Of a DNA stretch of 64,000 nt, positions 1 to 64,000 are shown in pieces. Origin of the DNA: Neobacillus mesonae (GTDB taxonomy: Bacteria > Bacillota > Bacilli > Bacillales > Cytobacillaceae). The DNA is taken from contig NZ_KV440949.1 of assembly GCF_001636315.1 (NCBI RefSeq), forward strand, positions 708,203-772,202. The letters run 5' to 3'. Under the pieces are notes generated by a model. It did no database searches and was not told the origin of the DNA. It saw only the letters and a list, made by a program, of their open reading frames with translations. Each line of letters opens with the position of its first letter. The stretch's first letter is position 1. Position numbers and translations under genes: made by a program.

Positions 1-594
1 AAACTGAAATAGAATTAAATCTAGCCTATGAGCCATTTGCTGGTCATTTTCACTTAGAGCCTTAAGCCTATTTTGCGTTTGTTCAAACCGGTGAAAGACT
101 TGGCGGTATTCTTCCATTGATGCGGCAATCTCTTCAGCACCAAATTGGTCGAGCAATGGAAGATGTCGTGTTTCATCCATTAGTTCCTGGTGTTCATGCT
201 GGCCGTGAATATCAACAAGGGCCGCACCTATTTCTCGAAGCACCGCTATCGTGACTAATTTCCCATTTATGCGGCATACGCTTTTTCCGGTGCGGGAAAT
301 ATCACGACGTAATACAACCATACCTTCTTCTATTTCGATACCAAATTCCAATGCTTTCTTATACACGGGATGACCAATCTCATCAATTTGAAATAAACCT
401 TCTATCTCTGCCTTATCTTTACCATGTCGTACAAACTCAGCCGACCCCCTGCCACCTGTCAATAAATGAATCGCATCGATGATTATGGACTTTCCCGCTC
501 CGGTTTCTCCAGTCAGAACCGAAAGACCTTTTTCAAAGGAGATTGACAGGTTTTCGATAATGGCAAAGTTTTTGATTGAAAGTTCAGCTAGCAA
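1..594 (-). CDS. recN: DNA repair protein RecN, N-terminal part (runs off window)
   Basis: SMC-like ATPase of recombinational double-strand break repair. Only the first 198 codons are inside the window. The translation begins LLAELSIKNFAIIE and carries the Walker A motif GETGAGKS at residues 29-36, followed by the RecN-type DIHGQHEHQELMD stretch. The start is a TTG at 592-594, preceded by a GGGGG ribosome-binding site about 7 bases upstream; no ATG fits the conserved N-terminus. It lies 16 bp downstream of argR on the same strand, the usual Bacillus argR-recN order, so co-transcription is likely. The identification is secure from the conserved N-terminal block; the C-terminal half cannot be judged. 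Confidence 0.95.
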   Translation of the reverse strand, partial: MLAELSIKNFAIIENLSISFEKGLSVLTGETGAGKSIIIDAIHLLTGGRGSAEFVRHGKDKAEIEGLFQIDEIGHPVYKKALEFGIEIEEGMVVLRRDISRTGKSVCRINGKLVTIAVLREIGAALVDIHGQHEHQELMDETRHLPLLDQFGAEEIAASMEEYRQVFHRFEQTQNRLKALSENDQQMAHRLDLILFQF

Positions 595-610
595 GAGTTA
601 TTCCCCCTAT

Positions 611-1060
611 TTAAAGCATCTCCAAGAACCTTTTAGTAATGACATCAATATCCTCCGGTGTCCGGCAAATAATAAGAATCGTGTCATCACCACAAATTGT
701 CCCTAAAATTTCGTCCCAATCCAAATGGTCAATGAGTGCTCCGATTGCCATCGCATTTCCAGGCAGACACTTCATTACTAATAAGTGTCCAGCTGAATCA
801 AGACGAATAAAGGCATCGATTAATGCCCTTTTTAATTTTTGCAATGGATTAAATCTTTGATCGGCCGGCAAGCTGTATTTATAGCGGCCATCACTTAACG
901 GAACCTTGACCAGATGAAGCTCTTTAATATCACGGGAAATAGTAGCCTGTGTTATGTTATAGCCGGCTTCCTTTAAAGCATCGACTAACTCATCCTGTGT
1001 CTCAATATCATTACTTGCAATGATTTCCCTAATTTTAATATGACGTTGACCTTTATTCAT
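611..1060 (-). CDS. argR: arginine repressor ArgR/AhrC
   Basis: Hexameric arginine-responsive regulator that represses arginine biosynthesis and activates catabolism. At 149 aa it matches B. subtilis AhrC in length. Residues 1-70 form the winged-helix DNA-binding domain ([14 protein letters not shown], then [15 protein letters not shown] with the recognition helix). The C-terminal oligomerisation and arginine-binding domain has the diagnostic [15 protein letters not shown] segment near residues 119-133. It lies between a TlyA-type methyltransferase gene and recN, as in other Bacillus. It is separated from the upstream gene by 134 bp holding a weak terminator and therefore probably has its own promoter. 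Confidence 0.96.
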
Positions 1061-1173
1061 ATTGTCACCCCAATGATTTACCTGAGAACTTTGTAGTATA
1101 GTGTCGCATTTCCTTAAAGCTCATTCTACCAAAATTGAACATTTGTCCCTAATAATTATACACGAAAATACAT

Positions 1174-1202
1174 AAAAGGATAAGCAAGAGCTGCCTATCC
1201 TT
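1174..1202 (-). terminator. weak terminator-like hairpin after tlyA
   Basis: AAGGATA (1176-1182) pairs with TATCCTT (1196-1202), overlapping the stop codon of the upstream methyltransferase gene. On the minus strand the hairpin is followed by TTTTATGTATTTT, an imperfect U-tract. It may give partial termination before argR. Confidence 0.4.
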
Positions 1203-2031
1203 CTGTCTGTTTCGTATGAAATTCCTTATGTGCCTCATTTACTACTTCCTCAGGAGTAATTGGAAGCTGATTTGCACCGTATTCCTTTTCTCCTTCCCAA
1301 TTAAGATGGAGCAGGAATTCAATATTCCCATCTCCCCCTGTAATAGGTGAATAGGATAAATTCTTGATCATATACCCATGTCCCATTGAGAAATCAATAA
1401 TTTTTTGGATGACCTGAAGATGAACCTTCGCATCGCGGACAATCCCTTTTTTCCCAACCTGCTCACGCCCTGCCTCAAATTGCGGCTTCACCAACGCGAT
1501 AATATCACTGCCGGGAACAAGAAGTGTTTTTAAGACGGGTAAAATTAAAGTTAATGAGATAAAAGAAACATCAATTGTTGCAAAGTTCGGCATTTCTCCT
1601 GCAAGGTCTGCAGGAGTTACATATCGGAAATTAGTTCGTTCCATTACAACAACCCGATCATCCTGCCGAAGCTTCCAGGCAAGCTGATTATAGCCGACAT
1701 CAAGGGCATAAGAGCTTTTTGCACCATTTTGCAGGGCACAGTCGGTAAACCCTCCTGTTGAAGCACCAATGTCTAGAAGGACTTTATCAGCAACTACCAC
1801 ATCAAATACTTTTAATGCCTTCTCCAGCTTTAATCCCCCACGGCTGACGTACGGCATTATTTTTCCTTTGACAACAAGCGGAGTATCTATTTTAATTTTT
1901 TCACCCGGTTTCTCCAGCCGCTCCTCATTAGCGTATACTAGTCCTGCCATAACAGCACGTTTCGCTTTTTCCCGGGTTTCACATAGGCCTCTTTCTACAA
2001 GTAAAACATCTAATCGTTCTTTATTCTTCAT
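1195..2031 (-). CDS. TlyA-family rRNA 2'-O-methyltransferase (YqxC-like)
   Basis: Predicted SAM-dependent RNA methyltransferase. An N-terminal S4 RNA-binding domain (about residues 5-65, RLDVLLVERGLCETREKAKR) precedes an FtsJ-like Rossmann domain with the SAM motif DIGASTGGFTDC near residue 87 and the ALVKPQFEAGR segment. The 278-aa length fits the TlyA/YqxC family. TlyA proteins methylate 16S/23S rRNA and some have been described as haemolysins; activity here is inferred from family only. The ATG at 2031 lies 3 bp beyond the dxs stop codon, so the two genes are translationally adjacent in one operon. Confidence 0.9.
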   Translation of the reverse strand: MKNKERLDVLLVERGLCETREKAKRAVMAGLVYANEERLEKPGEKIKIDTPLVVKGKIMPYVSRGGLKLEKALKVFDVVVADKVLLDIGASTGGFTDCALQNGAKSSYALDVGYNQLAWKLRQDDRVVVMERTNFRYVTPADLAGEMPNFATIDVSFISLTLILPVLKTLLVPGSDIIALVKPQFEAGREQVGKKGIVRDAKVHLQVIQKIIDFSMGHGYMIKNLSYSPITGGDGNIEFLLHLNWEGEKEYGANQLPITPEEVVNEAHKEFHTKQTEG

Positions 2032-2034
2032 GGT

Positions 2035-3930
2035 TTATGCCCTTTGTTGCTTTTTTCCAGCCATGATTGAAATTCTTTTGACAACCTCATCGACAGTCAA
2101 GCCAATTTCTTCTAAAAGACAGGAAACATCTCCGTGTTCGATAAATTCATCCGGGATGCCCATTCGGTCAATATACGTATGGTAAAAACCTTGAGACTGT
2201 GCATATTCTAATACAGCACTGCCAAATCCGCCTTGCAGCACTGCTTCCTCAATTGTAAGCAGCGGAATATTATCATTGAATAGCGCAGTAAGCATTTTTC
2301 CGTCTAATGGTTTAATAAACCGGGCATTGATGACTCTAACAGAAATACCTTTCTTTTCAAGTCTCATTGCCGCATCCAAAGCCATTGGGATAGTCGTTCC
2401 AAAGGTTAAAATAGCAGCATCGTAGCCCTCTTTAATAACTTCCCATGTACCAATCGGAATCGTTTTTAGTTCTTGATCAAGCGGTACCCCGAGACCATTG
2501 CCGCGTGGGAATCTCATGGCAATAGGACCATTATCATAATTCAGTGCGGTATATACCATATGCTGTCCTTCATTTTCGTCCTTTGGCATCATTAACACGA
2601 TATTCGGAACATGTCTTAAAAAAGCAATATCAAATACACCTTGGTGGGTCTCACCATCGGCCCCAACAAGTCCGGCACGGTCAATGCCAATAAAGACATT
2701 TAAATTTTGCCGGCAAATATCATGGACAACCTGATCATATGCCCTTTGTAAGAATGTTGAATAAATAGCTAAAAATGGTTTCATGTTTTGTGTCGCAAGA
2801 CCCGCAGCAACGGTTGCCGCATGTTGTTCGGCAATTCCGACATCATACATCCGTTCAGGAAATTCACTGGCAAAGCCTTCAAGTTTAGAACCGACCGGCA
2901 TCGCCGGGGTAATCGCCACAATCCGTTCATCATCGCGGGCTACCCTACGTACTGTTTCACTTACAAGACTGCTCCATGCAGGAGGCTGCTTTTTAGTCGG
3001 CTTAACAAAATCTCCGGTGTCCATTTTATATGGCCCGGTTCCGTGCCAAGTTCCCTTTGTATCCGCTTCGGCAGGACGAAACCCTTTTCCTTTTTTCGTA
3101 ATAACATGAAGAAGAATTGGTCCTTCGGTCTTTTTGGCATAACTGAAATTTTCAAATAAAGCTTCAAAATTATGGCCATCAATCGGTCCGAGATAGGTGA
3201 ACCCTAATTCCTCAAAAAACATGCCGGAAACAAATAAATACTTTAGGCTATCCTTAATTCTTTCAGCTGTTGCAGCGAGTTTGCCGCCGACAGCAGGAAC
3301 CTTTTTCAATAAGACTTCTAGTTCATCTTTAACCCATTGGTATTTTCCTGCAGTCCGTAATTGCCCAAGAATATTATGCAAAGCACCTACGTTTGGAGCG
3401 ATAGACATTTCATTATCATTTAAAATGACAATCATGTCCTTTTTCTCATGTCCAATATGATTTAAGGCTTCTAAAGCCATTCCTCCGGTAAGTGCTCCAT
3501 CACCAATCACAGGGATGACGTAATTGTTTTCTTTTTTTAGGTCCCTGGCAATAGCCATTCCCATCGCAGCTGAGAGAGATGTTGAGCTGTGGCCTGTTTC
3601 CCATACGTCATGCTCACTCTCAATCCTTTTTGGAAAGCCGCATAGTCCCTTATATTGCCTTAATGTATCAAATTCTGATGCCCTGCCCGTAAGAATCTTA
3701 TGTACATAAGATTGATGGCCGACATCCCAAATAATCTTATCCTTCGGGCTGTCAAAACATTTATGCAAGGCAATCGTTAATTCTACAACCCCCAAATTGG
3801 GACCGATATGACCACCGGTAACTGAAAGCTTTTCAATCAAGAATTGACGAATGTCCTGACTTAAGGCTTCCAGATCTTTATTTGACATTCCTTTTAAAAA
3901 GGACGGGTCTTTTATTGATAATAGATCCAT
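2035..3930 (-). CDS. dxs: 1-deoxy-D-xylulose-5-phosphate synthase
   Basis: Thiamin-diphosphate enzyme that condenses pyruvate and glyceraldehyde-3-phosphate, the first step of the MEP isoprenoid pathway. The start chosen is the ATG at 3928-3930 ([15 protein letters not shown]), which matches the family N-terminus and gives 631 aa against about 633 in B. subtilis; the frame is open upstream with ATGs at 3951 and 3984. ThDP-binding residues are visible in [18 protein letters not shown] and the downstream [10 protein letters not shown]. The transketolase C-terminal domain includes [12 protein letters not shown]. Co-located ispA supplies the next part of isoprenoid synthesis. A structured leader with a terminator-like hairpin lies just upstream. 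Confidence 0.96.
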
Positions 3931-3984
3931 TGATGGACCACTCACTTTCATACTTTTTCTTCTAGAAGTAAAGGGGCGGAGCAT

Positions 3985-4110
3985 GGCATAAAAAAATCCA
4001 CTTAACTCGTTAAGTTAAAAATTTTAAACTTTAGATTCGAGAGGTTTAGCTCTCAACCGCCTTATCCTTAAAAATAGCCGCTAACACAATCGTGCGGGCG
4101 GCCTTTACAA
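3985..4110 (-). other. structured intergenic segment between ispA and dxs (possible small RNA or leader)
   Basis: Minus-strand order of hairpins: GCCGC/GCGGC (4098-4102 with 4077-4081, enclosing a CAC/GTG pairing), then GAGAG/CTCTC (4050-4054 with 4039-4043), then ACTTAAC-GA-GTTAAGT (4000-4015) followed about 4 nt later by a run of seven T. The last hairpin resembles an intrinsic terminator placed directly before dxs. It could be an ispA terminator, an attenuator of dxs or the end of a small RNA. I do not recognise it as a known RNA family. Confidence 0.35.
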
Positions 4111-4169
4111 CGTATCAACATTGAAAACAATTATAACACAGTTCCTACATTGTCTCAAATTCCCGTTGG

Positions 4170-5063
4170 TTAGTGATTTCTAGATGCCACCAGATCTGTA
4201 ATTTCTAGAAGGAGTTCCGTATTTAATGCTGTTTTAGCTAAATATTCTTTTGCCAGATTAATTTGCGTTTGCAAGGCATCTTGCGCCCCTTCAAGTGATA
4301 ACAATAGGGGATACGTGCTTTTATGATTTGCTGTATCACTCCCTACCGGCTTGCCCATCAATTGTTGATTCCCTGTCAGATCAAGGATGTCATCCTGAAT
4401 TTGAAAAGCAAGCCCTAGGTGGTGGGCAAATTGTGACAAGTTGTTGAGCATGCTTTGATTTGCTCCCGCTAGCATCGCCCCGGCTAAAACACTAAACCTT
4501 AACAGCTTTCCTGTCTTATGAATATGTATATATTCAAGCTCCTCAAGGGTTAATGTTTTCTCCTCGCCCTCCATGTCAGCGACCTGTCCGCCAACCATTC
4601 CTTCTGCTCCCGCCGCCTTCGCCATTTCCACGATTACATTCAATTTTACTTCAGGAGAGGCGACATCGCTTGGGATTTTATTTATTACCTCAAAGCTGTA
4701 TGTTAACAGAGCATCTCCGGCAAGTGTTGCAATGGCATCACCAAACACTTTATGATTCGTTGGTTTTCCTCTGCGAAGATCATCATTGTCCATGCTTGGC
4801 AAATCATCGTGAATTAAGGAATAAGTATGGATCATTTCTACTGCGGCAGCGGCTGCAAGTCCATTTTCGGGATTTGTCCCGAATGCGTCAAGAGTTGCGA
4901 ATAACAGTAAAGGACGGATCCGTTTGCCTCCAGCTTCTAGAGAATAAATCATTGATTCTTTTATAATAGCTGGAGCGTTAAGTTCTTCAACTAATCGTCG
5001 AAGCTCGCGTTCCAATAATTGTTTGTATTTCGTAGAAAATTCGTCTAAATCTCGAAGTTTCAA
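4170..5063 (-). CDS. ispA: geranyltranstransferase (farnesyl diphosphate synthase)
   Basis: Short-chain all-trans prenyl diphosphate synthase making C15 FPP from IPP and DMAPP/GPP. The 297-aa protein has the first Asp-rich motif DDLPSMDND near residue 91 and the second DDILD near residue 230, plus the GGKRIRPLL substrate-binding segment at about residue 46. The ATG lies 3 bp after xseB, with GAGGAATAGGG upstream as ribosome-binding site inside the xseB end. The order xseA-xseB-ispA-dxs is standard in Bacillus and links isoprenoid supply (quinones, undecaprenyl phosphate) to one transcription unit. Confidence 0.94.
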   Translation of the reverse strand: MKLRDLDEFSTKYKQLLERELRRLVEELNAPAIIKESMIYSLEAGGKRIRPLLLFATLDAFGTNPENGLAAAAAVEMIHTYSLIHDDLPSMDNDDLRRGKPTNHKVFGDAIATLAGDALLTYSFEVINKIPSDVASPEVKLNVIVEMAKAAGAEGMVGGQVADMEGEEKTLTLEELEYIHIHKTGKLLRFSVLAGAMLAGANQSMLNNLSQFAHHLGLAFQIQDDILDLTGNQQLMGKPVGSDTANHKSTYPLLLSLEGAQDALQTQINLAKEYLAKTALNTELLLEITDLVASRNH

Positions 5064-5066
5064 ACC

Positions 5067-5300
5067 CTATTCCTCCTCGCCAATGGAAAAACTCTCCTGC
5101 CGTCCATCCTCTGTAATAATTTGCGTTAATTGCTCCTCAACGCTTTTCAATTTATCATGGCAAAGTTTGGATAATTCCATACCTTCTTTATAAAAAATAA
5201 TTGCTTCTTCTAACGGGACATCGCCCTCTTCAAGTTTTTCAACAATCTTTTCAAGCTTTGACATCGCTTCTTCAAACGTTACGTTTTTGTCAGTTGTCAT
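5067..5300 (-). CDS. xseB: exodeoxyribonuclease VII small subunit
   Basis: Small subunit of the XseAB single-strand exonuclease, which degrades ssDNA bidirectionally. The 77-aa protein is almost all helical with the family core [33 protein letters not shown]. Its start overlaps the end of xseA by 11 bp, consistent with translational coupling and fixed subunit ratio. Length and context both fit; the acidic tail (IGEEE) is typical. Confidence 0.95.
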
Positions 5301-6651
5301 GTTTTTCGTTCTCCTTTACATTCTCCACTTTACAAAACAAGCTGCCATCCGTCAGCTGGATTTGTACCCGATCTTCCGCCTTTACTTGGCTGACACTTTT
5401 CATGAGATGGTTATCTTCCGTATAGGCTAGGCTATAACCCCTCTCCATAATTTTCAGTGGGCTTAACGCCTGCAATGTAGCGATCATCCGATCAAAATCC
5501 GTTTGCTTTTTAGCTAAAATCTGCCCCATTGAGCGGATCAAATCTTTTTGCCCCCTCTCTGTTCGCAATTTTGCTTCCCGAATCATTTCTTTAGGATTAT
5601 TTCGCTCGAGCCGCTTGTAAAGAATTTCATGCTGATTATTTTTCAAAAGCGATAATCGTGAAGCACCGCGCACTAGCATTTCTGTTAATTTGTCTAGCTG
5701 CTCAAGCTTTTGTTCATACAATCTGTGCGGATAACGGAAGGCATAAGATTTCTGAACCCTTGTTAGGCGTTCTTTCTCAAAACGGAATTTCTCCTGCATG
5801 ACCCGAATCAGCCGTGTTTGCCGCTGCAGGACACGGTCCATTAATTCATCTATATGGGGGACGGCTAGTTCAGCTGCTCCGGTTGGTGTAGGTGCCCTTA
5901 AGTCGGCCACGAAATCAGCAATTGTAAAATCCGTTTCATGACCTACAGCTGAGATGATCGGAATGGAGGAAGCATAAATTGCCCGGGCTACCACTTCTTC
6001 ATTAAAAGCCCACAGTTCTTCAATCGATCCTCCGCCGCGTCCGACAATTAAAATATCGATATCCATCCCGGCATTGGCTTTTTCTATTGCCTTTGCAATA
6101 GATGGGGCGGCCTGTTCACCTTGGACGAGAACCGGGAAAACAAGGATATTCACAATTGGATAGCGCCGTTTGATAGTCGTTATGACGTCTCTAATCGCTG
6201 CACCGGTTGGGGAGGTAATCACCCCGACTGTTCTTGGAAATAGCGGAAGCGGCTTTTTCTTGTCCAAAGCAAACAATCCTTCAGCTTCAAGCTTTTGCTT
6301 AAGCTGCTCATAGGCAAGAAATAATTCACCAATACCGTCCGGCTGCATTTCTTTAATGTAGATTTGATACTGTCCGCTTGGTTCGTAAACGGTAATATCA
6401 CCTTTCACAATCACCTTCATGCCATTCTCCGGCACAAACTTCATCGCCCGGGAATGGCTGGCAAACATGACAGCAAGAATACGGGCCTTCTCATCCTTTA
6501 GTGTAAAATACATATGCCCGCTTGAATGCTGTTTAAAGTTTGATATTTCACCACGAACATGTAGATCACGTAAATGGGGATCTGCATCAAATTTCCTTTT
6601 TATGTATTTGGTTAAAGCATTTACAGATAAGTATTGCTGCTCTTCCATCAT
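5290..6651 (-). CDS. xseA: exodeoxyribonuclease VII large subunit
   Basis: Catalytic subunit of exonuclease VII. At 453 aa it has an N-terminal OB fold (residues 1-110, [16 protein letters not shown]), the catalytic domain with [14 protein letters not shown] near 137 and [15 protein letters not shown] near 202, and a long coiled-coil region from about 270 on that binds XseB copies. The family motif [29 protein letters not shown] is intact. Translation starts at one of two adjacent ATGs at 6646-6651. A large terminator hairpin separates it from folD upstream. Confidence 0.95.
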
Positions 6652-6670
6652 AGCACCTTCTTTTTAGAAC

Positions 6671-6763
6671 AAAAAAATCTGTCCTTACCTATTATATATT
6701 TAGCCCTTGTTTTTGTCCGCTAAAACAATTAAAAAGAGGGCTAAACAAATAAAAGATAAGGAC
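6671..6763 (-). terminator. long two-segment terminator after folD
   Basis: On the minus strand GTCCTTATC (6755-6763) pairs with GATAAGGAC-like GGTAAGGAC (6681-6689), and an inner arm TTTAGCCCT pairs with AGGGCTAAA. A run of seven T follows (6671-6677 as A on the plus strand). The hairpin fills nearly the whole folD-xseA gap. Confidence 0.75.
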
Positions 6764-6775
6764 AAGATAAATGAA

Positions 6776-7630
6776 TTAGCGATTGATGCTTTCCTCAGCT
6801 GATTTTAAAGTATTATACATCAGCATTGTGATTGTCATTGGACCTACTCCCTTAGGTACTGGAGTGATAAAACCTGCTATTTCGCTTACTTCTGCAAAAT
6901 CTACATCGCCGCAAAGCTTTCCTTCTTCATTACGGTTAATACCTACATCAATGACAACCGCGCCTTCTTTGACATGTTCGGCTTTGATGAAGTTTGCGAT
7001 TCCTACCGCCGCTACTAAAATGTCTGCCTGTTTCGTATGAAACTTTAAATCTTTTGTCCTGGAATGGCAATAGGTTACGGTTGCATGCTGATTAAGCATT
7101 AACTGCCCTACCGGCTTTCCGACGATATTACTTCTGCCTACAACAACTACATGTTTCCCTGCAACCGAAATCCCTGTTTCTTCAAGCATCACCATAATGC
7201 CATATGGTGTGCATGGAAGGAATGCATTTTGGCCGGTCATCATTCTGCCGATATTTACCGGATGGAAACCATCAACATCTTTTGAAGGAGAAATCGACTC
7301 GATTACTTTTTTCTCATCAATATGTTTTGGAATCGGGAGCTGCACCAAAATCCCATGGATTTCAGCATCGTGGTTCAGCTCATCAATTTTAGCCAGCAGC
7401 TCTTCTTCCGAAACTTCTTCAGGCAATTCAATTAATAGAGAGTGCATCCCCAGCTCCTGACAAGCTTTTTGTTTATTTGTTACATATGTACGTGAAGCAT
7501 GATTGTTACCAACAAGAATAACAGCCAAGCCAGGCGTGACACCATTTTCTTTTAATTTCGATACCTCTTTAGCAATTTCTTCTCTTTTTTTTGCAGCAAT
7601 TTCTTTACCATTAATGATTTCAGCAGTCAT
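6776..7630 (-). CDS. folD: bifunctional methylene-THF dehydrogenase / methenyl-THF cyclohydrolase
   Basis: Interconverts 5,10-methylene-, methenyl- and 10-formyl-tetrahydrofolate using NADP. The 284-aa protein shows the catalytic region [17 protein letters not shown] with the Lys near residue 54, the [13 protein letters not shown] motif near 95, PCTPYGIM near 140 and the nucleotide-binding [13 protein letters not shown] near 161-173. Downstream [18 protein letters not shown] completes the signature. The gene sits between nusB and xseA as in B. subtilis. The one-carbon pathway links functionally to the glycine cleavage genes at 40-44 kb. Confidence 0.96.
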
Positions 7631-7667
7631 TCGCTCTTCCTCCCCTAATAAATTCTAATGATGTTTC

Positions 7668-8057
7668 CTATAGATTTTGCTTCACCTTCGATAGAACAGC
7701 ATTAATAAATTTGCTTGATTGGTCATCTCCATATATTTTGGCAATTTCAATTGCTTCATCTAAAATGACATTCTTAGGTACTTCCTCTTGTAAAAACATC
7801 AATTCATATACAGCTATTCGTAACAAGTTACGATCAACAGTTGCCAGCCGGTCGATAGACCATTTTTCAAGGTTTTCTACGATTAATCCGTCAATTTTCG
7901 CTTTATTCTCTACAACCCCTGAAACAAGACCTGTTAAATATTCGTCTCCCGCCTCCCCATCTAAAACATGTTCAATCGCTGATGATGGCTCACTATTGCT
8001 GACATCAATTTGAAATAGAGCCTGTAACGCCTTTTCTCTAGCTGTTCTTCTTTTCAT
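7668..8057 (-). CDS. nusB: transcription antitermination factor NusB
   Basis: RNA-binding partner of NusE/S10 in antitermination complexes on rRNA operons. I place the start at the ATG 8055-8057 (MKRRTAREKALQALFQIDVS), which matches the conserved N-terminus and has AGGAG about 9 bases upstream; the frame extends 18 codons further but without family similarity. The resulting 129 aa agrees with about 131 in B. subtilis. The conserved VPKNVILDEAIEIAKIYGDDQSSKFINAVLS region is complete. Confidence 0.95.
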   Translation of the reverse strand: MKRRTAREKALQALFQIDVSNSEPSSAIEHVLDGEAGDEYLTGLVSGVVENKAKIDGLIVENLEKWSIDRLATVDRNLLRIAVYELMFLQEEVPKNVILDEAIEIAKIYGDDQSSKFINAVLSKVKQNL

Positions 8058-8180
8058 TATATCGTGTTCTCCTTTAAATATAGTAACTGACATTTGACAA
8101 TTTTTTATCATATTATAGTATTTAACAAAATGATAATAGCATAACTATTTTTACTCTGCACCCTAAATTGCCATTTCCTA

Positions 8181-8211
8181 AAAAGAAAAACCAAAGGATC
8201 TGATCCTTTGG
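8181..8211 (-). terminator. intrinsic terminator after yqhY
   Basis: Perfect hairpin CCAAAGGATC/GATCCTTTGG (8191-8211) followed on the minus strand by TTTTTCTTTTT (8181-8190). It ends the accB-accC-yqhY unit. Confidence 0.9.
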
Positions 8212-8221
8212 CTTTCACAAG

Positions 8222-8629
8222 TTAAACTTCTTCTTCAATAACCGGTTCCTGCTTTGGTGTGTCGAAGTGGACCCCAACAATGTGGATGTTTACTTCCTCA
8301 GGGTCTAAAGCTGTCATATTGATTAATGCCTGACGGATATTTTCTTGTATCTTTCCGGCAACAGCTGGAATTGAGACACCAAACTTCATTAAACAGTACA
8401 CATCAATGATAATTCCAGATTCCGTCAGCTCAACCTTGACGCCTTTTCCATGATTTTTCTTTCCTAAGCGTTCGACAACTCCCGTTGCAAAATTGCCGCG
8501 CATCCCTGAAACGCCCTCAACCTCAGAAGCTGCAATACCTGCAATTACTTCAATTACCTCAGGAGCAATTTCAATTTTTCCATGACTATTATTCCCTTGC
8601 TCCATCTCTAAAATATTTAATTCGCTCAT
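8222..8629 (-). CDS. yqhY: Asp23/Gls24 family protein (YqhY)
   Basis: Small cytoplasmic protein of the Asp23/Gls24 envelope-stress family. The 135-aa sequence has the family features GKIEIAPEVIEVIAGIAASEVEGVSGM and VELTESGIIIDVYCLMKFGVSIPAVAGKIQENI. It ends in an acidic tail (EEEV). It follows accC by 23 bp and belongs to the accB-accC-yqhY operon; in B. subtilis loss of YqhY perturbs acetyl-CoA carboxylase activity and selects suppressors in acc genes, so a role in tuning fatty-acid synthesis is inferred. Confidence 0.92.
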   Translation of the reverse strand: MSELNILEMEQGNNSHGKIEIAPEVIEVIAGIAASEVEGVSGMRGNFATGVVERLGKKNHGKGVKVELTESGIIIDVYCLMKFGVSIPAVAGKIQENIRQALINMTALDPEEVNIHIVGVHFDTPKQEPVIEEEV

Positions 8630-8652
8630 TCAAAACACCTCCAGTTATTAAA

Positions 8653-10002
8653 CTACTTCATGATTTCGTGTAATTCCAGGAATTTGGTATTGAAGTTACC
8701 TTCAACAAAATCCTCATGATCAAGCAGTCTTAAATGGAATGGAATGGTTGTATGGATTCCTTCAACAACAAACTCACTAAGTGCCCTTTTCATTCTGGCA
8801 ATGGCTTCATCACGGGTGCTTCCATAGGCAATTACTTTAGCAATCATTGAATCGTAATAAGGCGGAATCGTATACCCCGGATAAGCAGCAGAATCAATTC
8901 GTACACCTAGCCCGCCAGGAGGTAAATACATTTTGATTTTTCCGGCGGAAGGCATGAAATTCTTTTCCGGATTCTCCGCATTAATTCGGCATTCAATCGC
9001 CCAGCCATTAAAGGTAACATCCCCTTGGGATAACGATAACTTTTCACCACTAGCTACACGGATTTGCTCTTTAATAAGATCAATGCCGGTAACCATTTCT
9101 GTTACCGGATGTTCCACCTGAATCCTCGTGTTCATTTCCATGAAATAAAATTTACGGTTGCGGTAGTCATATATAAATTCTACCGTCCCTGCGCCCGAAT
9201 AATCAACTGCTTTTGCTGCTTTAACCGCTGCATTACCCATTTCTTCGCGGATTTCTCCGTCAAGAGCAGGAGACGGTGTTTCCTCTAACAGCTTTTGCAA
9301 TCTGCGCTGAATGGAGCAATCCCTTTCACCTAAATGAATCGCATTGCCATAATTATCTGCAAGCACTTGGATTTCAACATGACGAAAATCTTCAATATAT
9401 TTTTCAATATAAACACCAGGGTTGCCAAAAGCAGTTAACGCTTCCTGCTGAGTAATATTGATTCCTTTAATCAATTCTTGTTCGTTTTTCGCAACGCGGA
9501 TTCCTTTACCGCCTCCGCCTGCTGTTGCTTTAATAATGACTGGATATTTGATTTTTTCCGCAAGCTCAAGAGCATCATCGATATCATTAACGATTCCTTG
9601 AGAGCCTGGTACAATTGGGACGCCCGCTTCACGCATCGTTTCCCTGGCAATATCCTTAGTTCCCATTTTGGTGATTGCCTCTGGACTTGGTCCAACGAAG
9701 GTAATATTACATTCGCGGCATAGCTCAGCAAAATCGGCATTTTCCGCCAAGAAACCATATCCTGGATGGATGGCATCGCAAGCTGTCAATTTCGCAACAC
9801 TGATAATATTAGTTACATTTAAATAGCTGTCTTTTGATGCAGTGGGTCCAATACAGTAGGCCTCATCCGCCAGCTGCACATGAAGAGCTTCACGATCCGC
9901 TTCCGAATAAACAGCAACGGACTCAATCCCCATATCCCGGCAGGCACGAATAATCCTGACGGCAATTTCTCCCCTGTTTGCAATTAACAGTTTTTTAATC
10001 AT
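8653..10002 (-). CDS. accC: acetyl-CoA carboxylase biotin carboxylase subunit
   Basis: ATP-dependent carboxylation of the biotin on AccB, first half-reaction of malonyl-CoA synthesis. The 449-aa protein starts [21 protein letters not shown] and has the ATP-grasp glycine-rich loop [13 protein letters not shown] near residue 160, the ERDCSIQRR motif near 230 and the catalytic [17 protein letters not shown] near 287. It lies 15 bp after accB in the same operon. All key motifs are intact. Confidence 0.97.
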
Positions 10003-10017
10003 CCTGTTTACCGCTCC

Positions 10018-10521
10018 TTATTCAGGCTTTACTAAAAATAAAGGCTGTCCGTATTCAACTAATTGTCCATTTTTCGCAAGCACTTCAACAATTTCACCGT
10101 TTACCTCGGCTTCGATTTCGTTAAACAGCTTCATAGCTTCCACAATACAAACGATGGAATCCTTTGATACCTTAGATCCTGCTGATACATACGGGTCGGC
10201 ATCCGGACTTGGTGAAGCATAGAAGGTACCAACCATTGGCGATGTGATTTTATGTAAATTTTCTGTGTCGGCTGCTTGTTCGGCTTTAGGAGCCTCCTGT
10301 TTAACTTCTTGGACAACCGGTGCCTGAGGGGCAGCTGCTTGAACTGGAGCTGGTTGAACAGCCGCAGGTGCCGCTTGCACAACCGGCTGAACAGTTGAAA
10401 CAGTTACACTGCCGGTTTTCTTCATTTTAATTTTTGAACCCTCATTTTCATAAACAAATTCATCAATGCTTGATTGATCAACTAATTTAATTAATTCACG
10501 AATTTCTTGTACTTTTAACAT
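10018..10521 (-). CDS. accB: acetyl-CoA carboxylase biotin carboxyl carrier protein
   Basis: Carrier of biotin between carboxylase and transferase. Residues 1-40 form the N-terminal AccC-interacting region, about 45-90 is an Ala/Pro/Gln-rich flexible linker, and the C-terminal biotinyl domain holds the EAMKLFNEI motif, whose Lys (about residue 130) is the biotinylation site. Its 167 aa is slightly longer than the B. subtilis protein because of the linker. A GGGGTGTAACCTA sequence upstream supplies the ribosome-binding site. It opens the accB-accC-yqhY operon. Confidence 0.96.
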
Positions 10522-10689
10522 TAGGTTACACCCCTTTGAACAACTTAAATTAAGACTAGATATTAATACTATACGATAATACCAGATAAAAGTTCAATAA
10601 GCTAATATTACTGAATGACTACAACATAAGTGACTATCTCTATCTTAATATTTTTTACTAAAAATGTGAAATTAGATTGTTGGAACTCA

Positions 10690-10718
10690 AAGAAAAAAGG
10701 AAAGCACCATCGCTTTCC
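10690..10718 (-). terminator. intrinsic terminator of the spoIIIA operon
   Basis: GGAAAGC (10699-10705) pairs with GCTTTCC (10712-10718). On the minus strand the hairpin is followed by TTTTTT. It lies 13 bp past the spoIIIAH stop codon. Confidence 0.88.
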
Positions 10719-10730
10719 CTTTCACCCTTA

Positions 10731-11291
10731 TTATTTCGCAGGTTGATATGCCACTGAGACGAAGTTAGCCTCATTCATTTCTTTTTTCACCTCTAAAATG
10801 ATTTTATTTGCTTCCGAAGCAGAAGGTTTTTTATTAGACTTTACCGTCACTTTTACTTTCTCCCCCTCTGCACGAACAAGAGCATCTTTATATCCCATCG
10901 TTTTAATCATCATTTCTAGAAGTTCTTCTTTAGTAGCTGTTTCTCTTAACTGATCCATTTGGTCTTTAATTTTACTTCTATCATCTGCTGGCAGGTTAGT
11001 GGCAGCCATCTCTAATGTTAGTTCTTCTTCCTGCTTACTGCGCTCATCATTAAGCTTCATCCGCAGTTCTTCAAATTCAGCATCACCCGAAACGGATGTG
11101 ATGACCTTTTGATCGTCGGCTGCATCTGTTTTTGAGTTCGCCTGCTTTTTCTCCACTTTGTCTTTTGCAGTTTCTTCTACAGCGGCAAGGTCACTTTTTT
11201 GCTGCTCCGGAGATGTAATATAGTACACTGACAATACCACCACAAGACTCAACATTGTTAATAGCCAAACTGTTTGCTTCTTTAATAACAT
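10731..11291 (-). CDS. spoIIIAH: stage III sporulation protein AH
   Basis: Mother-cell membrane protein whose extracellular YscJ/FliF-like domain binds forespore SpoIIQ to build the channel across the engulfed forespore membranes. One N-terminal membrane segment (about residues 7-25, TVWLLTMLSLVVVLSVYYI) is followed by a charged linker and the C-terminal ring-building domain from about residue 90. At 186 aa it is shorter than the 218-aa B. subtilis protein, mainly in the linker. It is the last gene of the spoIIIA operon, followed by a terminator. Confidence 0.93.
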   Translation of the reverse strand: MLLKKQTVWLLTMLSLVVVLSVYYITSPEQQKSDLAAVEETAKDKVEKKQANSKTDAADDQKVITSVSGDAEFEELRMKLNDERSKQEEELTLEMAATNLPADDRSKIKDQMDQLRETATKEELLEMMIKTMGYKDALVRAEGEKVKVTVKSNKKPSASEANKIILEVKKEMNEANFVSVAYQPAK

Positions 11292-11306
11292 GTAAAAACA
11301 CCCCTT

Positions 11307-11957
11307 TTATTTTTTAGGCATAACTGAGACCCGATGGCTTGGAACGTCCAAAACTCTTGTCACAGCTTCTTTAATCCATTTTTTTACCTCAATATTTTCT
11401 GCACCCTTTGCCACCACAAGTACACCGCGGACATTAGGCTTTTTTGTTTCAACGATGATTGGCACTTCTTTTTCACCGTTACGGATTATGACAAGCTGTT
11501 CATCTGTTGAAACCTCTTGAACTTTTCGCTGTCCTCCTTCACGGTCACCTTCTTCCGTCGTTTGTGTTTTCGTGTTGGTATTCTTCTCTAGGACCTTTCG
11601 ATCGGTTGAATCAATATTAACGACTACCGTCACATCATCGACACCTAGCATTTCTTCAAGAGCCTTTTTTAGCTGTTCTTCATACTTTTCTTCATATTCA
11701 GCGATTGATTTATTTCCGGTTGTTTTTTTCTGACCGAATACGGGAACATCTTTAGGCTCAGTTTTTTGATTGGCAGCTGCTGGGATATCTGATAAAGACG
11801 AATCCGTCTTAAACACAATATTGCCAACAATCATGAAGGCTGCTCCAATTAGGAGAACCAGGAACATGTATTGCATTTTGCCTGGTTTCTTATCTGTTTT
11901 ATCATCTAATTTAAGTCGCTTTTTCAGCCATGAAAATGGACCTTTATTATTATCCAT
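11307..11957 (-). CDS. spoIIIAG: stage III sporulation protein AG
   Basis: Ring-forming component of the SpoIIIA-SpoIIQ feeding channel. The 216-aa protein has one membrane segment near residues 29-47 (MQYMFLVLLIGAAFMIVGNI) and a C-terminal ring-building motif region ending RVLDVPSHRVSVMPKK. The middle YEEQLKKALEEMLGVDDVTVVVNIDS is the family hallmark. Its start overlaps the end of spoIIIAF by 8 bp, indicating translational coupling. Confidence 0.93.
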   Translation of the reverse strand: MDNNKGPFSWLKKRLKLDDKTDKKPGKMQYMFLVLLIGAAFMIVGNIVFKTDSSLSDIPAAANQKTEPKDVPVFGQKKTTGNKSIAEYEEKYEEQLKKALEEMLGVDDVTVVVNIDSTDRKVLEKNTNTKTQTTEEGDREGGQRKVQEVSTDEQLVIIRNGEKEVPIIVETKKPNVRGVLVVAKGAENIEVKKWIKEAVTRVLDVPSHRVSVMPKK

Positions 11958-12579
11958 TCTTGTTATGAACCCCCCCTTCGATCGAAACTTCTACTGTTTC
12001 TTTTGTTACATTCCATTTTTGTGATAAGAATGCGGCAATTTGTTTTGCTTCCTCTGTTGGCTTTTGAGATGGAAGAGGCTTTTCTGTATTAATGACGATC
12101 GGTTTAACCGCTTCGACTGTCTCCACGCCCGTTTCCGGCTGCGTAAGAAGAACTATTACCTTTTGGAGGTTTTCTGAATTTGCTTGATCGCTTCCTGTGT
12201 CCATTACTACATCAATTTTTGCTATCTCCAATCCGTATTGTTCCATCAACTCCTCTTTAACGTCCTTTTTCAGTTGGACAGCCAATTCTTCTAAAATATA
12301 TGCATGTTGTGAGGCTTGTATTTCTTTTTTCTTTAAATCTATTAAATTTTTCATATTTTTTTCTTCCGGACCTTGTTTAACGGTAATGGATGAAAAGGCT
12401 GCTTCAAAATCCTTAGAAATAACTTTGAATATAGGAGTAAGAATAATCGCGATCAGAAGCAGACCCATCACCATTTTTGTGTATTTTTGCATGCTTGAAT
12501 TCGGCAGCAGCATATCTATGACAGCAGCTAACAAAATAAATAGAATAATATTCGTTACCCATTCTGTGATAAATTCCAT
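11950..12579 (-). CDS. spoIIIAF: stage III sporulation protein AF
   Basis: Membrane protein of the spoIIIA channel complex. Two membrane segments are predicted at about residues 9-27 and 35-54 (ITEWVTNIILFILLAAVIDM and YTKMVMGLLLIAIILTPIFK), followed by a soluble domain with the KVIVLLT-containing fold. Length 209 aa matches the family. It is 11 bp downstream of spoIIIAE. Confidence 0.92.
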   Translation of the reverse strand: MEFITEWVTNIILFILLAAVIDMLLPNSSMQKYTKMVMGLLLIAIILTPIFKVISKDFEAAFSSITVKQGPEEKNMKNLIDLKKKEIQASQHAYILEELAVQLKKDVKEELMEQYGLEIAKIDVVMDTGSDQANSENLQKVIVLLTQPETGVETVEAVKPIVINTEKPLPSQKPTEEAKQIAAFLSQKWNVTKETVEVSIEGGVHNKNG

Positions 12580-12590
12580 TTTCCAGCCCC

Positions 12591-13799
12591 CTATCTCATC
12601 ATCATCGTCAAGTTTCCGGCTGCGACAATAACCGTAATACTGAGAAAGAACATAAATGAGACAATCCCTAGCGCAGCGAAAACATATATGACGCTCTTGC
12701 TGATAATGTCAAGGCAGGTAATAATCGGCCCGCCGCCCAGGGGCTGAAGAATTGCCGCAGCGAACTTATAGATAAAGGAAATAAGTAATATTTTTACAGC
12801 CGGAAATGCCACTATAATCATTAAGATTGCCACTCCGGCAATCCCAACCGAGTTTTTCAACAGGACGGAGGCACCAATCACGGTATCAGTGGCATCCGTA
12901 AACATTCTGCCTATAACCGGGATAAAGTTGCCTGTAATAAACTTAGCTGTTCTAATCGCTACCCCATCGGTTACAGCAGCTGATGCCCCTTGGACGGAAA
13001 TAACACCGAGAAATACTGTTAAGAAAAGCCCCATCAGGCCGATACTCCAGTTCCTTAGCAGCGCTGCTAATTGGGTTACTTTATATTGATCTGACATAGT
13101 ACTGACAATGCTTAACAGGGTTGCTAAAAACAAGAGCGGTAAAATCACATATTGCATAAACATTCCGCTCATATTCATTAAAAACAGTATAACCGGATGA
13201 AAGAAGGCTGCCGAAACAATACCTCCGGATGCGGCGATCAACGCCAGCAGAAGCGGGATCAGCGCCAGGACAAAGGAAATCATTGTCCCGATTGCTTCAT
13301 TTGTATAGCTTATGGCGATATGGAAACTATTCAAAGCAATAATGACTAGAACCATGTAGATAATGGCATAAGCGACTTTACTAATATTGCTTTTTTCAAA
13401 GGCATTTTGCATCGATTGCAAAAACATACTGAAAATTGCCAGCATAATCAATGAACCTAGTAATTTCCCATTTGCAACAAATTCATGAAAGGCAAACTTT
13501 AAAAATCCCTTTCCCCACTCTTTAAAGGAGAATTTCTTTTCCCCTTTTATAAAATCATATAAGCTGCCTTTTTGACTCTCTGGCAGGAACCCTCCATATT
13601 TATTGGTGATATCCTCCCAAAACTGTTTTAATTCTGTTAAATCAAGCGATTCCAACTGGTTATCTACGAGCTCCTGCGGCGAAAGCGGCGCATTTGCTTC
13701 AACCTCATCTGGAGACCCTTGGGCTGCATGGACATTTGAAATTGAGAAAAAAAAGATGAAAAGAATAATCATAGGAATCATCTGCAAACGCTGCTTCAA
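12591..13799 (-). CDS. spoIIIAE: stage III sporulation protein AE
   Basis: Polytopic mother-cell membrane protein of the feeding-channel apparatus. I prefer the TTG at 13797-13799 as start: GGGGTG lies about 6 bases upstream and the product is then 402 aa, close to the 399-aa B. subtilis protein, with a signal-like segment MIPMIILFIFFFSISNVHAA. An upstream ATG (13856) in the same frame would overlap spoIIIAD by 32 bp. About seven further membrane segments span residues 110-400. Family identity rests on length, topology and position between AD and AF. Confidence 0.9.
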   Translation of the reverse strand: MKQRLQMIPMIILFIFFFSISNVHAAQGSPDEVEANAPLSPQELVDNQLESLDLTELKQFWEDITNKYGGFLPESQKGSLYDFIKGEKKFSFKEWGKGFLKFAFHEFVANGKLLGSLIMLAIFSMFLQSMQNAFEKSNISKVAYAIIYMVLVIIALNSFHIAISYTNEAIGTMISFVLALIPLLLALIAASGGIVSAAFFHPVILFLMNMSGMFMQYVILPLLFLATLLSIVSTMSDQYKVTQLAALLRNWSIGLMGLFLTVFLGVISVQGASAAVTDGVAIRTAKFITGNFIPVIGRMFTDATDTVIGASVLLKNSVGIAGVAILMIIVAFPAVKILLISFIYKFAAAILQPLGGGPIITCLDIISKSVIYVFAALGIVSFMFFLSITVIVAAGNLTMMMR

Positions 13800-13824
13800 T
13801 TTATACACCCCATTTAGGACGATA

Positions 13825-14214
13825 TTAGCTCGGAATAAGTTTGATAATCGTTTCAATCAATACAGTCAGAATCGGGATTGCCATTGCCAGAATAATCACT
13901 TTTCCAGCTAATTCGATTTTCGAGGCAATCGCTCCCTGTCCCGCATCTTTGGTAATCTGGACGGCAAACTCAGCAATATAGGCGATTCCAATAATTTTAA
14001 GAATGGTTTCTACATATACAAGATTTACTTTGGCATTCACTGCAAGCCTCTCAAGCATATGGATAATTTCAAAGATCTTGTCCACTAAAAAAAGAAAAAT
14101 CACACAGCCGACAAAGACAGTCAGCATAAAAGCAAAATTTGGTTTCTGCTCTTTAATAATCAAGGCTAGAAAGGTGGCAATTAGGGCTACCCCGACTATT
14201 TTAATAATTTCAAT
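13825..14214 (-). CDS. spoIIIAD: stage III sporulation protein AD, apparent ATT start
   Basis: Small polytopic protein of the spoIIIA complex. The first ordinary start codon in frame (TTG at 14163) would cut off the conserved first membrane segment. The conserved frame (IEIIKIVGVALIATFLALII) instead begins with ATT at 14212-14214, 7 bases after GGGGGG, giving 129 aa against 133 in B. subtilis. ATT initiation is known for infC. The C-terminal half (NLVYVETILKIIGIAYIAEF, DAGQGAIASKIELAGK) is almost identical to the family. The stop lies 25 bp before the spoIIIAE TTG. Confidence 0.88.
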   Translation of the reverse strand: MEIIKIVGVALIATFLALIIKEQKPNFAFMLTVFVGCVIFLFLVDKIFEIIHMLERLAVNAKVNLVYVETILKIIGIAYIAEFAVQITKDAGQGAIASKIELAGKVIILAMAIPILTVLIETIIKLIPS

Positions 14215-14230
14215 GGCAGAGCCCCCCTTT

Positions 14231-14434
14231 CTATTGAAATAAGAATACCGATTTTATTTTTTGGAAAAGATCATCTACGATGGAGGCGACTTGGAACAAA
14301 ATATAAATAAACCCAAACAATGTCACCCATTGGGCATATTCTTTTTTCCCCACCTGGTCAAGGACCGTATGCAAAAAGGCAACAACAATTCCTACACCAG
14401 CGATTTTAAAAATAATATCCACTTCTAAACCCAT
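14231..14434 (-). CDS. spoIIIAC: stage III sporulation protein AC
   Basis: 67-aa membrane protein with two hydrophobic segments (about residues 6-26 and 34-56), matching the 68-aa B. subtilis protein (DIIFKIAGVGIVVAFLHTVL and KKEYAQWVTLFGFIYILF). It works with SpoIIIAD in the channel base. It is spaced 11 bp from spoIIIAB and 16 bp from the inferred spoIIIAD start. Confidence 0.93.
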   Translation of the reverse strand: MGLEVDIIFKIAGVGIVVAFLHTVLDQVGKKEYAQWVTLFGFIYILFQVASIVDDLFQKIKSVFLFQ

Positions 14435-14445
14435 GACTTTTCCCC

Positions 14446-14961
14446 CTAAAATAATAAAATAATCAGTAATAGGCCCGATAAGAACCCAAGGCTTTTAACC
14501 ATTTTTTCGTATTTCATTTGGGCTTGTACGGCATTTGCCTCTTCTCTTTCAAGATGAGAAAGAGTTAACATGATTTGCTTCTGCTGGGAAAAGCGGTCAT
14601 GGCGGCCCAGAGTTTCACCAAACTGCTTCATGATTTCAAACTCGCTTTTTTTTAGCGCAGTTGATTTCCAAACCTCTCGTAAACTTGTTTCCCACGCCTC
14701 ATTTACCGTCGTTTCTGTATCGGTTAATTTCCTTGCGAAGCTGTCGAAAAAAGTTGACAGCGGCTTTGCCAGCTGTGCCGAAAGCCTCCTTGCGGCTTCA
14801 TGTAATGGAGTATGACCATACATGATTTCAGCCTCCAGCGATTGCAGTGCTGCCCTTAAAGCCCGAAGCTGCTGCGGGCGGTCGCTAAAGTGCCTTGAAG
14901 CTTCAAATCCGATGACGGTGGTTGCTACAATTATGAATACGGCACCTATAAGCTTAACCAT
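14446..14961 (-). CDS. spoIIIAB: stage III sporulation protein AB
   Basis: 171-aa bitopic protein with hydrophobic ends (residues 1-18 and 152-170) flanking a helical soluble domain containing ALQSLEAEIMYGHTPL, the family signature. It resembles type II secretion GspF-like components. It abuts spoIIIAA without a gap (AA ends at 14962). Confidence 0.93.
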   Translation of the reverse strand: MVKLIGAVFIIVATTVIGFEASRHFSDRPQQLRALRAALQSLEAEIMYGHTPLHEAARRLSAQLAKPLSTFFDSFARKLTDTETTVNEAWETSLREVWKSTALKKSEFEIMKQFGETLGRHDRFSQQKQIMLTLSHLEREEANAVQAQMKYEKMVKSLGFLSGLLLIILLF

Positions 14962-15885
14962 CTATGTCACACTCACTTTTTCCTGTATTTCCCGTCCGCT
15001 CTCATCTAAAATATGAGTTATCGTACCCGGACCCGATTTTCGGTTCAGTACCACATACCGCTCGAAGATTTTTTGTTGAACTATTTCCATTAATGATGGC
15101 CGTTTGCGGATTTCCTCGAGGCTTGACCCATGAGTTGTCATGATTAAGTTAATCCCCGCATGAACAGCCTCTTGAATCGCATCAGCATCTTCTTTACGGC
15201 CAATCTCATCGACAATCAGAACTTCAGGACTCATTGACCGAATCATCATCATCATGCCTTCTGCCTTTGGGCAGGCATCCAATACATCCATCCGAATCCC
15301 GAAAGTCAATTGCGGTACACCATTTATACAACCGGCAATCTCACTGCGTTCATCAACAATCCCAACCTTCTTGGCAGCAATTCGGTTGGTCTCGCTGCCG
15401 CTCGATATGATTCTGGCTATATCGCGCAATAATGTTGTTTTTCCGGTTTGCGGCGGGCCTATCACCATCGTATTCATCCATCTTCCGTGAAATATATAAG
15501 GAATAATTGGCTCTGCAATTCCAATTTTTTCTCTGGCAATACGAATATTAAAGGATGAGATATCACGAATGGCCTTAACTTTGCCGGCCTCCAAAACCAC
15601 CTTGCCAGCTAATCCAATTCGATGCCCCCCGGCAACAGTGATATAGCCCCGCTTAAGCTCTTCCTCTAGAGCATAGATGGAGAAATGGCTGATTTTATTC
15701 ATTAAATGAAAGGCATCTTCCGGCTGAATGATATATGAGAGAAACCTCGTCTCCCCCTTCGCAGTCAGTTCAATCTGCCTATTGATGCGGATGCGGATTT
15801 CTTCCAGATCTTCTTTCATATAAGGAGGGATTTGATTGATTTGGTCGGCAATTGTTTTAGGTAAAAAGTTCAAAATCATTTCCAC
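14962..15885 (-). CDS. spoIIIAA: stage III sporulation protein AA (ATPase)
   Basis: Secretion-type ATPase that powers the SpoIIIA-SpoIIQ channel in the mother cell. The 307-aa protein has Walker A GPPQTGKTTLLRD near residue 143, Walker B-like EVLIVDEIGR near 215 and GRKEDADAIQEAVHAGINLI. Length equals the B. subtilis protein. AAGGAGG lies 10 bases before the ATG, and a sigma-E-type promoter lies about 40 bp further upstream. It is the first gene of the eight-gene operon. Confidence 0.95.
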   Translation of the reverse strand: MEMILNFLPKTIADQINQIPPYMKEDLEEIRIRINRQIELTAKGETRFLSYIIQPEDAFHLMNKISHFSIYALEEELKRGYITVAGGHRIGLAGKVVLEAGKVKAIRDISSFNIRIAREKIGIAEPIIPYIFHGRWMNTMVIGPPQTGKTTLLRDIARIISSGSETNRIAAKKVGIVDERSEIAGCINGVPQLTFGIRMDVLDACPKAEGMMMMIRSMSPEVLIVDEIGRKEDADAIQEAVHAGINLIMTTHGSSLEEIRKRPSLMEIVQQKIFERYVVLNRKSGPGTITHILDESGREIQEKVSVT

Positions 15886-15923
15886 TGCACTTTCCTCCTT
15901 GTCATGCCTGTCTCATTAATTAA

Positions 15924-15951
15924 AATGTATGCCCCAATAGACACAATATGA
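15924..15951 (-). promoter_or_regulatory. sigma-E promoter of the spoIIIA operon
   Basis: Minus-strand TCATATT (15945-15951) and CATACATT (15924-15931), separated by 13 nt, fit the sigma-E -35 (KMATATT) and -10 (CATACANT) consensus. This agrees with mother-cell sigma-E control of spoIIIA in B. subtilis. Confidence 0.8.
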
Positions 15952-16097
15952 CTTGCAAAACTGGCAAAATAAAAGTTTGATTCTATTTTTTATTTCCTTT
16001 TACTAGAATTCTTCTAAAAGGAGCGTATAAAACGGAGGAACATTTACTATTTATCAGCCGTAATCTATAGAAAAAAACTAGTTAGGGAGGGAATGCC

Positions 16098-16772
16098 ATG
16101 TACAACTACCGGCCGCAAAATCAATTTGGACCGCCAAGGCAAAAGTGGTTTGTAATGAAGGTTAATGGTGAGGGCACAGTAGAAGTACGGCCCGATTCTG
16201 CATCAGTAAATCTAGGCGTGATTACTGAGAACAAGGAATTAATTGCTGCCCAGAAGGAAAATACTAAAAAAAGCACAAGTGTTATAAACTCGCTTGTGTC
16301 ACAGGGAATCAGCCATGAGCGGATTAAAACGTTTGATTACCGAATTGATTCCGATTATGACTATATTGAAGGAAAGCAAATTTTTAGGGGATATAAAGTT
16401 ACTAATATACTCCAAGTGAAAATAGAAGATTTATCTATAGTTGGCAAAGTAGTCGATGAAGCTGTTCAAAGTGGTGTAAATTATGTCTCCAATGTCCATT
16501 TCACGGTAAAGAACAAAGACCTTTATTATAAACAGGCACTTCAATTAGCAATAAACGATTGCATTGAAAAAGCAAAAACGATTGGCTCAACACTCAATGT
16601 ACACTTAATTCCAACACCAAGTTTAATTGTAGAAAGTGGTACGACTGTACAACCGCTAACCCATCAGCCGGAAACACTTGTCAAAGGAATCAGCTCCACC
16701 CAATTTGAGCCTGGCCAAATTGAGGTAAAGGCAAATATAATGGCCGAATTTCAATATTTACCTGCACAATAA
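16098..16772 (+). CDS. SIMPL (DUF541) domain protein
   Basis: 224-aa protein of the SIMPL/oxidative-stress-defence family; residues about 15-222 contain the domain (KVNGEGTVEVRPDSASVNLGVITENKE, then RIKTFDYRIDSDYDYIEGKQIFRGYKVTN). No signal peptide or membrane segment is visible, so it is probably cytoplasmic or exported by an unrecognised route. GGGAGGG lies 7 bases upstream of the ATG. It is a lone plus-strand gene between two minus-strand operons. Its biochemical role is unknown. Confidence 0.85.
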   Translation: MYNYRPQNQFGPPRQKWFVMKVNGEGTVEVRPDSASVNLGVITENKELIAAQKENTKKSTSVINSLVSQGISHERIKTFDYRIDSDYDYIEGKQIFRGYKVTNILQVKIEDLSIVGKVVDEAVQSGVNYVSNVHFTVKNKDLYYKQALQLAINDCIEKAKTIGSTLNVHLIPTPSLIVESGTTVQPLTHQPETLVKGISSTQFEPGQIEVKANIMAEFQYLPAQ

Positions 16773-16805
16773 AAAGGATTGAACCAAATGGTTCAATCCT
16801 CATAT
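16770..16805. terminator. bidirectional terminator between SIMPL gene and ccm operon
   Basis: AGGATTGAACCA (16775-16786) pairs perfectly with TGGTTCAATCCT (16789-16800). T-runs follow on both strands. The hairpin overlaps the last codons of the minus-strand ccmG-like gene. Confidence 0.88.
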
Positions 16806-17302
16806 TTTTTCACCCAATTATATAACTGCATTTCGGTTACTGCGCCATTATAATGCTCGCGAATAACCCCTTTTTTATCAATCACAAATGTTTCCGGCTG
16901 TCCGGTTACATTAAAGCGTTTTGAAACCTTAGCATTGTAATCAAATAAATAATTCATGCCTTCATGATTATTCTTTGTCACTTTATTTACTTTATCGATA
17001 GTTTCACCGCGGTTGATCATCAGAAGGGGATATTTGTCACCGTAATCCTTTTGAAATGCCGCTAATTCCGGAAACTCATCCTTGCATGGCTTACACCAGG
17101 TGGCAAAATAATTCAAGATAACCACTTTCCCTTTATAATCGGAAAGCTTGGTGGTACCGCCATCAATATTTGGCAGTTCAAAATTATAAGCTTGATCGCC
17201 AACATCCGTATGCTCACCCTTAGTGACGATACTATAGCCAAAAAAGCCGAACATCGCCACGATTAGAATCATCACAAGTGATTTAATAACCCGCTGGTTC
17301 AT
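16793..17302 (-). CDS. thiol-disulfide oxidoreductase CcmG/ResA/TlpA type
   Basis: Membrane-anchored thioredoxin-fold protein that reduces the CXXCH cysteines of apocytochrome c. One membrane anchor (about residues 7-26) is followed by the TlpA fold with active site WCKPC (C70, C73), the cis-Pro loop in NVTGQPETFVIDKKG and the central glycine-rich insert. At 169 aa it has ResA-like length. As the last gene of the System I cluster it fills the CcmG position; ResA and CcmG cannot be separated on sequence alone. Confidence 0.88.
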   Translation of the reverse strand: MNQRVIKSLVMILIVAMFGFFGYSIVTKGEHTDVGDQAYNFELPNIDGGTTKLSDYKGKVVILNYFATWCKPCKDEFPELAAFQKDYGDKYPLLMINRGETIDKVNKVTKNNHEGMNYLFDYNAKVSKRFNVTGQPETFVIDKKGVIREHYNGAVTEMQLYNWVKKYED

Positions 17303-17361
17303 GCTTTATCCTCCTGACACCCTTAAGTCTTTTCGGTTCACCTAAATAACAGACCATTCCT

Positions 17362-17493
17362 CTATTGATCTAGTTGCTTTAAAAATTCAATTTCTTTTTT
17401 TAGTTTTTCATGTTTTTTTCCTAGAATAAACATATAAGCAAAAATAACCACCCAAGCAACAGAATAAGCGCCTAACATATATTCGTAATTCAT
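17362..17493 (-). CDS. CcmD-like small membrane protein
   Basis: 43-aa ORF between ccmC and the ccmG-like gene, with GGAGG 8 bases upstream of its ATG. It has one membrane segment (about residues 6-24, MLGAYSVAWVVIFAYMFILG) followed by a charged helix KKHEKLKKEIEFLKQLDQ. That layout matches CcmD, which is needed to release holo-CcmE from CcmABC. CcmD is poorly conserved, so the call relies on position, size and topology. ccmC ends 3 bp upstream. Confidence 0.75.
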   Translation of the reverse strand: MNYEYMLGAYSVAWVVIFAYMFILGKKHEKLKKEIEFLKQLDQ

Positions 17494-17496
17494 GAT

Positions 17497-18258
17497 CTAT
17501 TCCTCCATTTTCGCTCTTAATTTTTCTTTATATTGCTCAACCGTAAGTTTCATTTTTTCAAACGATACCCCCTTATAAAGTAAATAGGAGTATAGAATGG
17601 TAAAGGCAGTGATTGTCACCAGCAATGCAACTAGCATCGAATCCTCAATTCCGCCGCCACTTTGAGATGGACCGTCGCCAAACACAATTGGATGGAATTT
17701 TGTCTGCCACCAGCGAATCGCAAAGAAGACAATTGGTACGTCAGCAAAGCCAATGATTCCGAATACGGCTGCCAGCCTTGCTTTTTTATCCCACACACCA
17801 TCCATTTGCCGAATCATGATATAGGCAATGTAGATGAAAAATAAAATTAAAGTTGTAATTAAGCGCGGTTCCCATACCCACCACGTATTCCAGGCAGATC
17901 TTGCCCAAATTGGACCCGTTGTTAACACGATTATAGTGAACACGACACCAATCTCTGCGGAAACATAGGCATATATATCAAAAATACGTTTCCGTTTTAT
18001 CAAAAACAAAATACTAAACACAAATGTCACAAAAAACGCCATAAACGCAAGCCAGGCGGAGCTTACATGAAAATAGAAGATTTTCTGTGCTGCCCGCATT
18101 GTTTTTTCTTCCGCCGCATAGATAAAGATAAAATAAAGCGACATGAGCATGGAAACAACTGTTGCTCCGAATAAAGCTTTTGATAAATTGGCGCTGCCGG
18201 AACCTGCCAACGGGGCGACGGGAAGCACCTGTTTCTCACGTTCGAGATTCATACTCAT
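17497..18258 (-). CDS. ccmC: haem exporter/handling protein CcmC
   Basis: Member of the CcmC/CcmF/CcsA haem-handling family that loads haem onto CcmE. The 253-aa protein has six membrane segments and the tryptophan-rich WWD-type motif WNTWWVWEPRLIT near residues 126-138, flanked by His residues (FYFHVSSAWLAF near 58-69 and KFHPIVFGDGP). It follows ccmB by 2 bp and precedes ccmD by 3 bp. The first about 28 residues form a soluble N-terminal extension. Confidence 0.92.
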   Translation of the reverse strand: MSMNLEREKQVLPVAPLAGSGSANLSKALFGATVVSMLMSLYFIFIYAAEEKTMRAAQKIFYFHVSSAWLAFMAFFVTFVFSILFLIKRKRIFDIYAYVSAEIGVVFTIIVLTTGPIWARSAWNTWWVWEPRLITTLILFFIYIAYIMIRQMDGVWDKKARLAAVFGIIGFADVPIVFFAIRWWQTKFHPIVFGDGPSQSGGGIEDSMLVALLVTITAFTILYSYLLYKGVSFEKMKLTVEQYKEKLRAKMEE

Positions 18259-18260
18259 AC

Positions 18261-18941
18261 TTATACCTCCAGCACAAAATCAATTAATAAGAAACAAACC
18301 ACAAAAAAGATGACATCATAAGCAGTAATTAATTGGATCCACGCTAGTGCACTTGAAAACTTCTCCATGTTCGTCAAAATAATTCTGGTAGCTTGAACCA
18401 CCCCAATGAGGATTGGGGTAGTAATCGGAAATAGTAATAACGGCAAGAGCATTTCACTGCTTTTGGAATTTGCCGCGAGTGCCGCCAAAAACGTTCCAAT
18501 TGTGATAAACCCAAAGCTTCCAAGAAAAATGACAACTAGAAAATAGGGCAGGCTTCCAACAAATTTAAAATCAAATAACAGAAATAAAAATGGAATGGAA
18601 ATCACTTCCACCACTAGAATCATCGTAAAATTGGCAAGAAATTTCCCCAAATAAATACTGGCAGCCTCCATAGGTGCAACCAATAGCCCCTGCATCGTAT
18701 CATTTCGCTGTTCTGAAATAAACGAGCGGTTAAGACCTAATATCCCGGCAAACACAATGATAACCCAGATAACTCCCGGTATGACTGCCTTTGTGGTGTT
18801 GTTTGACGGGTCAAAAGCAAAGCTGAAAACAACAATTACAAGGGCAGCAAAAATGATTTGGGTCACAAGTATTTGTTTTGTTTTTAATTCAGAATACAAA
18901 TCTTTTTTTGCGAGCAGGACGGCTGTACGAAAGACATTCAT
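18261..18941 (-). CDS. ccmB: haem exporter ABC permease CcmB
   Basis: Six-segment membrane component that pairs with CcmA. The 226-aa sequence has the CcmB hallmarks AVLLAKKDLYSELKTKQIL at the N-terminus, RSFISEQRNDTMQGLLVAPME near 74-94 and the P-rich LLLFPITTPILIG segment near 166. Its start overlaps the ccmA stop by 4 bp (ATGA-type coupling). Confidence 0.92.
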   Translation of the reverse strand: MNVFRTAVLLAKKDLYSELKTKQILVTQIIFAALVIVVFSFAFDPSNNTTKAVIPGVIWVIIVFAGILGLNRSFISEQRNDTMQGLLVAPMEAASIYLGKFLANFTMILVVEVISIPFLFLLFDFKFVGSLPYFLVVIFLGSFGFITIGTFLAALAANSKSSEMLLPLLLFPITTPILIGVVQATRIILTNMEKFSSALAWIQLITAYDVIFFVVCFLLIDFVLEV

Positions 18942-19642
18942 GATGCTCCCTCCACCTGCAGCTGATATTTTTTCGAAACAAATCCAAGATTTTGATTTTC
19001 AATATAGAAATCATCAGCAATTCTGCCGTTTTTCAGAATGATGATTCGATCACAAATTTCGGCTGCCTGTTTGAAATCGTGCGTAACCATTAAGGTAGTC
19101 GTTCCCTTTTCTTTTATAGAAATTATCACATTATTTAGAATTGAGATTGCCCCTTGATCCAAACCGGTATGCGGTTCATCCAGCAGTAAAACTTCCGGTT
19201 CATGGATAATAGCCCGGGCGATGGCAATTCTCTGAATCATTCCTCGTGAAAAGTTCTTTACCGGTTCATTTAAAAAGAAGGATAATCCTACTTCTTTCAC
19301 CAGCCTTACAGCCCGTTGCTCTACATCATTAATACCGTAAATATTACCGAAGAAGACGAGATTTTCGATAGGTGAATAATGATCATAAAGCAGACTGGAA
19401 TGGGGAAGGTACCCTATCATTTTTTTGATTTGGAGATGGTTTCTTTTCCATTTCAAACCATTAATTGTGACAAGTCCCGATGTTGGTTTAATTAAGGAAG
19501 CAAGCACTTTTAGAAGCGTACTTTTTCCTGCCCCATTCGGTCCGAGAATAGCAACGGTTTCCCCTTTATGGATGGTAAGGTCAATGCCGCGTAAAATCAG
19601 CTTATTATCTGCCTGCTTCGTCAAGTTCTTAATTTCTATCAT
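18938..19642 (-). CDS. ccmA: haem exporter ATP-binding protein CcmA
   Basis: ABC ATPase of the CcmAB complex, whose ATP hydrolysis releases haem-loaded CcmE. Walker A is GPNGAGKST near residues 34-42, Walker B VLLLDEPHTGLD near 151-162, and the H-loop lies in TLMVTHDF. The signature sequence reads FSRGMIQRIAIARA rather than LSGGQ, a divergence common in CcmA-like ATPases. 234 aa. Confidence 0.9.
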   Translation of the reverse strand: MIEIKNLTKQADNKLILRGIDLTIHKGETVAILGPNGAGKSTLLKVLASLIKPTSGLVTINGLKWKRNHLQIKKMIGYLPHSSLLYDHYSPIENLVFFGNIYGINDVEQRAVRLVKEVGLSFFLNEPVKNFSRGMIQRIAIARAIIHEPEVLLLDEPHTGLDQGAISILNNVIISIKEKGTTTLMVTHDFKQAAEICDRIIILKNGRIADDFYIENQNLGFVSKKYQLQVEGAS

Positions 19643-19665
19643 TTTTTTGAACCTCCCCTCCGCTT

Positions 19666-20658
19666 TTAGTCAATGAAATCCCGTAACTTTAATTTCACTT
19701 GGACTAAATGCTGCTTATAGGCATCAAGCTTGGCCAGATATTCAGCTTCTGTAAGCTTTCCATCACCGAAGGTATCTTCCAATTCAATAATTTTATCCAT
19801 TATCGCTTTTTGCTTTGCCATCAATAATTTGAATGCCCTTTCTTCCTGATCGGCTCCCAGTCTTTCCTCTCCCAATCGCGCTTTTCTCCTGAAATAGGCG
19901 TAATAGGAAATACCAGCAATGATAATGGCACTTAAAATAATCAAAAATACATGCGGATTAAACCTGTGAAAAGGTGATTGCGCCCACATTCTTAAATGAC
20001 CTGGATTATGAAAGGCCGGAGCGGTATGGGTCACGGTACTATTACTGCCAGCAGTGCTTGCAGTCTGGTTTTGTTTACCGCTGTCGGCAGCGGGCTGCAC
20101 ATCTTTGTTATATACGATAGTAAAGGTTTGTTTCGGCATTATACCTTCAATGCTATATCCCCAATAATTTTGGTCATCAAATTTGAATAGACCTTGATTA
20201 GTAGACTGAATCCCCTTAACTTCAATACTGCCTCTGCCCTCAGGTACGAGAATTTGCATGGTCTGTACCGGATAGTCGACGGTCAGCTTTATTTCCTGCT
20301 CCTTTGGCATGCGATAGCTGTATGGAAGTACCATCGTTTGATTTCCAAGGATTGGCGTAGTAGTAATAAAACCTTTATCAACTTGTTTAAACGCGATTTT
20401 ATTATCTAAAAAATTTAAATCCTTTGCTTCATTCGGTAGGGTTACATGCAAAACAGCTTCGCCGCTTCCCTCTCCTGTATAGTCCTTTTCCGACTGATTG
20501 GTGTAATTCACCATGTTCATCATATTTGTCGAACCATCCTCAGCTGCACTGACCACGAGATAATGCACGTCAACGGACACCTTTGAATCCCCCGCCGCTA
20601 ATCCGTTGACAGGTATTAGCAGCAATCCGAGGAGGAGTATAGTGATTTTCCTCATCAC
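19666..20658 (-). CDS. uncharacterised exported membrane protein of the ccm operon
   Basis: I do not recognise a named family. The 330-aa protein has a signal peptide (residues 1-22, ITILLLGLLLIPVNGLAAG), a beta-rich extracellular domain to about residue 190, a Ser/Thr/Asn-rich linker, one membrane segment near 236-255 and a cytoplasmic helical tail with IIELEDTFGDGKLTEAEYLAKLDAYK split over about residues 290-317. The tail resembles the short helical pair seen in CcmI-like proteins and in the two other accessory proteins of this operon. It overlaps the gene upstream by 4 bp. A role in holding or routing apocytochrome or haem is inferred from position. Confidence 0.75.
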   Translation of the reverse strand: MMRKITILLLGLLLIPVNGLAAGDSKVSVDVHYLVVSAAEDGSTNMMNMVNYTNQSEKDYTGEGSGEAVLHVTLPNEAKDLNFLDNKIAFKQVDKGFITTTPILGNQTMVLPYSYRMPKEQEIKLTVDYPVQTMQILVPEGRGSIEVKGIQSTNQGLFKFDDQNYWGYSIEGIMPKQTFTIVYNKDVQPAADSGKQNQTASTAGSNSTVTHTAPAFHNPGHLRMWAQSPFHRFNPHVFLIILSAIIIAGISYYAYFRRKARLGEERLGADQEERAFKLLMAKQKAIMDKIIELEDTFGDGKLTEAEYLAKLDAYKQHLVQVKLKLRDFID

Positions 20659-21032
20659 TTTCCTTCCCCCTTTTTATTTTTGTAGTTCTTCATCTCCGCG
20701 GCGATTTCTTTTTCCACTTCAGCCATTATGTCGCTGTCAACGGCACTCTTTGCCGCTTGCTCTTCATCCTTCATAATTCTCGTGATTTCAGCCTCATATT
20801 GTTTCTTCAAATGTTGATAATCCACCGCCGATATTTTATCCATTTTGTACTCAAACTCCAGCTCATTCAAGGTTGTTAACAATGCCTCTTTCGTACTTGT
20901 GAACTCTTGTCCGCTTTTGTGAAAATGAAAGTTCAATGAACCCAGCTTAAAAAATGGCGATAGGATCAAAAACAAACAAACAAGTGTCAATGCGGCGGTA
21001 AAAATAAGCGACATGATTGAAATATCTTGCAT
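20655..21032 (-). CDS. CcmI-like short membrane protein
   Basis: 125-aa protein starting at the ATG 21030-21032, which has AGGATG 8 bases upstream; a GTG 9 bases further up sits inside the ribosome-binding site. One N-terminal membrane segment (about residues 7-27) is followed by a helical cytoplasmic part containing LNELEFEYKMDKISAVDYQ, which resembles the N-terminal portion of CcmI/CycH (membrane helix, then ELE..x..G.ls..dY). It lacks the periplasmic TPR domain of Gram-negative CcmI. It lies 12 bp after ccmH and overlaps the next gene. Confidence 0.7.
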   Translation of the reverse strand: MQDISIMSLIFTAALTLVCLFLILSPFFKLGSLNFHFHKSGQEFTSTKEALLTTLNELEFEYKMDKISAVDYQHLKKQYEAEITRIMKDEEQAAKSAVDSDIMAEVEKEIAAEMKNYKNKKGEGK

Positions 21033-21044
21033 TATAGTCACATC

Positions 21045-21548
21045 CTACAGATACTTTTTGCGTTCTTCATCAATAATGGAAGAAATAATCTCATCTTCAA
21101 CTTCATCCTCAGTTTTTTTAATTTCAGCTTCCGGTTCATCGATACTTTTTCGTTTCACCCATTTACGAATGACTAAGGCTATCCCCGCTGCAGCAGCGGC
21201 AATCGCCGCGAACGGCAGAATCCAGGCCGTTAAACTAAAGCCGCTTTTCTCCGGTGAAGTTAAGATTTCTTCCCCGTAAATATTGATATAATACTTGCGG
21301 ATTTTATCTTTATCCCAGCCTTTATTCATCATCTCGACTAAATCTTTTTTAAAGTCTTTTGTGAGATTACATGTATTAGGGTCACATTCATAATGATCTT
21401 GGCCGCAGCCGCATGTACAGGCAAACTGAGAAGCAACCGCCTTAAATTCAGCCGACTTGTAGTCAAATTCCTTACCCTCCGCACGAATAAACGAACCTTG
21501 AAAGATGAACAACGCTAAGAGGAGCCCAAGATATATTTTTATTTTCAT
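21045..21548 (-). CDS. CcmH-type cytochrome c maturation thiol protein
   Basis: The start is the ATG 21546-21548, with AGAGGTG 7 bases upstream; 167 aa. A signal peptide (residues 1-22) precedes a helical domain with the Cys cluster ACTCGCG (C43, C45, C47) plus C54 and C59, then GWDKDKIRKYYINIYGEEIL, the CcmH core, and one membrane segment near 105-126. Classic CcmH has LRCxxC; this CxCGC variant differs. CcmH with CcmF performs thioether ligation of haem to apocytochrome. It begins 1 bp after ccmF ends. Confidence 0.85.
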   Translation of the reverse strand: MKIKIYLGLLLALFIFQGSFIRAEGKEFDYKSAEFKAVASQFACTCGCGQDHYECDPNTCNLTKDFKKDLVEMMNKGWDKDKIRKYYINIYGEEILTSPEKSGFSLTAWILPFAAIAAAAAGIALVIRKWVKRKSIDEPEAEIKKTEDEVEDEIISSIIDEERKKYL

Positions 21549-21549
21549 A

Positions 21550-23532
21550 TTAAGACACCTCTTTACGGACTCCAGTGTATCTTGGAGTAACATTTCCATA
21601 TTTGCCGTTCCAAACGGCGAACAATGCACCAATTACAATCATGACCGACCCAACCCATAACCAATTCATCATTGGATTTACCTTAACAACAAAGGTTGCC
21701 TTGCCGTCATCTTCCCATGCGCTTAACACAATGTATAAATCTTCTTTTAACGATGAAATAATTGCGACCTCAGAGGAGGGCTGTTCCCAATTTCCGTAAA
21801 AAACCTTTTCCGGCTGGAAGGTTCCTAGTTTTTTGCCATTCTTAAAAACTGTTAAGTCCGCATAAACAATATCATTGATGCCTTCCCGTTTTTGGTCTAA
21901 GCGATCATAATTAAGCCTATAATCCTTTAACTCGATAGAGCCCCCTAGTGGAACGGTTTTCATTGTTTCCATGTCGAAGTTTTGCGAACCGATGATTCCC
22001 ATAGTGATAAACGCAATACCTAAATGAACAATATATCCTCCGTAACGGCGGCGGTTTCGAATCATTAACCGATATAAGGCCGTGAGAGGCTCCTCCTTCG
22101 TCATTTTTCGCCGCGCTTTTACTCCGGAGTAAAACTCCAAAAAGTGGGTAATGAATAATAGAATAATAACCCCATAGCCAATGACGGCCCAGGCTTTTTG
22201 AATCCCCAATACAATCATTAACACCATTCCAACGACGGCTAAAATCGCAGGAATCATAAAATTTTTCTTTAGATTTTTCACCGTTGACCTTTGCCATGCA
22301 AGAAGCGGACAGACAGCCATAACAAACATCATTGATAGAAGAATTGGAGCCTCCACTTTATTGAAGAATGGCAGCCCGACAGTAACCTTTGTACCGCGCA
22401 CCGCTTCCGATACTAAAGGAAAAATGGTTCCCCAAAACACCGCAAAGGCAGCCCCTACAAGTAACAGGTTGTTAATTAAAAAGCTGCTTTCTTTGGACAC
22501 AAAGGAAGTAAATTCCCCTGCACTTCGTTTAAGCAGGTTATATCTGCTCATCAGTACATAAAGTGCGCCTATGACAGCGATTGCCATAAAGATAAGGAAG
22601 TATAATCCTAAATTCGAGTTGGCAAAGGCATGAACAGAAGTAAGGACACCGCTTCGCACCAAGAAAGTTCCAAATAAAGTTAAAGCATAGGAAACGATGA
22701 TTAAGCTGATATTCCAAATCTTGAGCATATTTTTCCGTTCTTGAATCATCACCGAATGCAGAAATGCTGTCGCTGTCAACCATGGCATAAAGGAAGCATT
22801 TTCCACAGGGTCCCATGCCCAATAACCGCCCCAGCCAAGCTCAACATAGGCCCATTGTCCGCCAAAAATGTTTCCTAGACTTAAGAATAACCAAGCGATA
22901 ATCGTCCACCGCCGGGTCATTTTAATCCAGAAATCATCGACGTTTTTCAAGATCAAAGCCGACATTGCAAACGCAAAAGGAACCGCTAGACCGACATAAC
23001 CAAGATAAAGAGTAACCGGATGAATAATCATGCCGGGATTTTGAAGCATCGGATTCAAGCCTTTTCCTTCCATTGGAACTTGATCCAATAAAACAAACGG
23101 TTTGGCAACAAATGATAAAATAAAGAAAAAGAACACCGCATTAGCCATAAGGATTGCCGAAATATATGGAACCATCGGGTTTCCCTTCATTTTCCTTGAA
23201 AAAGCAACCATCAATGCATACAAGGTTAAAAAGAAGGTCCAAAGTAATAAAGAACCGGCATTTCCAGCCCATAAAGCAGTGAGTTTATAAATCACCGGGA
23301 GCTCGCTGCTCGTGTAGTCATATACATATTCGTATTGAAACTGAGATGCTGCCAGCAAATAAAACATTGAAAGTATCGCCAGCGCGGCGCAAATAAATAA
23401 GGAAATCATGGCGCCCTTGCCGCTGTTTACCAGCTTTTGATTTTTCGTACTAATTCCAAGCGTCATAATTAGAAGTGAATAAACTGCAATTGCAAATCCT
23501 ATATAAATAGTTGCATTGGCAAATAAATACAT
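21550..23532 (-). CDS. ccmF: cytochrome c haem lyase CcmF
   Basis: 660-aa polytopic protein that carries out haem attachment together with CcmH. It has about 15 membrane segments and the WWD haem-binding domain WGGYWAWDPVENASFMPW near residue 228-245, with His-containing segments on either side (GMIIHPVTLYLGYVG near 167 and TAFLHSVMI near 255). The C-terminal extracytoplasmic domain (about 505-640) ends in a membrane helix. It is the diagnostic gene of System I cytochrome c biogenesis. Confidence 0.94.
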   Translation of the reverse strand: MYLFANATIYIGFAIAVYSLLIMTLGISTKNQKLVNSGKGAMISLFICAALAILSMFYLLAASQFQYEYVYDYTSSELPVIYKLTALWAGNAGSLLLWTFFLTLYALMVAFSRKMKGNPMVPYISAILMANAVFFFFILSFVAKPFVLLDQVPMEGKGLNPMLQNPGMIIHPVTLYLGYVGLAVPFAFAMSALILKNVDDFWIKMTRRWTIIAWLFLSLGNIFGGQWAYVELGWGGYWAWDPVENASFMPWLTATAFLHSVMIQERKNMLKIWNISLIIVSYALTLFGTFLVRSGVLTSVHAFANSNLGLYFLIFMAIAVIGALYVLMSRYNLLKRSAGEFTSFVSKESSFLINNLLLVGAAFAVFWGTIFPLVSEAVRGTKVTVGLPFFNKVEAPILLSMMFVMAVCPLLAWQRSTVKNLKKNFMIPAILAVVGMVLMIVLGIQKAWAVIGYGVIILLFITHFLEFYSGVKARRKMTKEEPLTALYRLMIRNRRRYGGYIVHLGIAFITMGIIGSQNFDMETMKTVPLGGSIELKDYRLNYDRLDQKREGINDIVYADLTVFKNGKKLGTFQPEKVFYGNWEQPSSEVAIISSLKEDLYIVLSAWEDDGKATFVVKVNPMMNWLWVGSVMIVIGALFAVWNGKYGNVTPRYTGVRKEVS

Positions 23533-23556
23533 TTTGTCACCTTCTTGTGTTTACCT

Positions 23557-24009
23557 TTATTTTTCTTTCGGTGGTTGATTCAGCTTTTCTTTATGTGTTT
23601 CAGGGTCATAGTCTTTCATATCTTTCCCTTCATATTTAGAAGGACATCTTGTTTTAACCGTTTCTGCTTTAAAGGTATCTTTAACGGTTGGAGAGCCTTG
23701 GAGAATCGTAATCACACCTTCGGAAAAGTTATCAGGCTTTGGGCCATTATGGATCACATGCATAATATTACCGTCACTGTCTTTGACATCGAATTTCAAT
23801 TCGATTTTGTCAGGATTCCACTTAATGGAGTCTTCAATCAGCAATCCCTCTACGGTAACAAAATCATCCTTGTACTGCTCTTGGCTGGCTAACAGCTGTT
23901 TCATCGTCAGTTCAATGCCGCTCGAACCCGGGGTCGCAGCCATTAACAGAAATATAATGGCGCCAGCAATAATAAAACTCCCCAATAAAACCATCGTGTT
24001 CTTTTTCAT
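23557..24009 (-). CDS. ccmE: haem chaperone CcmE, Cys variant (CxxxY)
   Basis: Carries haem from CcmABCD to CcmFH. I choose the ATG 24007-24009, with GGGGTG about 6 bases upstream; a GTG at 24018 lies in that site. The 150-aa protein has one membrane anchor (about residues 6-24) and an OB-fold with VTVEGLLIEDSIKWNPD and HNGPKPDNFSEGV. The haem-binding position reads CPSKY (C122, Y126), so Cys replaces the His of the common HxxxY motif. CxxxY CcmE proteins are known in some sulfate reducers and archaea. The tail is Lys/Pro rich. Confidence 0.88.
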   Translation of the reverse strand: MKKNTMVLLGSFIIAGAIIFLLMAATPGSSGIELTMKQLLASQEQYKDDFVTVEGLLIEDSIKWNPDKIELKFDVKDSDGNIMHVIHNGPKPDNFSEGVITILQGSPTVKDTFKAETVKTRCPSKYEGKDMKDYDPETHKEKLNQPPKEK

Positions 24010-24022
24010 TCCAATCACCCCG

Positions 24023-25084
24023 TTAAATTAATTTTTTCATTTCCTCTTCATATGTTTCTTGGTCCATTTTGCCTGTCAGCAGTTTTTTACGCAGTTCCTT
24101 TTTAGCCTCTGTGGTATCTTTTTTAATTTCAGTTTTCCTTGAAAAAGACTTCTGTTCATGTTGTTTTTTCTGCCCAGACCCCTTCCCCGTTTTTGAAGGA
24201 TTTGCTTTAAGCCCTAAATAAACAAAGATCCCGGCGAGAATGATTGCCATTCCGATAATAGAGGCGCCGCCTAAGCCAATCAGCGGACGATTTGAATTAT
24301 CCGTTGTACTTGATGTTCCCTTTGTTATTTGGTCAGTAGCCGAACCATTAACCCCCGTATGGTTCTCATCCTTTGGCACCTGCACTTTGCTCATTGCTTC
24401 CATTGAGGACTCCGTACCATCCTTCTTGTAAGAGAAGGAATACTTTAATGTCTCTCCGGCTTTAATATTCTTGTATTGGTAGAAAAAAAGATCTTCTCCA
24501 TATTCATTTTTTGAGCTTTCCTGCGCTTTTGGCTCCATTTGAATTTCTTTAGCATTCATGGGTGCATAATAAATGACATCCAGCTGTTCTATGCTGCTAT
24601 TATTCTTAAACTCGTATGTAAATCTTTTTCTATCCTTTACATCAATTGTTTTGGTGTAATATTCAATCACAAATTTGTAACTCTCATTGTTTTTAATCGG
24701 CTTTTCCGGCTTCCAGCTTATGATGCCATTTTCTTTGTCCACATCATAAGGGCGTTGAACTTCCGGTTTATTTTCCTCCGGGAATTCGGCTACCAAAAAG
24801 GCTTCAAATCCTTTTTCCCCAGCTGGAACAGCTACTTCAATTTTCCCGTCATAATCTTGACCGCTCTTATTGATGATTGTTCCGTATTCACCGATAAGTA
24901 ATGAGGGAATATCTCTTGACGGCCAGTCCTCTGGATAGTCAAATTCCGGCATGACTTGGATCTGCATTTCCTTGATTGGAAACTTTTCCGCAGAATAAGC
25001 GGATGCTGCATCGGCTCTAGGAATCAACAAATTTGACAAAAATAATGCAATAACAAATACGGCCGACCACTTCTTTTTTCGCAT
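24023..25084 (-). CDS. uncharacterised exported membrane protein of the ccm operon
   Basis: The start is the ATG 25082-25084, with AAGGAGG 7 bases upstream; 353 aa. A signal peptide (residues 1-27, ending RADAASA) is followed by a beta-rich extracellular domain, a Ser/Thr/Asn linker, a membrane segment near 280-301, a Lys-rich stretch and a short tail KKELRKKLLTGKMDQETYEE. Organisation parallels the 330-aa protein at 19666-20658: signal, beta domain, linker, single helix, and a helical tail with a G-K-hydrophobic-x-x-x-x-Y pattern. No family name recognised; a role with cytochrome assembly is inferred from the operon. Confidence 0.75.
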   Translation of the reverse strand: MRKKKWSAVFVIALFLSNLLIPRADAASAYSAEKFPIKEMQIQVMPEFDYPEDWPSRDIPSLLIGEYGTIINKSGQDYDGKIEVAVPAGEKGFEAFLVAEFPEENKPEVQRPYDVDKENGIISWKPEKPIKNNESYKFVIEYYTKTIDVKDRKRFTYEFKNNSSIEQLDVIYYAPMNAKEIQMEPKAQESSKNEYGEDLFFYQYKNIKAGETLKYSFSYKKDGTESSMEAMSKVQVPKDENHTGVNGSATDQITKGTSSTTDNSNRPLIGLGGASIIGMAIILAGIFVYLGLKANPSKTGKGSGQKKQHEQKSFSRKTEIKKDTTEAKKELRKKLLTGKMDQETYEEEMKKLI

Positions 25085-25282
25085 AGTAATCCTCCTTAAC
25101 CCTTCAGCCACATAATGAAAGTGCTAATTTTTTACTATAGTCCTCTTTGAAATAAATAATAATCGTAATCGATCGCTTATGGCCGCTGGACTCTTGAACA
25201 TTTTGTTAACCGATGAAAATCGTTACTATTTCGACAAAAATTAACCACAAAATGTTCACATTTTCTAATTGTGGAAATAAGT

Positions 25283-25320
25283 ACAAAAAACCTGAACCCC
25301 ATATTCAGGATTCAGGTTTT
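25283..25320 (-). terminator. terminator within the cytochrome operon, after the dihaem cytochrome gene
   Basis: CCTGAA (25291-25296) and TTCAGG (25311-25316), extended by flanking AA/TT, form a hairpin followed on the minus strand by TTTTTT. It lies 8 bp past the cytochrome stop codon and about 200 bp before the 353-aa gene, so the downstream ccm genes may also have their own promoter. Confidence 0.75.
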
Positions 25321-25327
25321 TAGGCCA

Positions 25328-25981
25328 TTATTTGTGTTCTAATGAGCGGATATAGCTTACAATATCGCTAATATCCTGCTTCTTCAATTGACGGGCGCCT
25401 TCCAGTCCTTTTAGGGACGGCCCCATTCTGGTTTCTTCCCGCCCATAGGCTGTGGTAATCCAAATTTGCCGGTCTGATGTATACTTTAAATATTGGGGAT
25501 TTGCCAGGGCTGTACCCATTTTTATTTTTCCCTCTCCGGCCTCGCCATGGCAGGAGAGACAGTATAAATTATATTTACCCCTGCCCTGGTCTGGATCACC
25601 TGCTATTACATTTGGTGCCTCAAAAGAAATCTTTTCAGTCTGCCAATGTCTTATGAACACAACGAGTTTATGTATATCCTCATCTAACAAGCTGGTGCCA
25701 TATGCATGCATATCCGTATCTTTTCTTCCGAACTTGACATAATTATATAAATCTTCATCTGATACAGAACTTAAAAAATGTTGATTATTGATGGCTGTTC
25801 CGGCTCGTTTCCCTTCACCTTTTCCAGTTTCTCCATGACAGGCAAGACAATACTGAAGATATAGTTTTTCTCCCGCTGCAACAGCCTTTGATTTTTTGCC
25901 GTCAATAAGCTCGCCATTACTAATAGCAAAAATGACGATGAACATAACAAGAATATAGCTGCCGATTAAAATTTTTCTCAT
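25328..25981 (-). CDS. membrane-anchored dihaem cytochrome c
   Basis: 217-aa extracytoplasmic electron carrier. A membrane anchor (residues 4-21) is followed by two cytochrome c domains, with haem motifs CLACH (C45-H49) and CLSCH (C141-H145), each followed by GE.G.G typical of class I cytochromes. Candidate axial Met residues include those in TDMHAYG and ETRMGP. AAGGTGAG lies 8 bases before the ATG. Its start lies 17 bp after the end of the read-through frame of the upstream lipoprotein gene, so the two look co-translated. It is an obvious client of the ccm genes. Confidence 0.9.
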   Translation of the reverse strand: MRKILIGSYILVMFIVIFAISNGELIDGKKSKAVAAGEKLYLQYCLACHGETGKGEGKRAGTAINNQHFLSSVSDEDLYNYVKFGRKDTDMHAYGTSLLDEDIHKLVVFIRHWQTEKISFEAPNVIAGDPDQGRGKYNLYCLSCHGEAGEGKIKMGTALANPQYLKYTSDRQIWITTAYGREETRMGPSLKGLEGARQLKKQDISDIVSYIRSLEHK

Positions 25982-25998
25982 CGAAGGAACTCACCTTC

Positions 25999-26445
25999 TT
26001 ATTTTGGTTCAGGTGTTGGAGTCGGTTCCCCAAAGTCTTCATATTTCTTTGTAATATACTCGTAAATTTTTTTAGGGCTTTTTCCATCAACATGCATTTG
26101 TATCGCCTCCCGGGCGATATTAATACAAACATCTCAAGATATACTCATTGGGTCCCATTCTTCAACAGCGCTATTGTCGCCGAAGTGGTCAATATAGCAA
26201 TCTAAATTACTTTTATGTCCATCCTGTGCATAACAGCCGCAATAACAAGGAACATTTGCAACCACTTCAGGATAGTTAGAAACCATAATATAGGTTTCTT
26301 TAATTTTGTCTGAGGAATTTAGGACATAATCCGGCAGCGGTTTGTGTTTTTTATCGAGTGTTACATTCGCCTTGTTCGAGCTGCAGGCTGCCGCAATTAG
26401 AACCATCGTTACGCAAAGGATCATTAACGAGAAAAACTTTTTCAT
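25999..26445 (-). CDS. PCYCGC-motif lipoprotein with in-frame UGA (candidate selenoprotein)
   Basis: Seen: from the ATG 26443-26445 (GGAGGGG upstream) the frame encodes a lipoprotein signal with lipobox LIAAAC (C21) and the motif PCYCGC (C67, C69, C71), then C83. It meets TGA at 26134-26136 (codon 104) and continues without another stop for 44 codons to TAA at 25999. The continuation reads DVCINIAREAI, then VDGKSPKKIYEYITKKYEDF and a PTPTPEP tail, which resembles the C-terminus I recall for PCYCGC-family lipoproteins, where the position of the TGA is Cys in a CxxC. A hairpin at SECIS distance follows. Inference: UGA is read as selenocysteine, giving a 148-aa protein with a UDVC redox motif. 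Otherwise it is a truncated 103-aa protein or a pseudogene. Confidence 0.8.
26097..26129 (-). promoter_or_regulatory. bacterial SECIS-like hairpin
   Basis: Downstream of the TGA at 26134-26136: lower stem UUUGU (26125-26129) with ACAAA (26097-26101), a 6-nt asymmetric bulge on the 5' side, upper stem AUCGCC (26113-26118) with GGCGAU (26102-26107), and apical loop CGGGA (26108-26112). The loop starts 22 nt after the UGA, and its second base is G. These features fit the general bSECIS model (loop 16-37 nt from UGA, G in the first two loop positions). Confidence 0.7.
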
Positions 26446-26555
26446 TACCGTGTCACCCCTCCCATAATATTGTGATTTCCATTTCATTTTAACAAAAAGG
26501 AATCTTGTTAAAGCGCGCTAATTATTACTATTTCGTGAAGATTTTATGATAAAAA

Positions 26556-26605
26556 AAGTAAAAAAGCCTTAGTCCAAATACGAATGATCTGGACTAAGGC
26601 TTTTT
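26556..26605 (-). terminator. intrinsic terminator after efp
   Basis: AAAAAGCCTTAGTCCA (26561-26576) pairs with TGGACTAAGGCTTTTT (26590-26605). The minus strand then continues into further T-rich sequence. Confidence 0.92.
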
Positions 26606-26609
26606 AAAC

Positions 26610-27167
26610 TTAAGCTCTGGATACGTAGGTTCCTTCTGATGTGTTGATGATTAATTTGTCACCTTGGTTGATGAAGAAAGGCACTTGAACAATAAGTCCT
26701 GTTTCCATAGTGGCAGGTTTCGAACCGCCGGAAGCAGTGTCACCCTTAATTCCAGGCTCTGTTTCAGTTACTTCAAGCTCAACAGTGTTCGGCAGTTCCA
26801 CTCCAAGAGTTTCGGACTGATACATCATGATATGAACTTCCATGTTTTCCTTTAAAAACTTTAGTTCATACTCAATGTTTGATGCAGGAAGTTCTACTTG
26901 CTCGTAAGATTCCATATCCATAAATACATGCTGATCGCCGCTTGCATATAAATATTGCATTTTACGGTTGTCGATTTGAGCTTTCTCTACTTTCTCACCA
27001 GCGCGGAAAGTCTTTTCTTGGACAGCTCCATTACGAAGATTACGCAGCTTGGAACGAACAAACGCTGCCCCTTTACCTGGTTTAACGTGTTGGAAATCCA
27101 TAACCCGCCAAATACCGCCGTCTACTTCAATAGTTAACCCTGTACGAAAATCGTTAACTGAAATCAT
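26610..27167 (-). CDS. efp: elongation factor P
   Basis: 185-aa tRNA-mimicking factor that relieves ribosome stalling at polyproline stretches. The N-terminal KOW-like domain shows the loop [15 protein letters not shown] with the modification-loop Lys near residue 32. Domain II has [20 protein letters not shown], and the C-terminal OB domain ends [20 protein letters not shown]. It follows the peptidase gene by 22 bp as in B. subtilis, and is followed by a strong terminator. Confidence 0.97.
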
Positions 27168-27189
27168 GCTTAAATTCCTCCTAAAAACA

Positions 27190-28251
27190 TTACAAAATAA
27201 TTAAATCTTTGGTTGAATGAGTAAGGACTTCATTATGATCGTTTGTGATAAGCGTATCATCTTCAATCCGCACACCGCCTAGTCCTGGAACATATATTCC
27301 CGGTTCACATGTTACGACCATTCCCGGTTCGAGGACAAAGTCAGATTTCATAGAAAGGGCAGGTCCCTCGTGTACTTCAAGTCCAATTCCATGACCGGTA
27401 GAATGTCCAAAGTTCTCGCCGAACCCTTTTTCAGTTATGTAGTCCCTTGTCAATGCATCTGCCTGTTTTCCGGTTAAGCCTGGTTTCAAGCCATCCATGC
27501 AGCGCAGCTGTGCATCAAGAACAATTTGATAAATATCTTTTAACCTGCTGTCAGGTTCACCGACAGCGACTGTCCGGGTGATGTCGGATACGTAGCCTTT
27601 ATAATAGGCACCAAAGTCAAGTGTAACCATATCCCCTTTTTCAATCACCTTGTCAGTTGCAACACCATGTGGAAGCGCTGAACGAACTCCTGAAGCAACA
27701 ATGGTATCAAAAGAAGAAGAAGTCGCTCCAGCTTTTCGCATAAAAAATTCTAACTCATTCGACACTTCCATCTCCGTTTTACCCGGTTTTAGGAAATCCA
27801 AAATATGTTTAAAAGCAGCATCAGCAATATCCGCGGCTTCCTTTATTATCTTAATCTCTGCATCAGTCTTAATCAAGCGTAATTTTTCAATTACCCCAGC
27901 GATCGGTACAAGTTCAGCTTTCAATTCTTCTTCATATACTTTAAATAAAGAATACGTTAAATAATCTTCTTCAAAACCCAGCTTTTTGATGCCTAACTTT
28001 TTCACCTGTTCAGCAACTTCTTTTGGGATTGTATCGGAAAACTTAATAACCTCGAAGCCTTCACATTGCTTTGCAGCCTGTTCAACGTAACGGAAATCAG
28101 TTATGAATTGTGCATGATTGGTACTGATTAATACAACTCCAGCAGTACCTGTAAAATTAGATATGTAGCGGCGGTTATAAGGACTTGTGATTAGAACCCC
28201 ATCAATTCCATGTGCTGCAAATTCTTCTCTTAATTTTGTTAATTTCTCCAT
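27190..28251 (-). CDS. Xaa-Pro peptidase, M24 family (YqhT-like)
   Basis: Cytoplasmic metallopeptidase predicted to release N-terminal residues before proline. The start chosen is the ATG 28249-28251 ([18 protein letters not shown]) with GGAG nearby, giving 353 aa, equal to B. subtilis YqhT. An N-terminal creatinase-like domain is followed by the pita-bread domain with metal ligands in [19 protein letters not shown] (two Asp), [16 protein letters not shown] (His), VVTCEPGIY (Glu) and GGVRIEDD (Glu). Pairs with efp in one unit. Confidence 0.92.
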
Positions 28252-28330
28252 CGTCTCCACTCTCCTTTTCAATTCCACAGACGGACACAATTATTTTATC
28301 ACAACCATTCCTTATCCGACTAATATCAAC

Positions 28331-28828
28331 TTAACTTGCCTCTTCTTTTTCCTGTTCTATTTTATTCCGATATTCATAGCTGATGGAATAACCGATAAAC
28401 ATCCCATAGATGATATATAGGCAAACAGACGTAATAATAGTATTTCGATTTAAATCGATAAGCGGTTTTATATCAGGAAGAAGCGGATTTAAAAGCATAA
28501 ATACGACAAAAAATAAAATGACACCATATCCTATTCCGAACCATAGGCCATTAAATCGTTTTAAAAGAACTGAATAAATGAAAGCAACACCAATCGAAAT
28601 AATTCCGAGCAGCAAGATTGCGATAACAGTTCCAGCCCATCCATATTTCCAATTTCCAAGCGCCCATGGAATAAGGATGACATTGGGCCGGATTTCCGTA
28701 AAATTTAAATAATAAGTAATAAAACCAACCGTTCCCCAAAAAATCCCCCCAAATAGTCCAGTCCAAAAAACCATTACAGGAAAAGCCATTGGTTGGGGAT
28801 ATTTAGCTGCTCCATTTTCGTTAGTCAT
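28331..28828 (-). CDS. YqhR-like membrane protein
   Basis: 165-aa protein starting at the ATG 28826-28828, with GGAGG 8 bases upstream. Four membrane segments at about residues 14-38, 55-82, 90-112 and 128-150, and a charged C-terminal tail (KIEQEKEEAS). Position next to the peptidase and yqhQ genes and the topology match B. subtilis YqhR, a conserved protein of unknown function. Confidence 0.85.
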   Translation of the reverse strand: MTNENGAAKYPQPMAFPVMVFWTGLFGGIFWGTVGFITYYLNFTEIRPNVILIPWALGNWKYGWAGTVIAILLLGIISIGVAFIYSVLLKRFNGLWFGIGYGVILFFVVFMLLNPLLPDIKPLIDLNRNTIITSVCLYIIYGMFIGYSISYEYRNKIEQEKEEAS

Positions 28829-29036
28829 TGCAACAACCTCCAATACATTTTCATTTGTATTATGCCCTTAGCATACCCATCACTTGCATAAAAAAATATT
28901 TTTCGGATTTTAAATGGAAAGATTATGTCAATCCTAGAGGATTTTTTATTTTTCTAGTAGAATACAATTAAGTACATACAGATTTCTTCAACTTTCTGCT
29001 CATGTGCAACTTTGTATATAGGTTGGTGTCAAATAC

Positions 29037-29981
29037 ATGTCCAATTCTCAAAAACCAGTATACGGCGGTCAAGCTGTCATTGAAGGTGTCATGTTTGGCG
29101 GTAAACATCACTATGTCACCGCTGTCAGAAGAAAAGATCATTCCATTGATTATTATCATGTTCCGCGAAAAGTTAATCCTGTTCTTGCAAAATTAAAAAA
29201 GATTCCGTTTCTTCGCGGGATTGTAGCGATTATTGAAGCAAGCGCAAACGGCTCAAAACATTTAAATTTCTCATCGGAAAGGTATGACGTCGATCCAAAA
29301 GATGATCATACAATAAAAGAACAAGAAGTTTCGAAATTAACAATGTATTTGGGAGTAGCCGTTATCGGCGTTATTTCCTTTGTCATTGGTAAATTGGCCT
29401 TTACATTAGTACCTGCTTTATTAGCAAACTTTATGAGACCCATTTTCCCATCAGATGTGGCTCAAGTTGTCATTGAAAGTGTGATTAAGCTTATCCTGCT
29501 TCTTTCCTATATTTATTTTGTTTCGTTAACGCCGCTGATCAAACGGGTATTTCAATATCATGGTGCTGAACATAAGGTCATTAATACATTTGAGGCCGGT
29601 GTCCCGCTCACGGTAGAAAATGTTCAGGCCCATTCTAGGCTTCATTACCGCTGCGGCAGCAGTTTTATTCTCTTTACCGTTATTGTAGGACTATTTGTCT
29701 ATCTGCTTGTTCCTACAACACCGCTATGGCTGCGGATTGTCGACAGAATTTTGCTGATTCCTGTGGTATTAGGGATTTCCTTTGAAGTACTGCAGTTCAC
29801 CAATAAATTAAGAAATGTCCCAGTCTTGAAATATCTTGGTCTGCCAGGACTTTGGCTCCAGCTCTTAACCACGAAGGAGCCTGATGATGAACAGGTAGAG
29901 GTGGCAATTCTTTCCTTTCAAGCATTATTAAATAAGGAATCAGAAACGGAATTCAGTATGAAAAATGAAGAAATTATCTAA
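29037..29981 (+). CDS. yqhQ: DUF1385 membrane protein YqhQ
   Basis: 314-aa polytopic protein, with the conserved N-terminus PVYGGQAVIEGVMFGG and the central RVFQYHGAEHKVINTFE and SRLHYRCGSSFILFTV signatures of DUF1385. About five membrane segments. Divergent from yqhR with about 200 bp between them. Its function is unknown; the HGAEHK motif suggests metal or ligand binding. The ATG at 29037 lacks a strong ribosome-binding site. Confidence 0.9.
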   Translation: MSNSQKPVYGGQAVIEGVMFGGKHHYVTAVRRKDHSIDYYHVPRKVNPVLAKLKKIPFLRGIVAIIEASANGSKHLNFSSERYDVDPKDDHTIKEQEVSKLTMYLGVAVIGVISFVIGKLAFTLVPALLANFMRPIFPSDVAQVVIESVIKLILLLSYIYFVSLTPLIKRVFQYHGAEHKVINTFEAGVPLTVENVQAHSRLHYRCGSSFILFTVIVGLFVYLLVPTTPLWLRIVDRILLIPVVLGISFEVLQFTNKLRNVPVLKYLGLPGLWLQLLTTKEPDDEQVEVAILSFQALLNKESETEFSMKNEEII

Positions 29982-30049
29982 ATTTTGGTTATTACTTGTT
30001 TAAAAGGTAAAAAAAATGCTTAAGATGCTCATAGAGGGAGGTGGCTTTC

Positions 30050-30427
30050 TTGAAAAATCGGACATCCGTCCTTATTATAGGGGGGCTTGTTATTCTTGCC
30101 TTAATAGGTCTTGTTGGCTCATTCACGTCTAATCCCGCTGGGTTTATTCAGAAAATAGCCATTATGGCATTAATCGGATTTGCGATATTTTTTCTCGTTC
30201 GGAAGTTTTCAAATTCGGGCCCTCAAAAAAAAGAGCAGCGGGCATTTTTGAAAGCTGCTAGGCAGTCTAAGAAACGGCTGCAGCATAAGAGCGGAGACTC
30301 TAATACAAAGAGCTCCCTAGGCCGAATTTCCCCTTTAAAGAAAAATAAAACCAAACGGAAATCTCCTGCTCATCTCACTGTTATTGAAGGAAAAAAGGGG
30401 AAAAAGAAAAATCGAGCGTCATTATAA
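30050..30427 (+). CDS. SA1362/YqhP-like small membrane protein
   Basis: 125-aa protein. I prefer the TTG at 30050-30052, with GGGAGGTGG just upstream; the in-frame GTG at 30041 is inside that site. Two membrane segments at about residues 6-24 and 32-48 are followed by a highly basic tail (KKEQRAF, QSKKRLQHKS, KKNKTKRKS, KKGKKKN). Position and layout fit YqhP, of unknown function. A basic tail of this kind could contact nucleic acid or anionic lipid; that is inference. Confidence 0.8.
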   Translation: MKNRTSVLIIGGLVILALIGLVGSFTSNPAGFIQKIAIMALIGFAIFFLVRKFSNSGPQKKEQRAFLKAARQSKKRLQHKSGDSNTKSSLGRISPLKKNKTKRKSPAHLTVIEGKKGKKKNRASL

Positions 30428-30443
30428 ACGCTCGTTTTTTTTT
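30413..30443 (+). terminator. intrinsic terminator after the YqhP-like gene
   Basis: CGAGCGT (30413-30419) pairs with ACGCTCG (30428-30434), followed by nine T. It overlaps the end of the coding sequence. Confidence 0.9.
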
Positions 30444-30448
30444 GGTCA

Positions 30449-31333
30449 TTAATATGTCCATTTGCTCAAAAAACGTTTGGCATGTTCTCTTCCAAACTGA
30501 AAAAGCGCTTGCTTTTTTTCATCCGTTAACTGAAACTCCGTCGTAAAAATTCCTTCTGTTGGAATAAAAATAATGTTTTTTACATGCTTTTTTGAAATAT
30601 ACCGGGCATCATGGGCGTCCTTCATGGTTTCAAATAAGGCCCCAAATAATTCAATCCCATTATTTATTTTATGTTTTTGATGCTCGTATTCATTAGCGCT
30701 TAACTTAATTCCTAAAACGGGTCTTACTTTTTTTACATTATCCTTATCGAATAGCCACATCGGAAAATTACTTAACACTCCGCCGTCTACAAGTATATTA
30801 ATACCATCAATCGAGCGCATTTTTACAGGTTCAAAGAAATAGGGGATACTGCAGCTTATTCGAATCGCCCTGGCAATGGAAAAGGACCCTGGAGAAATAC
30901 CGTATTTCTCCAAATCTTCCGGTAATACAACCATTTGTCCGTTCGATAGGTCTGAGGCAACCAACCGCAGTGCATCGGGAGGTAAATCAGAAAATGTTCT
31001 CAGGCCCTTAGCCTCCAGCTTTTCCTCAAGCCATTGTTCCAGTTCATCCCCTTTATATAGTCCTAATTTCCAATAGAGTAAAAGCCATTTTGCAAATTTG
31101 AACGGAATTATCGTTTTTCTGGAGTCTAATAAATTGGTTGGGTCCAGCTCATCCACCAGATCGTAGATTTCTTTACTTGTGTAACCTGCAGCAATTAAAG
31201 CTGCAACGATACACCCGGCGCTGGTCCCTGCCACTCTGACAAACTTGAAGCCACGGCGTTCAATCTCTTCATAGGCACCAATCAATGCAAACCCCTTTAT
31301 ACCTCCTCCGGAAAAAACTCCATCTATATTCAT
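30449..31333 (-). CDS. patatin-like phospholipase (YqhO-like)
   Basis: The start is the ATG 31331-31333, after GGGGTGG; 294 aa. It has the patatin oxyanion motif GGGIKG near residue 8, the nucleophile elbow GTSAG (Ser near 37) and the catalytic Asp in VDGGVLSNFP near 186. No signal peptide, so a cytoplasmic serine lipase or acyl hydrolase acting on membrane lipid is inferred. Convergent with yqhP. Confidence 0.9.
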   Translation of the reverse strand: MNIDGVFSGGGIKGFALIGAYEEIERRGFKFVRVAGTSAGCIVAALIAAGYTSKEIYDLVDELDPTNLLDSRKTIIPFKFAKWLLLYWKLGLYKGDELEQWLEEKLEAKGLRTFSDLPPDALRLVASDLSNGQMVVLPEDLEKYGISPGSFSIARAIRISCSIPYFFEPVKMRSIDGINILVDGGVLSNFPMWLFDKDNVKKVRPVLGIKLSANEYEHQKHKINNGIELFGALFETMKDAHDARYISKKHVKNIIFIPTEGIFTTEFQLTDEKKQALFQFGREHAKRFLSKWTY

Positions 31334-31437
31334 GGCAGCCACCCCTAAAGATGTAATCATTGTTACACTTTAAGCAGCTGCATCCTAAAATAGTACAACG
31401 GACAAGATGAAAATTTTTGATAACACAGCTTGAAAAG

Positions 31438-31470
31438 GAAAGAAGACTGAGAATATGTGTCAGTCTTCTT
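31438..31470 (-). terminator. hairpin terminator after copA
   Basis: AAGAAGACTGA (31440-31450) pairs with TCAGTCTTCTT (31460-31470). On the minus strand TTCCTTTTC follows. The U-tract is imperfect. Confidence 0.65.
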
Positions 31471-31494
31471 GAAAAGTGGTGCTCTTTTATAGTT

Positions 31495-33909
31495 TTATAG
31501 TTTCACTTTCTGTAGCCTTAACGCATTTAAAACAACGGATACGGAACTGAATGCCATCGCTGCTCCTGCTAACCATGGGGCTAAAAAGCCGAGTGCAGCA
31601 ACCGGGATGCCCAAAGAATTATAGGCAAGGGCCCAGAAGAGATTTTGTTTAATATTGGCGATTGTTTTCTTACTCATAAAAATGGCATCGGCGATACTGT
31701 TTAAATCACCGCGAATAAGGGTGATATCAGCAGCCTCCATCGCCACATCCGCACCGGTGCCAATGGCCATCCCAATATCAGCAACAGCCAGTGCCGGAGC
31801 ATCATTTATTCCATCGCCAACCATTGCCACTTTTTTGCCTTGAGCCTGGAGCTTCTTGATTTCTTCAGCTTTTCCTTCCGGCAGTACTTCCGCAATGACA
31901 TGTTCAATACCAGCCTGTTCAGCAATTGCCATTGCTGTTTTCTGATTATCACCGGTAATCATGATAACATCCAGCCCCATTTTTTGGAGGCGTCTGATGG
32001 CTGCTTTCGACGTGATTTTAATGGTGTCCGCTACCGCCACTGTACCGGCAAACTGACCGTTAATCGCTGCCAGCATAGCCGTCTTTCCGGCACGTTCTAA
32101 ACCGTCCATTTTGGAAAGTGCATTCGCAATTGGAACATTATGTTGACTCATTAGTTTTCTAGTACCAACAAGGATTTCTTTTCCATCAATCACAGCTCTT
32201 ATTCCAAAGCCGGGAATTGCCTCAAATTCGGTTGCATTTTTTAAAGCTATGCCTTTTTCCTTAATCCCTTGAACAATTGCTTGGGCCAGTGGATGCTCTG
32301 ATTGCTTCTCAGCAGAACCCACCAAGGTTACAAAGTCATTTTCAGTAAAATTTTTTTCAACAAAGATGTCAGTTAAAACTGGTGTACCATTTGTAACAGT
32401 TCCTGTCTTATCTAATACGACTGTTGAAATGCGGTGGGTCATTTCCAAATGTTCGCCGCCTTTGAAGAGAATTCCAAATTCCGCTGATCTTCCTGAACCA
32501 GCCATAATTGACGTTGGCGTTGCCAAACCTAATGCACAAGGGCAGGCAATAACAAGGACAGCAATTAATTTTTCTAGAGCTTCCGGAAAATCACCAGGCG
32601 AAATGACGAAATACCAAATAATGAAGGTTAAAACCGCCAGACCAACGACGATTGGGACAAACACCCCGGAAATTTTATCAGCAAGACGCTGGATTGGCGC
32701 TTTAGACCCTTGAGCTTCCTCTACCACTTTAATAATTTGGGCTAATGCCGTATCCCTGCCAACCTTAATCGCCTCAACTTTTAAAAATCCATTTTTGTTA
32801 ATGGTGGCACCGATTACCTCATCGCCAGCTTTTTTATCAACCGGAACGCTTTCACCGGTAAGCATGGATTCATCAATTGCTGACTGACCTTCAATAATTC
32901 TTCCGTCAACCGGGATCTTTTCTCCTGGTTTAATGTGAAGAATATCACCAACAACTACTTCCTCAAGCGGGATTTCCTGTTCCATTCCCCCGCGTTCAAC
33001 AACAGCTGTTTTAGCCTGGAGGCCCATTAGTTTTTTAATTGCCTCTGATGAACGCCCCTTTGCCTTTGCTTCAAACAGCTTTCCTAAAATGATTAATGTA
33101 ATCAGCACGGCACTTGTTTCATAGTACAGTTCAACTGTGTGCAAACTGCCTGAGAGAGACATGATTGATAAATATAAGCTGTAAAAATAAGCAGCAGATG
33201 TACCTAAAGCAACGAGTACATCCATATTTGCGCTTTTATTTTTTAAGGCTTTATAGGCACCAATATAAAACTGTCCGCCAATGATAAATTGGACCGGCGT
33301 TGCCAAAAGCAGTTGAAACCATGGATTCATAAATATATCTGGCACCCAGATGAATGAAGTAAATGAAAAGTGACTAACCATTGCCCACAAAAGCGGTAAT
33401 GATAGTATAGCCGAAAAGATGAATTTTCTCTTTTGCTTTTCAATTTCCTTTTGCCGATGGTCAACCGCTTCTTTTGTATCTTTTTTTATTTGTGCACCAT
33501 AACCTAGATTTTCTACCTTTTTTATAATATCGTTCACGGATAAGGCTGAACCATTAAATTCCACCGTTGCTTTTTCTAACGCCAAGTTCACATTCACTTT
33601 TACAATACCATCAAGTTTATTGAGGCCTTTTTCAATTCTGGCAGAGCATGCAGCACAGGTCATGCCGGTAATATCAAACTCTGCTTTTTCCGTCACCACA
33701 TCGTAGCCTAAGTCCCTAATTTTATTTTCTATATCCTCAACCTTTATTTGCGAAGAATCATATTTAATTGCCGATTTTTCCAAAGCAAGATTTACGGTTG
33801 CTGACTCTACACCCGCAAGTTTATTTAATCCCTTTTCAATTCTAGTGGCACACGCGGCACATGTCATACCGGAGATTTGCAGATTTGTTTCCTTTACATT
33901 TTGAGTCAT
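31495..33909 (-). CDS. copA: copper-exporting P1B-type ATPase CopA
   Basis: Exports Cu(I) from the cytoplasm. The start chosen is the ATG 33907-33909; 804 aa. Two N-terminal heavy-metal-associated domains each carry [14 protein letters not shown] or [14 protein letters not shown]. The transmembrane metal motif is [12 protein letters not shown] near residue 425, the phosphorylation site DKTGT near 465, and the hinge motif [11 protein letters not shown] near 680. Upstream ATG at 33933 lies inside the CsoR-type operator. It follows copZ, the usual copZA order, with a terminator-like hairpin and operator between them. Confidence 0.95.
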
Positions 33910-33924
33910 AAAAGCCAACTCCCC

Positions 33925-33941
33925 ATACCCCATATGGGTAT
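33925..33941 (-). promoter_or_regulatory. CsoR-type operator upstream of copA
   Basis: Palindrome ATACCC-N5-GGGTAT (17 bp), fitting the Cu(I)-responsive CsoR operator pattern TACC-N-GGTA. It lies 15 bp before the copA start. Regulation by CsoR is inferred; no csoR gene is visible in the window. Confidence 0.65.
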
Positions 33942-33952
33942 ATATTTTTGAG

Positions 33953-33980
33953 AAAAGAACGTGCTAATAACTAGCACGTC
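33953..33980 (-). terminator. hairpin between copZ and copA
   Basis: ACGTGCTA (33959-33966) pairs with TAGCACGT (33972-33979). On the minus strand TCTTTTCTC follows. It may end the short copZ transcript and make copA depend on its own operator-promoter. Confidence 0.6.
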
Positions 33981-33991
33981 TTTTGAAATGG

Positions 33992-34198
33992 TTATTTTAC
34001 ATCATAGCCTTGATCGTCAATCGTTTCTTTAATTTGATCCAATGTTACTTTTTCTGGATTAAATTCAACAGCAACCGTTGCGTCTTTCAGGTTTACCTTT
34101 ACAGTGTTAACACCATTCAGTGTACCAACACTGCCCTCTACCGCCTTAACACAATGATTGCAAGACATTCCCTGTACGTTTAATGTTACCTTTTCCAT
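33992..34198 (-). CDS. copZ: copper chaperone CopZ
   Basis: 68-aa single heavy-metal-associated domain with the Cu(I)-binding motif MSCNHCVKAVEG (C13, C16), typical ferredoxin-like fold pattern ending VTLDQIKETIDDQGYDVK. Delivers Cu(I) to CopA. A second CsoR-like sequence lies upstream. AAGGGAAGGATATAG before the ATG provides the ribosome-binding site. Confidence 0.95.
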   Translation of the reverse strand: MEKVTLNVQGMSCNHCVKAVEGSVGTLNGVNTVKVNLKDATVAVEFNPEKVTLDQIKETIDDQGYDVK

Positions 34199-34247
34199 CT
34201 ATATCCTTCCCTTCGTAACTAGTGAAATTGTTTCTCTAATATTAAAT

Positions 34248-34270
34248 TACCATACCCCCCCACCCTATGT
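34248..34270 (-). promoter_or_regulatory. possible CsoR site upstream of copZ
   Basis: Minus strand TACATAGGGTGGGGGGGTATGG resembles the G-rich half of the B. subtilis copZA operator but is not a clean palindrome. It lies about 50 bp before the copZ start. Confidence 0.45.
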
Positions 34271-34319
34271 AAAGAGTTATATCTAATTTCCTTCATTATT
34301 TTTTCCGATATTTTTGTAT

Positions 34320-35054
34320 TTACAACAACCAATATGTCAGGGTATCAAAAACTCCTAACAAAATCATGACAATTCCGGCTGTCCTTTGAATGATTGTTCC
34401 AATCCTTCTCCCTTTTTTCATTAAAAGTCCGCTTGCACCAAAATACCATATTAAAAAGATGATCAATAAAACTGGTAATGCTGTACCTAGGGCAAATATG
34501 GATGGAAGGATAAATCCATAGGAACTTGATAACACAACCGGCATTAATGTAACAAAAAATAAGATAAACATCGTCGGGCAAAATGCAAGTGAGAAACTAA
34601 AGCCAAGCATAAAAGAACCAAAAACATTTTCATGCTTATATTCTTTTTTCCCTTTAAACAAGTTGAACGTCCAAGTGAATTTTACTAAACCAAGCATATA
34701 AATCCCAACAATAATTAATAACGGTCCCATCAGCTTTCGCATCCATGGAAAATATTCTGTCAGCTGCTGTTCAATCCCCTTTCCCAGAAGCCAAACTAAA
34801 ACACCCAGCAATGAAAAAGCTGTGATTTTTCCTAATGTAAAACTGAAAACATCTTTCCATACAATTTTCTTTTGAATAGAACTATTTCCGTAAAGAGTAA
34901 TCGCACTAATATTCCCCGTCAGCTGGCATGGGGCAAGTGCGCCGACTACCCCTAAAATAAATGCAAAAGCAAGCGGCCATGATTCTAAATTATTCGCCAT
35001 CGTAAAAAAGGGTTCACTCATGAATGTGCTAATTTTGTTAAATAAATTATACAT
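34320..35054 (-). CDS. CcdA/DsbD-like or TauE-like membrane thiol transporter
   Basis: 244-aa protein with six to seven membrane segments. It has the CcdA-type repeat pattern with Cys in membrane helices: GALAPCQLTGN near residue 40 and FSLAFCPTMFILFF near 157. These resemble the paired APC/CP cysteines of CcdA and ScsB, which pass reductant across the membrane. It lies just upstream of copZ-copA on the same strand, so a role in copper handling or in reducing extracellular thiols is inferred. It could also feed electrons to the CcmG-like protein. Confidence 0.75.
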   Translation of the reverse strand: MYNLFNKISTFMSEPFFTMANNLESWPLAFAFILGVVGALAPCQLTGNISAITLYGNSSIQKKIVWKDVFSFTLGKITAFSLLGVLVWLLGKGIEQQLTEYFPWMRKLMGPLLIIVGIYMLGLVKFTWTFNLFKGKKEYKHENVFGSFMLGFSFSLAFCPTMFILFFVTLMPVVLSSSYGFILPSIFALGTALPVLLIIFLIWYFGASGLLMKKGRRIGTIIQRTAGIVMILLGVFDTLTYWLL

Positions 35055-35328
35055 AACACCATCCCAGCTATCATGATTCTAGAAAAATGATAACATAATC
35101 AACTGCAGAAATGGTCGAAATAAAACGTTGTTCAACGAATTGTCCTGATTTATCTTCGATTTTTTGTAACAAAGTCTTCATATATTATCAATTCGATTTT
35201 TTCTTGCAAAACCCTTTCAAACTTTTGTCACAATCTTGATAAATATTTTCACTTTTCGCAGAAGCTTCATGAATTCTTCATAATTCAGCAGTATGATGAA
35301 GACGAAAAAATGAAAGGGGAGATTAAAA

Positions 35329-35586
35329 GTGAAAAAGCTTGCAGTAGGTATGTTGAGTGCAGCGTTAATCCTTGGTGCTGGAACAGCTGTCTTTGCGGCC
35401 GGAAATAGTGGGCAAAGTGATGTTTTGAGTTTTGAAAAAATGCTGCCATTTATGCAAAAAATGCACCCTGATTTCTCAAAAGATGAATTAAAGGACATGT
35501 ACAAGGCTTGCCATGGTGAAGGAGGGATGATGAACGGTTCAAATGGAATGAATGTGGAACGGCAAAGTATGATGAATCGGTTTTAG
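35329..35586 (+). CDS. small exported Met/His-containing protein
   Basis: 85-aa protein with a GTG start (35329-35331) behind AAAGGGGAG. A signal peptide (residues 1-24, ending AVFAAG) is followed by a short domain with FEKMLPFMQKMHPDFSKDEL, CHGEGGMMNGSNGMN and MMNRF. Met, His and one Cys suggest metal binding. Placed beside the copper genes, it could bind extracellular copper. I do not recognise a characterised family. Confidence 0.75.
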   Translation: MKKLAVGMLSAALILGAGTAVFAAGNSGQSDVLSFEKMLPFMQKMHPDFSKDELKDMYKACHGEGGMMNGSNGMNVERQSMMNRF

Positions 35587-35614
35587 TTTCGTAAAAGTCA
35601 TTTATCTACAGTCC

Positions 35615-35645
35615 AAAAAGAGCACCGGATTTCCGATGCTCTTCC
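35615..35645. terminator. bidirectional hairpin terminator
   Basis: AAGAGCA (35618-35624) pairs with TGCTCTT (35637-35643), with an inner CCGG/CCG pairing. It lies between convergent genes. Confidence 0.7.
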
Positions 35646-35650
35646 TTTAT

Positions 35651-36100
35651 TTATATACGCTTAGCGCCAATGAAGCGCGGCTTCCAATAGACATTGTTTG
35701 TGTAAGTAATGGATACACCTTTAGAAGATGCTGCTTGAATCATTTTACCGTTACCGATGTAAATAGCTACATGTGTCGGTTTGCTCGCTTTGTTTGGAGC
35801 AAAGAACATCAGATCTCCCACCTGTAAAGAGCTAACACGTTTACCTTGTTTGTAGAACATGTCAGATGCTGTACGTGGTAAAACTTTTCCCGCTTTCCCG
35901 TAAGAGTATTTCACAAGACCCGAACAGTCAAACCCTCTTGGTGAAATTCCTCCCCATCTATATGGGACTCCCAAATTCGCTTTTGCCACGGAGATTGCTT
36001 TGGTGTGATATGAAGCCGCTTCGGCTTTACCTCCCATAGCAGAAAACAATGAACTTAGAATAATAGTCATAGCAAAAACTGCAACGATTTTTTTCAACAT
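35651..36100 (-). CDS. NlpC/P60 cell-wall endopeptidase
   Basis: 149-aa exported hydrolase. A signal peptide (residues 1-28, ending GKAEA) is followed by a single NlpC/P60 domain with catalytic Cys in GFDCSGLVKY near residue 59, His in PTHVAIYIGNGKMI near 113 and a third polar residue near 125. There are no LysM or SH3 wall-binding modules, unlike larger LytE/LytF-type enzymes. It probably cuts gamma-D-Glu-meso-DAP bonds in peptidoglycan. Confidence 0.92.
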   Translation of the reverse strand: MLKKIVAVFAMTIILSSLFSAMGGKAEAASYHTKAISVAKANLGVPYRWGGISPRGFDCSGLVKYSYGKAGKVLPRTASDMFYKQGKRVSSLQVGDLMFFAPNKASKPTHVAIYIGNGKMIQAASSKGVSITYTNNVYWKPRFIGAKRI

Positions 36101-36254
36101 CTTGTTTAATCCCCCTGGCGATTTATGATAACGTTATCATACAAAAAATGAGTAACACCGCCGTGACAGGAAGATTACAGTTTTATTACAAATTTCGACT
36201 TTATTTTTCACTTTTCGAATTTTTTGTAAAAAATTAATCTCTCCATTAACCATA

Positions 36255-36285
36255 ACTAAAAGGTGTGGACTTGCATCCACACCTT
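36255..36285 (-). terminator. intrinsic terminator after nrdJ
   Basis: AAGGTGTGGA (36260-36269) pairs with TCCACACCTT (36276-36285). On the minus strand TTAGTTATG follows; the U-tract is short. Confidence 0.75.
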
Positions 36286-36294
36286 CATTAAATC

Positions 36295-38853
36295 TTATAA
36301 ACCGCACTTTAATTGTGCACCGCAGTTGGTACATGTATTACAGCCGCCAATTTCTTCAACTTCTCCTTTGCGGCATACTGGACAAGTGTTGCCTACTTCG
36401 GAGCCAATGGTTACATTTGTTGAACGAAGATCGCTGATCGTGTCGACAAGTACGACTGGCTTCTTTTCTTTTTCATCAAACATAGACAACTGCTCATTAG
36501 TATTTTCTTCTGCTTTAAGAGTTAATACTTGAGAATCGCGCGATCCGTCTACGTAAACAGTACCACCTTTGGCTCCACCACGGTATAGACGCTCGTAAAC
36601 TTTCTCAACTTGTTCCACACTATATCCTTTTGGTGCGTTAACAGTTTTACTGATTGAACTGTCAATCCAGCGCTGGATAACACATTGAACATCAGCATGT
36701 GCTTCAGGAGCAAGCTCCATCGCAGTTACAAACCAATTTGGCAGGCTTCCTGGATCTGCTTCTGGGTGCTGATCTAGATATTCTTGAACAATGTCCGCCT
36801 TTACTTCGATAAACTTCCCGAGACGACCGCTGCGGAAATAAGAGAATGAGAAGTATGGCTCAAGTCCTGTGGATACCCCAACCATTGTCCCGGTGGATCC
36901 AGTTGGTGCGACGGTTAGCAAATGAGAATTTCTAATTCCGTTTTCTAAAATCGATTGTCGGATATCATCCGGCATTTTTTTCATATATCCTGTTTCAATA
37001 AATGCCTGTTTTAAGCGGTTAGTCTCTTCTAAAGATTCACTTGTTAAGAATGGGAAGCTTCCCTTTTCTTTCGCTAATTCAATTGAAGTTCGATAGGCCG
37101 TAGTAGCAATGATTTCAAACACTTGATCAACTAGTTTATTACCTTCTGGTGAACCGTATTCTGTTTCACAGTAAATCAAAAGGTCGTGTAATCCCATAAC
37201 ACCAAGACCAACACGGCGTTCACCAAGAGCTTGTTTTTTGTTTTCTTCTAAGAAGTATGGTGTAGCGTTGATGACGTTATCCTGCATGCGGACACCAACC
37301 TCTACTGTTTTCTTCAATTTATCAAAATTAACTGTTTTCGTTTCTTTGTCTGCCATTTCTGCTAAGTTAACTGCAGCAAGGTTACAGACGGAAAATGGTG
37401 CAAGAGGCTGCTCCCCACACGGATTTGTTGCAACAACCTGCTGGCCATATGCCTTTGCATTGGTCATATCGTTAGCATTATCAATAAAGAAGATTCCCGG
37501 CTCTGCTGAGTAAGTTGCGCAGATGTTGATTAAGTTCCAAAGTTCTTTCGCCTTAATCTTCTTGTAGACACGTACTTTGTATCCAAGTTTTTCCCACTCG
37601 CGAACGTCGCCTACTTTATGCCATTCTTCATTATAGATTTTCATTTCCTCTTCAGTATAGTGTTCCACATATGGGAAACGAAGTTCATATTCACCGTCAT
37701 TTTCAACGGCTTCCATGAAATCCTTTGTCAAACAAACAGAAATATTTGCTCCAGTCAAGAATTCTGGATTATGGACTGTATAATTTCCGCCTGTCGCCAA
37801 TTTCTCCTCAGCATCAGAAATTATACCTTCGCTGAAACCTCCGTAACCTTGAATGTTCTTATAGTTTACAATCCCTTGGTACATTGCGATTTCTTGTGAA
37901 GTCAAAGGAGTAAACTTTAATTTATCTTTCGCCAGTTTTTTAATCGTTTCATCTTTTGTATTTTCAATTAAGAATCGTAAAATCCTAGGATTTTGCATCT
38001 TAGAAATAATAAATTCTATGATATCCGGATGCCAGTCCGCCAACATGATCATCTGGGCGCCCCTGCGGCTGCCACCCTGCTCAACCAAATGAGTCAATTT
38101 TGCAATGTCATCTAACCACGAAACTGAACCAGATGACTTGCCATTTACTCCACGTGCCAGAGTGTTTCTTGGACGTAATGTTGAACCGTTTGTACCGACG
38201 CCGCCGCCTCGGCTCATGATTTCCATAACCTGCTTTCGGTGATCAGAAATTCCTTCGCGGGAATCTGCTACGAAAGGCATGACGTAACAGTTAAAGTACG
38301 TTACATCTGTGTTTGCCCCTGCACCGTAAAGAACGCGTCCCGCAGGAATAAAGTTCAGATTAACGAGCTCTTGATAGAACTTCTCCGTCCACTCAATCCG
38401 CTTCTTTTCCGTCTCTTCAACTGCCGCCAGACCTGTCGCCACACGGCGTGCAATCTGCTCATAGAACAGTTCAAGCGGTTTTTCAATTACATCAAGTGAA
38501 CGTAAAATCACGCCTGTACCAGCTTCTTCAGGATCATCCAGAACGCCTCTAAATTCCTCTTCCACTAATACCTTTGCTTTCTTCTTCTCCCAATCGATAT
38601 CTTCAATGGTTCCTAAACCTCGTGCTGGAAATTTTGGATCCTCTTTAATCGTCAGAACAACAAAGTCTCCTTTGGTGAGGGTAATTTTCTCCGTATCTTT
38701 GAAGGTGTATCGATCCAACATAACTAAGCGCGAAACACCCTTGTGAGTTATTTTCATATCCGGGGTAACTGGGTGTACCTGGGGAAATAGGCGGATATCC
38801 TCATTCAACCTTTCAAAATCAATATTCATTTTTTGTCTAAACACAACAGACAT
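36295..38853 (-). CDS. nrdJ: class II (adenosylcobalamin-dependent) ribonucleotide reductase
   Basis: Reduces ribonucleotides using a B12-generated thiyl radical, independent of oxygen. The 852-aa protein has the catalytic-barrel features RVLYGAGANTDVTYFNCYV near residue 173, SRGGGVGTNGSTLRPR, ATNPCGEQPLAPFSVCNL near 472 and PTGSTGTMVGVSTGLEPYF. The C-terminus is a zinc-ribbon-like CPVCRKGEVEEIGGCNTCTNC with redox cysteines. No NrdB partner is next to it. NrdR boxes lie upstream. B. subtilis lacks this enzyme and uses NrdEF. Confidence 0.94.
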   Translation of the reverse strand: MSVVFRQKMNIDFERLNEDIRLFPQVHPVTPDMKITHKGVSRLVMLDRYTFKDTEKITLTKGDFVVLTIKEDPKFPARGLGTIEDIDWEKKKAKVLVEEEFRGVLDDPEEAGTGVILRSLDVIEKPLELFYEQIARRVATGLAAVEETEKKRIEWTEKFYQELVNLNFIPAGRVLYGAGANTDVTYFNCYVMPFVADSREGISDHRKQVMEIMSRGGGVGTNGSTLRPRNTLARGVNGKSSGSVSWLDDIAKLTHLVEQGGSRRGAQMIMLADWHPDIIEFIISKMQNPRILRFLIENTKDETIKKLAKDKLKFTPLTSQEIAMYQGIVNYKNIQGYGGFSEGIISDAEEKLATGGNYTVHNPEFLTGANISVCLTKDFMEAVENDGEYELRFPYVEHYTEEEMKIYNEEWHKVGDVREWEKLGYKVRVYKKIKAKELWNLINICATYSAEPGIFFIDNANDMTNAKAYGQQVVATNPCGEQPLAPFSVCNLAAVNLAEMADKETKTVNFDKLKKTVEVGVRMQDNVINATPYFLEENKKQALGERRVGLGVMGLHDLLIYCETEYGSPEGNKLVDQVFEIIATTAYRTSIELAKEKGSFPFLTSESLEETNRLKQAFIETGYMKKMPDDIRQSILENGIRNSHLLTVAPTGSTGTMVGVSTGLEPYFSFSYFRSGRLGKFIEVKADIVQEYLDQHPEADPGSLPNWFVTAMELAPEAHADVQCVIQRWIDSSISKTVNAPKGYSVEQVEKVYERLYRGGAKGGTVYVDGSRDSQVLTLKAEENTNEQLSMFDEKEKKPVVLVDTISDLRSTNVTIGSEVGNTCPVCRKGEVEEIGGCNTCTNCGAQLKCGL

Positions 38854-38970
38854 GAGAACAACTCCTTCTAAAAAATAAAATCTATTTGCTATCTGATAGA
38901 TTCTAGTCTGTTAATATTTGCAATATCTAGTTGCTTCAATATACATAAGGTACCACAACAAGACAGAAAA

Positions 38971-39019
38971 AATCAACATATAGTGTTTTAGATTTTTTCG
39001 ACACCACTATATATTGTAT
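38971..39019 (-). promoter_or_regulatory. tandem NrdR boxes upstream of nrdJ
   Basis: Two 16-bp sites, AATCAACATATAGTGT (38971-38986) and CCACTATATATTGTAT (39004-39019), each match ACACWATATATWGTGT at about 13 of 16 positions. They are 33 bp apart centre to centre, about three helical turns, as NrdR dimers require. The rest of the 320-bp gap is AT-rich, and I see no cobalamin riboswitch in it. Confidence 0.8.
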
Positions 39020-39137
39020 GTTGAGCAAAAAACATTTATTTTGTCAAACCTAAAATTAAATAGATTTTAAAGAAAATAAAAGCTTTAATCGATTTTTCTA
39101 TTAAAAACGAGGAATTTTAACAAATTTCGCGGCTTGC

Positions 39138-39166
39138 TAAAAATTAAAAGCGGCCGCCGCCGCTTT
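39138..39166 (-). terminator. intrinsic terminator after lipM
   Basis: AAGCGGC (39148-39154) pairs with GCCGCTT (39159-39165). On the minus strand TTTTAATTTTTAG follows. Confidence 0.85.
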
Positions 39167-39173
39167 CTAATTA

Positions 39174-40010
39174 TTACCTTTTAAAATTCCAATCCTTATT
39201 TTCATAGCGTTCACGAGCCAATTGCTGAACGTATGCCAATTCTTCCTCTGATAACTGATACGGTACAAGGTCGATGTTCAGCCCTTCAGCAAAACCTTTA
39301 TAAAACGCCTCTTTTGCCTCTTCAAGCGTAATCCGTCTTGGGCTGATGGCATTAATTGCGACCGCTTTATCCTTAAATGATTTCTTCATCCGTTCCTTTA
39401 CCCGCTCATTTGGATACTTAAACAAGCTAAACAGCTTATCTTCATCCAAATCCAAAAGAATGGACCCATGTTGAAGAATAACTCCTTTTTGCCGCGTCTG
39501 CGCACTTCCGGCGACCTTCCTGCCTTCTACCACAAGCTCATACCAACTCGGTGCATCAAAACAAACAGCTGAACGCGGACTTTTTAGTGCATCCCTTTCT
39601 TCCGCTGTTTTAGGAACCGCAAAATAGGCATCAAGACCTAAATGATGAAACCCTTTTAAAATCCCTTCCGAAATCACTCGATAAGCTTCTGTGACCGTTT
39701 TAGGCATTTCAGGGTGCTCTTCTGACACAATCACGCTATAAGTAAGCTCATGCTCATGCAGCACCCCTCTGCCCCCTGTAGGCCGTCTTACAAAGCCTAA
39801 ACCGTGCTCTTTGACGGCATCCATATCAATTTCCTTCTCTACCTTTTGAAAATAGCCAATCGAAAGCGTCGGTGGATTCCAGCCGTAAAAACGGATCACT
39901 GGTGGAATCTTCCCCTCACTGTGCCAATCCAGCAATGCCTCATCAAGTGCCATATTAAATGACGGAGAGCTGTTTCCTGTATCAATAAAATGCCATTTTT
40001 CTTTTTCCAT
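39174..40010 (-). CDS. lipM: octanoyl-[acyl carrier protein]:protein octanoyltransferase
   Basis: Transfers octanoate from ACP to GcvH at the start of lipoate synthesis. The 278-aa BPL/LplA-type protein has [20 protein letters not shown] near residue 75, the catalytic-Cys segment [25 protein letters not shown] near 148 and HGSILLD. Length and sequence are nearly those of B. subtilis LipM. It lies close to the glycine cleavage genes, whose GcvH partner is its acceptor. Confidence 0.95.
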
Positions 40011-40191
40011 TCAAAAACCTCATTTAAATGAAATATTTTACCTTTTAAGTCTATCAAAATCGAAAACGAATGCAAACTAGATTGTATTGGCATTATTTTA
40101 TCAAAAGAATTTTCGTCATAATTCTTTATCTTTAAGTAAATGACTTATATAATAAAAACTAGTGGAGTACAGCTTGAAAGGAGAAAGTATT

Positions 40192-40575
40192 TTGAGTTCA
40201 CTTTATGTTTTATTAATTATTATTGCTGCGGTTATTATTTACTCCGTTTTCACCTTTTTTTACCAAAAGAAAATTGTCAAAACGGTTACCGAGGAAGAAT
40301 TCCGTGCAGGCTATAGAAAGGCACAGCTCATAGATATTCGTGAACCAAACGAATTTGAAGGCGGGCATATTTTAGGCGCACGTAACATTCCAATGTCACA
40401 AATGAGAATGCGGATGAAGGAAATCCGCCCGGATCTGCCGGTATATTTATACTGCCAAAGCGGGATGCGCAGCGCCCGTGCAGCTCAATTTTTACACAAA
40501 AAAGGGTATAAAGATCTGACCCAGCTGCAAGGCGGATTTAAAAAATGGACAGGCAAGGTTAAAGCAAAAAAATAG
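40192..40575 (+). CDS. yqhL: membrane-anchored rhodanese-domain protein (YqhL)
   Basis: The start is a TTG (40192-40194) with AGGAG 8 bases upstream; 127 aa. One N-terminal membrane segment (about residues 4-24) is followed by a rhodanese domain with the active-site loop YCQSGMRS (Cys near residue 83) and LIDIREPNEFEGGHILGARNIP. Sulfurtransferase activity is inferred. It stands alone, divergent from lipM, and is followed by two terminators. Confidence 0.9.
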   Translation: MSSLYVLLIIIAAVIIYSVFTFFYQKKIVKTVTEEEFRAGYRKAQLIDIREPNEFEGGHILGARNIPMSQMRMRMKEIRPDLPVYLYCQSGMRSARAAQFLHKKGYKDLTQLQGGFKKWTGKVKAKK

Positions 40576-40582
40576 TGATGAC

Positions 40583-40612
40583 AAGACTCTGGGTGAATCC
40601 GGAGTCTTTTTA
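40583..40612 (+). terminator. intrinsic terminator after yqhL
   Basis: AAGACTC (40583-40589) pairs with GAGTCTT (40602-40608), with an inner TGG/CCG part, followed by TTTTT. Confidence 0.88.
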
Positions 40613-40621
40613 AATGCCTTT

Positions 40622-40664
40622 AAAAAACAAGGGATGATTCGTTTTCAAATCATCCCTTGTTTTA
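40622..40664 (-). terminator. intrinsic terminator of the gcv operon
   Basis: AAACAAGGGATGATT (40625-40639) pairs with AATCATCCCTTGTTT (40648-40662). On the minus strand TTTTTTA follows the stem. It lies 7 bp past gcvPB. Confidence 0.9.
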
Positions 40665-40668
40665 AATA

Positions 40669-42126
40669 TTAAGCTTGATATCTTAAGATTGGTTTACGAG
40701 CAGCTGTTGTTTCGTCAAGACGGCCGACAACCGTTGTATGCGGTGCCTCTTGAACGATTTCTGGATTTTCTTCCGCTTCCTTGGCAATTTGAATCATTGC
40801 ATCAATAAAGGAATCAAGGGTTTCTTTTGATTCTGTTTCAGTTGGTTCAATCATGATACATTCTTCCACGTTTAATGGGAAGTAAATGGTTGGCGGATGA
40901 TAGCCGAAATCTAACAGACGTTTGGCGATATCAAGAGTCCGGACACCCAATTTCTTCTGACGCTTACCGCTTAAAACAAATTCATGCTTACAATGTCTGT
41001 CAAACGGAAGATCGTAATACTCGGCAAGTCTTCTCATCATATAGTTCGCATTTAGGACCGCATATTCGGTCACAGCCTTCAAGCCGTCAGGACCCATTGA
41101 GCGAATATACGTATACGCACGAACATTGATGCCAAAGTTTCCATAGAATGGCTTCACGCGTCCAATTGACTGCGGACGATCATAATCCAGCACATACTCA
41201 TCACCGCGTTTGTCAACAATCGGTTTCGGCAGGAATGGGATTAAGTCAGCTTTAACACCTACAGGGCCTGAACCAGGACCGCCGCCGCCGTGTGGACCAG
41301 TAAATGTCTTATGCAGGTTTAAGTGAACAACGTCAAATCCCATATCCCCTGGGCGGGCCTTGGAAAGAACTGCGTTTAAGTTTGCTCCGTCATAATATAC
41401 TTTTCCGCCTGCTTCGTGGATAATTTCTGTTATTTCCAAAATATGTTCTTCAAATAAGCCAAGTGTATTTGGATTCGTCAGCATTAATGCCGCTGTATCT
41501 TCGCCTACCACTCTTCTTAAATCCTCAAGGTCAACTAGGCCATTTTCATCCGATTTTACGGTAATCGTTTCAAGTCCTGCAACCGTTGCTGAAGCAGGGT
41601 TTGTTCCATGGGCAGAGTCTGGGATAATAACCTTGGTCCGCAACGCATCCCCATTTGCTTCATGGTAGGCACGAATCATCATTAACCCAGTCCATTCACC
41701 ATGAGCTCCCGCGGCAGGTTGAAGGGTAACTTCATCCATACCAGTAATTTCCTTCAAGTGCTGCTGAAGGTCGTATAAAAGTTCCAGAGCCCCTTGGACA
41801 GAACTTTCATCCTGAAGCGGATGAATATGTGCAAACCCATTATAACGCGCAACACTTTCATTAATTTTCGGATTATATTTCATTGTACAAGAGCCCAATG
41901 GGTAAAAGCCTGAATCTAAGCCGTGATTTCTTTTTGAAAGGGAAGTATAATGCCGCATAATATCAAGCTCTGATACTTCCGGAAGTGCCGGCTCTTCCTC
42001 TCGTACATATCCCTCGGGAAGAAGACCATTTAGATCTGCTTCCGGGACATCCAATTCCGGAAGACTATATCCGATTCGGCCTGGTGTACTAAGTTCAAAA
42101 ATCAGCTTCTGATCTTGATTATGCAT
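40669..42126 (-). CDS. gcvPB: glycine dehydrogenase (decarboxylating) subunit 2
   Basis: Large half of the split P protein of the glycine cleavage system. The 485-aa PLP enzyme has [19 protein letters not shown] near residue 267-285, whose Lys carries PLP, and [11 protein letters not shown] near 172. It overlaps the gcvPA stop by 8 bp. Together they decarboxylate glycine and pass aminomethyl to lipoyl-GcvH. It is the last gene of the gcvT-gcvPA-gcvPB operon. Confidence 0.96.
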
Positions 42127-43465
42127 ACATATCCCCCAATTCTTTCACTAAAGTATCGATTTCTTCCTTCGTTCTCTGTTCTGTAACAGCAATTAGCATA
42201 TGGTGTGCTAGATCAGGATAATCACGGCCTAAATCATAACCTCCAATAATCCCTTTTTCCAGCAGTTTTTGATTTACCTGTTTAACCGGACTATTTAGTT
42301 TAACGACAAATTCATTAAATAAATGACCGTCATAAACCACTTCGATGCCAGCTGCTTTAAATGCATTTTTCGCATAGTTTGCCTTTTGAAGGTTGGCAGC
42401 AGCCATTTCACGGACACCGCTTTTACCAAGGGCGGTCATTGCTACAGAAGCTGCAAGAGCATTCAATGCCTGGTTTGAACAAATATTGGATGTTGCTTTG
42501 TCCCGGCGGATATGCTGTTCCCGTGCCTGAAGGGTTAGAACGAAACCACGGCGTCCTTCCTCATCAGTGGTCTGTCCGACTAGACGGCCGGGAACTTTCC
42601 GCATTAGCTTGCTTGTTACTGCAAAATAACCGCAGTGTGGTCCGCCAAAAGCTGTTGGAATCCCAAACGGCTGTGCATCACCGACAACGATATCAGCCCC
42701 AAATTTCCCTGGCGGTGTTAATACCCCAAGTGACAATGGGTTAGAAGAGACAACAAACATCGCTTTTTGTTCATGAATGATTTCTTCAAGCTCTTTTAAT
42801 GGCTCAATACGGCCAAAGAAGTTAGGGTATTGTACGATTACAGCTGCCGTGTCCTTATTTACTAAATCCTTTAACACGTTCACATCTGTAACACCATCTT
42901 TTACAGGAACCTCAACCACTTCAATGTATTGACCCTTTGCATAAGTTTTCAAAACATCACGATATTCGGGATGGACTGCACTAGAAACAACAATTGTTTT
43001 ACGTCTTGTATGGCCTGCGCTCAACATTGCAGCCTCAGCAAGTGCCGTTCCGCCATCGTACATTGAGGAGTTTGCTACTTCCATGCCTGTTAATTCACAA
43101 ATCATTGTTTGGAATTCAAAAATCGCCTGCAGCTCACCCTGGGAAATTTCCGGCTGGTATGGTGTATATGCTGTATAAAATTCAGATCTTGAAATAACAT
43201 GATCAACGATAATCGGCATATAATGGTCATATACGCCTGCACCAAGGAATGACACATTTTGTTTAAGGTCAGCGTTTTTACCTGCAAGTTTAAATAGTTC
43301 TTTTGTTAAAGACGTCTCTGATTTTGCCTGTTTAATATTGTACAAACCTTGAAATTTAACTTTTTCCGGAATATCACTAAACAGCTCATCGATGGTGGAA
43401 ACACCAATTGTTTCAAGCATTGCCTTCTTATCTTGTTCAGTCATAGGTAAATAGCGATGTTTCAT
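42119..43465 (-). CDS. gcvPA: glycine dehydrogenase (decarboxylating) subunit 1
   Basis: N-terminal half of the split P protein. The start is placed at the ATG 43463-43465 ([17 protein letters not shown]), with GGGGAG 8 bases upstream, giving 448 aa as in B. subtilis; an in-frame ATG at 43483 overlaps the upstream gene end. It has the dimer core [21 protein letters not shown] and [16 protein letters not shown] Lys is on GcvPB. Confidence 0.95.
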
Positions 43466-43486
43466 AACCTTAGCTCCCCTCATGTT

Positions 43487-44587
43487 TTACTTTCCTCGTT
43501 TATAAAAAGGTGTTGGAACAACTTTTACTTTTAATCGTTTGCCGCGAATCTCTACTTCTAATTCATCATCAAGTACCGCATGTTCAGAGGAGATCAGCGC
43601 CAGCCCGATATTTTTCTTTAATGTTGGCGATTGTGTTCCGGTAGTAACCTCCCCGATTAGCTCCTCCCCTTTATATACAGGGTAGCCGTGACGAGGAATT
43701 CCGCGGTCTATCATTTCAATCCCAACAATTTTTCTTGGGATGCCATTTTCTTTTTGCTTTACTAAAGCGTCCTTACCAATGAAATCAGCTTCCTTATTTA
43801 ACTTAACGGCAAAACCGATACCTGCTTCAAGCGGAGAAATTTCTGCTGATAGTTCTTGACCGTAAAGCGCCAAATTAGCTTCAAATCGCAAAGTGTCACG
43901 AGCACCTAAGCCGCAAGGGAGAACCCCTTCTTCTTTACCAGACTCTAAAATGTCCTTCCAAATCTCCACTACATCATTTGCCTGGCAATATACCTCAAAT
44001 CCATCCTCTCCAGTGTAGCCGGTTCTGGATACAAGTGCCTTTTTGCCGTTAATTCGGGCGTCCTGCTGGAATTTGAAGAAGCCAATGCCGCTTAAATCCG
44101 TTGCCGTAAGTTTTTGAAGAACCTTTTCTGCAAGAGGTCCCTGCAGTGCCACTTGAGCAGTTGTGTCTGACAAGTTTGTTAGCGTTACATCACCTTCTAA
44201 ATGTCTTTCTAGCCATTCATAGTCTTTCTCGATATTAGAAGCGTTTACAACCAATAGATAATGCTCATCTTCAAGTTTATACACAAGCAGGTCATCAATC
44301 GTTCCGCCAGTTTCATAGCACATTGCAGTATATTGAGCGGCACCATTTTTGACTTTGGAAATATCATTTGTCATCATTCTTTGTAAATAATTTAAACTGT
44401 CAGAACCTTTAACTTCAATTTCTCCCATATGGGAAACATCGAATAACCCTGCCTTTGTGCGGACAGCCTCATGTTCCTCTTTTATGCTGGAAAATTGGAC
44501 AGGAAGCTCCCAGCCGCCGAAATCAATCGTTTTCCCCCCGTATTCCTTGTAGACTTCAAACAGCGGAGTACGTTTTAATTCTGTCAT
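43487..44587 (-). CDS. gcvT: aminomethyltransferase (T protein) of the glycine cleavage system
   Basis: Transfers the methylene of aminomethyl-GcvH to tetrahydrofolate, releasing ammonia. The 366-aa protein carries [15 protein letters not shown] near residue 48, [14 protein letters not shown] near 195 and the C-terminal [22 protein letters not shown]. It is the first gene of the operon and is preceded by a tandem glycine riboswitch and its terminator. The folate product connects with FolD. Confidence 0.97.
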
Positions 44588-44683
44588 CCCTAAATCCCCC
44601 TTAATATATTGTTAAAATAAACTCTTTTAAAAGAGGTAAATCCCGATATTAATTTTCTAATATTGAAGGCTGTTGGAAAGCAT

Positions 44684-44730
44684 AAAAAAGGACAGAAACC
44701 TCCCTTGAACATAAGGAAGTCTCTGTCCTT
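44684..44730 (-). terminator. expression-platform terminator of the glycine riboswitch
   Basis: Minus-strand AAGGACAGA (44722-44730) pairs with TCTGTCCTT-complementary 44688-44696, with further pairing toward the loop, and six T follow. It sits between the riboswitch and gcvT and is the likely switched terminator. Confidence 0.88.
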
Positions 44731-44732
44731 GC

Positions 44733-44882
44733 ACCTGAAAGTTTAACCTAAAATGGCTTTCCCCTTGGGTGGCTGTATTCACAGCACTCTCCAGAGCCGC
44801 GTCAAACAAGAGTTCTTTTGCCTGAGAGATTCACAGTTTCTGCTTGCTCCTTCGGCGCTACAATGAGTAGTCTCTCCCCTTG
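44733..44882 (-). promoter_or_regulatory. tandem glycine riboswitch (gcvT element)
   Basis: In transcript order, aptamer 1 shows GCGCCGAAGGAGCAA and UCUCAGGCAAAAGAAC, and aptamer 2 shows CACCCAAGGGGAAAGC and CUUUCAGGUGC. These are the conserved cores of the two glycine aptamers. Glycine binding should prevent the downstream terminator and switch on gcvT-gcvPA-gcvPB. The remaining 44883-45042 segment of this 455-bp gap should hold the gcv and yqhH promoters; I did not assign boxes. Confidence 0.93.
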
Positions 44883-45042
44883 TTATCATCCGCATTTATA
44901 ATATTTTCCAATTCGGTCATACTAATTATACAAAAAAAATTAGATTAACGTATTTAAATATTTAAAACCTTCAAAGCTATTATCATCCTACCATTAACGC
45001 ACATTTTGGGCAATAAGATTTTATAAAAAGGAGCTGAAAACA

Positions 45043-46731
45043 ATGTCTATAGAAATAGAATTTGATTCCTCTTGGCAGGATGGTCTTTTACATCGAATAG
45101 ATGACGACGGTCCCTGGGGGGATTGGGAGCTTTTTAAACTGGCCATTGAAGTCGAAAAGCATTTGGTGATTCCCGAATTTGAAGGACTTCAGGCTCCAAA
45201 GCATCTGCCAAATTTAACACCGCTGCCGCATCAGCTTGAAACGGCAAAACAAGTAATTGAAAACATGAACGGCAAGGCAATTCTGGCTGATGAGGTTGGT
45301 CTTGGGAAAACGATCGAAGCCGGATTAATTTTAAAAGAATATATGATTCGCGGTCTGGTCAAAAAAGTATTGATTTTAGTGCCTGCCTCACTTGTGACAC
45401 AATGGGGTCAGGAATTGAACAGTAAATTTTTCATTCCCGCGATTACACAAAAAAAGAGCTATGTCTGGGAGCAGTGTGATGTTGTTGTTTCTTCCATTGA
45501 CACTGCCAAGCGCAACCCGCACCGGGATCTTATTTACCAGCAGGATTATGACTTAATCATAATCGATGAGGCACATAAGCTAAAAAATAATAAGACGAAA
45601 AACTATGAATTTGTGCAGAACTTGAAAAAGAAGTTTTGCTTACTTTTGACCGCTACACCGATTCAAAATAGGGTAGAAGAAATTTTTAATCTCGTTTCAC
45701 TATTAAAGCCCGGTCACTTAGGGAACGAAACAGCCTTTTATGAAAAATATAAACGGGATGCCCGTTCCTTAAACGATAATCAGCATTTAAAAGAATTGGT
45801 CAATAAAGTGATGATTCGCAACCGTCGTGCTGATACCGGAATTGAATGGACCAAACGGTATGTAGAAACCATTCCCATTGAATTCAGCAAGTCAGAACGG
45901 GAGCTCTATGAGGAAATTTGCAGCTTAAAGAATGAAGATGATTGGCTTGCAACAAGCGCCTTTTCTGTCATGACATTGCAGCGGGAAGCATGCAGCAGCA
46001 GAGAAGCGGTATTCTATACATTAAAAAACATGCTGCAAAGAAAAGAGAACCCGACCACAGCCTTCCAGCAGCAAATTGAATTTTTAATTAAAAAAGTAGA
46101 AGCAGTAAAGCAAAATACAAAGGCAGAAAAAGCACTGGAATTAATCAACAATATTAATGATAAGGTGATCATTTTTACAGAATACCGCGCGACACAATTA
46201 TACCTGCAATGGTATTTAAAACAAAATGGGATTACCTCCGTTCCTTTCCGCGGCGGATTTAAGCGCGGGAAAAAGGATTGGATGCGTGAGCTCTTTCAAA
46301 AGCATGCACAAGTTCTCATTGCAACAGAAGCGGGCGGTGAAGGAATTAACCTGCAGTTCTGCCACCATATTATTAACTTTGATTTGCCGTGGAATCCGAT
46401 GAGACTTGAACAGCGAATCGGCAGAATACATCGTCTTGGACAGGAAAACGATGTGAAAATCTATAATTTCGCCATAAAGGATACTGTTGAAGAGCATATC
46501 TTAAAGCTTCTATACGAAAAAATTGATTTATTCGAGCGCGTAATCGGTGAGCTCGACGATATATTAACAAAACTTGAGTTTGGCAATATCGAGGATCATT
46601 TAATAGACATATTCGGTGCCTCCAGTTCCGAAGGCGAAATGCGAATCAAAATGGAAAACTTGTCTTCAATGATTGAATTTGCCGAAAATATGAGGAAGGG
46701 AGATTCACATGCAGCAGCAGGAAATTCATAA
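45043..46731 (+). CDS. yqhH: SNF2-family helicase (YqhH-like)
   Basis: 562-aa Swi2/Snf2-type ATPase. Walker A is DEVGLGKTIEAG near residue 83, the DEAH box LIIIDEAHKL near 170, motif III LLTATPIQNR near 202, and the C-terminal helicase motifs include IFTEYRAT, ATEAGGEGINLQ and PMRLEQRIGRIHRLGQ. It remodels or translocates on nucleic acid; the substrate is unknown. AAGGAG precedes the ATG. The end overlaps yqhG by 23 bp in the usual yqhH-yqhG pair, divergent from gcvT as in B. subtilis. Confidence 0.92.
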   Translation: MSIEIEFDSSWQDGLLHRIDDDGPWGDWELFKLAIEVEKHLVIPEFEGLQAPKHLPNLTPLPHQLETAKQVIENMNGKAILADEVGLGKTIEAGLILKEYMIRGLVKKVLILVPASLVTQWGQELNSKFFIPAITQKKSYVWEQCDVVVSSIDTAKRNPHRDLIYQQDYDLIIIDEAHKLKNNKTKNYEFVQNLKKKFCLLLTATPIQNRVEEIFNLVSLLKPGHLGNETAFYEKYKRDARSLNDNQHLKELVNKVMIRNRRADTGIEWTKRYVETIPIEFSKSERELYEEICSLKNEDDWLATSAFSVMTLQREACSSREAVFYTLKNMLQRKENPTTAFQQQIEFLIKKVEAVKQNTKAEKALELINNINDKVIIFTEYRATQLYLQWYLKQNGITSVPFRGGFKRGKKDWMRELFQKHAQVLIATEAGGEGINLQFCHHIINFDLPWNPMRLEQRIGRIHRLGQENDVKIYNFAIKDTVEEHILKLLYEKIDLFERVIGELDDILTKLEFGNIEDHLIDIFGASSSEGEMRIKMENLSSMIEFAENMRKGDSHAAAGNS

Positions 46732-47500
46732 CTTTCTGGTACAATATTTTAAAGCAAATGATTGTCCTATTTTGGAAAATAAGTCTGGGTTCTTAACAGT
46801 TCAATTAACCATCGCACTTGATAAAGAATTGATGAACCGCCCATTTTACTGGCATTATTTAGAGAAAACAGGCGGCACTCCGAATCCGATGAAGCTGACT
46901 CTTATCACGAATCAAAAGGAGGCTCCTGATCAACTTAAGGGAGAAATCATTCATCTCGGTTCGCCGAGACTTCACCAAATTTTTGCTTCGTCAAAGAATT
47001 TAGCCCGGTATATTCGATTATATGAAAATCATCAACACGGTCAGCGGCAAACCCCGCTGCTCCCGTGGCTGTGTTTGAATGTGAAAATATCATATCAATG
47101 CGACCGTAAACGTGACGAGTTTAAATCGATTGGTCTGCAGCTGATTAACGGAGCGATGGTCGAAAATTTCCATGACCGGCTCTTGAATATACCGTTAACA
47201 CCAAAAATACCGGATTATTCCTTTACATTATCACCTTTGGTACGACCAAAAAGCGGAATACAGCGAATTGAAAACTATTTAAAAACAGATATCATGAAAG
47301 AAGACCATACATGGGCTGAAGAAGCACGAAAGCGCTGGGAAAAGGACCTGCAGCTTCTGGACCATTTCTATGAAGACATTGAAGAAGAAAACGAAAGCTA
47401 CGACACCGAAAAAAAAGCACTCCAAGACCAATACGAACCCAAAATAAACATCACCTTCATCAACGGCGGCCTCTTTTACCTAACTGAGAAAGCGATATAG
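46709..47500 (+). CDS. yqhG: YqhG-family protein
   Basis: 263-aa protein with no catalytic motif I recognise, matching B. subtilis YqhG in place and features: FYWHYLEKTGGTPNPMKLTLIT near residue 50 and LINGAMVENFHDRLL near 146. Acidic helical C-terminus (FYEDIEEENESYDTEKKAL). GGAAGGGAG lies 6 bases before the ATG, inside yqhH, so it is translationally coupled and probably works with the helicase. Confidence 0.9.
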   Translation: MQQQEIHNFLVQYFKANDCPILENKSGFLTVQLTIALDKELMNRPFYWHYLEKTGGTPNPMKLTLITNQKEAPDQLKGEIIHLGSPRLHQIFASSKNLARYIRLYENHQHGQRQTPLLPWLCLNVKISYQCDRKRDEFKSIGLQLINGAMVENFHDRLLNIPLTPKIPDYSFTLSPLVRPKSGIQRIENYLKTDIMKEDHTWAEEARKRWEKDLQLLDHFYEDIEEENESYDTEKKALQDQYEPKINITFINGGLFYLTEKAI

Positions 47501-47550
47501 GGTGTCAGGCACCATGTGAATATTTCAATGGTGCCTGACACCCTTTTTTT
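47500..47550. repeat. GGTGTCAGGCACC inverted repeat acting as terminator
   Basis: GGTGTCAGGCACC (47501-47513) and GGTGCCTGACACC (47532-47544) are perfect inverse copies separated by 18 bp, followed by seven T. I recall this sequence as a recurring palindrome in Bacillaceae genomes. Only this copy was found in the window. Confidence 0.75.
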
Positions 47551-47609
47551 GAAACTTATTTGTCATATAATCGTACTAACATTATAGAAGGATTGGACGG
47601 GGTGATGAT

Positions 47610-48737
47610 TTGTTTCGATTTAGCAGGTGTTCGACTGTTTTGGCGATTTTTTTGATTTTATTTTCTCAATTGATAAGCGCTTGTTCGCATAAGGAGCAGC
47701 CAAAGCAAAAACCGGCAGCGAGTGGAAAACCTAATAATGCTTCTCCCGCCAAAGTACGCGAGTGGAAATTACCTATATCGATTTCAGAGGGTGAATTCTA
47801 CAAAATAGCCGGCTGGCTTTCCGACACAGAGATCCTTTATATTACCAATCTCCAGCAAGCATCCAACGTTTACCGCTATGATCTTATATCAGGCAAAAGC
47901 GAATTAATTTATCGCAGTGACCACCCTATTGTTACCATACAGCTTAGTCCAACCAAAAAGTACTTATTAGTCCATTCCGCACCTTCGTCATATGAAGGAG
48001 AAGTCACTATCCTAGATACAAAAGGAAATGCAAAGCTAAAAAAGTCCATTGCTTCTTATGATTTGGTTTTTGAATGGAATCCTTATAACGAATCGGAAAT
48101 CCTCGTCTCCAAATTTAACGAGGATTGGAGCTTTCAAATTATGCTGATTGATATAAAAAAGTCAACGACAACAGATATTCCCCTGCCGCAGCCTTTTATT
48201 AAATGGCTTACCGCCAAACAAATTGCCTTTATTAATTGGGACCATGAGCAGCCGGCTTTAGCTGCCCCTTTAATCAAAAAGGATCTTGCCAATGGAAATC
48301 AGACAAACTTGTTCCAAGATGTTATACAGTTTACTGCATTTAGGGATTTGCTTATGACCGTAACAATAAACGAACAGGAATCCTCTAAAGCCAATTATTC
48401 TTTTTACGAAAACGGGATGAAAAAATTATGGGAGTTCACTACACCGCAGTTATCAAACTATTCGGATTGGCTAATGCCCTTTTTTGATTATAATGATGCA
48501 ACCGGTCAGTTTATCACACTGCAGCCTCTTAGCAGCGGTGAAGCCGACTCTTATGATGAAGGCTTTAATCTGATGGAATATGACATCAAGACACAAAAAC
48601 AACGGAAGATTCTTGAGGGACTGGATAATGAACCAATCGCAATATCCCCTTCCGGTAAATCCCTGCTTTATGGTAACAGCTTTGAGAAGATTATCAATCT
48701 TCAAGAGAAGAAAATTTATCAAGCATTAGCGGAATAA
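47610..48737 (+). CDS. YqgU-like lipoprotein with beta-propeller-like repeats
   Basis: 375-aa protein starting at a TTG (47610-47612) after GGGGTGATG. It has a lipoprotein signal peptide with lipobox LISAC, a Lys/Pro/Ala linker, then a WD40/TolB-like domain with repeated segments such as ILYITNLQQASNVYRYDLIS and SEILVSKFNEDWSFQIMLID. Position before the YqgW- and YqgX-like genes matches B. subtilis YqgU. Function unknown. Confidence 0.85.
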   Translation: MFRFSRCSTVLAIFLILFSQLISACSHKEQPKQKPAASGKPNNASPAKVREWKLPISISEGEFYKIAGWLSDTEILYITNLQQASNVYRYDLISGKSELIYRSDHPIVTIQLSPTKKYLLVHSAPSSYEGEVTILDTKGNAKLKKSIASYDLVFEWNPYNESEILVSKFNEDWSFQIMLIDIKKSTTTDIPLPQPFIKWLTAKQIAFINWDHEQPALAAPLIKKDLANGNQTNLFQDVIQFTAFRDLLMTVTINEQESSKANYSFYENGMKKLWEFTTPQLSNYSDWLMPFFDYNDATGQFITLQPLSSGEADSYDEGFNLMEYDIKTQKQRKILEGLDNEPIAISPSGKSLLYGNSFEKIINLQEKKIYQALAE

Positions 48738-48767
48738 AAAAAGACTGTCAATTGACAGTCTTTTTTT
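48736..48767. terminator. perfect bidirectional terminator
   Basis: AAAAAAAGACTGTCAATTGACAGTCTTTTTTT is a perfect 32-bp palindrome described here by its halves: AAAAAAAGACTGTCAA (48736-48751) and its complement (48752-48767). It serves both converging genes. Confidence 0.95.
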
Positions 48768-48942
48768 AGTGCGCACCTGTAGGAAATCCCGAATGAATCA
48801 AAGTCATGACAGCAAACCAGCCAAAAACTACGAATGAAGCGACTCCCCAAAATGCACCTAAAAGATTTTTATTCTTCAGTGCAGTGAATCCACCTACTGC
48901 AGCAAGTATGGCCACTAATGCAAAAATAATAACCAATCCCAT
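48766..48942 (-). CDS. DUF2759-like small membrane protein (YqgW-like)
   Basis: 58-aa ORF with GGGGG 8 bases before its ATG (48940-48942). Two hydrophobic segments (MGLVIIFALVAILAAVGGFT and FWGVASFVVFGWFAVMTLIH) flank KNKNLLG; it ends SGFPTGAH. Place and shape match YqgW of B. subtilis. Function unknown. The stop overlaps the bidirectional terminator. Confidence 0.8.
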   Translation of the reverse strand: MGLVIIFALVAILAAVGGFTALKNKNLLGAFWGVASFVVFGWFAVMTLIHSGFPTGAH

Positions 48943-49161
48943 GAATAATCCCCCTTTACGACTATTTTGCCCAATGTTTGAAAAAAGTTATGTAACAATA
49001 TTATATACATTCGATTCCTATTTTATATTTTTTTCAATCATTTGTCGAGGGCAAAAAAGGATTCTTTACAATCACCATTATTTTTAAAGTATGGCATTTC
49101 TTTTTCTCTTCCTAAAGGATAGTGTAAAATAAACGTAAAGCATTCATTTTGGGAGGTACAG

Positions 49162-49800
49162 ATGATGAAATGGCAGCAGCTTCCTTTAGGGAGTATTCAA
49201 ACAAATTGTTATATTGTAGAAAATCCGGATCGTTCTTGTTTAGTATTTGATCCGGGCGGTGATGCGAAGAAGCTTATTAATTTGCTTAATACTAGGGGAT
49301 TAAAGCCTGCAGCAATTTTATTAACACACGCCCATTTTGACCATATCGGCGCGGTCGATGTGGTGCGGGAAACGTATAAAATTCCTGTTTATGTCCATAA
49401 GCTGGAGGAAAAATGGCTTGGGGACCCAGCGTTAAACGGATCGCAGTTCTTCCCAATAATTGAGCCAATAAAAGTGAATCCAGCTGACCACATTATAAAC
49501 GATGAAGGAACATTAAAAATCGCCGATTTTATAATGAGTGTATATCATACACCTGGGCACTCACCAGGAAGTGTTTCTTATTATTTTGAAAAAGAAGGTG
49601 TCGTGATCTCAGGGGATGCGTTATTCCAAGGGAGCATCGGCCGCACTGATTTGGCGGGAGGCAATCATTCACAGCTGTTAAAAAGTATCCATGATAAGCT
49701 TCTGACACTGCCTGAGGACACTTATGTACTATCCGGTCATGGACCTGTTACCACCATTGCCAATGAAATGGACAGCAATCCCTTTCTTAACGGATTTTGA
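49162..49800 (+). CDS. metallo-beta-lactamase-fold hydrolase (YqgX-like)
   Basis: 212-aa glyoxalase II-like hydrolase. The metal motif LLTHAHFDHIG lies near residue 53-63, HTPGHSPGSVSYYF near 131 and SGDALFQGSIGRTDLAGG near 151, with the final ligand His in VLSGHGPVTT near 193. Two adjacent ATGs (49162 and 49165) follow GGGAGG. It is a standalone cytoplasmic enzyme; a YqgX-type role in thioester or bacillithiol adduct hydrolysis is inferred. Confidence 0.9.
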   Translation: MMKWQQLPLGSIQTNCYIVENPDRSCLVFDPGGDAKKLINLLNTRGLKPAAILLTHAHFDHIGAVDVVRETYKIPVYVHKLEEKWLGDPALNGSQFFPIIEPIKVNPADHIINDEGTLKIADFIMSVYHTPGHSPGSVSYYFEKEGVVISGDALFQGSIGRTDLAGGNHSQLLKSIHDKLLTLPEDTYVLSGHGPVTTIANEMDSNPFLNGF

Positions 49801-49810
49801 AGGTCAAAAT

Positions 49811-49844
49811 AGAAAGACCCTTCTCACCTGAGAAGGGTCTTTCT
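49811..49844 (+). terminator. hairpin after the YqgX-like gene
   Basis: AGAAAGACCCTTCTCA pairs perfectly with TGAGAAGGGTCTTTCT (16-bp stem, 2-nt loop). The 3' T-tract is weak (GGGG follows), so it may block read-through or stabilise RNA. Confidence 0.75.
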
Positions 49845-49951
49845 GGGGGATGTTCTATTCATATAATGGGAGGGGATATTGTTAAGCTACTAATTCTACA
49901 ATATAATAAAGTTTTCACCATGTCAATAGTGTTTATTCAAGAGGAGTATAT

Positions 49952-51040
49952 ATGATTACCTATTTTCAGAACTTAATTTCTAATTCACCAAACCAATTAA
50001 TTTCGTACGCTGATTTTATGGCAGCAGCCCTATATCATCCCGAATCCGGCTACTATATGAAGGAAAAACAAAAAATTGGCCGACAGGGTGATTTTATTAC
50101 CACCAGTAATATTTCTGATGTTTACGGTCGGCTAATGGCAAAATGGTTTTCATTTGTAAGTCATAAAAATGATTTACCGGCTATCTTTTGTGAAATTGGC
50201 GGCGGGAATGGACGCTTTGCCCATGCATTCTTACAGGAGTGGACAGAAACAATAAAAACCCCCATCCAATACATAATTATTGAAACAAGTTCCTATCATA
50301 GGAAACTGCAAAGGGAATTATTAAAAGATTATCCGTTCATTCAGCAGATGGATTCCGTTTCGAAGTTAAACGATTTTGAGGGCATGATCTTCTCCAATGA
50401 ACTTTTTGATGCCCTGCCGGTTCATGTCATTGAAAAAGAAAATGGAAACCTTAAAGAAGTCATGATTGGTTTAAATAAAGGACAATTAACTGAACAAAAA
50501 GTGCCATTAGCGAATAAGGAAATTCTTTTATTTATAGAGGAAAATAATTTATCCCTTTATAATGGCCAGCGGTTTGAGATTCCGTTAGCAATGGATGAAA
50601 TGCTGCAGCAAATTTCCTCTTTCCTAAAGAGGGGAATAGTCGTCACAGCCGATTATGGCTATACAAATGAGGAATGGCAGGACCCAAGGAGGGCAAAGGG
50701 GAGCTTGCGCGGCTTTCATCAGCATCAGATGCTTGAAAATGTGCTGCTTCACCCTGGAGATATGGACATTACAACCCATATCCACTTCGATCATTTGATT
50801 CAAAAAGGGGAACAATTCCAATTGCAATTCATCACAATGCTTAGACAGGATGAATTTTTATTGAAAACCGGCATCTTAAAGGAATTGAAGGATCATTATG
50901 ATCCGAATCCATTTTCAGAGATCAGCCGCAGGAATAGAGCCATTCGCAGTTTAATTATGCCTGGTGGAATAAGCTCCTTCTTCCATATCGTAATTCAACA
51001 AAAGGGCCTGAATCCTATTATAGAACAAATATTTGAATAA
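49952..51040 (+). CDS. MidA/NDUFAF7-family SAM-dependent methyltransferase
   Basis: 362-aa class I methyltransferase-fold protein. The N-terminus YADFMAAALYHPESGYYM is the family signature, followed by GDFITTSNISDVYGRLMAKW near residue 48 and the SAM-binding CEIGGGNGRFAHAFL near 87. Later motifs SNELFDALPVHVIE and YGYTNEEW also fit. Mitochondrial NDUFAF7 methylates an arginine of a complex I subunit; the bacterial substrate is not known. Confidence 0.9.
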   Translation: MITYFQNLISNSPNQLISYADFMAAALYHPESGYYMKEKQKIGRQGDFITTSNISDVYGRLMAKWFSFVSHKNDLPAIFCEIGGGNGRFAHAFLQEWTETIKTPIQYIIIETSSYHRKLQRELLKDYPFIQQMDSVSKLNDFEGMIFSNELFDALPVHVIEKENGNLKEVMIGLNKGQLTEQKVPLANKEILLFIEENNLSLYNGQRFEIPLAMDEMLQQISSFLKRGIVVTADYGYTNEEWQDPRRAKGSLRGFHQHQMLENVLLHPGDMDITTHIHFDHLIQKGEQFQLQFITMLRQDEFLLKTGILKELKDHYDPNPFSEISRRNRAIRSLIMPGGISSFFHIVIQQKGLNPIIEQIFE

Positions 51041-51045
51041 AAATG

Positions 51046-51079
51046 AAAAAACGCCGGAAGCTATTCCGGCGTTTTTTCA
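51046..51079. terminator. bidirectional terminator
   Basis: AAAAAACGCCGGAA (51046-51059) pairs with TTCCGGCGTTTTTT (51064-51077). Lies between convergent genes. Confidence 0.93.
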
Positions 51080-51082
51080 TCA

Positions 51083-51325
51083 TCAATGTCCTCCGCCAAG
51101 CGGCATCATGAACGTAGTCCAGTATGTGAATCCAGCGAAGAAAATAGTTAAATAAGCTGCGAAAATATGTAAATACATACGCTCTGAAAGCTTTAAATAA
51201 CTAAGTAGAACGAAGAACCCGGTTTGGGCTAGGAAAAGCATTGCTGTCTTATCCATGTCGCCAAGATAAAACATTACGGTAAAAATACCAGTCCAGAAAC
51301 CACACACTCTAAACATGCGATCCAT
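51083..51325 (-). CDS. DUF2626 small membrane protein (YqgY-like)
   Basis: 80-aa protein with three hydrophobic segments (about residues 6-22, 27-43 and 50-73), the start MDRMFRVCGFWTGIFTVMF and the C-terminus MMPLGGGH characteristic of DUF2626. AAAGGAGGGAT precedes the ATG. Matches YqgY of B. subtilis in position. Function unknown. Confidence 0.88.
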   Translation of the reverse strand: MDRMFRVCGFWTGIFTVMFYLGDMDKTAMLFLAQTGFFVLLSYLKLSERMYLHIFAAYLTIFFAGFTYWTTFMMPLGGGH

Positions 51326-51409
51326 ATGTATCCCTCCTTTTACCCTACGAATACCATCAATACAATATTATAAGTAAAAGGCGGGGTAATGTAAATAATG
51401 GTTTCGTAT

Positions 51410-52105
51410 TTAGTTTGTGACAAGTGCCTGATATGAGCATGCATCGCAGCCGGAAATCATATTTTCTTTCTCCAAAAGTTCAACAGAATCAAACAAGACT
51501 TCAAACATCCCTTTTAAGAATTCATGGTGCATACTGCAAACATCATCATGTTCCTCCGCCACTTCCTTAAATGGGCAATTAAATATTTGAAAATAAATTT
51601 TTGTTTGATCAGCATTAGCATCAAATTCAGGATAGAAACCAGCAAGTGTAGCAGCATTTTTTAATATCGTTAGCTTTTCTTCGAAATTTAATTCATCGCC
51701 AAGCGACCTTTTAGCCAATTCTTGCTCGATCAACTCTGTCCCAAAACGCTTACCCGTTAAAAACAGCGCCTGCCTTCCAACTTCTCCAAGCGATAGCATG
51801 GTTTCAATTGCTACCTTTGATAACAGCATATAGTCACGGAATGGAAAATGCAGCTGGATGACATCGTCAGATAGACGATATAATCGGCTAGGTCTTCCGC
51901 CTTTGCCAGTTTTCTTTGTTTCCGAAATAAGCATGTTGACATCCTCAAGTTTTGATAAATGCAGCCTCGCAACATTCGGGTGGATATTGAAATTATCCGC
52001 TACTTCCTGAACCGTTACCTCTTTATGCCGTTTTGTAATGTATTGATAAATATAGTACCGTGTTGGATCTGATAAAACGTTGGTAATCTTTAATGTTTGT
52101 TCCAT
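51410..52105 (-). CDS. HTH regulator with SufR-like C-terminal cysteines
   Basis: 231-aa transcription factor. Residues 1-75 form a winged helix (SDPTRYYIYQYITKRHKEVT, NIHPNVARLHLSKLED). The C-terminal domain has a cysteine set C177, C190, C220, C223 (NCPFKEVAEEHDDVCSMHHE and GCDACSY) like the iron-sulfur-binding part of SufR-type regulators, whose pattern is C-x12-C then further Cys. It may sense iron-sulfur status or redox. Flanked by conserved yqg genes, it occupies the place where B. subtilis has mgsR/yqhA. Confidence 0.78.
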   Translation of the reverse strand: MEQTLKITNVLSDPTRYYIYQYITKRHKEVTVQEVADNFNIHPNVARLHLSKLEDVNMLISETKKTGKGGRPSRLYRLSDDVIQLHFPFRDYMLLSKVAIETMLSLGEVGRQALFLTGKRFGTELIEQELAKRSLGDELNFEEKLTILKNAATLAGFYPEFDANADQTKIYFQIFNCPFKEVAEEHDDVCSMHHEFLKGMFEVLFDSVELLEKENMISGCDACSYQALVTN

Positions 52106-52259
52106 CTTGGCTCACCTCAGCCCCCATAATTTATTCCCATTATAATACAGCATTAGAAAAGAGGGAATGAGGTTTACACTGTAAACACTATATGTTTAGA
52201 AAATGTTCACAATTACCGTCGATAGTTTGTAACAATTCTTCTAAAATAGGGCAAAAGTG

Positions 52260-52309
52260 GAATAAAATGACCCTAAGTTTCCATTCAAATGATGAAAACT
52301 CAGGGTCAT
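52260..52309 (-). terminator. intrinsic terminator after yqzE (end of comG unit)
   Basis: ATGACCCT (52267-52274) pairs with AGGGTCAT (52302-52309), with an extension AGTTT/AAACT. On the minus strand TTTTATT follows. Confidence 0.85.
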
Positions 52310-52323
52310 CCACTGCATTTATT

Positions 52324-52509
52324 TTAATGTTTCCGTCTCCGCTTTACTTCTGTATAGACCACGTACGGCAAAATTCCGAACCAGCGATACCAGAATGATG
52401 CTTTCGTTTGTTTTTTTTCCTGACGCTGTCGTTTCCGTTCCTCTTTCGGCTGGTCCGCATATTTCACAATCGTTTGCGTCATATATTTTACATAATCGTT
52501 TGTTTTCAA
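52324..52509 (-). CDS. yqzE: YqzE-family small protein
   Basis: 61-aa protein starting at a TTG (52507-52509) with AGGTG 8 bases upstream; the in-frame GTG at 52518 sits in that site. The sequence KTNDYVKYMTQTIVKYADQPKEER, then KKQTKASFWYRWFGILPY, matches YqzE of B. subtilis, which follows comGG. Very basic; it has one short hydrophobic stretch. A role in competence is not established. Confidence 0.85.
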   Translation of the reverse strand: MKTNDYVKYMTQTIVKYADQPKEERKRQRQEKKQTKASFWYRWFGILPYVVYTEVKRRRKH

Positions 52510-52571
52510 TGGACACACCTGCCTTTATAATTCATATCAAGTATGCCCAAATGTCCCCCTATCCAAACAGT

Positions 52572-52955
52572 CTATTGCATTTCCGTCCATTTAATTAACC
52601 TTTTTGTGCTAAGGTCAAAAACACCATTACCCATTACTGTTAATCCCGATTTAAATTTTAGTGAAAAGTAAACTTTTTGACTGTTTCCGGCAGGTGGATC
52701 TGTCTGATAACTCATTTCACCAAATTGATAGTAGATACTGCCCTTTGCAGGAATGCCCCTTTCAGTTTCAAGCATTTTCTCAACTTTTTTTACTGTGGTA
52801 AGATAATAATATTCCTCCTTTAGGACAGTTTCACTTTCATGGACTAATTTTCTTTCGGAAAGGAGCCGTTCAACATTCATGGAGAAAAAGAGCAAAAAAA
52901 TGATTAGAAGGATTAATATCAATGGGTACGTAAAACCACTTTCATTATGCTTCAT
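52572..52955 (-). CDS. comGG: competence pseudopilin-like protein ComGG
   Basis: The start chosen is the ATG 52953-52955, after AAAGG, giving 127 aa. A type IV pilin-like N-terminus (ESGFTYPLILILLIIFLLFF) is followed by a soluble domain. It is the minor pseudopilin at the end of the comG operon and overlaps comGF by 4 bp. Confidence 0.88.
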   Translation of the reverse strand: MKHNESGFTYPLILILLIIFLLFFSMNVERLLSERKLVHESETVLKEEYYYLTTVKKVEKMLETERGIPAKGSIYYQFGEMSYQTDPPAGNSQKVYFSLKFKSGLTVMGNGVFDLSTKRLIKWTEMQ

Positions 52956-53437
52956 GTATCCTTTTTCCATTCCACTAAAGAATAAGCAATTACGGAGTGC
53001 TCTTTTCCCCATTTATCGATGACAGTTATTTTAACTGCATTTGGTAAGAGTATAAAGGAATACTGTGAAACATTTTGCAGGACAATCTCATGTCCCGTAG
53101 AATTGACCCGCCTTCGCAAATAGGTTTCGTATCTTTCATAAGATATTGTTTCCGAATCTTTTGTTAAAATTAACGTAACTCCGCCAGATCCGAGCTTTGC
53201 TTGCGTTGATAAGCGGATTTCTTTTTTTAACTGGTTGCAAAAAACCTCCCATTCCATCGCTTGAAGCCTAACCTGGCTCTCCTTTTGACCAAGTAAAAGA
53301 TGAAAGATGGGGGAAATAAAGAAAATAATAATCATAAAAATCGATAAAGCGAAGAGCGCTTCTATTAGTGTAAATGCTTTTTCATTCGAGTTTTCCGCAA
53401 GTTTCCATTTTGGAACCGTTTGTGTTCCCATCAACAC
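52952..53437 (-). CDS. comGF: competence protein ComGF
   Basis: 161-aa minor pseudopilin-like protein. The GTG at 53437 has AAGGAGG 9 bases upstream. Residues about 18-45 form the pilin signal and membrane helix (EKAFTLIEALFALSIFMIII). Part of the competence pseudopilus used for DNA uptake. It overlaps comGE by 56 bp. Confidence 0.9.
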   Translation of the reverse strand: MLMGTQTVPKWKLAENSNEKAFTLIEALFALSIFMIIIFFISPIFHLLLGQKESQVRLQAMEWEVFCNQLKKEIRLSTQAKLGSGGVTLILTKDSETISYERYETYLRRRVNSTGHEIVLQNVSQYSFILLPNAVKITVIDKWGKEHSVIAYSLVEWKKDT

Positions 53438-53720
53438 TCACGCATACCTCCTTCTCTTCACCTTCCTCAATTCCTCGCCATTGAATCAGGTACTCAACAT
53501 TATTTTGAATAAACACTTGATCCGCAAAGCCTTGTGAATTAATTAATTTTGCCTGCAGTTCCTCATACATAATCTGCCGTGACGTTTTTTCTATTTCTAA
53601 TACCATAGTCTGATTTCTTATATCGATTAATAATGGGATGAAATAGATGCAAATCATAAACATAGCCGAGAGCGACAATAATAATTCCAATAGGAAAAAG
53701 CCGTTATTGTTCCGCAACAT
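53382..53720 (-). CDS. comGE: competence protein ComGE
   Basis: 112-aa pseudopilin-like protein starting at the ATG 53718-53720, with AGGGGACGG upstream. N-terminal MLRNNNGFFLLELLLSLSAM is a prepilin-type leader and helix. It overlaps comGD by 17 bp and comGF by 56 bp. Confidence 0.88.
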   Translation of the reverse strand: MLRNNNGFFLLELLLSLSAMFMICIYFIPLLIDIRNQTMVLEIEKTSRQIMYEELQAKLINSQGFADQVFIQNNVEYLIQWRGIEEGEEKEVCVSVDGNTNGSKMETCGKLE

Positions 53721-54144
53721 AGAACCGTCCCCTGCCAATCAAAAAAGTTAACCGATATACCTTTGTTTTTGTTCGAATATAAAGAGAGCCAAAGTTTCTC
53801 ACGTTTCCATTCGGGAGAAAAACGATTGTAAATGGTATGGAACCCTCCGTCACACGAAAATTTTGTGAATAGCTTCTCTCTAAAATAAGCGACTGCTCTG
53901 TTCCCTCGGATACTTTATATTTATATTGACTTGGAATAAATCTCAAAGATACTTCATGCTGATGGGACATTGCATAGTTCTGAGCAAAATAAAGATCAGC
54001 TTGCATCCGTGTTAAGAAACCCTCGTCCTCCATCATGGTATGTTCCGGCTTTAAAGAGAACACTGTTACGGTTGAAAGAATCATAAAAATGGAAAGTACA
54101 ATAAGGGATTCAATTAGGGTGAACCCTTTTTGGGCTGATTTCAT
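53704..54144 (-). CDS. comGD: competence pseudopilin ComGD
   Basis: 146-aa protein with the class III prepilin signal QKGFTLIESLIVLSIFMILS (residues 5-24), processed by ComC. Its ATG overlaps the last base of comGC. Minor component of the DNA-uptake pseudopilus. Confidence 0.92.
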   Translation of the reverse strand: MKSAQKGFTLIESLIVLSIFMILSTVTVFSLKPEHTMMEDEGFLTRMQADLYFAQNYAMSHQHEVSLRFIPSQYKYKVSEGTEQSLILERSYSQNFRVTEGSIPFTIVFLPNGNVRNFGSLYIRTKTKVYRLTFLIGRGRFYVAEQ

Positions 54145-54476
54145 TATGATTCAGTCGATTGGGCGACTGTGACCTCACCAGTACTTGCATTGATTTCAAC
54201 TGCCTTACCATTTGGACAGCCTTGTTTATCATCTTTTATATACCCTTCACTTTTCAACTCCGTAAGTGTTGGAATTTTATTTTTGTCTACCTGATATGCC
54301 TGTACTTCTGCTTGTACCATTTTCACGTAGGCCTGACATCCTTTTTCATTGATATTAGAATTATGTTTAGTAACATTCGGAATTGTGATAATCAGCAGGA
54401 CAGAGATGATCAACATGACAATCATCATTTCAATCAGCGTGAACCCTTTTTCACTATTGACCATTTTTTTCTTCAT
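54144..54476 (-). CDS. comGC: major competence pseudopilin ComGC
   Basis: 110-aa major pseudopilin. The prepilin motif EKGFTLIEMMIVMLIISVLL is near residues 9-28. Two cysteines (NEKGCQAYV, DKQGCPNG) match the intramolecular disulfide made by BdbDC in B. subtilis. It lies 20 bp after the comGB remnant. Confidence 0.95.
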   Translation of the reverse strand: MKKKMVNSEKGFTLIEMMIVMLIISVLLIITIPNVTKHNSNINEKGCQAYVKMVQAEVQAYQVDKNKIPTLTELKSEGYIKDDKQGCPNGKAVEINASTGEVTVAQSTES

Positions 54477-54496
54477 TTTGTTAACCTCCAGTTTTT

Positions 54497-55462
54497 TTAT
54501 ATTCCGTCCAATAAATGAAACATCGGTAAAAGGATGGCTAAATACATTGACACAACAAGGAAGCCGATAAATAAGTATAGAATCGGCTGTATGGATCTTA
54601 AGCTTTTTTCAATCTTTTCTTCCATGTTTGCAACGCAATGCTTGCTGAAAAATAATAATTCCTGTTCTAATTTTCCATTTTCTTGACCGTGTTTAACAAT
54701 CATTGGAAATTCCTTCTCAAAGAAACTATAGGAGGCAGCAATCGTTTCCAATCTTTCGCCGGTAATAAGCTTTAATTTAATATCCCTTCCCAATTCGCTG
54801 TAGAAGGGTTGTTTTTTATTTTTTTCAAAAAGAATCAGTGCTTCGGAAACAGAAATACCGCCGGATAATAGAAAACTTAATTGAATGGAAAAATAGTGGG
54901 TAAACAGCAATTTGAGGATTCTGCCGATTATTGGGAGGCGGGCAAGGAGTGTCCGCTGCTTCAAAACGGATAATTTACGGAAGCTGTAAAAATAATAAAT
55001 TGCTGTTAACATTAGGAACACAAGCAGCACTTCAATGACAATTGGAAAATAGGCGTCAAATGCATAAATAACCTTCGTAAAAAAATTTGCTTCTAAACCA
55101 AGTGATGTAAACAAAGTCGTAAACCTTGGAAGCAGTGTTTTTTGTACAAAAACAAAAAGTAAACCGGTAATCATAATCAATAGCATTGGATATTGAAGTA
55201 ATTTTAACAGTTTCTTAAGATCTTTATCCTTTAATTGTGCCAGGCTGCTTCCTTCGAGCAATGCATCGGCAAAGCTGCCGTGCTGTTCGGCAAAATAGAC
55301 GTAGCCGATTAAATCTTGATGAAACCCGAGATGTTCTAAACATTCATGAAACGGAATTCCTTTTTGTAATTCCGCTAAGCAATCATGTAACTCCCCCTTC
55401 CGGTACTCAGGTAAATGCAATGATATGGACTCAATTGCGTCATCAATTGAACTTATAGATAA
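54497..55462 (-). pseudogene. comGB: comGB, 5' end lost at a mobile-element junction
   Basis: Polytopic platform protein of the competence pseudopilus (GspF family). The frame contains the ComGB C-terminal three-quarters, with three membrane segments and GGISVSEALILFEK, FFEKEFPMIVKHGQENGKLE. The family homology begins only around residue 25-35 (IDDAIESISLHLPEYRKG, about 55441 downward), and the open frame ends at a TAG at 55463-55465. There is no ATG or ribosome-binding site at the proper place; the TTG at 55420 has none. B. subtilis ComGB is 323 aa. The missing start and comGA should be on the far side of the inserted element. Confidence 0.82.
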
Positions 55463-55475
55463 CTATTGATATAAT
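55435..55475. other. probable left attachment junction of the integrated element
   Basis: The ComGB frame loses similarity between about 55441 and the TAG at 55463, and a large serine integrase gene starts at 55555. This places the recombination site in this interval. The partner end is outside the window, so the core dinucleotide cannot be defined. Confidence 0.6.
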
Positions 55476-55554
55476 TACCTTATAACCTTAATTGTTGATT
55501 AAATATTAAAGTCCTAAGCTAAGAGATTACAAATAAAGGTGGGTATTTATATCA

Positions 55555-57123
55555 ATGGTAAAACAATACCATGTAGCAATTTTTAACCGTAAAAGTCGAA
55601 ATGAAGGAGATACTGATGAAACCTTACGTAACCACAGACAAATTACAATACGGTTATGTGAGGAAAAAGGATACACCTATGATAATTATGAGGAAATAAT
55701 ATCAGGTGCTAGTAAATTTGAAGAAAGAAAAGAGTTAATTCGGTTATTAGAAAATGTGGATAAAGGAATGTATGATGCAGTTGTTACTGTTGAAGTATCA
55801 AGACTTGCAAGAAGTGGACAATACTCGCAAATAATAGCTGATACACTAGCTGAAAATAATGTCTTAATCATTACTCCTAAAGAAACCATTGACCTTACTA
55901 TTGATTCCCAGCGATTGTTATATGATATTCAGGCGGCAGTTAATAGTAATGAATACAGGGTAATTAGAAACCGGATGCGAACAGGTATGATAGAAAAAGC
56001 TAAACGTGGTGAATATGTATCAGCTAAAGCACCATTTGGATATGATGCAGTAATAAAAAATAAGATTCGTACTCTACAGCCTAATGAAAATGCTTCAACC
56101 GTAAAGTTTTGTTATGACCTAGCTGAAAAAGGCTACGGTATGAAACAGATTGTTAAGGAATTAAATCTTAGGGGTCTAAAAAGTAGTAGTGGCGGTAAAT
56201 TTGCCTTTAAATCAGTTCAAAACATCTTAAAAAACAAACAATACACTGGTACAAATATATTTAAATTATCTGATAAGAAAGGGAATATTACTAACGTAAT
56301 AGAAGTACCTGATGCTTTCACTAAAATTGTTTCCTTAGAACAATGGTTAAAAGTACAGGATGCAATTAAAGAACGGACAAGCGGTGACAATGAGGTTAGG
56401 AACCGTGCAAGGGGTGAAGTAAGGACAATTCTAAAAGACTTGTTATATTGTAGTAATTGTGGTGCAAAGATAGGGTTTCAGTTTAATCCAGCTAGAAATC
56501 TAATGGTTAAAAAGTGTCGTTGCGGTATGCGTGGTATCACTGAACAGGCCTTGTTAGAGTATTTTTGGGATGAATTAATCAGTGTAGAAAAACATTTCCG
56601 TAAAGAATGGGAAAAGGCTTTGGAAATTTCTTCAGAAGGTACAGCCAAGGAAATAACATTACAGATTGATGCCTTAAATTCTTCTAAGTCTAAACTTAAC
56701 AAAAAGCTGAAACGTGCTAGGGATGAATACCTAGACGGAGTATTCACTAAAGAAGAATACCTATCTGATAAGGCTGATATTGAAAAGGAAATTCAAGAAG
56801 TAGAATCCAATATAGTTGAATTAGAAAAGCGGTTATTAGCTGTTGATACAGAAGGTTTAAGGAAGAAGCTGCAAGATAGAGTACACTGGATAGAAGAGGT
56901 TAAAAGAATCACTAAGAAACGACAAGGTAAGCTTACAATGCCCATTGGGGAAGAGATGCCAGCGGTACAGCCTGAAGATTTTCCTGAAGTGAATCGTTTA
57001 TTAAAGTTGGTAATTGATAAGATATATTATAGACGGGATGATGAACATACTTGGGTAGATGAAGAAGGTAATGTAGAAGTTACTAAAGAAATATATGTCC
57101 ATCTTAACATTACAACTAAATAA
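55555..57123 (+). CDS. large serine recombinase (integrase)
   Basis: 522-aa site-specific recombinase. The N-terminal catalytic domain has NRKSR with nucleophile Ser14 and the SRLARSGQYS helix near residue 84. The recombinase domain (about 150-260, KAPFGYDAVI, RGLKSSSGGKFAF) is followed by a zinc ribbon beginning CSNC (C299, C302) with CRC further on, then a coiled coil to about residue 450. It is located next to the comGB break, so it is the probable integrase. AAGGTGGG lies 11 bases before the ATG. No excision factor was recognised. Confidence 0.93.
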   Translation: MVKQYHVAIFNRKSRNEGDTDETLRNHRQITIRLCEEKGYTYDNYEEIISGASKFEERKELIRLLENVDKGMYDAVVTVEVSRLARSGQYSQIIADTLAENNVLIITPKETIDLTIDSQRLLYDIQAAVNSNEYRVIRNRMRTGMIEKAKRGEYVSAKAPFGYDAVIKNKIRTLQPNENASTVKFCYDLAEKGYGMKQIVKELNLRGLKSSSGGKFAFKSVQNILKNKQYTGTNIFKLSDKKGNITNVIEVPDAFTKIVSLEQWLKVQDAIKERTSGDNEVRNRARGEVRTILKDLLYCSNCGAKIGFQFNPARNLMVKKCRCGMRGITEQALLEYFWDELISVEKHFRKEWEKALEISSEGTAKEITLQIDALNSSKSKLNKKLKRARDEYLDGVFTKEEYLSDKADIEKEIQEVESNIVELEKRLLAVDTEGLRKKLQDRVHWIEEVKRITKKRQGKLTMPIGEEMPAVQPEDFPEVNRLLKLVIDKIYYRRDDEHTWVDEEGNVEVTKEIYVHLNITTK

Positions 57124-57130
57124 TATATGT

Positions 57131-57165
57131 AGCCACCGTAATAAATGCGGTGGTTTCTTTTATAC
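57131..57165 (+). terminator. intrinsic terminator after the integrase
   Basis: CCACCG (57133-57138) pairs with CGGTGG (57148-57153), followed by TTTCTTTTAT. Confidence 0.8.
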
Positions 57166-57280
57166 TTCTTCATCTATACAGTCACCCACTTATTGAAACT
57201 GACAAATATGAATTGGATTCCATTTCTAATTTTGATTTAATTAGTAATATAGAGAAACTTTTATTATTTGGGGGATTAAT

Positions 57281-58084
57281 ATGTGGAAAGAAGTTCAGGT
57301 AGATAATTGGCAACAATTTATGGAGTATATTTCAGGACTCCGTTTAAATGATTGGATATATCGTGGTCAAAGGTCATCCTCTTGGAATCTTCAATCTTCC
57401 CTTTACAGGGAAATCACGTCATTTCATGAAAACCTAGACAACAAAAAATGTATGAAATATGAAGAACAGATGATAAAGGAATATTACGGCAGTTCACCCC
57501 TCTATTCTCCTTATGAATTAAAGGAACCAAGAACCGATGATTCACCTCAGCGGTTTAACTATAGACTCGAAACTTTGTCTATTATGCAACACTACGGGGC
57601 ACCTACAAGATTATTAGATTGGACTTATTCGCCTTATATTGCGGCTTTCTTTGCATTAGATGGTGCAATAGAGGATTTTTCTATTTTCGCATTAAATGTA
57701 AAGGAACTAGAGAATTTTGATAAAGAAAGATTTGATGAAAACTATTCTAAAATAAAGCAAAGAATTTTTTCTAGAATTATGAAACATAATAAACATTTTA
57801 TTTTTAGTTTTGAACCATTTCAAAAGAATGAGAGAATTAGAAGGCAGCAAGGGTTATTTATCGTACCAAGTGTGATTAATAAAACCTTCGATGAAATTCT
57901 TAATGAATATTCTATTGTAGATGGGAAACTAAACAAAAAGTTTGTTGCTATTAAACTTATATTTAAAAAGGATGCAATTAAAGAATATTGGCTAAATTTA
58001 AGAAGAATGAATATTACCCATGAAACTATTTATCCGGGATTTGAAGGCTTCTGTAAAGCTTTAAAGCTAAATATTTTTAATTAG
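57281..58084 (+). CDS. FRG-domain protein
   Basis: 267-aa protein with the FRG-domain motif WIYRGQRSSSWNLQSSLYRE near residues 25-45 and QHYGAPTRLLDWTYSPYIAAFFALDG near 105. GGGGGATTAAT precedes the ATG. FRG domains occur in mobile-element and anti-phage contexts; the molecular activity is not settled, though a toxin or nucleotide-acting function has been suggested. Here it lies between the integrase and an AIPR gene. Confidence 0.85.
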   Translation: MWKEVQVDNWQQFMEYISGLRLNDWIYRGQRSSSWNLQSSLYREITSFHENLDNKKCMKYEEQMIKEYYGSSPLYSPYELKEPRTDDSPQRFNYRLETLSIMQHYGAPTRLLDWTYSPYIAAFFALDGAIEDFSIFALNVKELENFDKERFDENYSKIKQRIFSRIMKHNKHFIFSFEPFQKNERIRRQQGLFIVPSVINKTFDEILNEYSIVDGKLNKKFVAIKLIFKKDAIKEYWLNLRRMNITHETIYPGFEGFCKALKLNIFN

Positions 58085-58184
58085 CAAGATATAAGTTTTT
58101 TCTAACAGATTGGGGGGCCTTTCTCCCCTTCTGTACCATAGGGTAAAGGTAAATTGATTATCAATATTCAAATGGTTTAATAAG

Positions 58185-58224
58185 CAAAAAAAACAAAAAA
58201 AGAAACAGCCGAAATAATCAGCTG
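58185..58224 (-). terminator. terminator after the AIPR gene
   Basis: CAGCCGA (58206-58212) pairs with TCAGCTG (58218-58224) with one G-U pair. On the minus strand T-rich runs follow. Confidence 0.7.
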
Positions 58225-58291
58225 CTTTTCATTTTATAAGAAATCAACTATAAAAACATAAATAGTTTGAATTAATTTTTTCTCCTTCGGA

Positions 58292-60145
58292 TTACTTTTT
58301 GCTATTAAATTGAATAATCACTTTCAATTCTTCGTATACTTCCTTACTTGAAATCGGCAATTCATTAATTTCAAGTTCAATTTTTCTTTCTAATATTGAC
58401 CAGAAATTCTTCCCTTGCTTCATTTTGTTTTGAATAAAGCCCCTAAGATTATCACGTTTTGCATCTTCAACAATTGAATCCTGAAAGAACATTTTTAAAA
58501 TACCGTGAGTAATTATGAACAACTTCTTGTTAAGGGCTTCTTTCTTATATATATCTTTTATTATCTCAATATCTATATTATCTGCTGATTCATACTGCGT
58601 ACCTAAAATGGTATTAACTAAGTTAGTCAATAATAAATAATATGTCGCAATAAATAAGAATGCTGAGTTAACCTTAAAATCTGATGCACCAGTCTTATAT
58701 CCAAGTTCTTCTTTAATATATTTTAAAGTTAAATATGGAAATAAAAAAAGTTCTAATGGTAATCCCTTTGTTTCATCATTCATAATATCCTTCCACTTGT
58801 TACCCGTTGGTGTTAATTCATTTGCCCTTCCGTAAGCAATATCAGGCATTAGTTTAATTCCGGCTGTAAATGATTGAATCACCTCCTTAGCGGGAAGTAC
58901 ATATTTTTTCTTACTTTTTATTCCTGAAATTAAGTACTCATAATCTTTGTTACCTTTATATGAATTTTGTTTAACACTATTTAATGCAATAAATGAACCT
59001 CTTTGAATCTCATAATAGTAACCCAATTTTTCAAATTTACCAGTTAACATTTGCTGGAACTCGTCTAACGCATAAAAGTCTAAACCACGTACTGCATTTT
59101 GGCTATTAGTAAACCTTGTAATATTATCTCTTAATTGTTTCTTTTTACTTTCGTCAGTGCTTTTTTGTGTTTTTATAATCTTTACCAGTAAATGGCCTTC
59201 CGAGTGTAATGCAGCAAGTTCTTTTTTTGATTTATATTTATAAAAATCACCTATCGTTTTAGCTGTCTGGCATCCATTTACAATTTGAGGTGCTGTTAAC
59301 TCTAAACTTCCCATTCTTTCATTAAATTTATCACAAACAATAGTTACTCCATTATTGAAGAACCAAAATTTTTCAGGTTCTTCTTTTAATGTCTTTTTCA
59401 TTCCTGAATTTATTTGCGTGCTATTTAAGTAGTTCCTGATATTAGAGTGAAACAGAAGGTTGCCACCTTCATTAACAAAATGTGCAAAATCACTTGTTCT
59501 AACCTTAGCCACATAAGTTTCAAAGGTTGAAAAATTTTCTTCTATTCGAAGTTCTATTTTTTTATCTCTAAATTCTTTTGGAAGTAACCCTTTTTTCAAT
59601 TCAATGTTTTCCACAATATTATAAAAATCATAGAATTCGTACTTTAGGTTTTGGAAGTCATCTCTTTTATTCATTAGGCTTGCATTTATTTGCGTATCAT
59701 GCCATTCATCTATTTCACTATTTGTAATGTAATAACAATTTATTGGTTCATTATCATTATATGCATTCATTACTTTCAAACATAATTCTTTAACAGCATC
59801 CCTATCTGAAGTAGGTTTTTCAGTACACACTCTCTGGCAATCAGCAATAAACCTTTGTACAGAATCTATACTATGGGAAGTCAAATATTTACTTTGAAGT
59901 ATATGTAGTTCACCATGATTTTCAAAAACTGCATCAATTCCATTATCAAACTTCCCACTTATTTCTGTTGCTTCAATTACTTTATCTTCCGTTAACTCAA
60001 AAATATTGTATAAAATCCACTCACAAAAACCGTTACCCTTTCCAACGGAATCCCGATAACCATTTTCATTTAGATATTCGTTTATGGATTCTTCAACTTG
60101 ATTAGCTAAAACTTTATCGCATTGGAATTTTTTGACTTTACTCAC
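58292..60145 (-). CDS. AIPR-family abortive-infection/phage-resistance protein
   Basis: 617-aa protein from a GTG start (60143-60145) with GGGGTGA just upstream; ATG-less extension to 60172 is open. The N-terminal part has a PD-(D/E)XK-like set GIDAV (D71) and ILQSKY (Q84, K86). The central AIPR core shows LFHSNIRNYLN near residue 235 and FWFFNNGVTIVCD, PQIVNGCQTA near 270-300. AIPR proteins are linked to abortive infection and restriction-type defence; nuclease activity here is inferred. It stands alone on the minus strand in the element. Confidence 0.85.
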   Translation of the reverse strand: MSKVKKFQCDKVLANQVEESINEYLNENGYRDSVGKGNGFCEWILYNIFELTEDKVIEATEISGKFDNGIDAVFENHGELHILQSKYLTSHSIDSVQRFIADCQRVCTEKPTSDRDAVKELCLKVMNAYNDNEPINCYYITNSEIDEWHDTQINASLMNKRDDFQNLKYEFYDFYNIVENIELKKGLLPKEFRDKKIELRIEENFSTFETYVAKVRTSDFAHFVNEGGNLLFHSNIRNYLNSTQINSGMKKTLKEEPEKFWFFNNGVTIVCDKFNERMGSLELTAPQIVNGCQTAKTIGDFYKYKSKKELAALHSEGHLLVKIIKTQKSTDESKKKQLRDNITRFTNSQNAVRGLDFYALDEFQQMLTGKFEKLGYYYEIQRGSFIALNSVKQNSYKGNKDYEYLISGIKSKKKYVLPAKEVIQSFTAGIKLMPDIAYGRANELTPTGNKWKDIMNDETKGLPLELFLFPYLTLKYIKEELGYKTGASDFKVNSAFLFIATYYLLLTNLVNTILGTQYESADNIDIEIIKDIYKKEALNKKLFIITHGILKMFFQDSIVEDAKRDNLRGFIQNKMKQGKNFWSILERKIELEINELPISSKEVYEELKVIIQFNSKK

Positions 60146-60302
60146 AAAATCACCCCTAATATTTAAAAGCATCTAATTTTCCTTCATTTTCCTATAATTC
60201 TATTTTAAAAAAATACTCTGTGAAAATCTACCGTTTTCATTCTATTGTACTAGTAATTATTTACTGTAATTCTGGAATTTTTTGAAATCCTTCCAATATA
60301 CA

Positions 60303-60331
60303 CAAAAAAACCACTGTAATTAATCAGCGGT
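60303..60331 (-). terminator. terminator after the HTH regulator
   Basis: ACCACTG (60310-60316) pairs with CAGCGGT (60325-60331) with one G-U. On the minus strand seven T follow (60304-60310 as A). Confidence 0.8.
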
Positions 60332-60352
60332 TTCATGGCTTACCTCACTTAA

Positions 60353-60688
60353 TCAATTTTGCATCCAATTTTGAAGCTTCTTTTTCAATACTTTAAAGGA
60401 CAATCCATCATCTTCTCCGGATACAGCGGTTCCTTCAAATACTAAGCCCTTCCTAAATGTCAGTTTTTCTAATGCTAATTCATAAGCGTTACGAAAAAGG
60501 ATTGCATCCCTTATTGGTTTACCTGTTTCTAAGCTATAAATACGGGATTCAGAAACACCCAGTAATGAAGCTATATCCTTTACTTTTACATTTAAAGCCT
60601 TTCTTTTTTGTCTTAATTCACTCCCTTCTTTTTTCCACTTTTTATTTTGTTTCTTAACCCAATTTTGAGACTGTAGGTTATTCATCAT
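60353..60688 (-). CDS. XRE-like helix-turn-helix regulator
   Basis: 111-aa basic protein with an HTH_3 domain at about residues 19-60 (LRQKRKALNVKVKDIASLLG, then VSESRIYSLETGKPI). The C-terminal part is helical. Probably a repressor controlling the divergent small genes at 60.9-61.4 kb or the element switch; direct repeats lie in the intervening 235 bp. Targets are not established. Confidence 0.85.
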   Translation of the reverse strand: MMNNLQSQNWVKKQNKKWKKEGSELRQKRKALNVKVKDIASLLGVSESRIYSLETGKPIRDAILFRNAYELALEKLTFRKGLVFEGTAVSGEDDGLSFKVLKKKLQNWMQN

Positions 60689-60791
60689 TTAACTTTCATC
60701 CTTTTCAGTTAGTGATTTGTCTTACACTGACATAACGGGGTAGATTTCAATTTCTGACATAGCTTTATGATTATTGGGGAAATGCAAACGG

Positions 60792-60873
60792 ATTAATTTA
60801 TAGGATACAGGTGCCGACAGATTTGTAGGACACGGCAGAAGTCTAGAGATTAACAATTCCTATTAATTTATAG
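60792..60873. repeat. direct repeat upstream of the HTH gene
   Basis: ATTAATTTATAG occurs at 60792-60803 and 60862-60873, 70 bp apart. A related TATAGGATAC / TGTAGGACAC pair lies between them. They may be operator sites for the HTH regulator. Confidence 0.4.
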
Positions 60874-60923
60874 ATGTAAGCTATTGGATTAAGAGTATAT
60901 AATTGTAAAAGAGGTGATTACTA

Positions 60924-61133
60924 ATGTTAAAAGATACAGAAATGAATTCTAGCAATTCTGCATCAAATATTGAAAATACTAATGATATGTTTAAGGTTAA
61001 TTTCGAGGTAGATGAAGATGTAGCAGAAGTTTTAAATGAGTATCGTAAATTATATGGGGAAAATGGAGTATGTGAATTAATAAATAATTTATTAGATGAT
61101 TTCTTTAAGACTATGAATAATGAAAAAAATTAA
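60924..61133 (+). CDS. small acidic hypothetical protein
   Basis: 69-aa protein, AAAGAGGTGATT before the ATG. Ser/Asn-rich start, then helical FEVDEDVAEVLNEYRKLYG and VCELINNLLDDFF, which could be a ribbon-helix-helix-like fold. No function recognised. First gene in a plus-strand pair divergent from the HTH regulator. Confidence 0.7.
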   Translation: MLKDTEMNSSNSASNIENTNDMFKVNFEVDEDVAEVLNEYRKLYGENGVCELINNLLDDFFKTMNNEKN

Positions 61134-61207
61134 TTCCTTATTAGGGTGTTGGGATACAGTAGTAGGATTAGTTAAAAACACTTTATAATAACACTAAGGA
61201 GTTGTGA

Positions 61208-61417
61208 ATGATGGATGAAAAAGCAGCAAAACAGATTCTTGATAAGCTTACAGAAATGAATAAAGATATGCAAAAAGGATTTGCTGAAGTAAAGAGTAAT
61301 TTGGATGATATGAAAGAAAGGCTTACTCCACTAAAAGAAAAACAGCAAAAGAATTATGATTTACTGGTTAAAGTGAATGAACAGCTTATAGAACGGAATA
61401 AAAAGTTAAACAGCTAA
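61208..61417 (+). CDS. small coiled-coil hypothetical protein
   Basis: 69-aa protein, AAGGAG before the two adjacent ATGs (61208 and 61211). The whole sequence is amphipathic helix with heptads (KLTEMNKDMQKGFAEVKSNL, then KNYDLLVKVNEQLIERNKKL). Probably an oligomeric adaptor. No family recognised. Confidence 0.7.
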   Translation: MMDEKAAKQILDKLTEMNKDMQKGFAEVKSNLDDMKERLTPLKEKQQKNYDLLVKVNEQLIERNKKLNS

Positions 61418-61508
61418 TATCCGGCCACCTATGCACTAGGAAGGAACTAAAGGGGCCGATTTATTTTTTCTAGCAAAAAAATTTTCAAGGTGTAGTTTTC
61501 AGTCCAAA

Positions 61509-61541
61509 TATCCCCCCTTCCCCCGTGTGGGGGGGGGATAA
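61509..61541. repeat. C-tract/G-tract hairpin
   Basis: TATCCCCCC, TTCCCCC, GTGT, then nine G and ATA (61509-61541). The C-runs can pair with the G-run around the GTGT loop. It lies in the 345-bp gap between the coiled-coil gene and the resolvase; no other feature was seen in that gap. Confidence 0.5.
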
Positions 61542-61762
61542 CTATTTAAAACTATATTTTTGATTATTTATAATCATTTTTTACCAATGCTTCAGCGGCC
61601 ATCAAAGGGAATACGAAAGATTTTTTATAATTTAATCAGCCATAAAGGGCACTTTAAGCGGCTATATTCGTCTATAACAGGCCCTTCAGTTTCGCATTCC
61701 TATAAGGAATATAAACCCCAAATAAGAAGCTTACCGGCCGTTATGCAAGTAAGCATATTATC

Positions 61763-62323
61763 TTATTCACCTGATTCCCTTTTCTTTTTGGCCCTGATTA
61801 GAGTACTTTTTGAAATTCCAGTCATTTCTTCCACTTGCTTATATGAATTGAATTCTAACAGTTTCAAAGCATGTTCTAGCTGTTTCTTAGTGAATTTATT
61901 AGGGCGGCCTTCCCTAAAATCATCACGCTGTTTAGCTATGGCCTTGCCTTCCTGTGTACGTTCTACAATCATATCCCTTTCAAACTGTGCAAATGCACTC
62001 ATAACGGTAAATATAAGGTTTCCTGTAGGTGTATCTTCAACTAATCCCATATTCAACACATGGACTTTAACACCCTTTTCAAACAGCATTTTCACCGTTT
62101 CTATTGCATCTGTGGTGGAACGTGCGAACCTATCCAGCTTAGTAACTACCAGCGTATCAGCAGCTTCAAGTTTTTCTAATAGGGCTTTAAATTGCGGCCT
62201 ATCAGCTTTAGTTCCGGTGAACTTTTCCGAATAGATTTCTTCACAGCCTTCTTTTTTTAGTGTAAGTAACTGTGATTCTAAATCTTGGGCCACTGTGCTT
62301 ACCCTTGCATATCCATATTTCAC
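61763..62323 (-). CDS. small serine recombinase (resolvase/invertase)
   Basis: 186-aa recombinase of the Tn3-resolvase/DNA-invertase group. N-terminus [14 protein letters not shown] has catalytic Ser9; the conserved [14 protein letters not shown] near residue 60 and [15 protein letters not shown] near 113 are present, and a C-terminal HTH ([21 protein letters not shown]) binds DNA. It could resolve or invert DNA in the element. An inverted repeat lies upstream. Confidence 0.92.
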
Positions 62324-62357
62324 TATGTATCTTCCCCTTTACTTTTGAAACTAAGTT

Positions 62358-62407
62358 ATGACACCATTAAATACCTTGATTTTACTGGACTTAAAAAACG
62401 GTGTCAA
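62358..62407. repeat. GACACC/GGTGTC inverted repeat near the resolvase
   Basis: TTATGACACCAT (62357-62368) and ACGGTGTCAATA (62398-62409) are inverse imperfect copies with GACACC and GGTGTC as cores, separated by about 34 bp. They lie just upstream of the resolvase and could be a res-type subsite. The rest of the 311-bp gap shows nothing clear. Confidence 0.35.
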
Positions 62408-62597
62408 TACTTATAAGTTTTGGGTAAGATTTTATTATTGTTAAAAACTGATGGAAATCATATCGAGTTCAGACCATGCCCTAATTTATCAAGTAAAACA
62501 CCTTTACATCAAGGTTTTAATACACAAAAGGATTTTAAATCCATGCCCCACGGTGGGCTTCATTTGGTATAGCTTTGTTTACAGGTACTTACTACTG

Positions 62598-62625
62598 TAA
62601 AAAAAAACAGCTGAATAATCAGCCG
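62598..62625 (-). terminator. terminator after the DUF4652-like gene
   Basis: CAGCTGA (62608-62614) pairs with TCAGCCG (62619-62625) with one G-U. On the minus strand nine T follow. Confidence 0.8.
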
Positions 62626-62634
62626 CATCCTTCA

Positions 62635-63159
62635 TTAATATTTGTTGTTACTCTTATTATTTATTTCTTCTAAGAATATCTTATCGCGATATTCTACAAA
62701 TTCATTAAAGTTTTCATCGATATACCTAATACCTATTAATTCTACAAAGTCCGAGTTAAGTTCTAATTTTGTAATTTGAATCTCTCCAGAATAGTTAGTA
62801 ATTTGCTTTAGTTCACGTTCCTCTATATTTATGGTGTAAACATTTCCTCCCATACTAACTGTTCCCCAACCAAAGCCATATATCAAAACAATTGTAGAAT
62901 TATCCAACCAAATTGCATATTTAGGTATGTTTTGGTTTTTATCTGGCGAAACCAACTCTGTAATATAGCCATTTTCAAGGTTATAAAGATACAAACTACC
63001 CGGACATTCCCATTCCAAAGGGGATATGTAAATAGCTTTATTTTTGTCTGGTGAGAACTCTGGTTTTGACGGAAAGGAATCTGCTATTACAACCATTTTG
63101 CCATCTGGGCTTATTTGATATATTTCTTCTTTTGTTTCATCATAGAACAGCTTGTACAT
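62635..63159 (-). CDS. DUF4652-like hypothetical protein
   Basis: 174-aa protein resembling DUF4652 or beta-propeller fragments: IYQISPDGKMVVIADSFPSK, AIYISPLEWECPGSLYLYNL and IWLDNSTIVLIYGFGWGT. No signal peptide. It starts 1 bp after the upstream nuclease gene, so the two form an operon; it may be a partner of that nuclease. Function unknown. Confidence 0.65.
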   Translation of the reverse strand: MYKLFYDETKEEIYQISPDGKMVVIADSFPSKPEFSPDKNKAIYISPLEWECPGSLYLYNLENGYITELVSPDKNQNIPKYAIWLDNSTIVLIYGFGWGTVSMGGNVYTINIEERELKQITNYSGEIQITKLELNSDFVELIGIRYIDENFNEFVEYRDKIFLEEINNKSNNKY

Positions 63160-63615
63160 TTAATCATCCTCGCCTTCAATTAAAGTTCCGTTTAATAATA
63201 TATCTTTAGATTCAGGATAGACCCTAATTATTTCTTCTAAAGATGCTAATGGTACAACAATTATTTTAAAGGGATAACTTTTATTTAAAAAATGTATGAA
63301 ATCTATTTGGCTTGCAGTTAAATCAACAGGTATAACCAGAACCCAAAAATCAGGTGAATGTTGTGAAGCAGTCAGAATCTCATTAATAATTAGATGGTTT
63401 GCAGGCATACGTACCCATTTTTTACATTGAAAAACCCATTTCCTTTCATAGCCTAAATTAAAAGGAAGTTCCTCATAAGTTGTTGCAACAACATCTCTTC
63501 CTCTATCTCCTCCACCTCTACCAAACCATTGTCTGTTTCTAAAACCAAATTTAGAAATTGTATAATATACAAATTTCTCAAAATTAGTGGGATTCACATT
63601 TTCCCATACAATCAA
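63160..63615 (-). CDS. Mrr-like restriction endonuclease-fold protein
   Basis: 151-aa protein with a PD-(D/E)XK-type core: NPTNFEKFVYYTISKFGF with Glu13, GGGDRGRDVVATT with Asp41, and WVFQCKKW with Gln63-x-Lys65. That D-x~20-QxK spacing is the Mrr catalytic pattern. The C-terminal half (FWVLVIPVDLTASQIDFIHFL) completes the fold. The lack of a separate DNA-recognition domain is unusual and suggests a small or partner-dependent nuclease. GAGAGGTG lies before the ATG. Confidence 0.8.
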   Translation of the reverse strand: MIVWENVNPTNFEKFVYYTISKFGFRNRQWFGRGGGDRGRDVVATTYEELPFNLGYERKWVFQCKKWVRMPANHLIINEILTASQHSPDFWVLVIPVDLTASQIDFIHFLNKSYPFKIIVVPLASLEEIIRVYPESKDILLNGTLIEGEDD

Positions 63616-63761
63616 AGTTTGTCACCTCTCGTAAACTGTCCTATATCCATATTAACAGCATAAATGAAGTAGAACAAAAATTTTCATTTTATTTCATATA
63701 AACAAAATCTCCCTTCAGTGATTTCTGAAATTAGCCAATCTCCTAGGATTACAATCAGCTT

Positions 63762-64000
63762 TTACCAAAAAATATCATCCATAGGGGGAATCGGTCGGTT
63801 TTCTATTTCTTTTACTTCCTCTGTTATGTCAACTGTTCCGTTTACAATCACTTTTTCGATTAAAGTTTTACGATATCCGGTTTCTTGTTTAATGCCTTGT
63901 ATGAACTGGTAAGCAACCCTTGGAACTTCACTTTTATTCTTGGCATAAAAATTTCCACCGGAAAATATCCCTGTATCTTCAATGTTTAGATGGACTTCCA
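63762..64000 (-). CDS. uncharacterised protein, C-terminal part (runs off window)
   Basis: The last 78 codons of a minus-strand gene: VHLNIEDTGIFSGGNFYAKN, then TGYRKTLIEKVIVNGTVDIT and the C-terminus RPIPPMDDIFW. The 5' part lies beyond the window. I do not recognise the family; the sequence is typical of mobile-element genes. A 145-bp gap separates it from the Mrr-like gene. Confidence 0.65.
   Translation of the reverse strand, partial: EVHLNIEDTGIFSGGNFYAKNKSEVPRVAYQFIQGIKQETGYRKTLIEKVIVNGTVDITEEVKEIENRPIPPMDDIFW

Follow-up and report, generated by a model that had tools for sequence, protein, structure and literature searches.

The window, a stretch of 64,000 nt from the genome of Neobacillus mesonae, contains a lipoprotein gene of the PCYCGC family, which is interrupted by an in-frame UGA and is followed by genes for a cytochrome c and for cytochrome c maturation. 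This locus raises the question of whether the UGA ends the protein or is read as selenocysteine (Sec), and what a selenoprotein would do in such surroundings.

Reading frame of the PCYCGC lipoprotein gene

Upon re-reading of the minus strand, one UGA (26136-26134) was found to interrupt a frame of 148 codons, as described in the first-pass annotation, with the ATG at 26445-26443 and the TAA at 26001-25999, and the ATG is preceded by GGGAGGGG, a stretch of ribosome-binding type. PF13798 (PCYCGC), the family named earlier, is matched at 100 bits (gathering cut-off 25) by residues 34-147 of the read-through product, a region that spans the UGA. As also claimed, the next gene is close to the read-through stop, with 17 nt from the TAA to the ATG of the cytochrome c gene (25981). 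The sequence AAAC near the N-terminus resembles a lipobox.

Table 1. Features of the lipoprotein gene and its neighbours, with positions in the window
Feature	Position	Strand	Remarks
Terminator-like hairpin separating the lipoprotein gene from efp	26561..26605	-	consensus scan only
PCYCGC-family lipoprotein gene	25999..26445	-	148 codons with the UGA read through, then TAA; PF13798 match
Lipobox-like AAAC	26383..26394	-	residues 18-21; no variation at Cys21 in alignment A1
PCYCGC motif	26233..26250	-	residues 66-71
In-frame UGA	26134..26136	-	codon 104; first position of U-D-V-C; Cys aligned in homologues
bSECIS-type hairpin	26093..26127	-	apical stem 26119-26101; loop CGGGA 26112-26108
Cytochrome c, two CxxCH motifs (diheme), next gene downstream	25328..25981	-	PF13442 and PF00034, two stretches each
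ORF between cytochrome c and ccmE	24023..25111	-	no Pfam family over cut-off; position kept in related loci
ccmE	23557..24018	-	PF03100 over cut-off
ccmF	21550..23532	-	PF16327 and PF01578 over cut-off
ccmH variant	21045..21548	-	PF03918 over cut-off; no NCBIfam match
ccmI-like ORF	20655..21041	-	TIGR03142 20.3 bits, below cut-off 29.3; no Pfam match
ORF without family match, in ccm cluster	19666..20658	-	position kept in related loci
ABC ATPase, ccmA by position	18938..19642	-	TIGR01189 130 bits, just below cut-off 131.6
ccmB-like	18261..18941	-	TIGR01190 62.4 bits, below cut-off 156.2
ccmC-like	17497..18258	-	PF01578 over cut-off; TIGR01191 below cut-off

Decoding of the UGA

If the UGA were a plain stop, or the gene were decaying, the product would be a lipoprotein of 103 residues. 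Consistent with this, the absence of a stop from 44 random codons has a probability of ∼0.06, which is not improbable for one sequence, and evidence within the window sequence alone is modest. Moreover, judged by their C-terminal letters and not by DNA, 99 of the 120 homologous proteins listed (of 271 found) end at the place of the UGA in databases; of the others, 20 are long and contain CxxC, and 1 seems to be frame-shifted. P0004, one of the 120, is the product of the window gene or very close to it. It is the comparative evidence that takes the UGA observation far beyond chance.

All 24 sequences of an alignment have Cys or Sec at position 104 and Cys at position 107, and hence the Cys that the first-pass annotation had proposed to look for at codon 104 of homologues was found. 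Among 123 distinct genes (loci L022-L188), the first motif place is UGA in 112, Cys in 10 and unresolved in 1 (L145, left out, so that 122 were compared), counts which give no frequency because the choice of loci favoured UGA forms. An assembly error, also considered earlier, does not account for the UGA, since it recurs in many other genomes; same-genus relatives of the window genome include N. kokaensis and N. niacini. We used two definitions of type A, the type of the window gene: by motif (second residue D) for gene order, dN/dS, tree and cytochrome distance, and by similarity (E 1e-40 or better when 200 genomes were searched) for CcmF co-occurrence. The gene of L084/G034, whose product shares 74-76% identity with that of the window gene, counts as type A by E-value and not by motif.

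For 80 type-A genes, pooled dN/dS was 0.243 after the UGA (44 codons, 1766 unsaturated pairs), 0.211 after the UGA but outside the hairpin (892 pairs) and 0.169 before it (36 codons, 462 pairs). Thus, the codons downstream of the UGA are under purifying selection, which argues against a plain stop. When the trait columns are masked, a tree of 88 type-A proteins requires 5 changes to account for its 9 Cys forms, at least 3 of which are forced by well-supported branches; a direction from Sec to Cys is one that we infer, because the tree has few columns per row and an arbitrary root. Of these 9 Cys forms, all but L138 are from genomes searched for selA, and selA is present for all 8.

A bSECIS hairpin after the UGA had been proposed, and it is supported by an apical stem that is conserved with compensatory changes. 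The two stems, the 5-nt loop and the G at loop position 2 are as described, but the distance of 22 nt runs from the UGA to that loop G and not to the start of the hairpin; the lower stem begins 6 nt and the apical stem 14 nt after the UGA. For 26127-26093 the minimum free energy (MFE) is -14.6 kcal/mol; relative to 200 dinucleotide shuffles, 6 of which were as good, z is -2.52, and 29 of 1000 synonymous recodings fold as well as the native sequence. In the apical stem, all four core pairs are formed in 112/112 UGA genes (448/448 cells), the outer pair being CG, AT, TA or TG and the inner pair CG, GC or AT, and shifting the pairing partner reduces this to at most 210/448 cells; in the Cys genes 23/40 core cells pair and the three inner pairs are present in 0/10. 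This difference, too, is hard to reconcile with a plain stop. Because basal cells pair in UGA and Cys forms alike (502/672 and 52/60), we claim conservation for the apical stem alone. The loop of the UGA forms is CGGGA in 77, CGTGA in 32 and CTGGA in 3, and a G within the first two loop bases, the bSECIS criterion, is present in the window gene and absent from the 3 with CTGGA (of 112).

Against synonymous recoding, MFE z-scores are moderate, with a mean of -1.68 and 36/112 below -2 for UGA forms versus -0.30 and 0/10 for Cys forms, and the in-register pairing test is the stronger evidence. A looser hairpin test was positive in 111/112 UGA forms and in 3/10 Cys forms, those 3 being in a different register. 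An Rfam scan of 26000-26250 matched no SECIS family and gave a weak sRNA match only.

The machinery for Sec, for which a search had been suggested, is complete in the window genome: selA, selB (360.7 bits, over cut-off), selD and tRNA-Sec with anticodon tca were all found. A PCYCGC gene was matched in 129 of the 200 genomes searched, the window's own included, and 126 were classed after G105 (TAG reported), G167 and G169 (weak unlisted matches) had been dropped. selA is over cut-off in 85/85 genomes with UGA forms, one of them the window's own, versus 23/41 with stop-free forms only (Fisher 7e-11, without kinship correction), where the UGA class means one TGA inside the match, its place being checked in fetched loci only. 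tRNA-Sec is over cut-off in 150/200 genomes, and the UGA-form genome seen by eye to be without it is G116, which is 85% complete. The selD gene of the window genome (locus L018) has its own in-frame UGA, in the context KAGUGC, which makes SelD another probable selenoprotein.

Taken on these sequence comparisons, the UGA of the window gene is very likely read as selenocysteine, decoding presumably taking place at the hairpin by SelB and tRNA-Sec, and a plain stop or a decaying gene is highly improbable.

Genomic tie to System I cytochrome c maturation

The lipoprotein gene is probably the first of its unit, since the terminator-like hairpin separates it from efp, and we infer that the same-strand row from this gene through the ccmC-like gene forms one transcript (Table 1). 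In the CcmH of the cluster, CTCGCG and two further Cys replace LRCxxC, and these are invariant in 25 aligned sequences. For the ABC ATPase assigned to ccmA, other ABC models score above TIGR01189, although none reaches its own cut-off. Of the cluster proteins scanned, none was recognised as CcmG/TlpA-like.

A cytochrome c match begins at most 200 nt after the type-A gene in 60 of 78 cases. CcmF is present in 73/74 genomes with close homologues (E 1e-40 or better) versus 13/126 others, G034 being the exception. In G047, which belongs to the genus but has no type-A gene, a CcmF fragment scores below the threshold. Dedication to cytochrome c assembly had been proposed in the first-pass annotation, and gene order and co-occurrence with CcmF strengthen this link, the biochemical function being a presumed one.

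Type-A UGA genes also occur as tandem pairs in L125, L132, L133, L134, L135 and L136, loci in which no match to the cytochrome or ccm genes of the window was found. The window genome has both the System I ccm genes (17497-24018) and a System II ResB gene (L189). A DsbD_2-type membrane protein encoded at 34320-35054 (minus strand) is a possible electron conduit to the outside, and near its gene lies a copper-ATPase-like ORF (31495-33933, named by reading the ORF).

Proposed function and relation to known proteins

In proteobacterial System I, CcmG and CcmH carry out reduction of the apocytochrome CxxCH disulfide and resolution of mixed disulfides. We consider it likely that the lipoprotein, whose UGA is very likely Sec and which is predicted to lie on the surface, serves System I cytochrome c maturation as a selenol/thiol reductase. 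Anchored outside the membrane, its PCYCGC thiols and U-x-x-C pair would reduce the apocytochrome CxxCH disulfide, or would resolve a mixed disulfide with the CcmH of the cluster.

CcmH (PF03918; structures 2HL7 and 2KW0), the System I apocytochrome thioreductase, is encoded in the same cluster. The window protein resembles it in being predicted to be mainly helical, in having a Cys motif that follows helix 1 of the domain and in a remote profile match, but it differs in having CxCxC and UxxC instead of LRCxxC, a lipoprotein-type anchor instead of a transmembrane helix, and selenocysteine. Passages of PMC3884852 place the LRCxxC-type motif of CcmH in the loop that joins helices 1 and 2, and this motif is absent there from the window protein, in which PCYCGC stands at that place. 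PF03918 gave no match to the window protein, for which PF13798 is the sole Pfam family at E up to 1. Searched against the sequences of solved structures, the PCYCGC profile gave five weak matches, in which saposin A, ferredoxin II and two large repeat proteins ranked ahead of CcmH 2kw0, the last (E 0.69); the profile of the cluster CcmH found 2kw0 at E 0.015. We do not claim homology to CcmH, because masking of the Cys columns nearly removes the profile signal. This weak likeness suggests a selenol/thiol reductase for apocytochrome c. The thioredoxin-like reductases CcmG and ResA share the proposed role, in which apocytochrome cysteines are kept reduced outside the membrane; unlike them, the window protein has no thioredoxin family match and is modelled as nearly all helical.

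Two other functions of a selenoprotein were weighed. A binder or chaperone of copper or heavy metal for respiratory enzymes, with thiolate and selenolate ligands, would use the conserved CxCxC, His77 and Cys83 to bind the metal and the U-x-x-C pair to keep it reduced, and would not be an apocytochrome reductase. The invariance of C67, C69, C71, H77, C83, C104 and C107 (n = 56 sequences) fits such a protein, as do the PCYCGC genes of the other type, which lie <1 kb from cadA-/arsR-like genes in 6 of 27 cases (L052, L151, L153, L159, L161, L163), and one of which, in L154, adjoins oxidase subunit and YtkA genes. However, the genomic association of type A is with ccm genes and a cytochrome c, and no metal-binding family was matched by the window protein; we regard metal handling as unlikely. 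Nor do we favour an electron-transfer or repair partner of the diheme cytochrome with no role in heme attachment, for which the ccm linkage would follow from the needs of the cytochrome itself: the cytochrome gene is the nearest one, at the short distance given above, but the distant resemblance of the lipoprotein to CcmH speaks for the maturation step, and such a partner seems rather improbable.

Returning to the reductase, we put forward tentatively, as a possibility with somewhat less than an even chance, that in Bacillaceae with System I this lipoprotein selenoenzyme is a distant CcmH relative that replaces CcmG as the apocytochrome reductase, and that several lineages apparently switched to Cys, with loss of the hairpin.

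The window genome has a second PCYCGC gene (L052:7513-8004, plus strand; about 5485512-5486003 on C1), which also contains a UGA but differs in type (FGUGVC), and is divergent from arsR- and cadA-like genes named by reading ORFs. A UGA form (UPMC) at L148:3667-4044 belongs to a metagenome bin of Candidatus Obscuribacterales, far outside Bacillaceae. At L154:4195-8531, the other-type UGA gene beside the oxidase subunit genes and a YtkA-like gene hints at a respiratory or metal role.

The first-pass annotation took Sec to be undescribed in the PCYCGC family, which does not stand, as passages of a 2026 review (PMC13188914) list a 'CYCXC family protein (hypothetical protein OS_HP4)' with PF13798 and UxxC, and credit OS_HP4 to a 2007 paper on a deltaproteobacterial symbiont of a gutless worm. 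Passages of PMC9312934 give OS_HP4 with UxxC and no domain, and the NCBIfam name of NF041379 (the OS_HP4_CYCXC equivalog) is 'CYCXC family (seleno)protein'. The window protein shares Pfam family and Sec motif, UxxC, with OS_HP4, but scores 69.5 bits against NF041379, below the curated cut-off of 90 (77.9 bits for the second paralogue of the genome), and is a member of a lipoprotein subfamily of Bacillaceae that is linked with ccm genes. In the passages seen of PMC12013277 (deep-Sep), PMC2398784 and PMC1088965, an entry for the PCYCGC family was not found, and among the papers found to mention PCYCGC or PF13798, the review is, to judge by titles and passages, the only one about selenoproteins. 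The literature search found no paper combining Neobacillus and selenoprotein, and among the matches listed no title was on point for CcmH with selenocysteine and cytochrome c maturation, for Bacillus with selenoproteins or for Neobacillus with ccm terms. Since the review lists PF13798 with UxxC and the ccm tie was not found in print, we view the window gene as a variant in a known selenoprotein family, in which the Bacillaceae lineage and the tie to System I cytochrome c maturation are new as far as these searches go.

The database ends counted above (99 of 120 listed, of 271 found) suggest that many Bacillaceae members of the PCYCGC family are truncated in databases. The hypothetical selenoprotein family OS_HP4/PF13798 gains a concrete, testable pathway and, if the proposal is true, selenium would have a role in assembling respiratory cytochromes.
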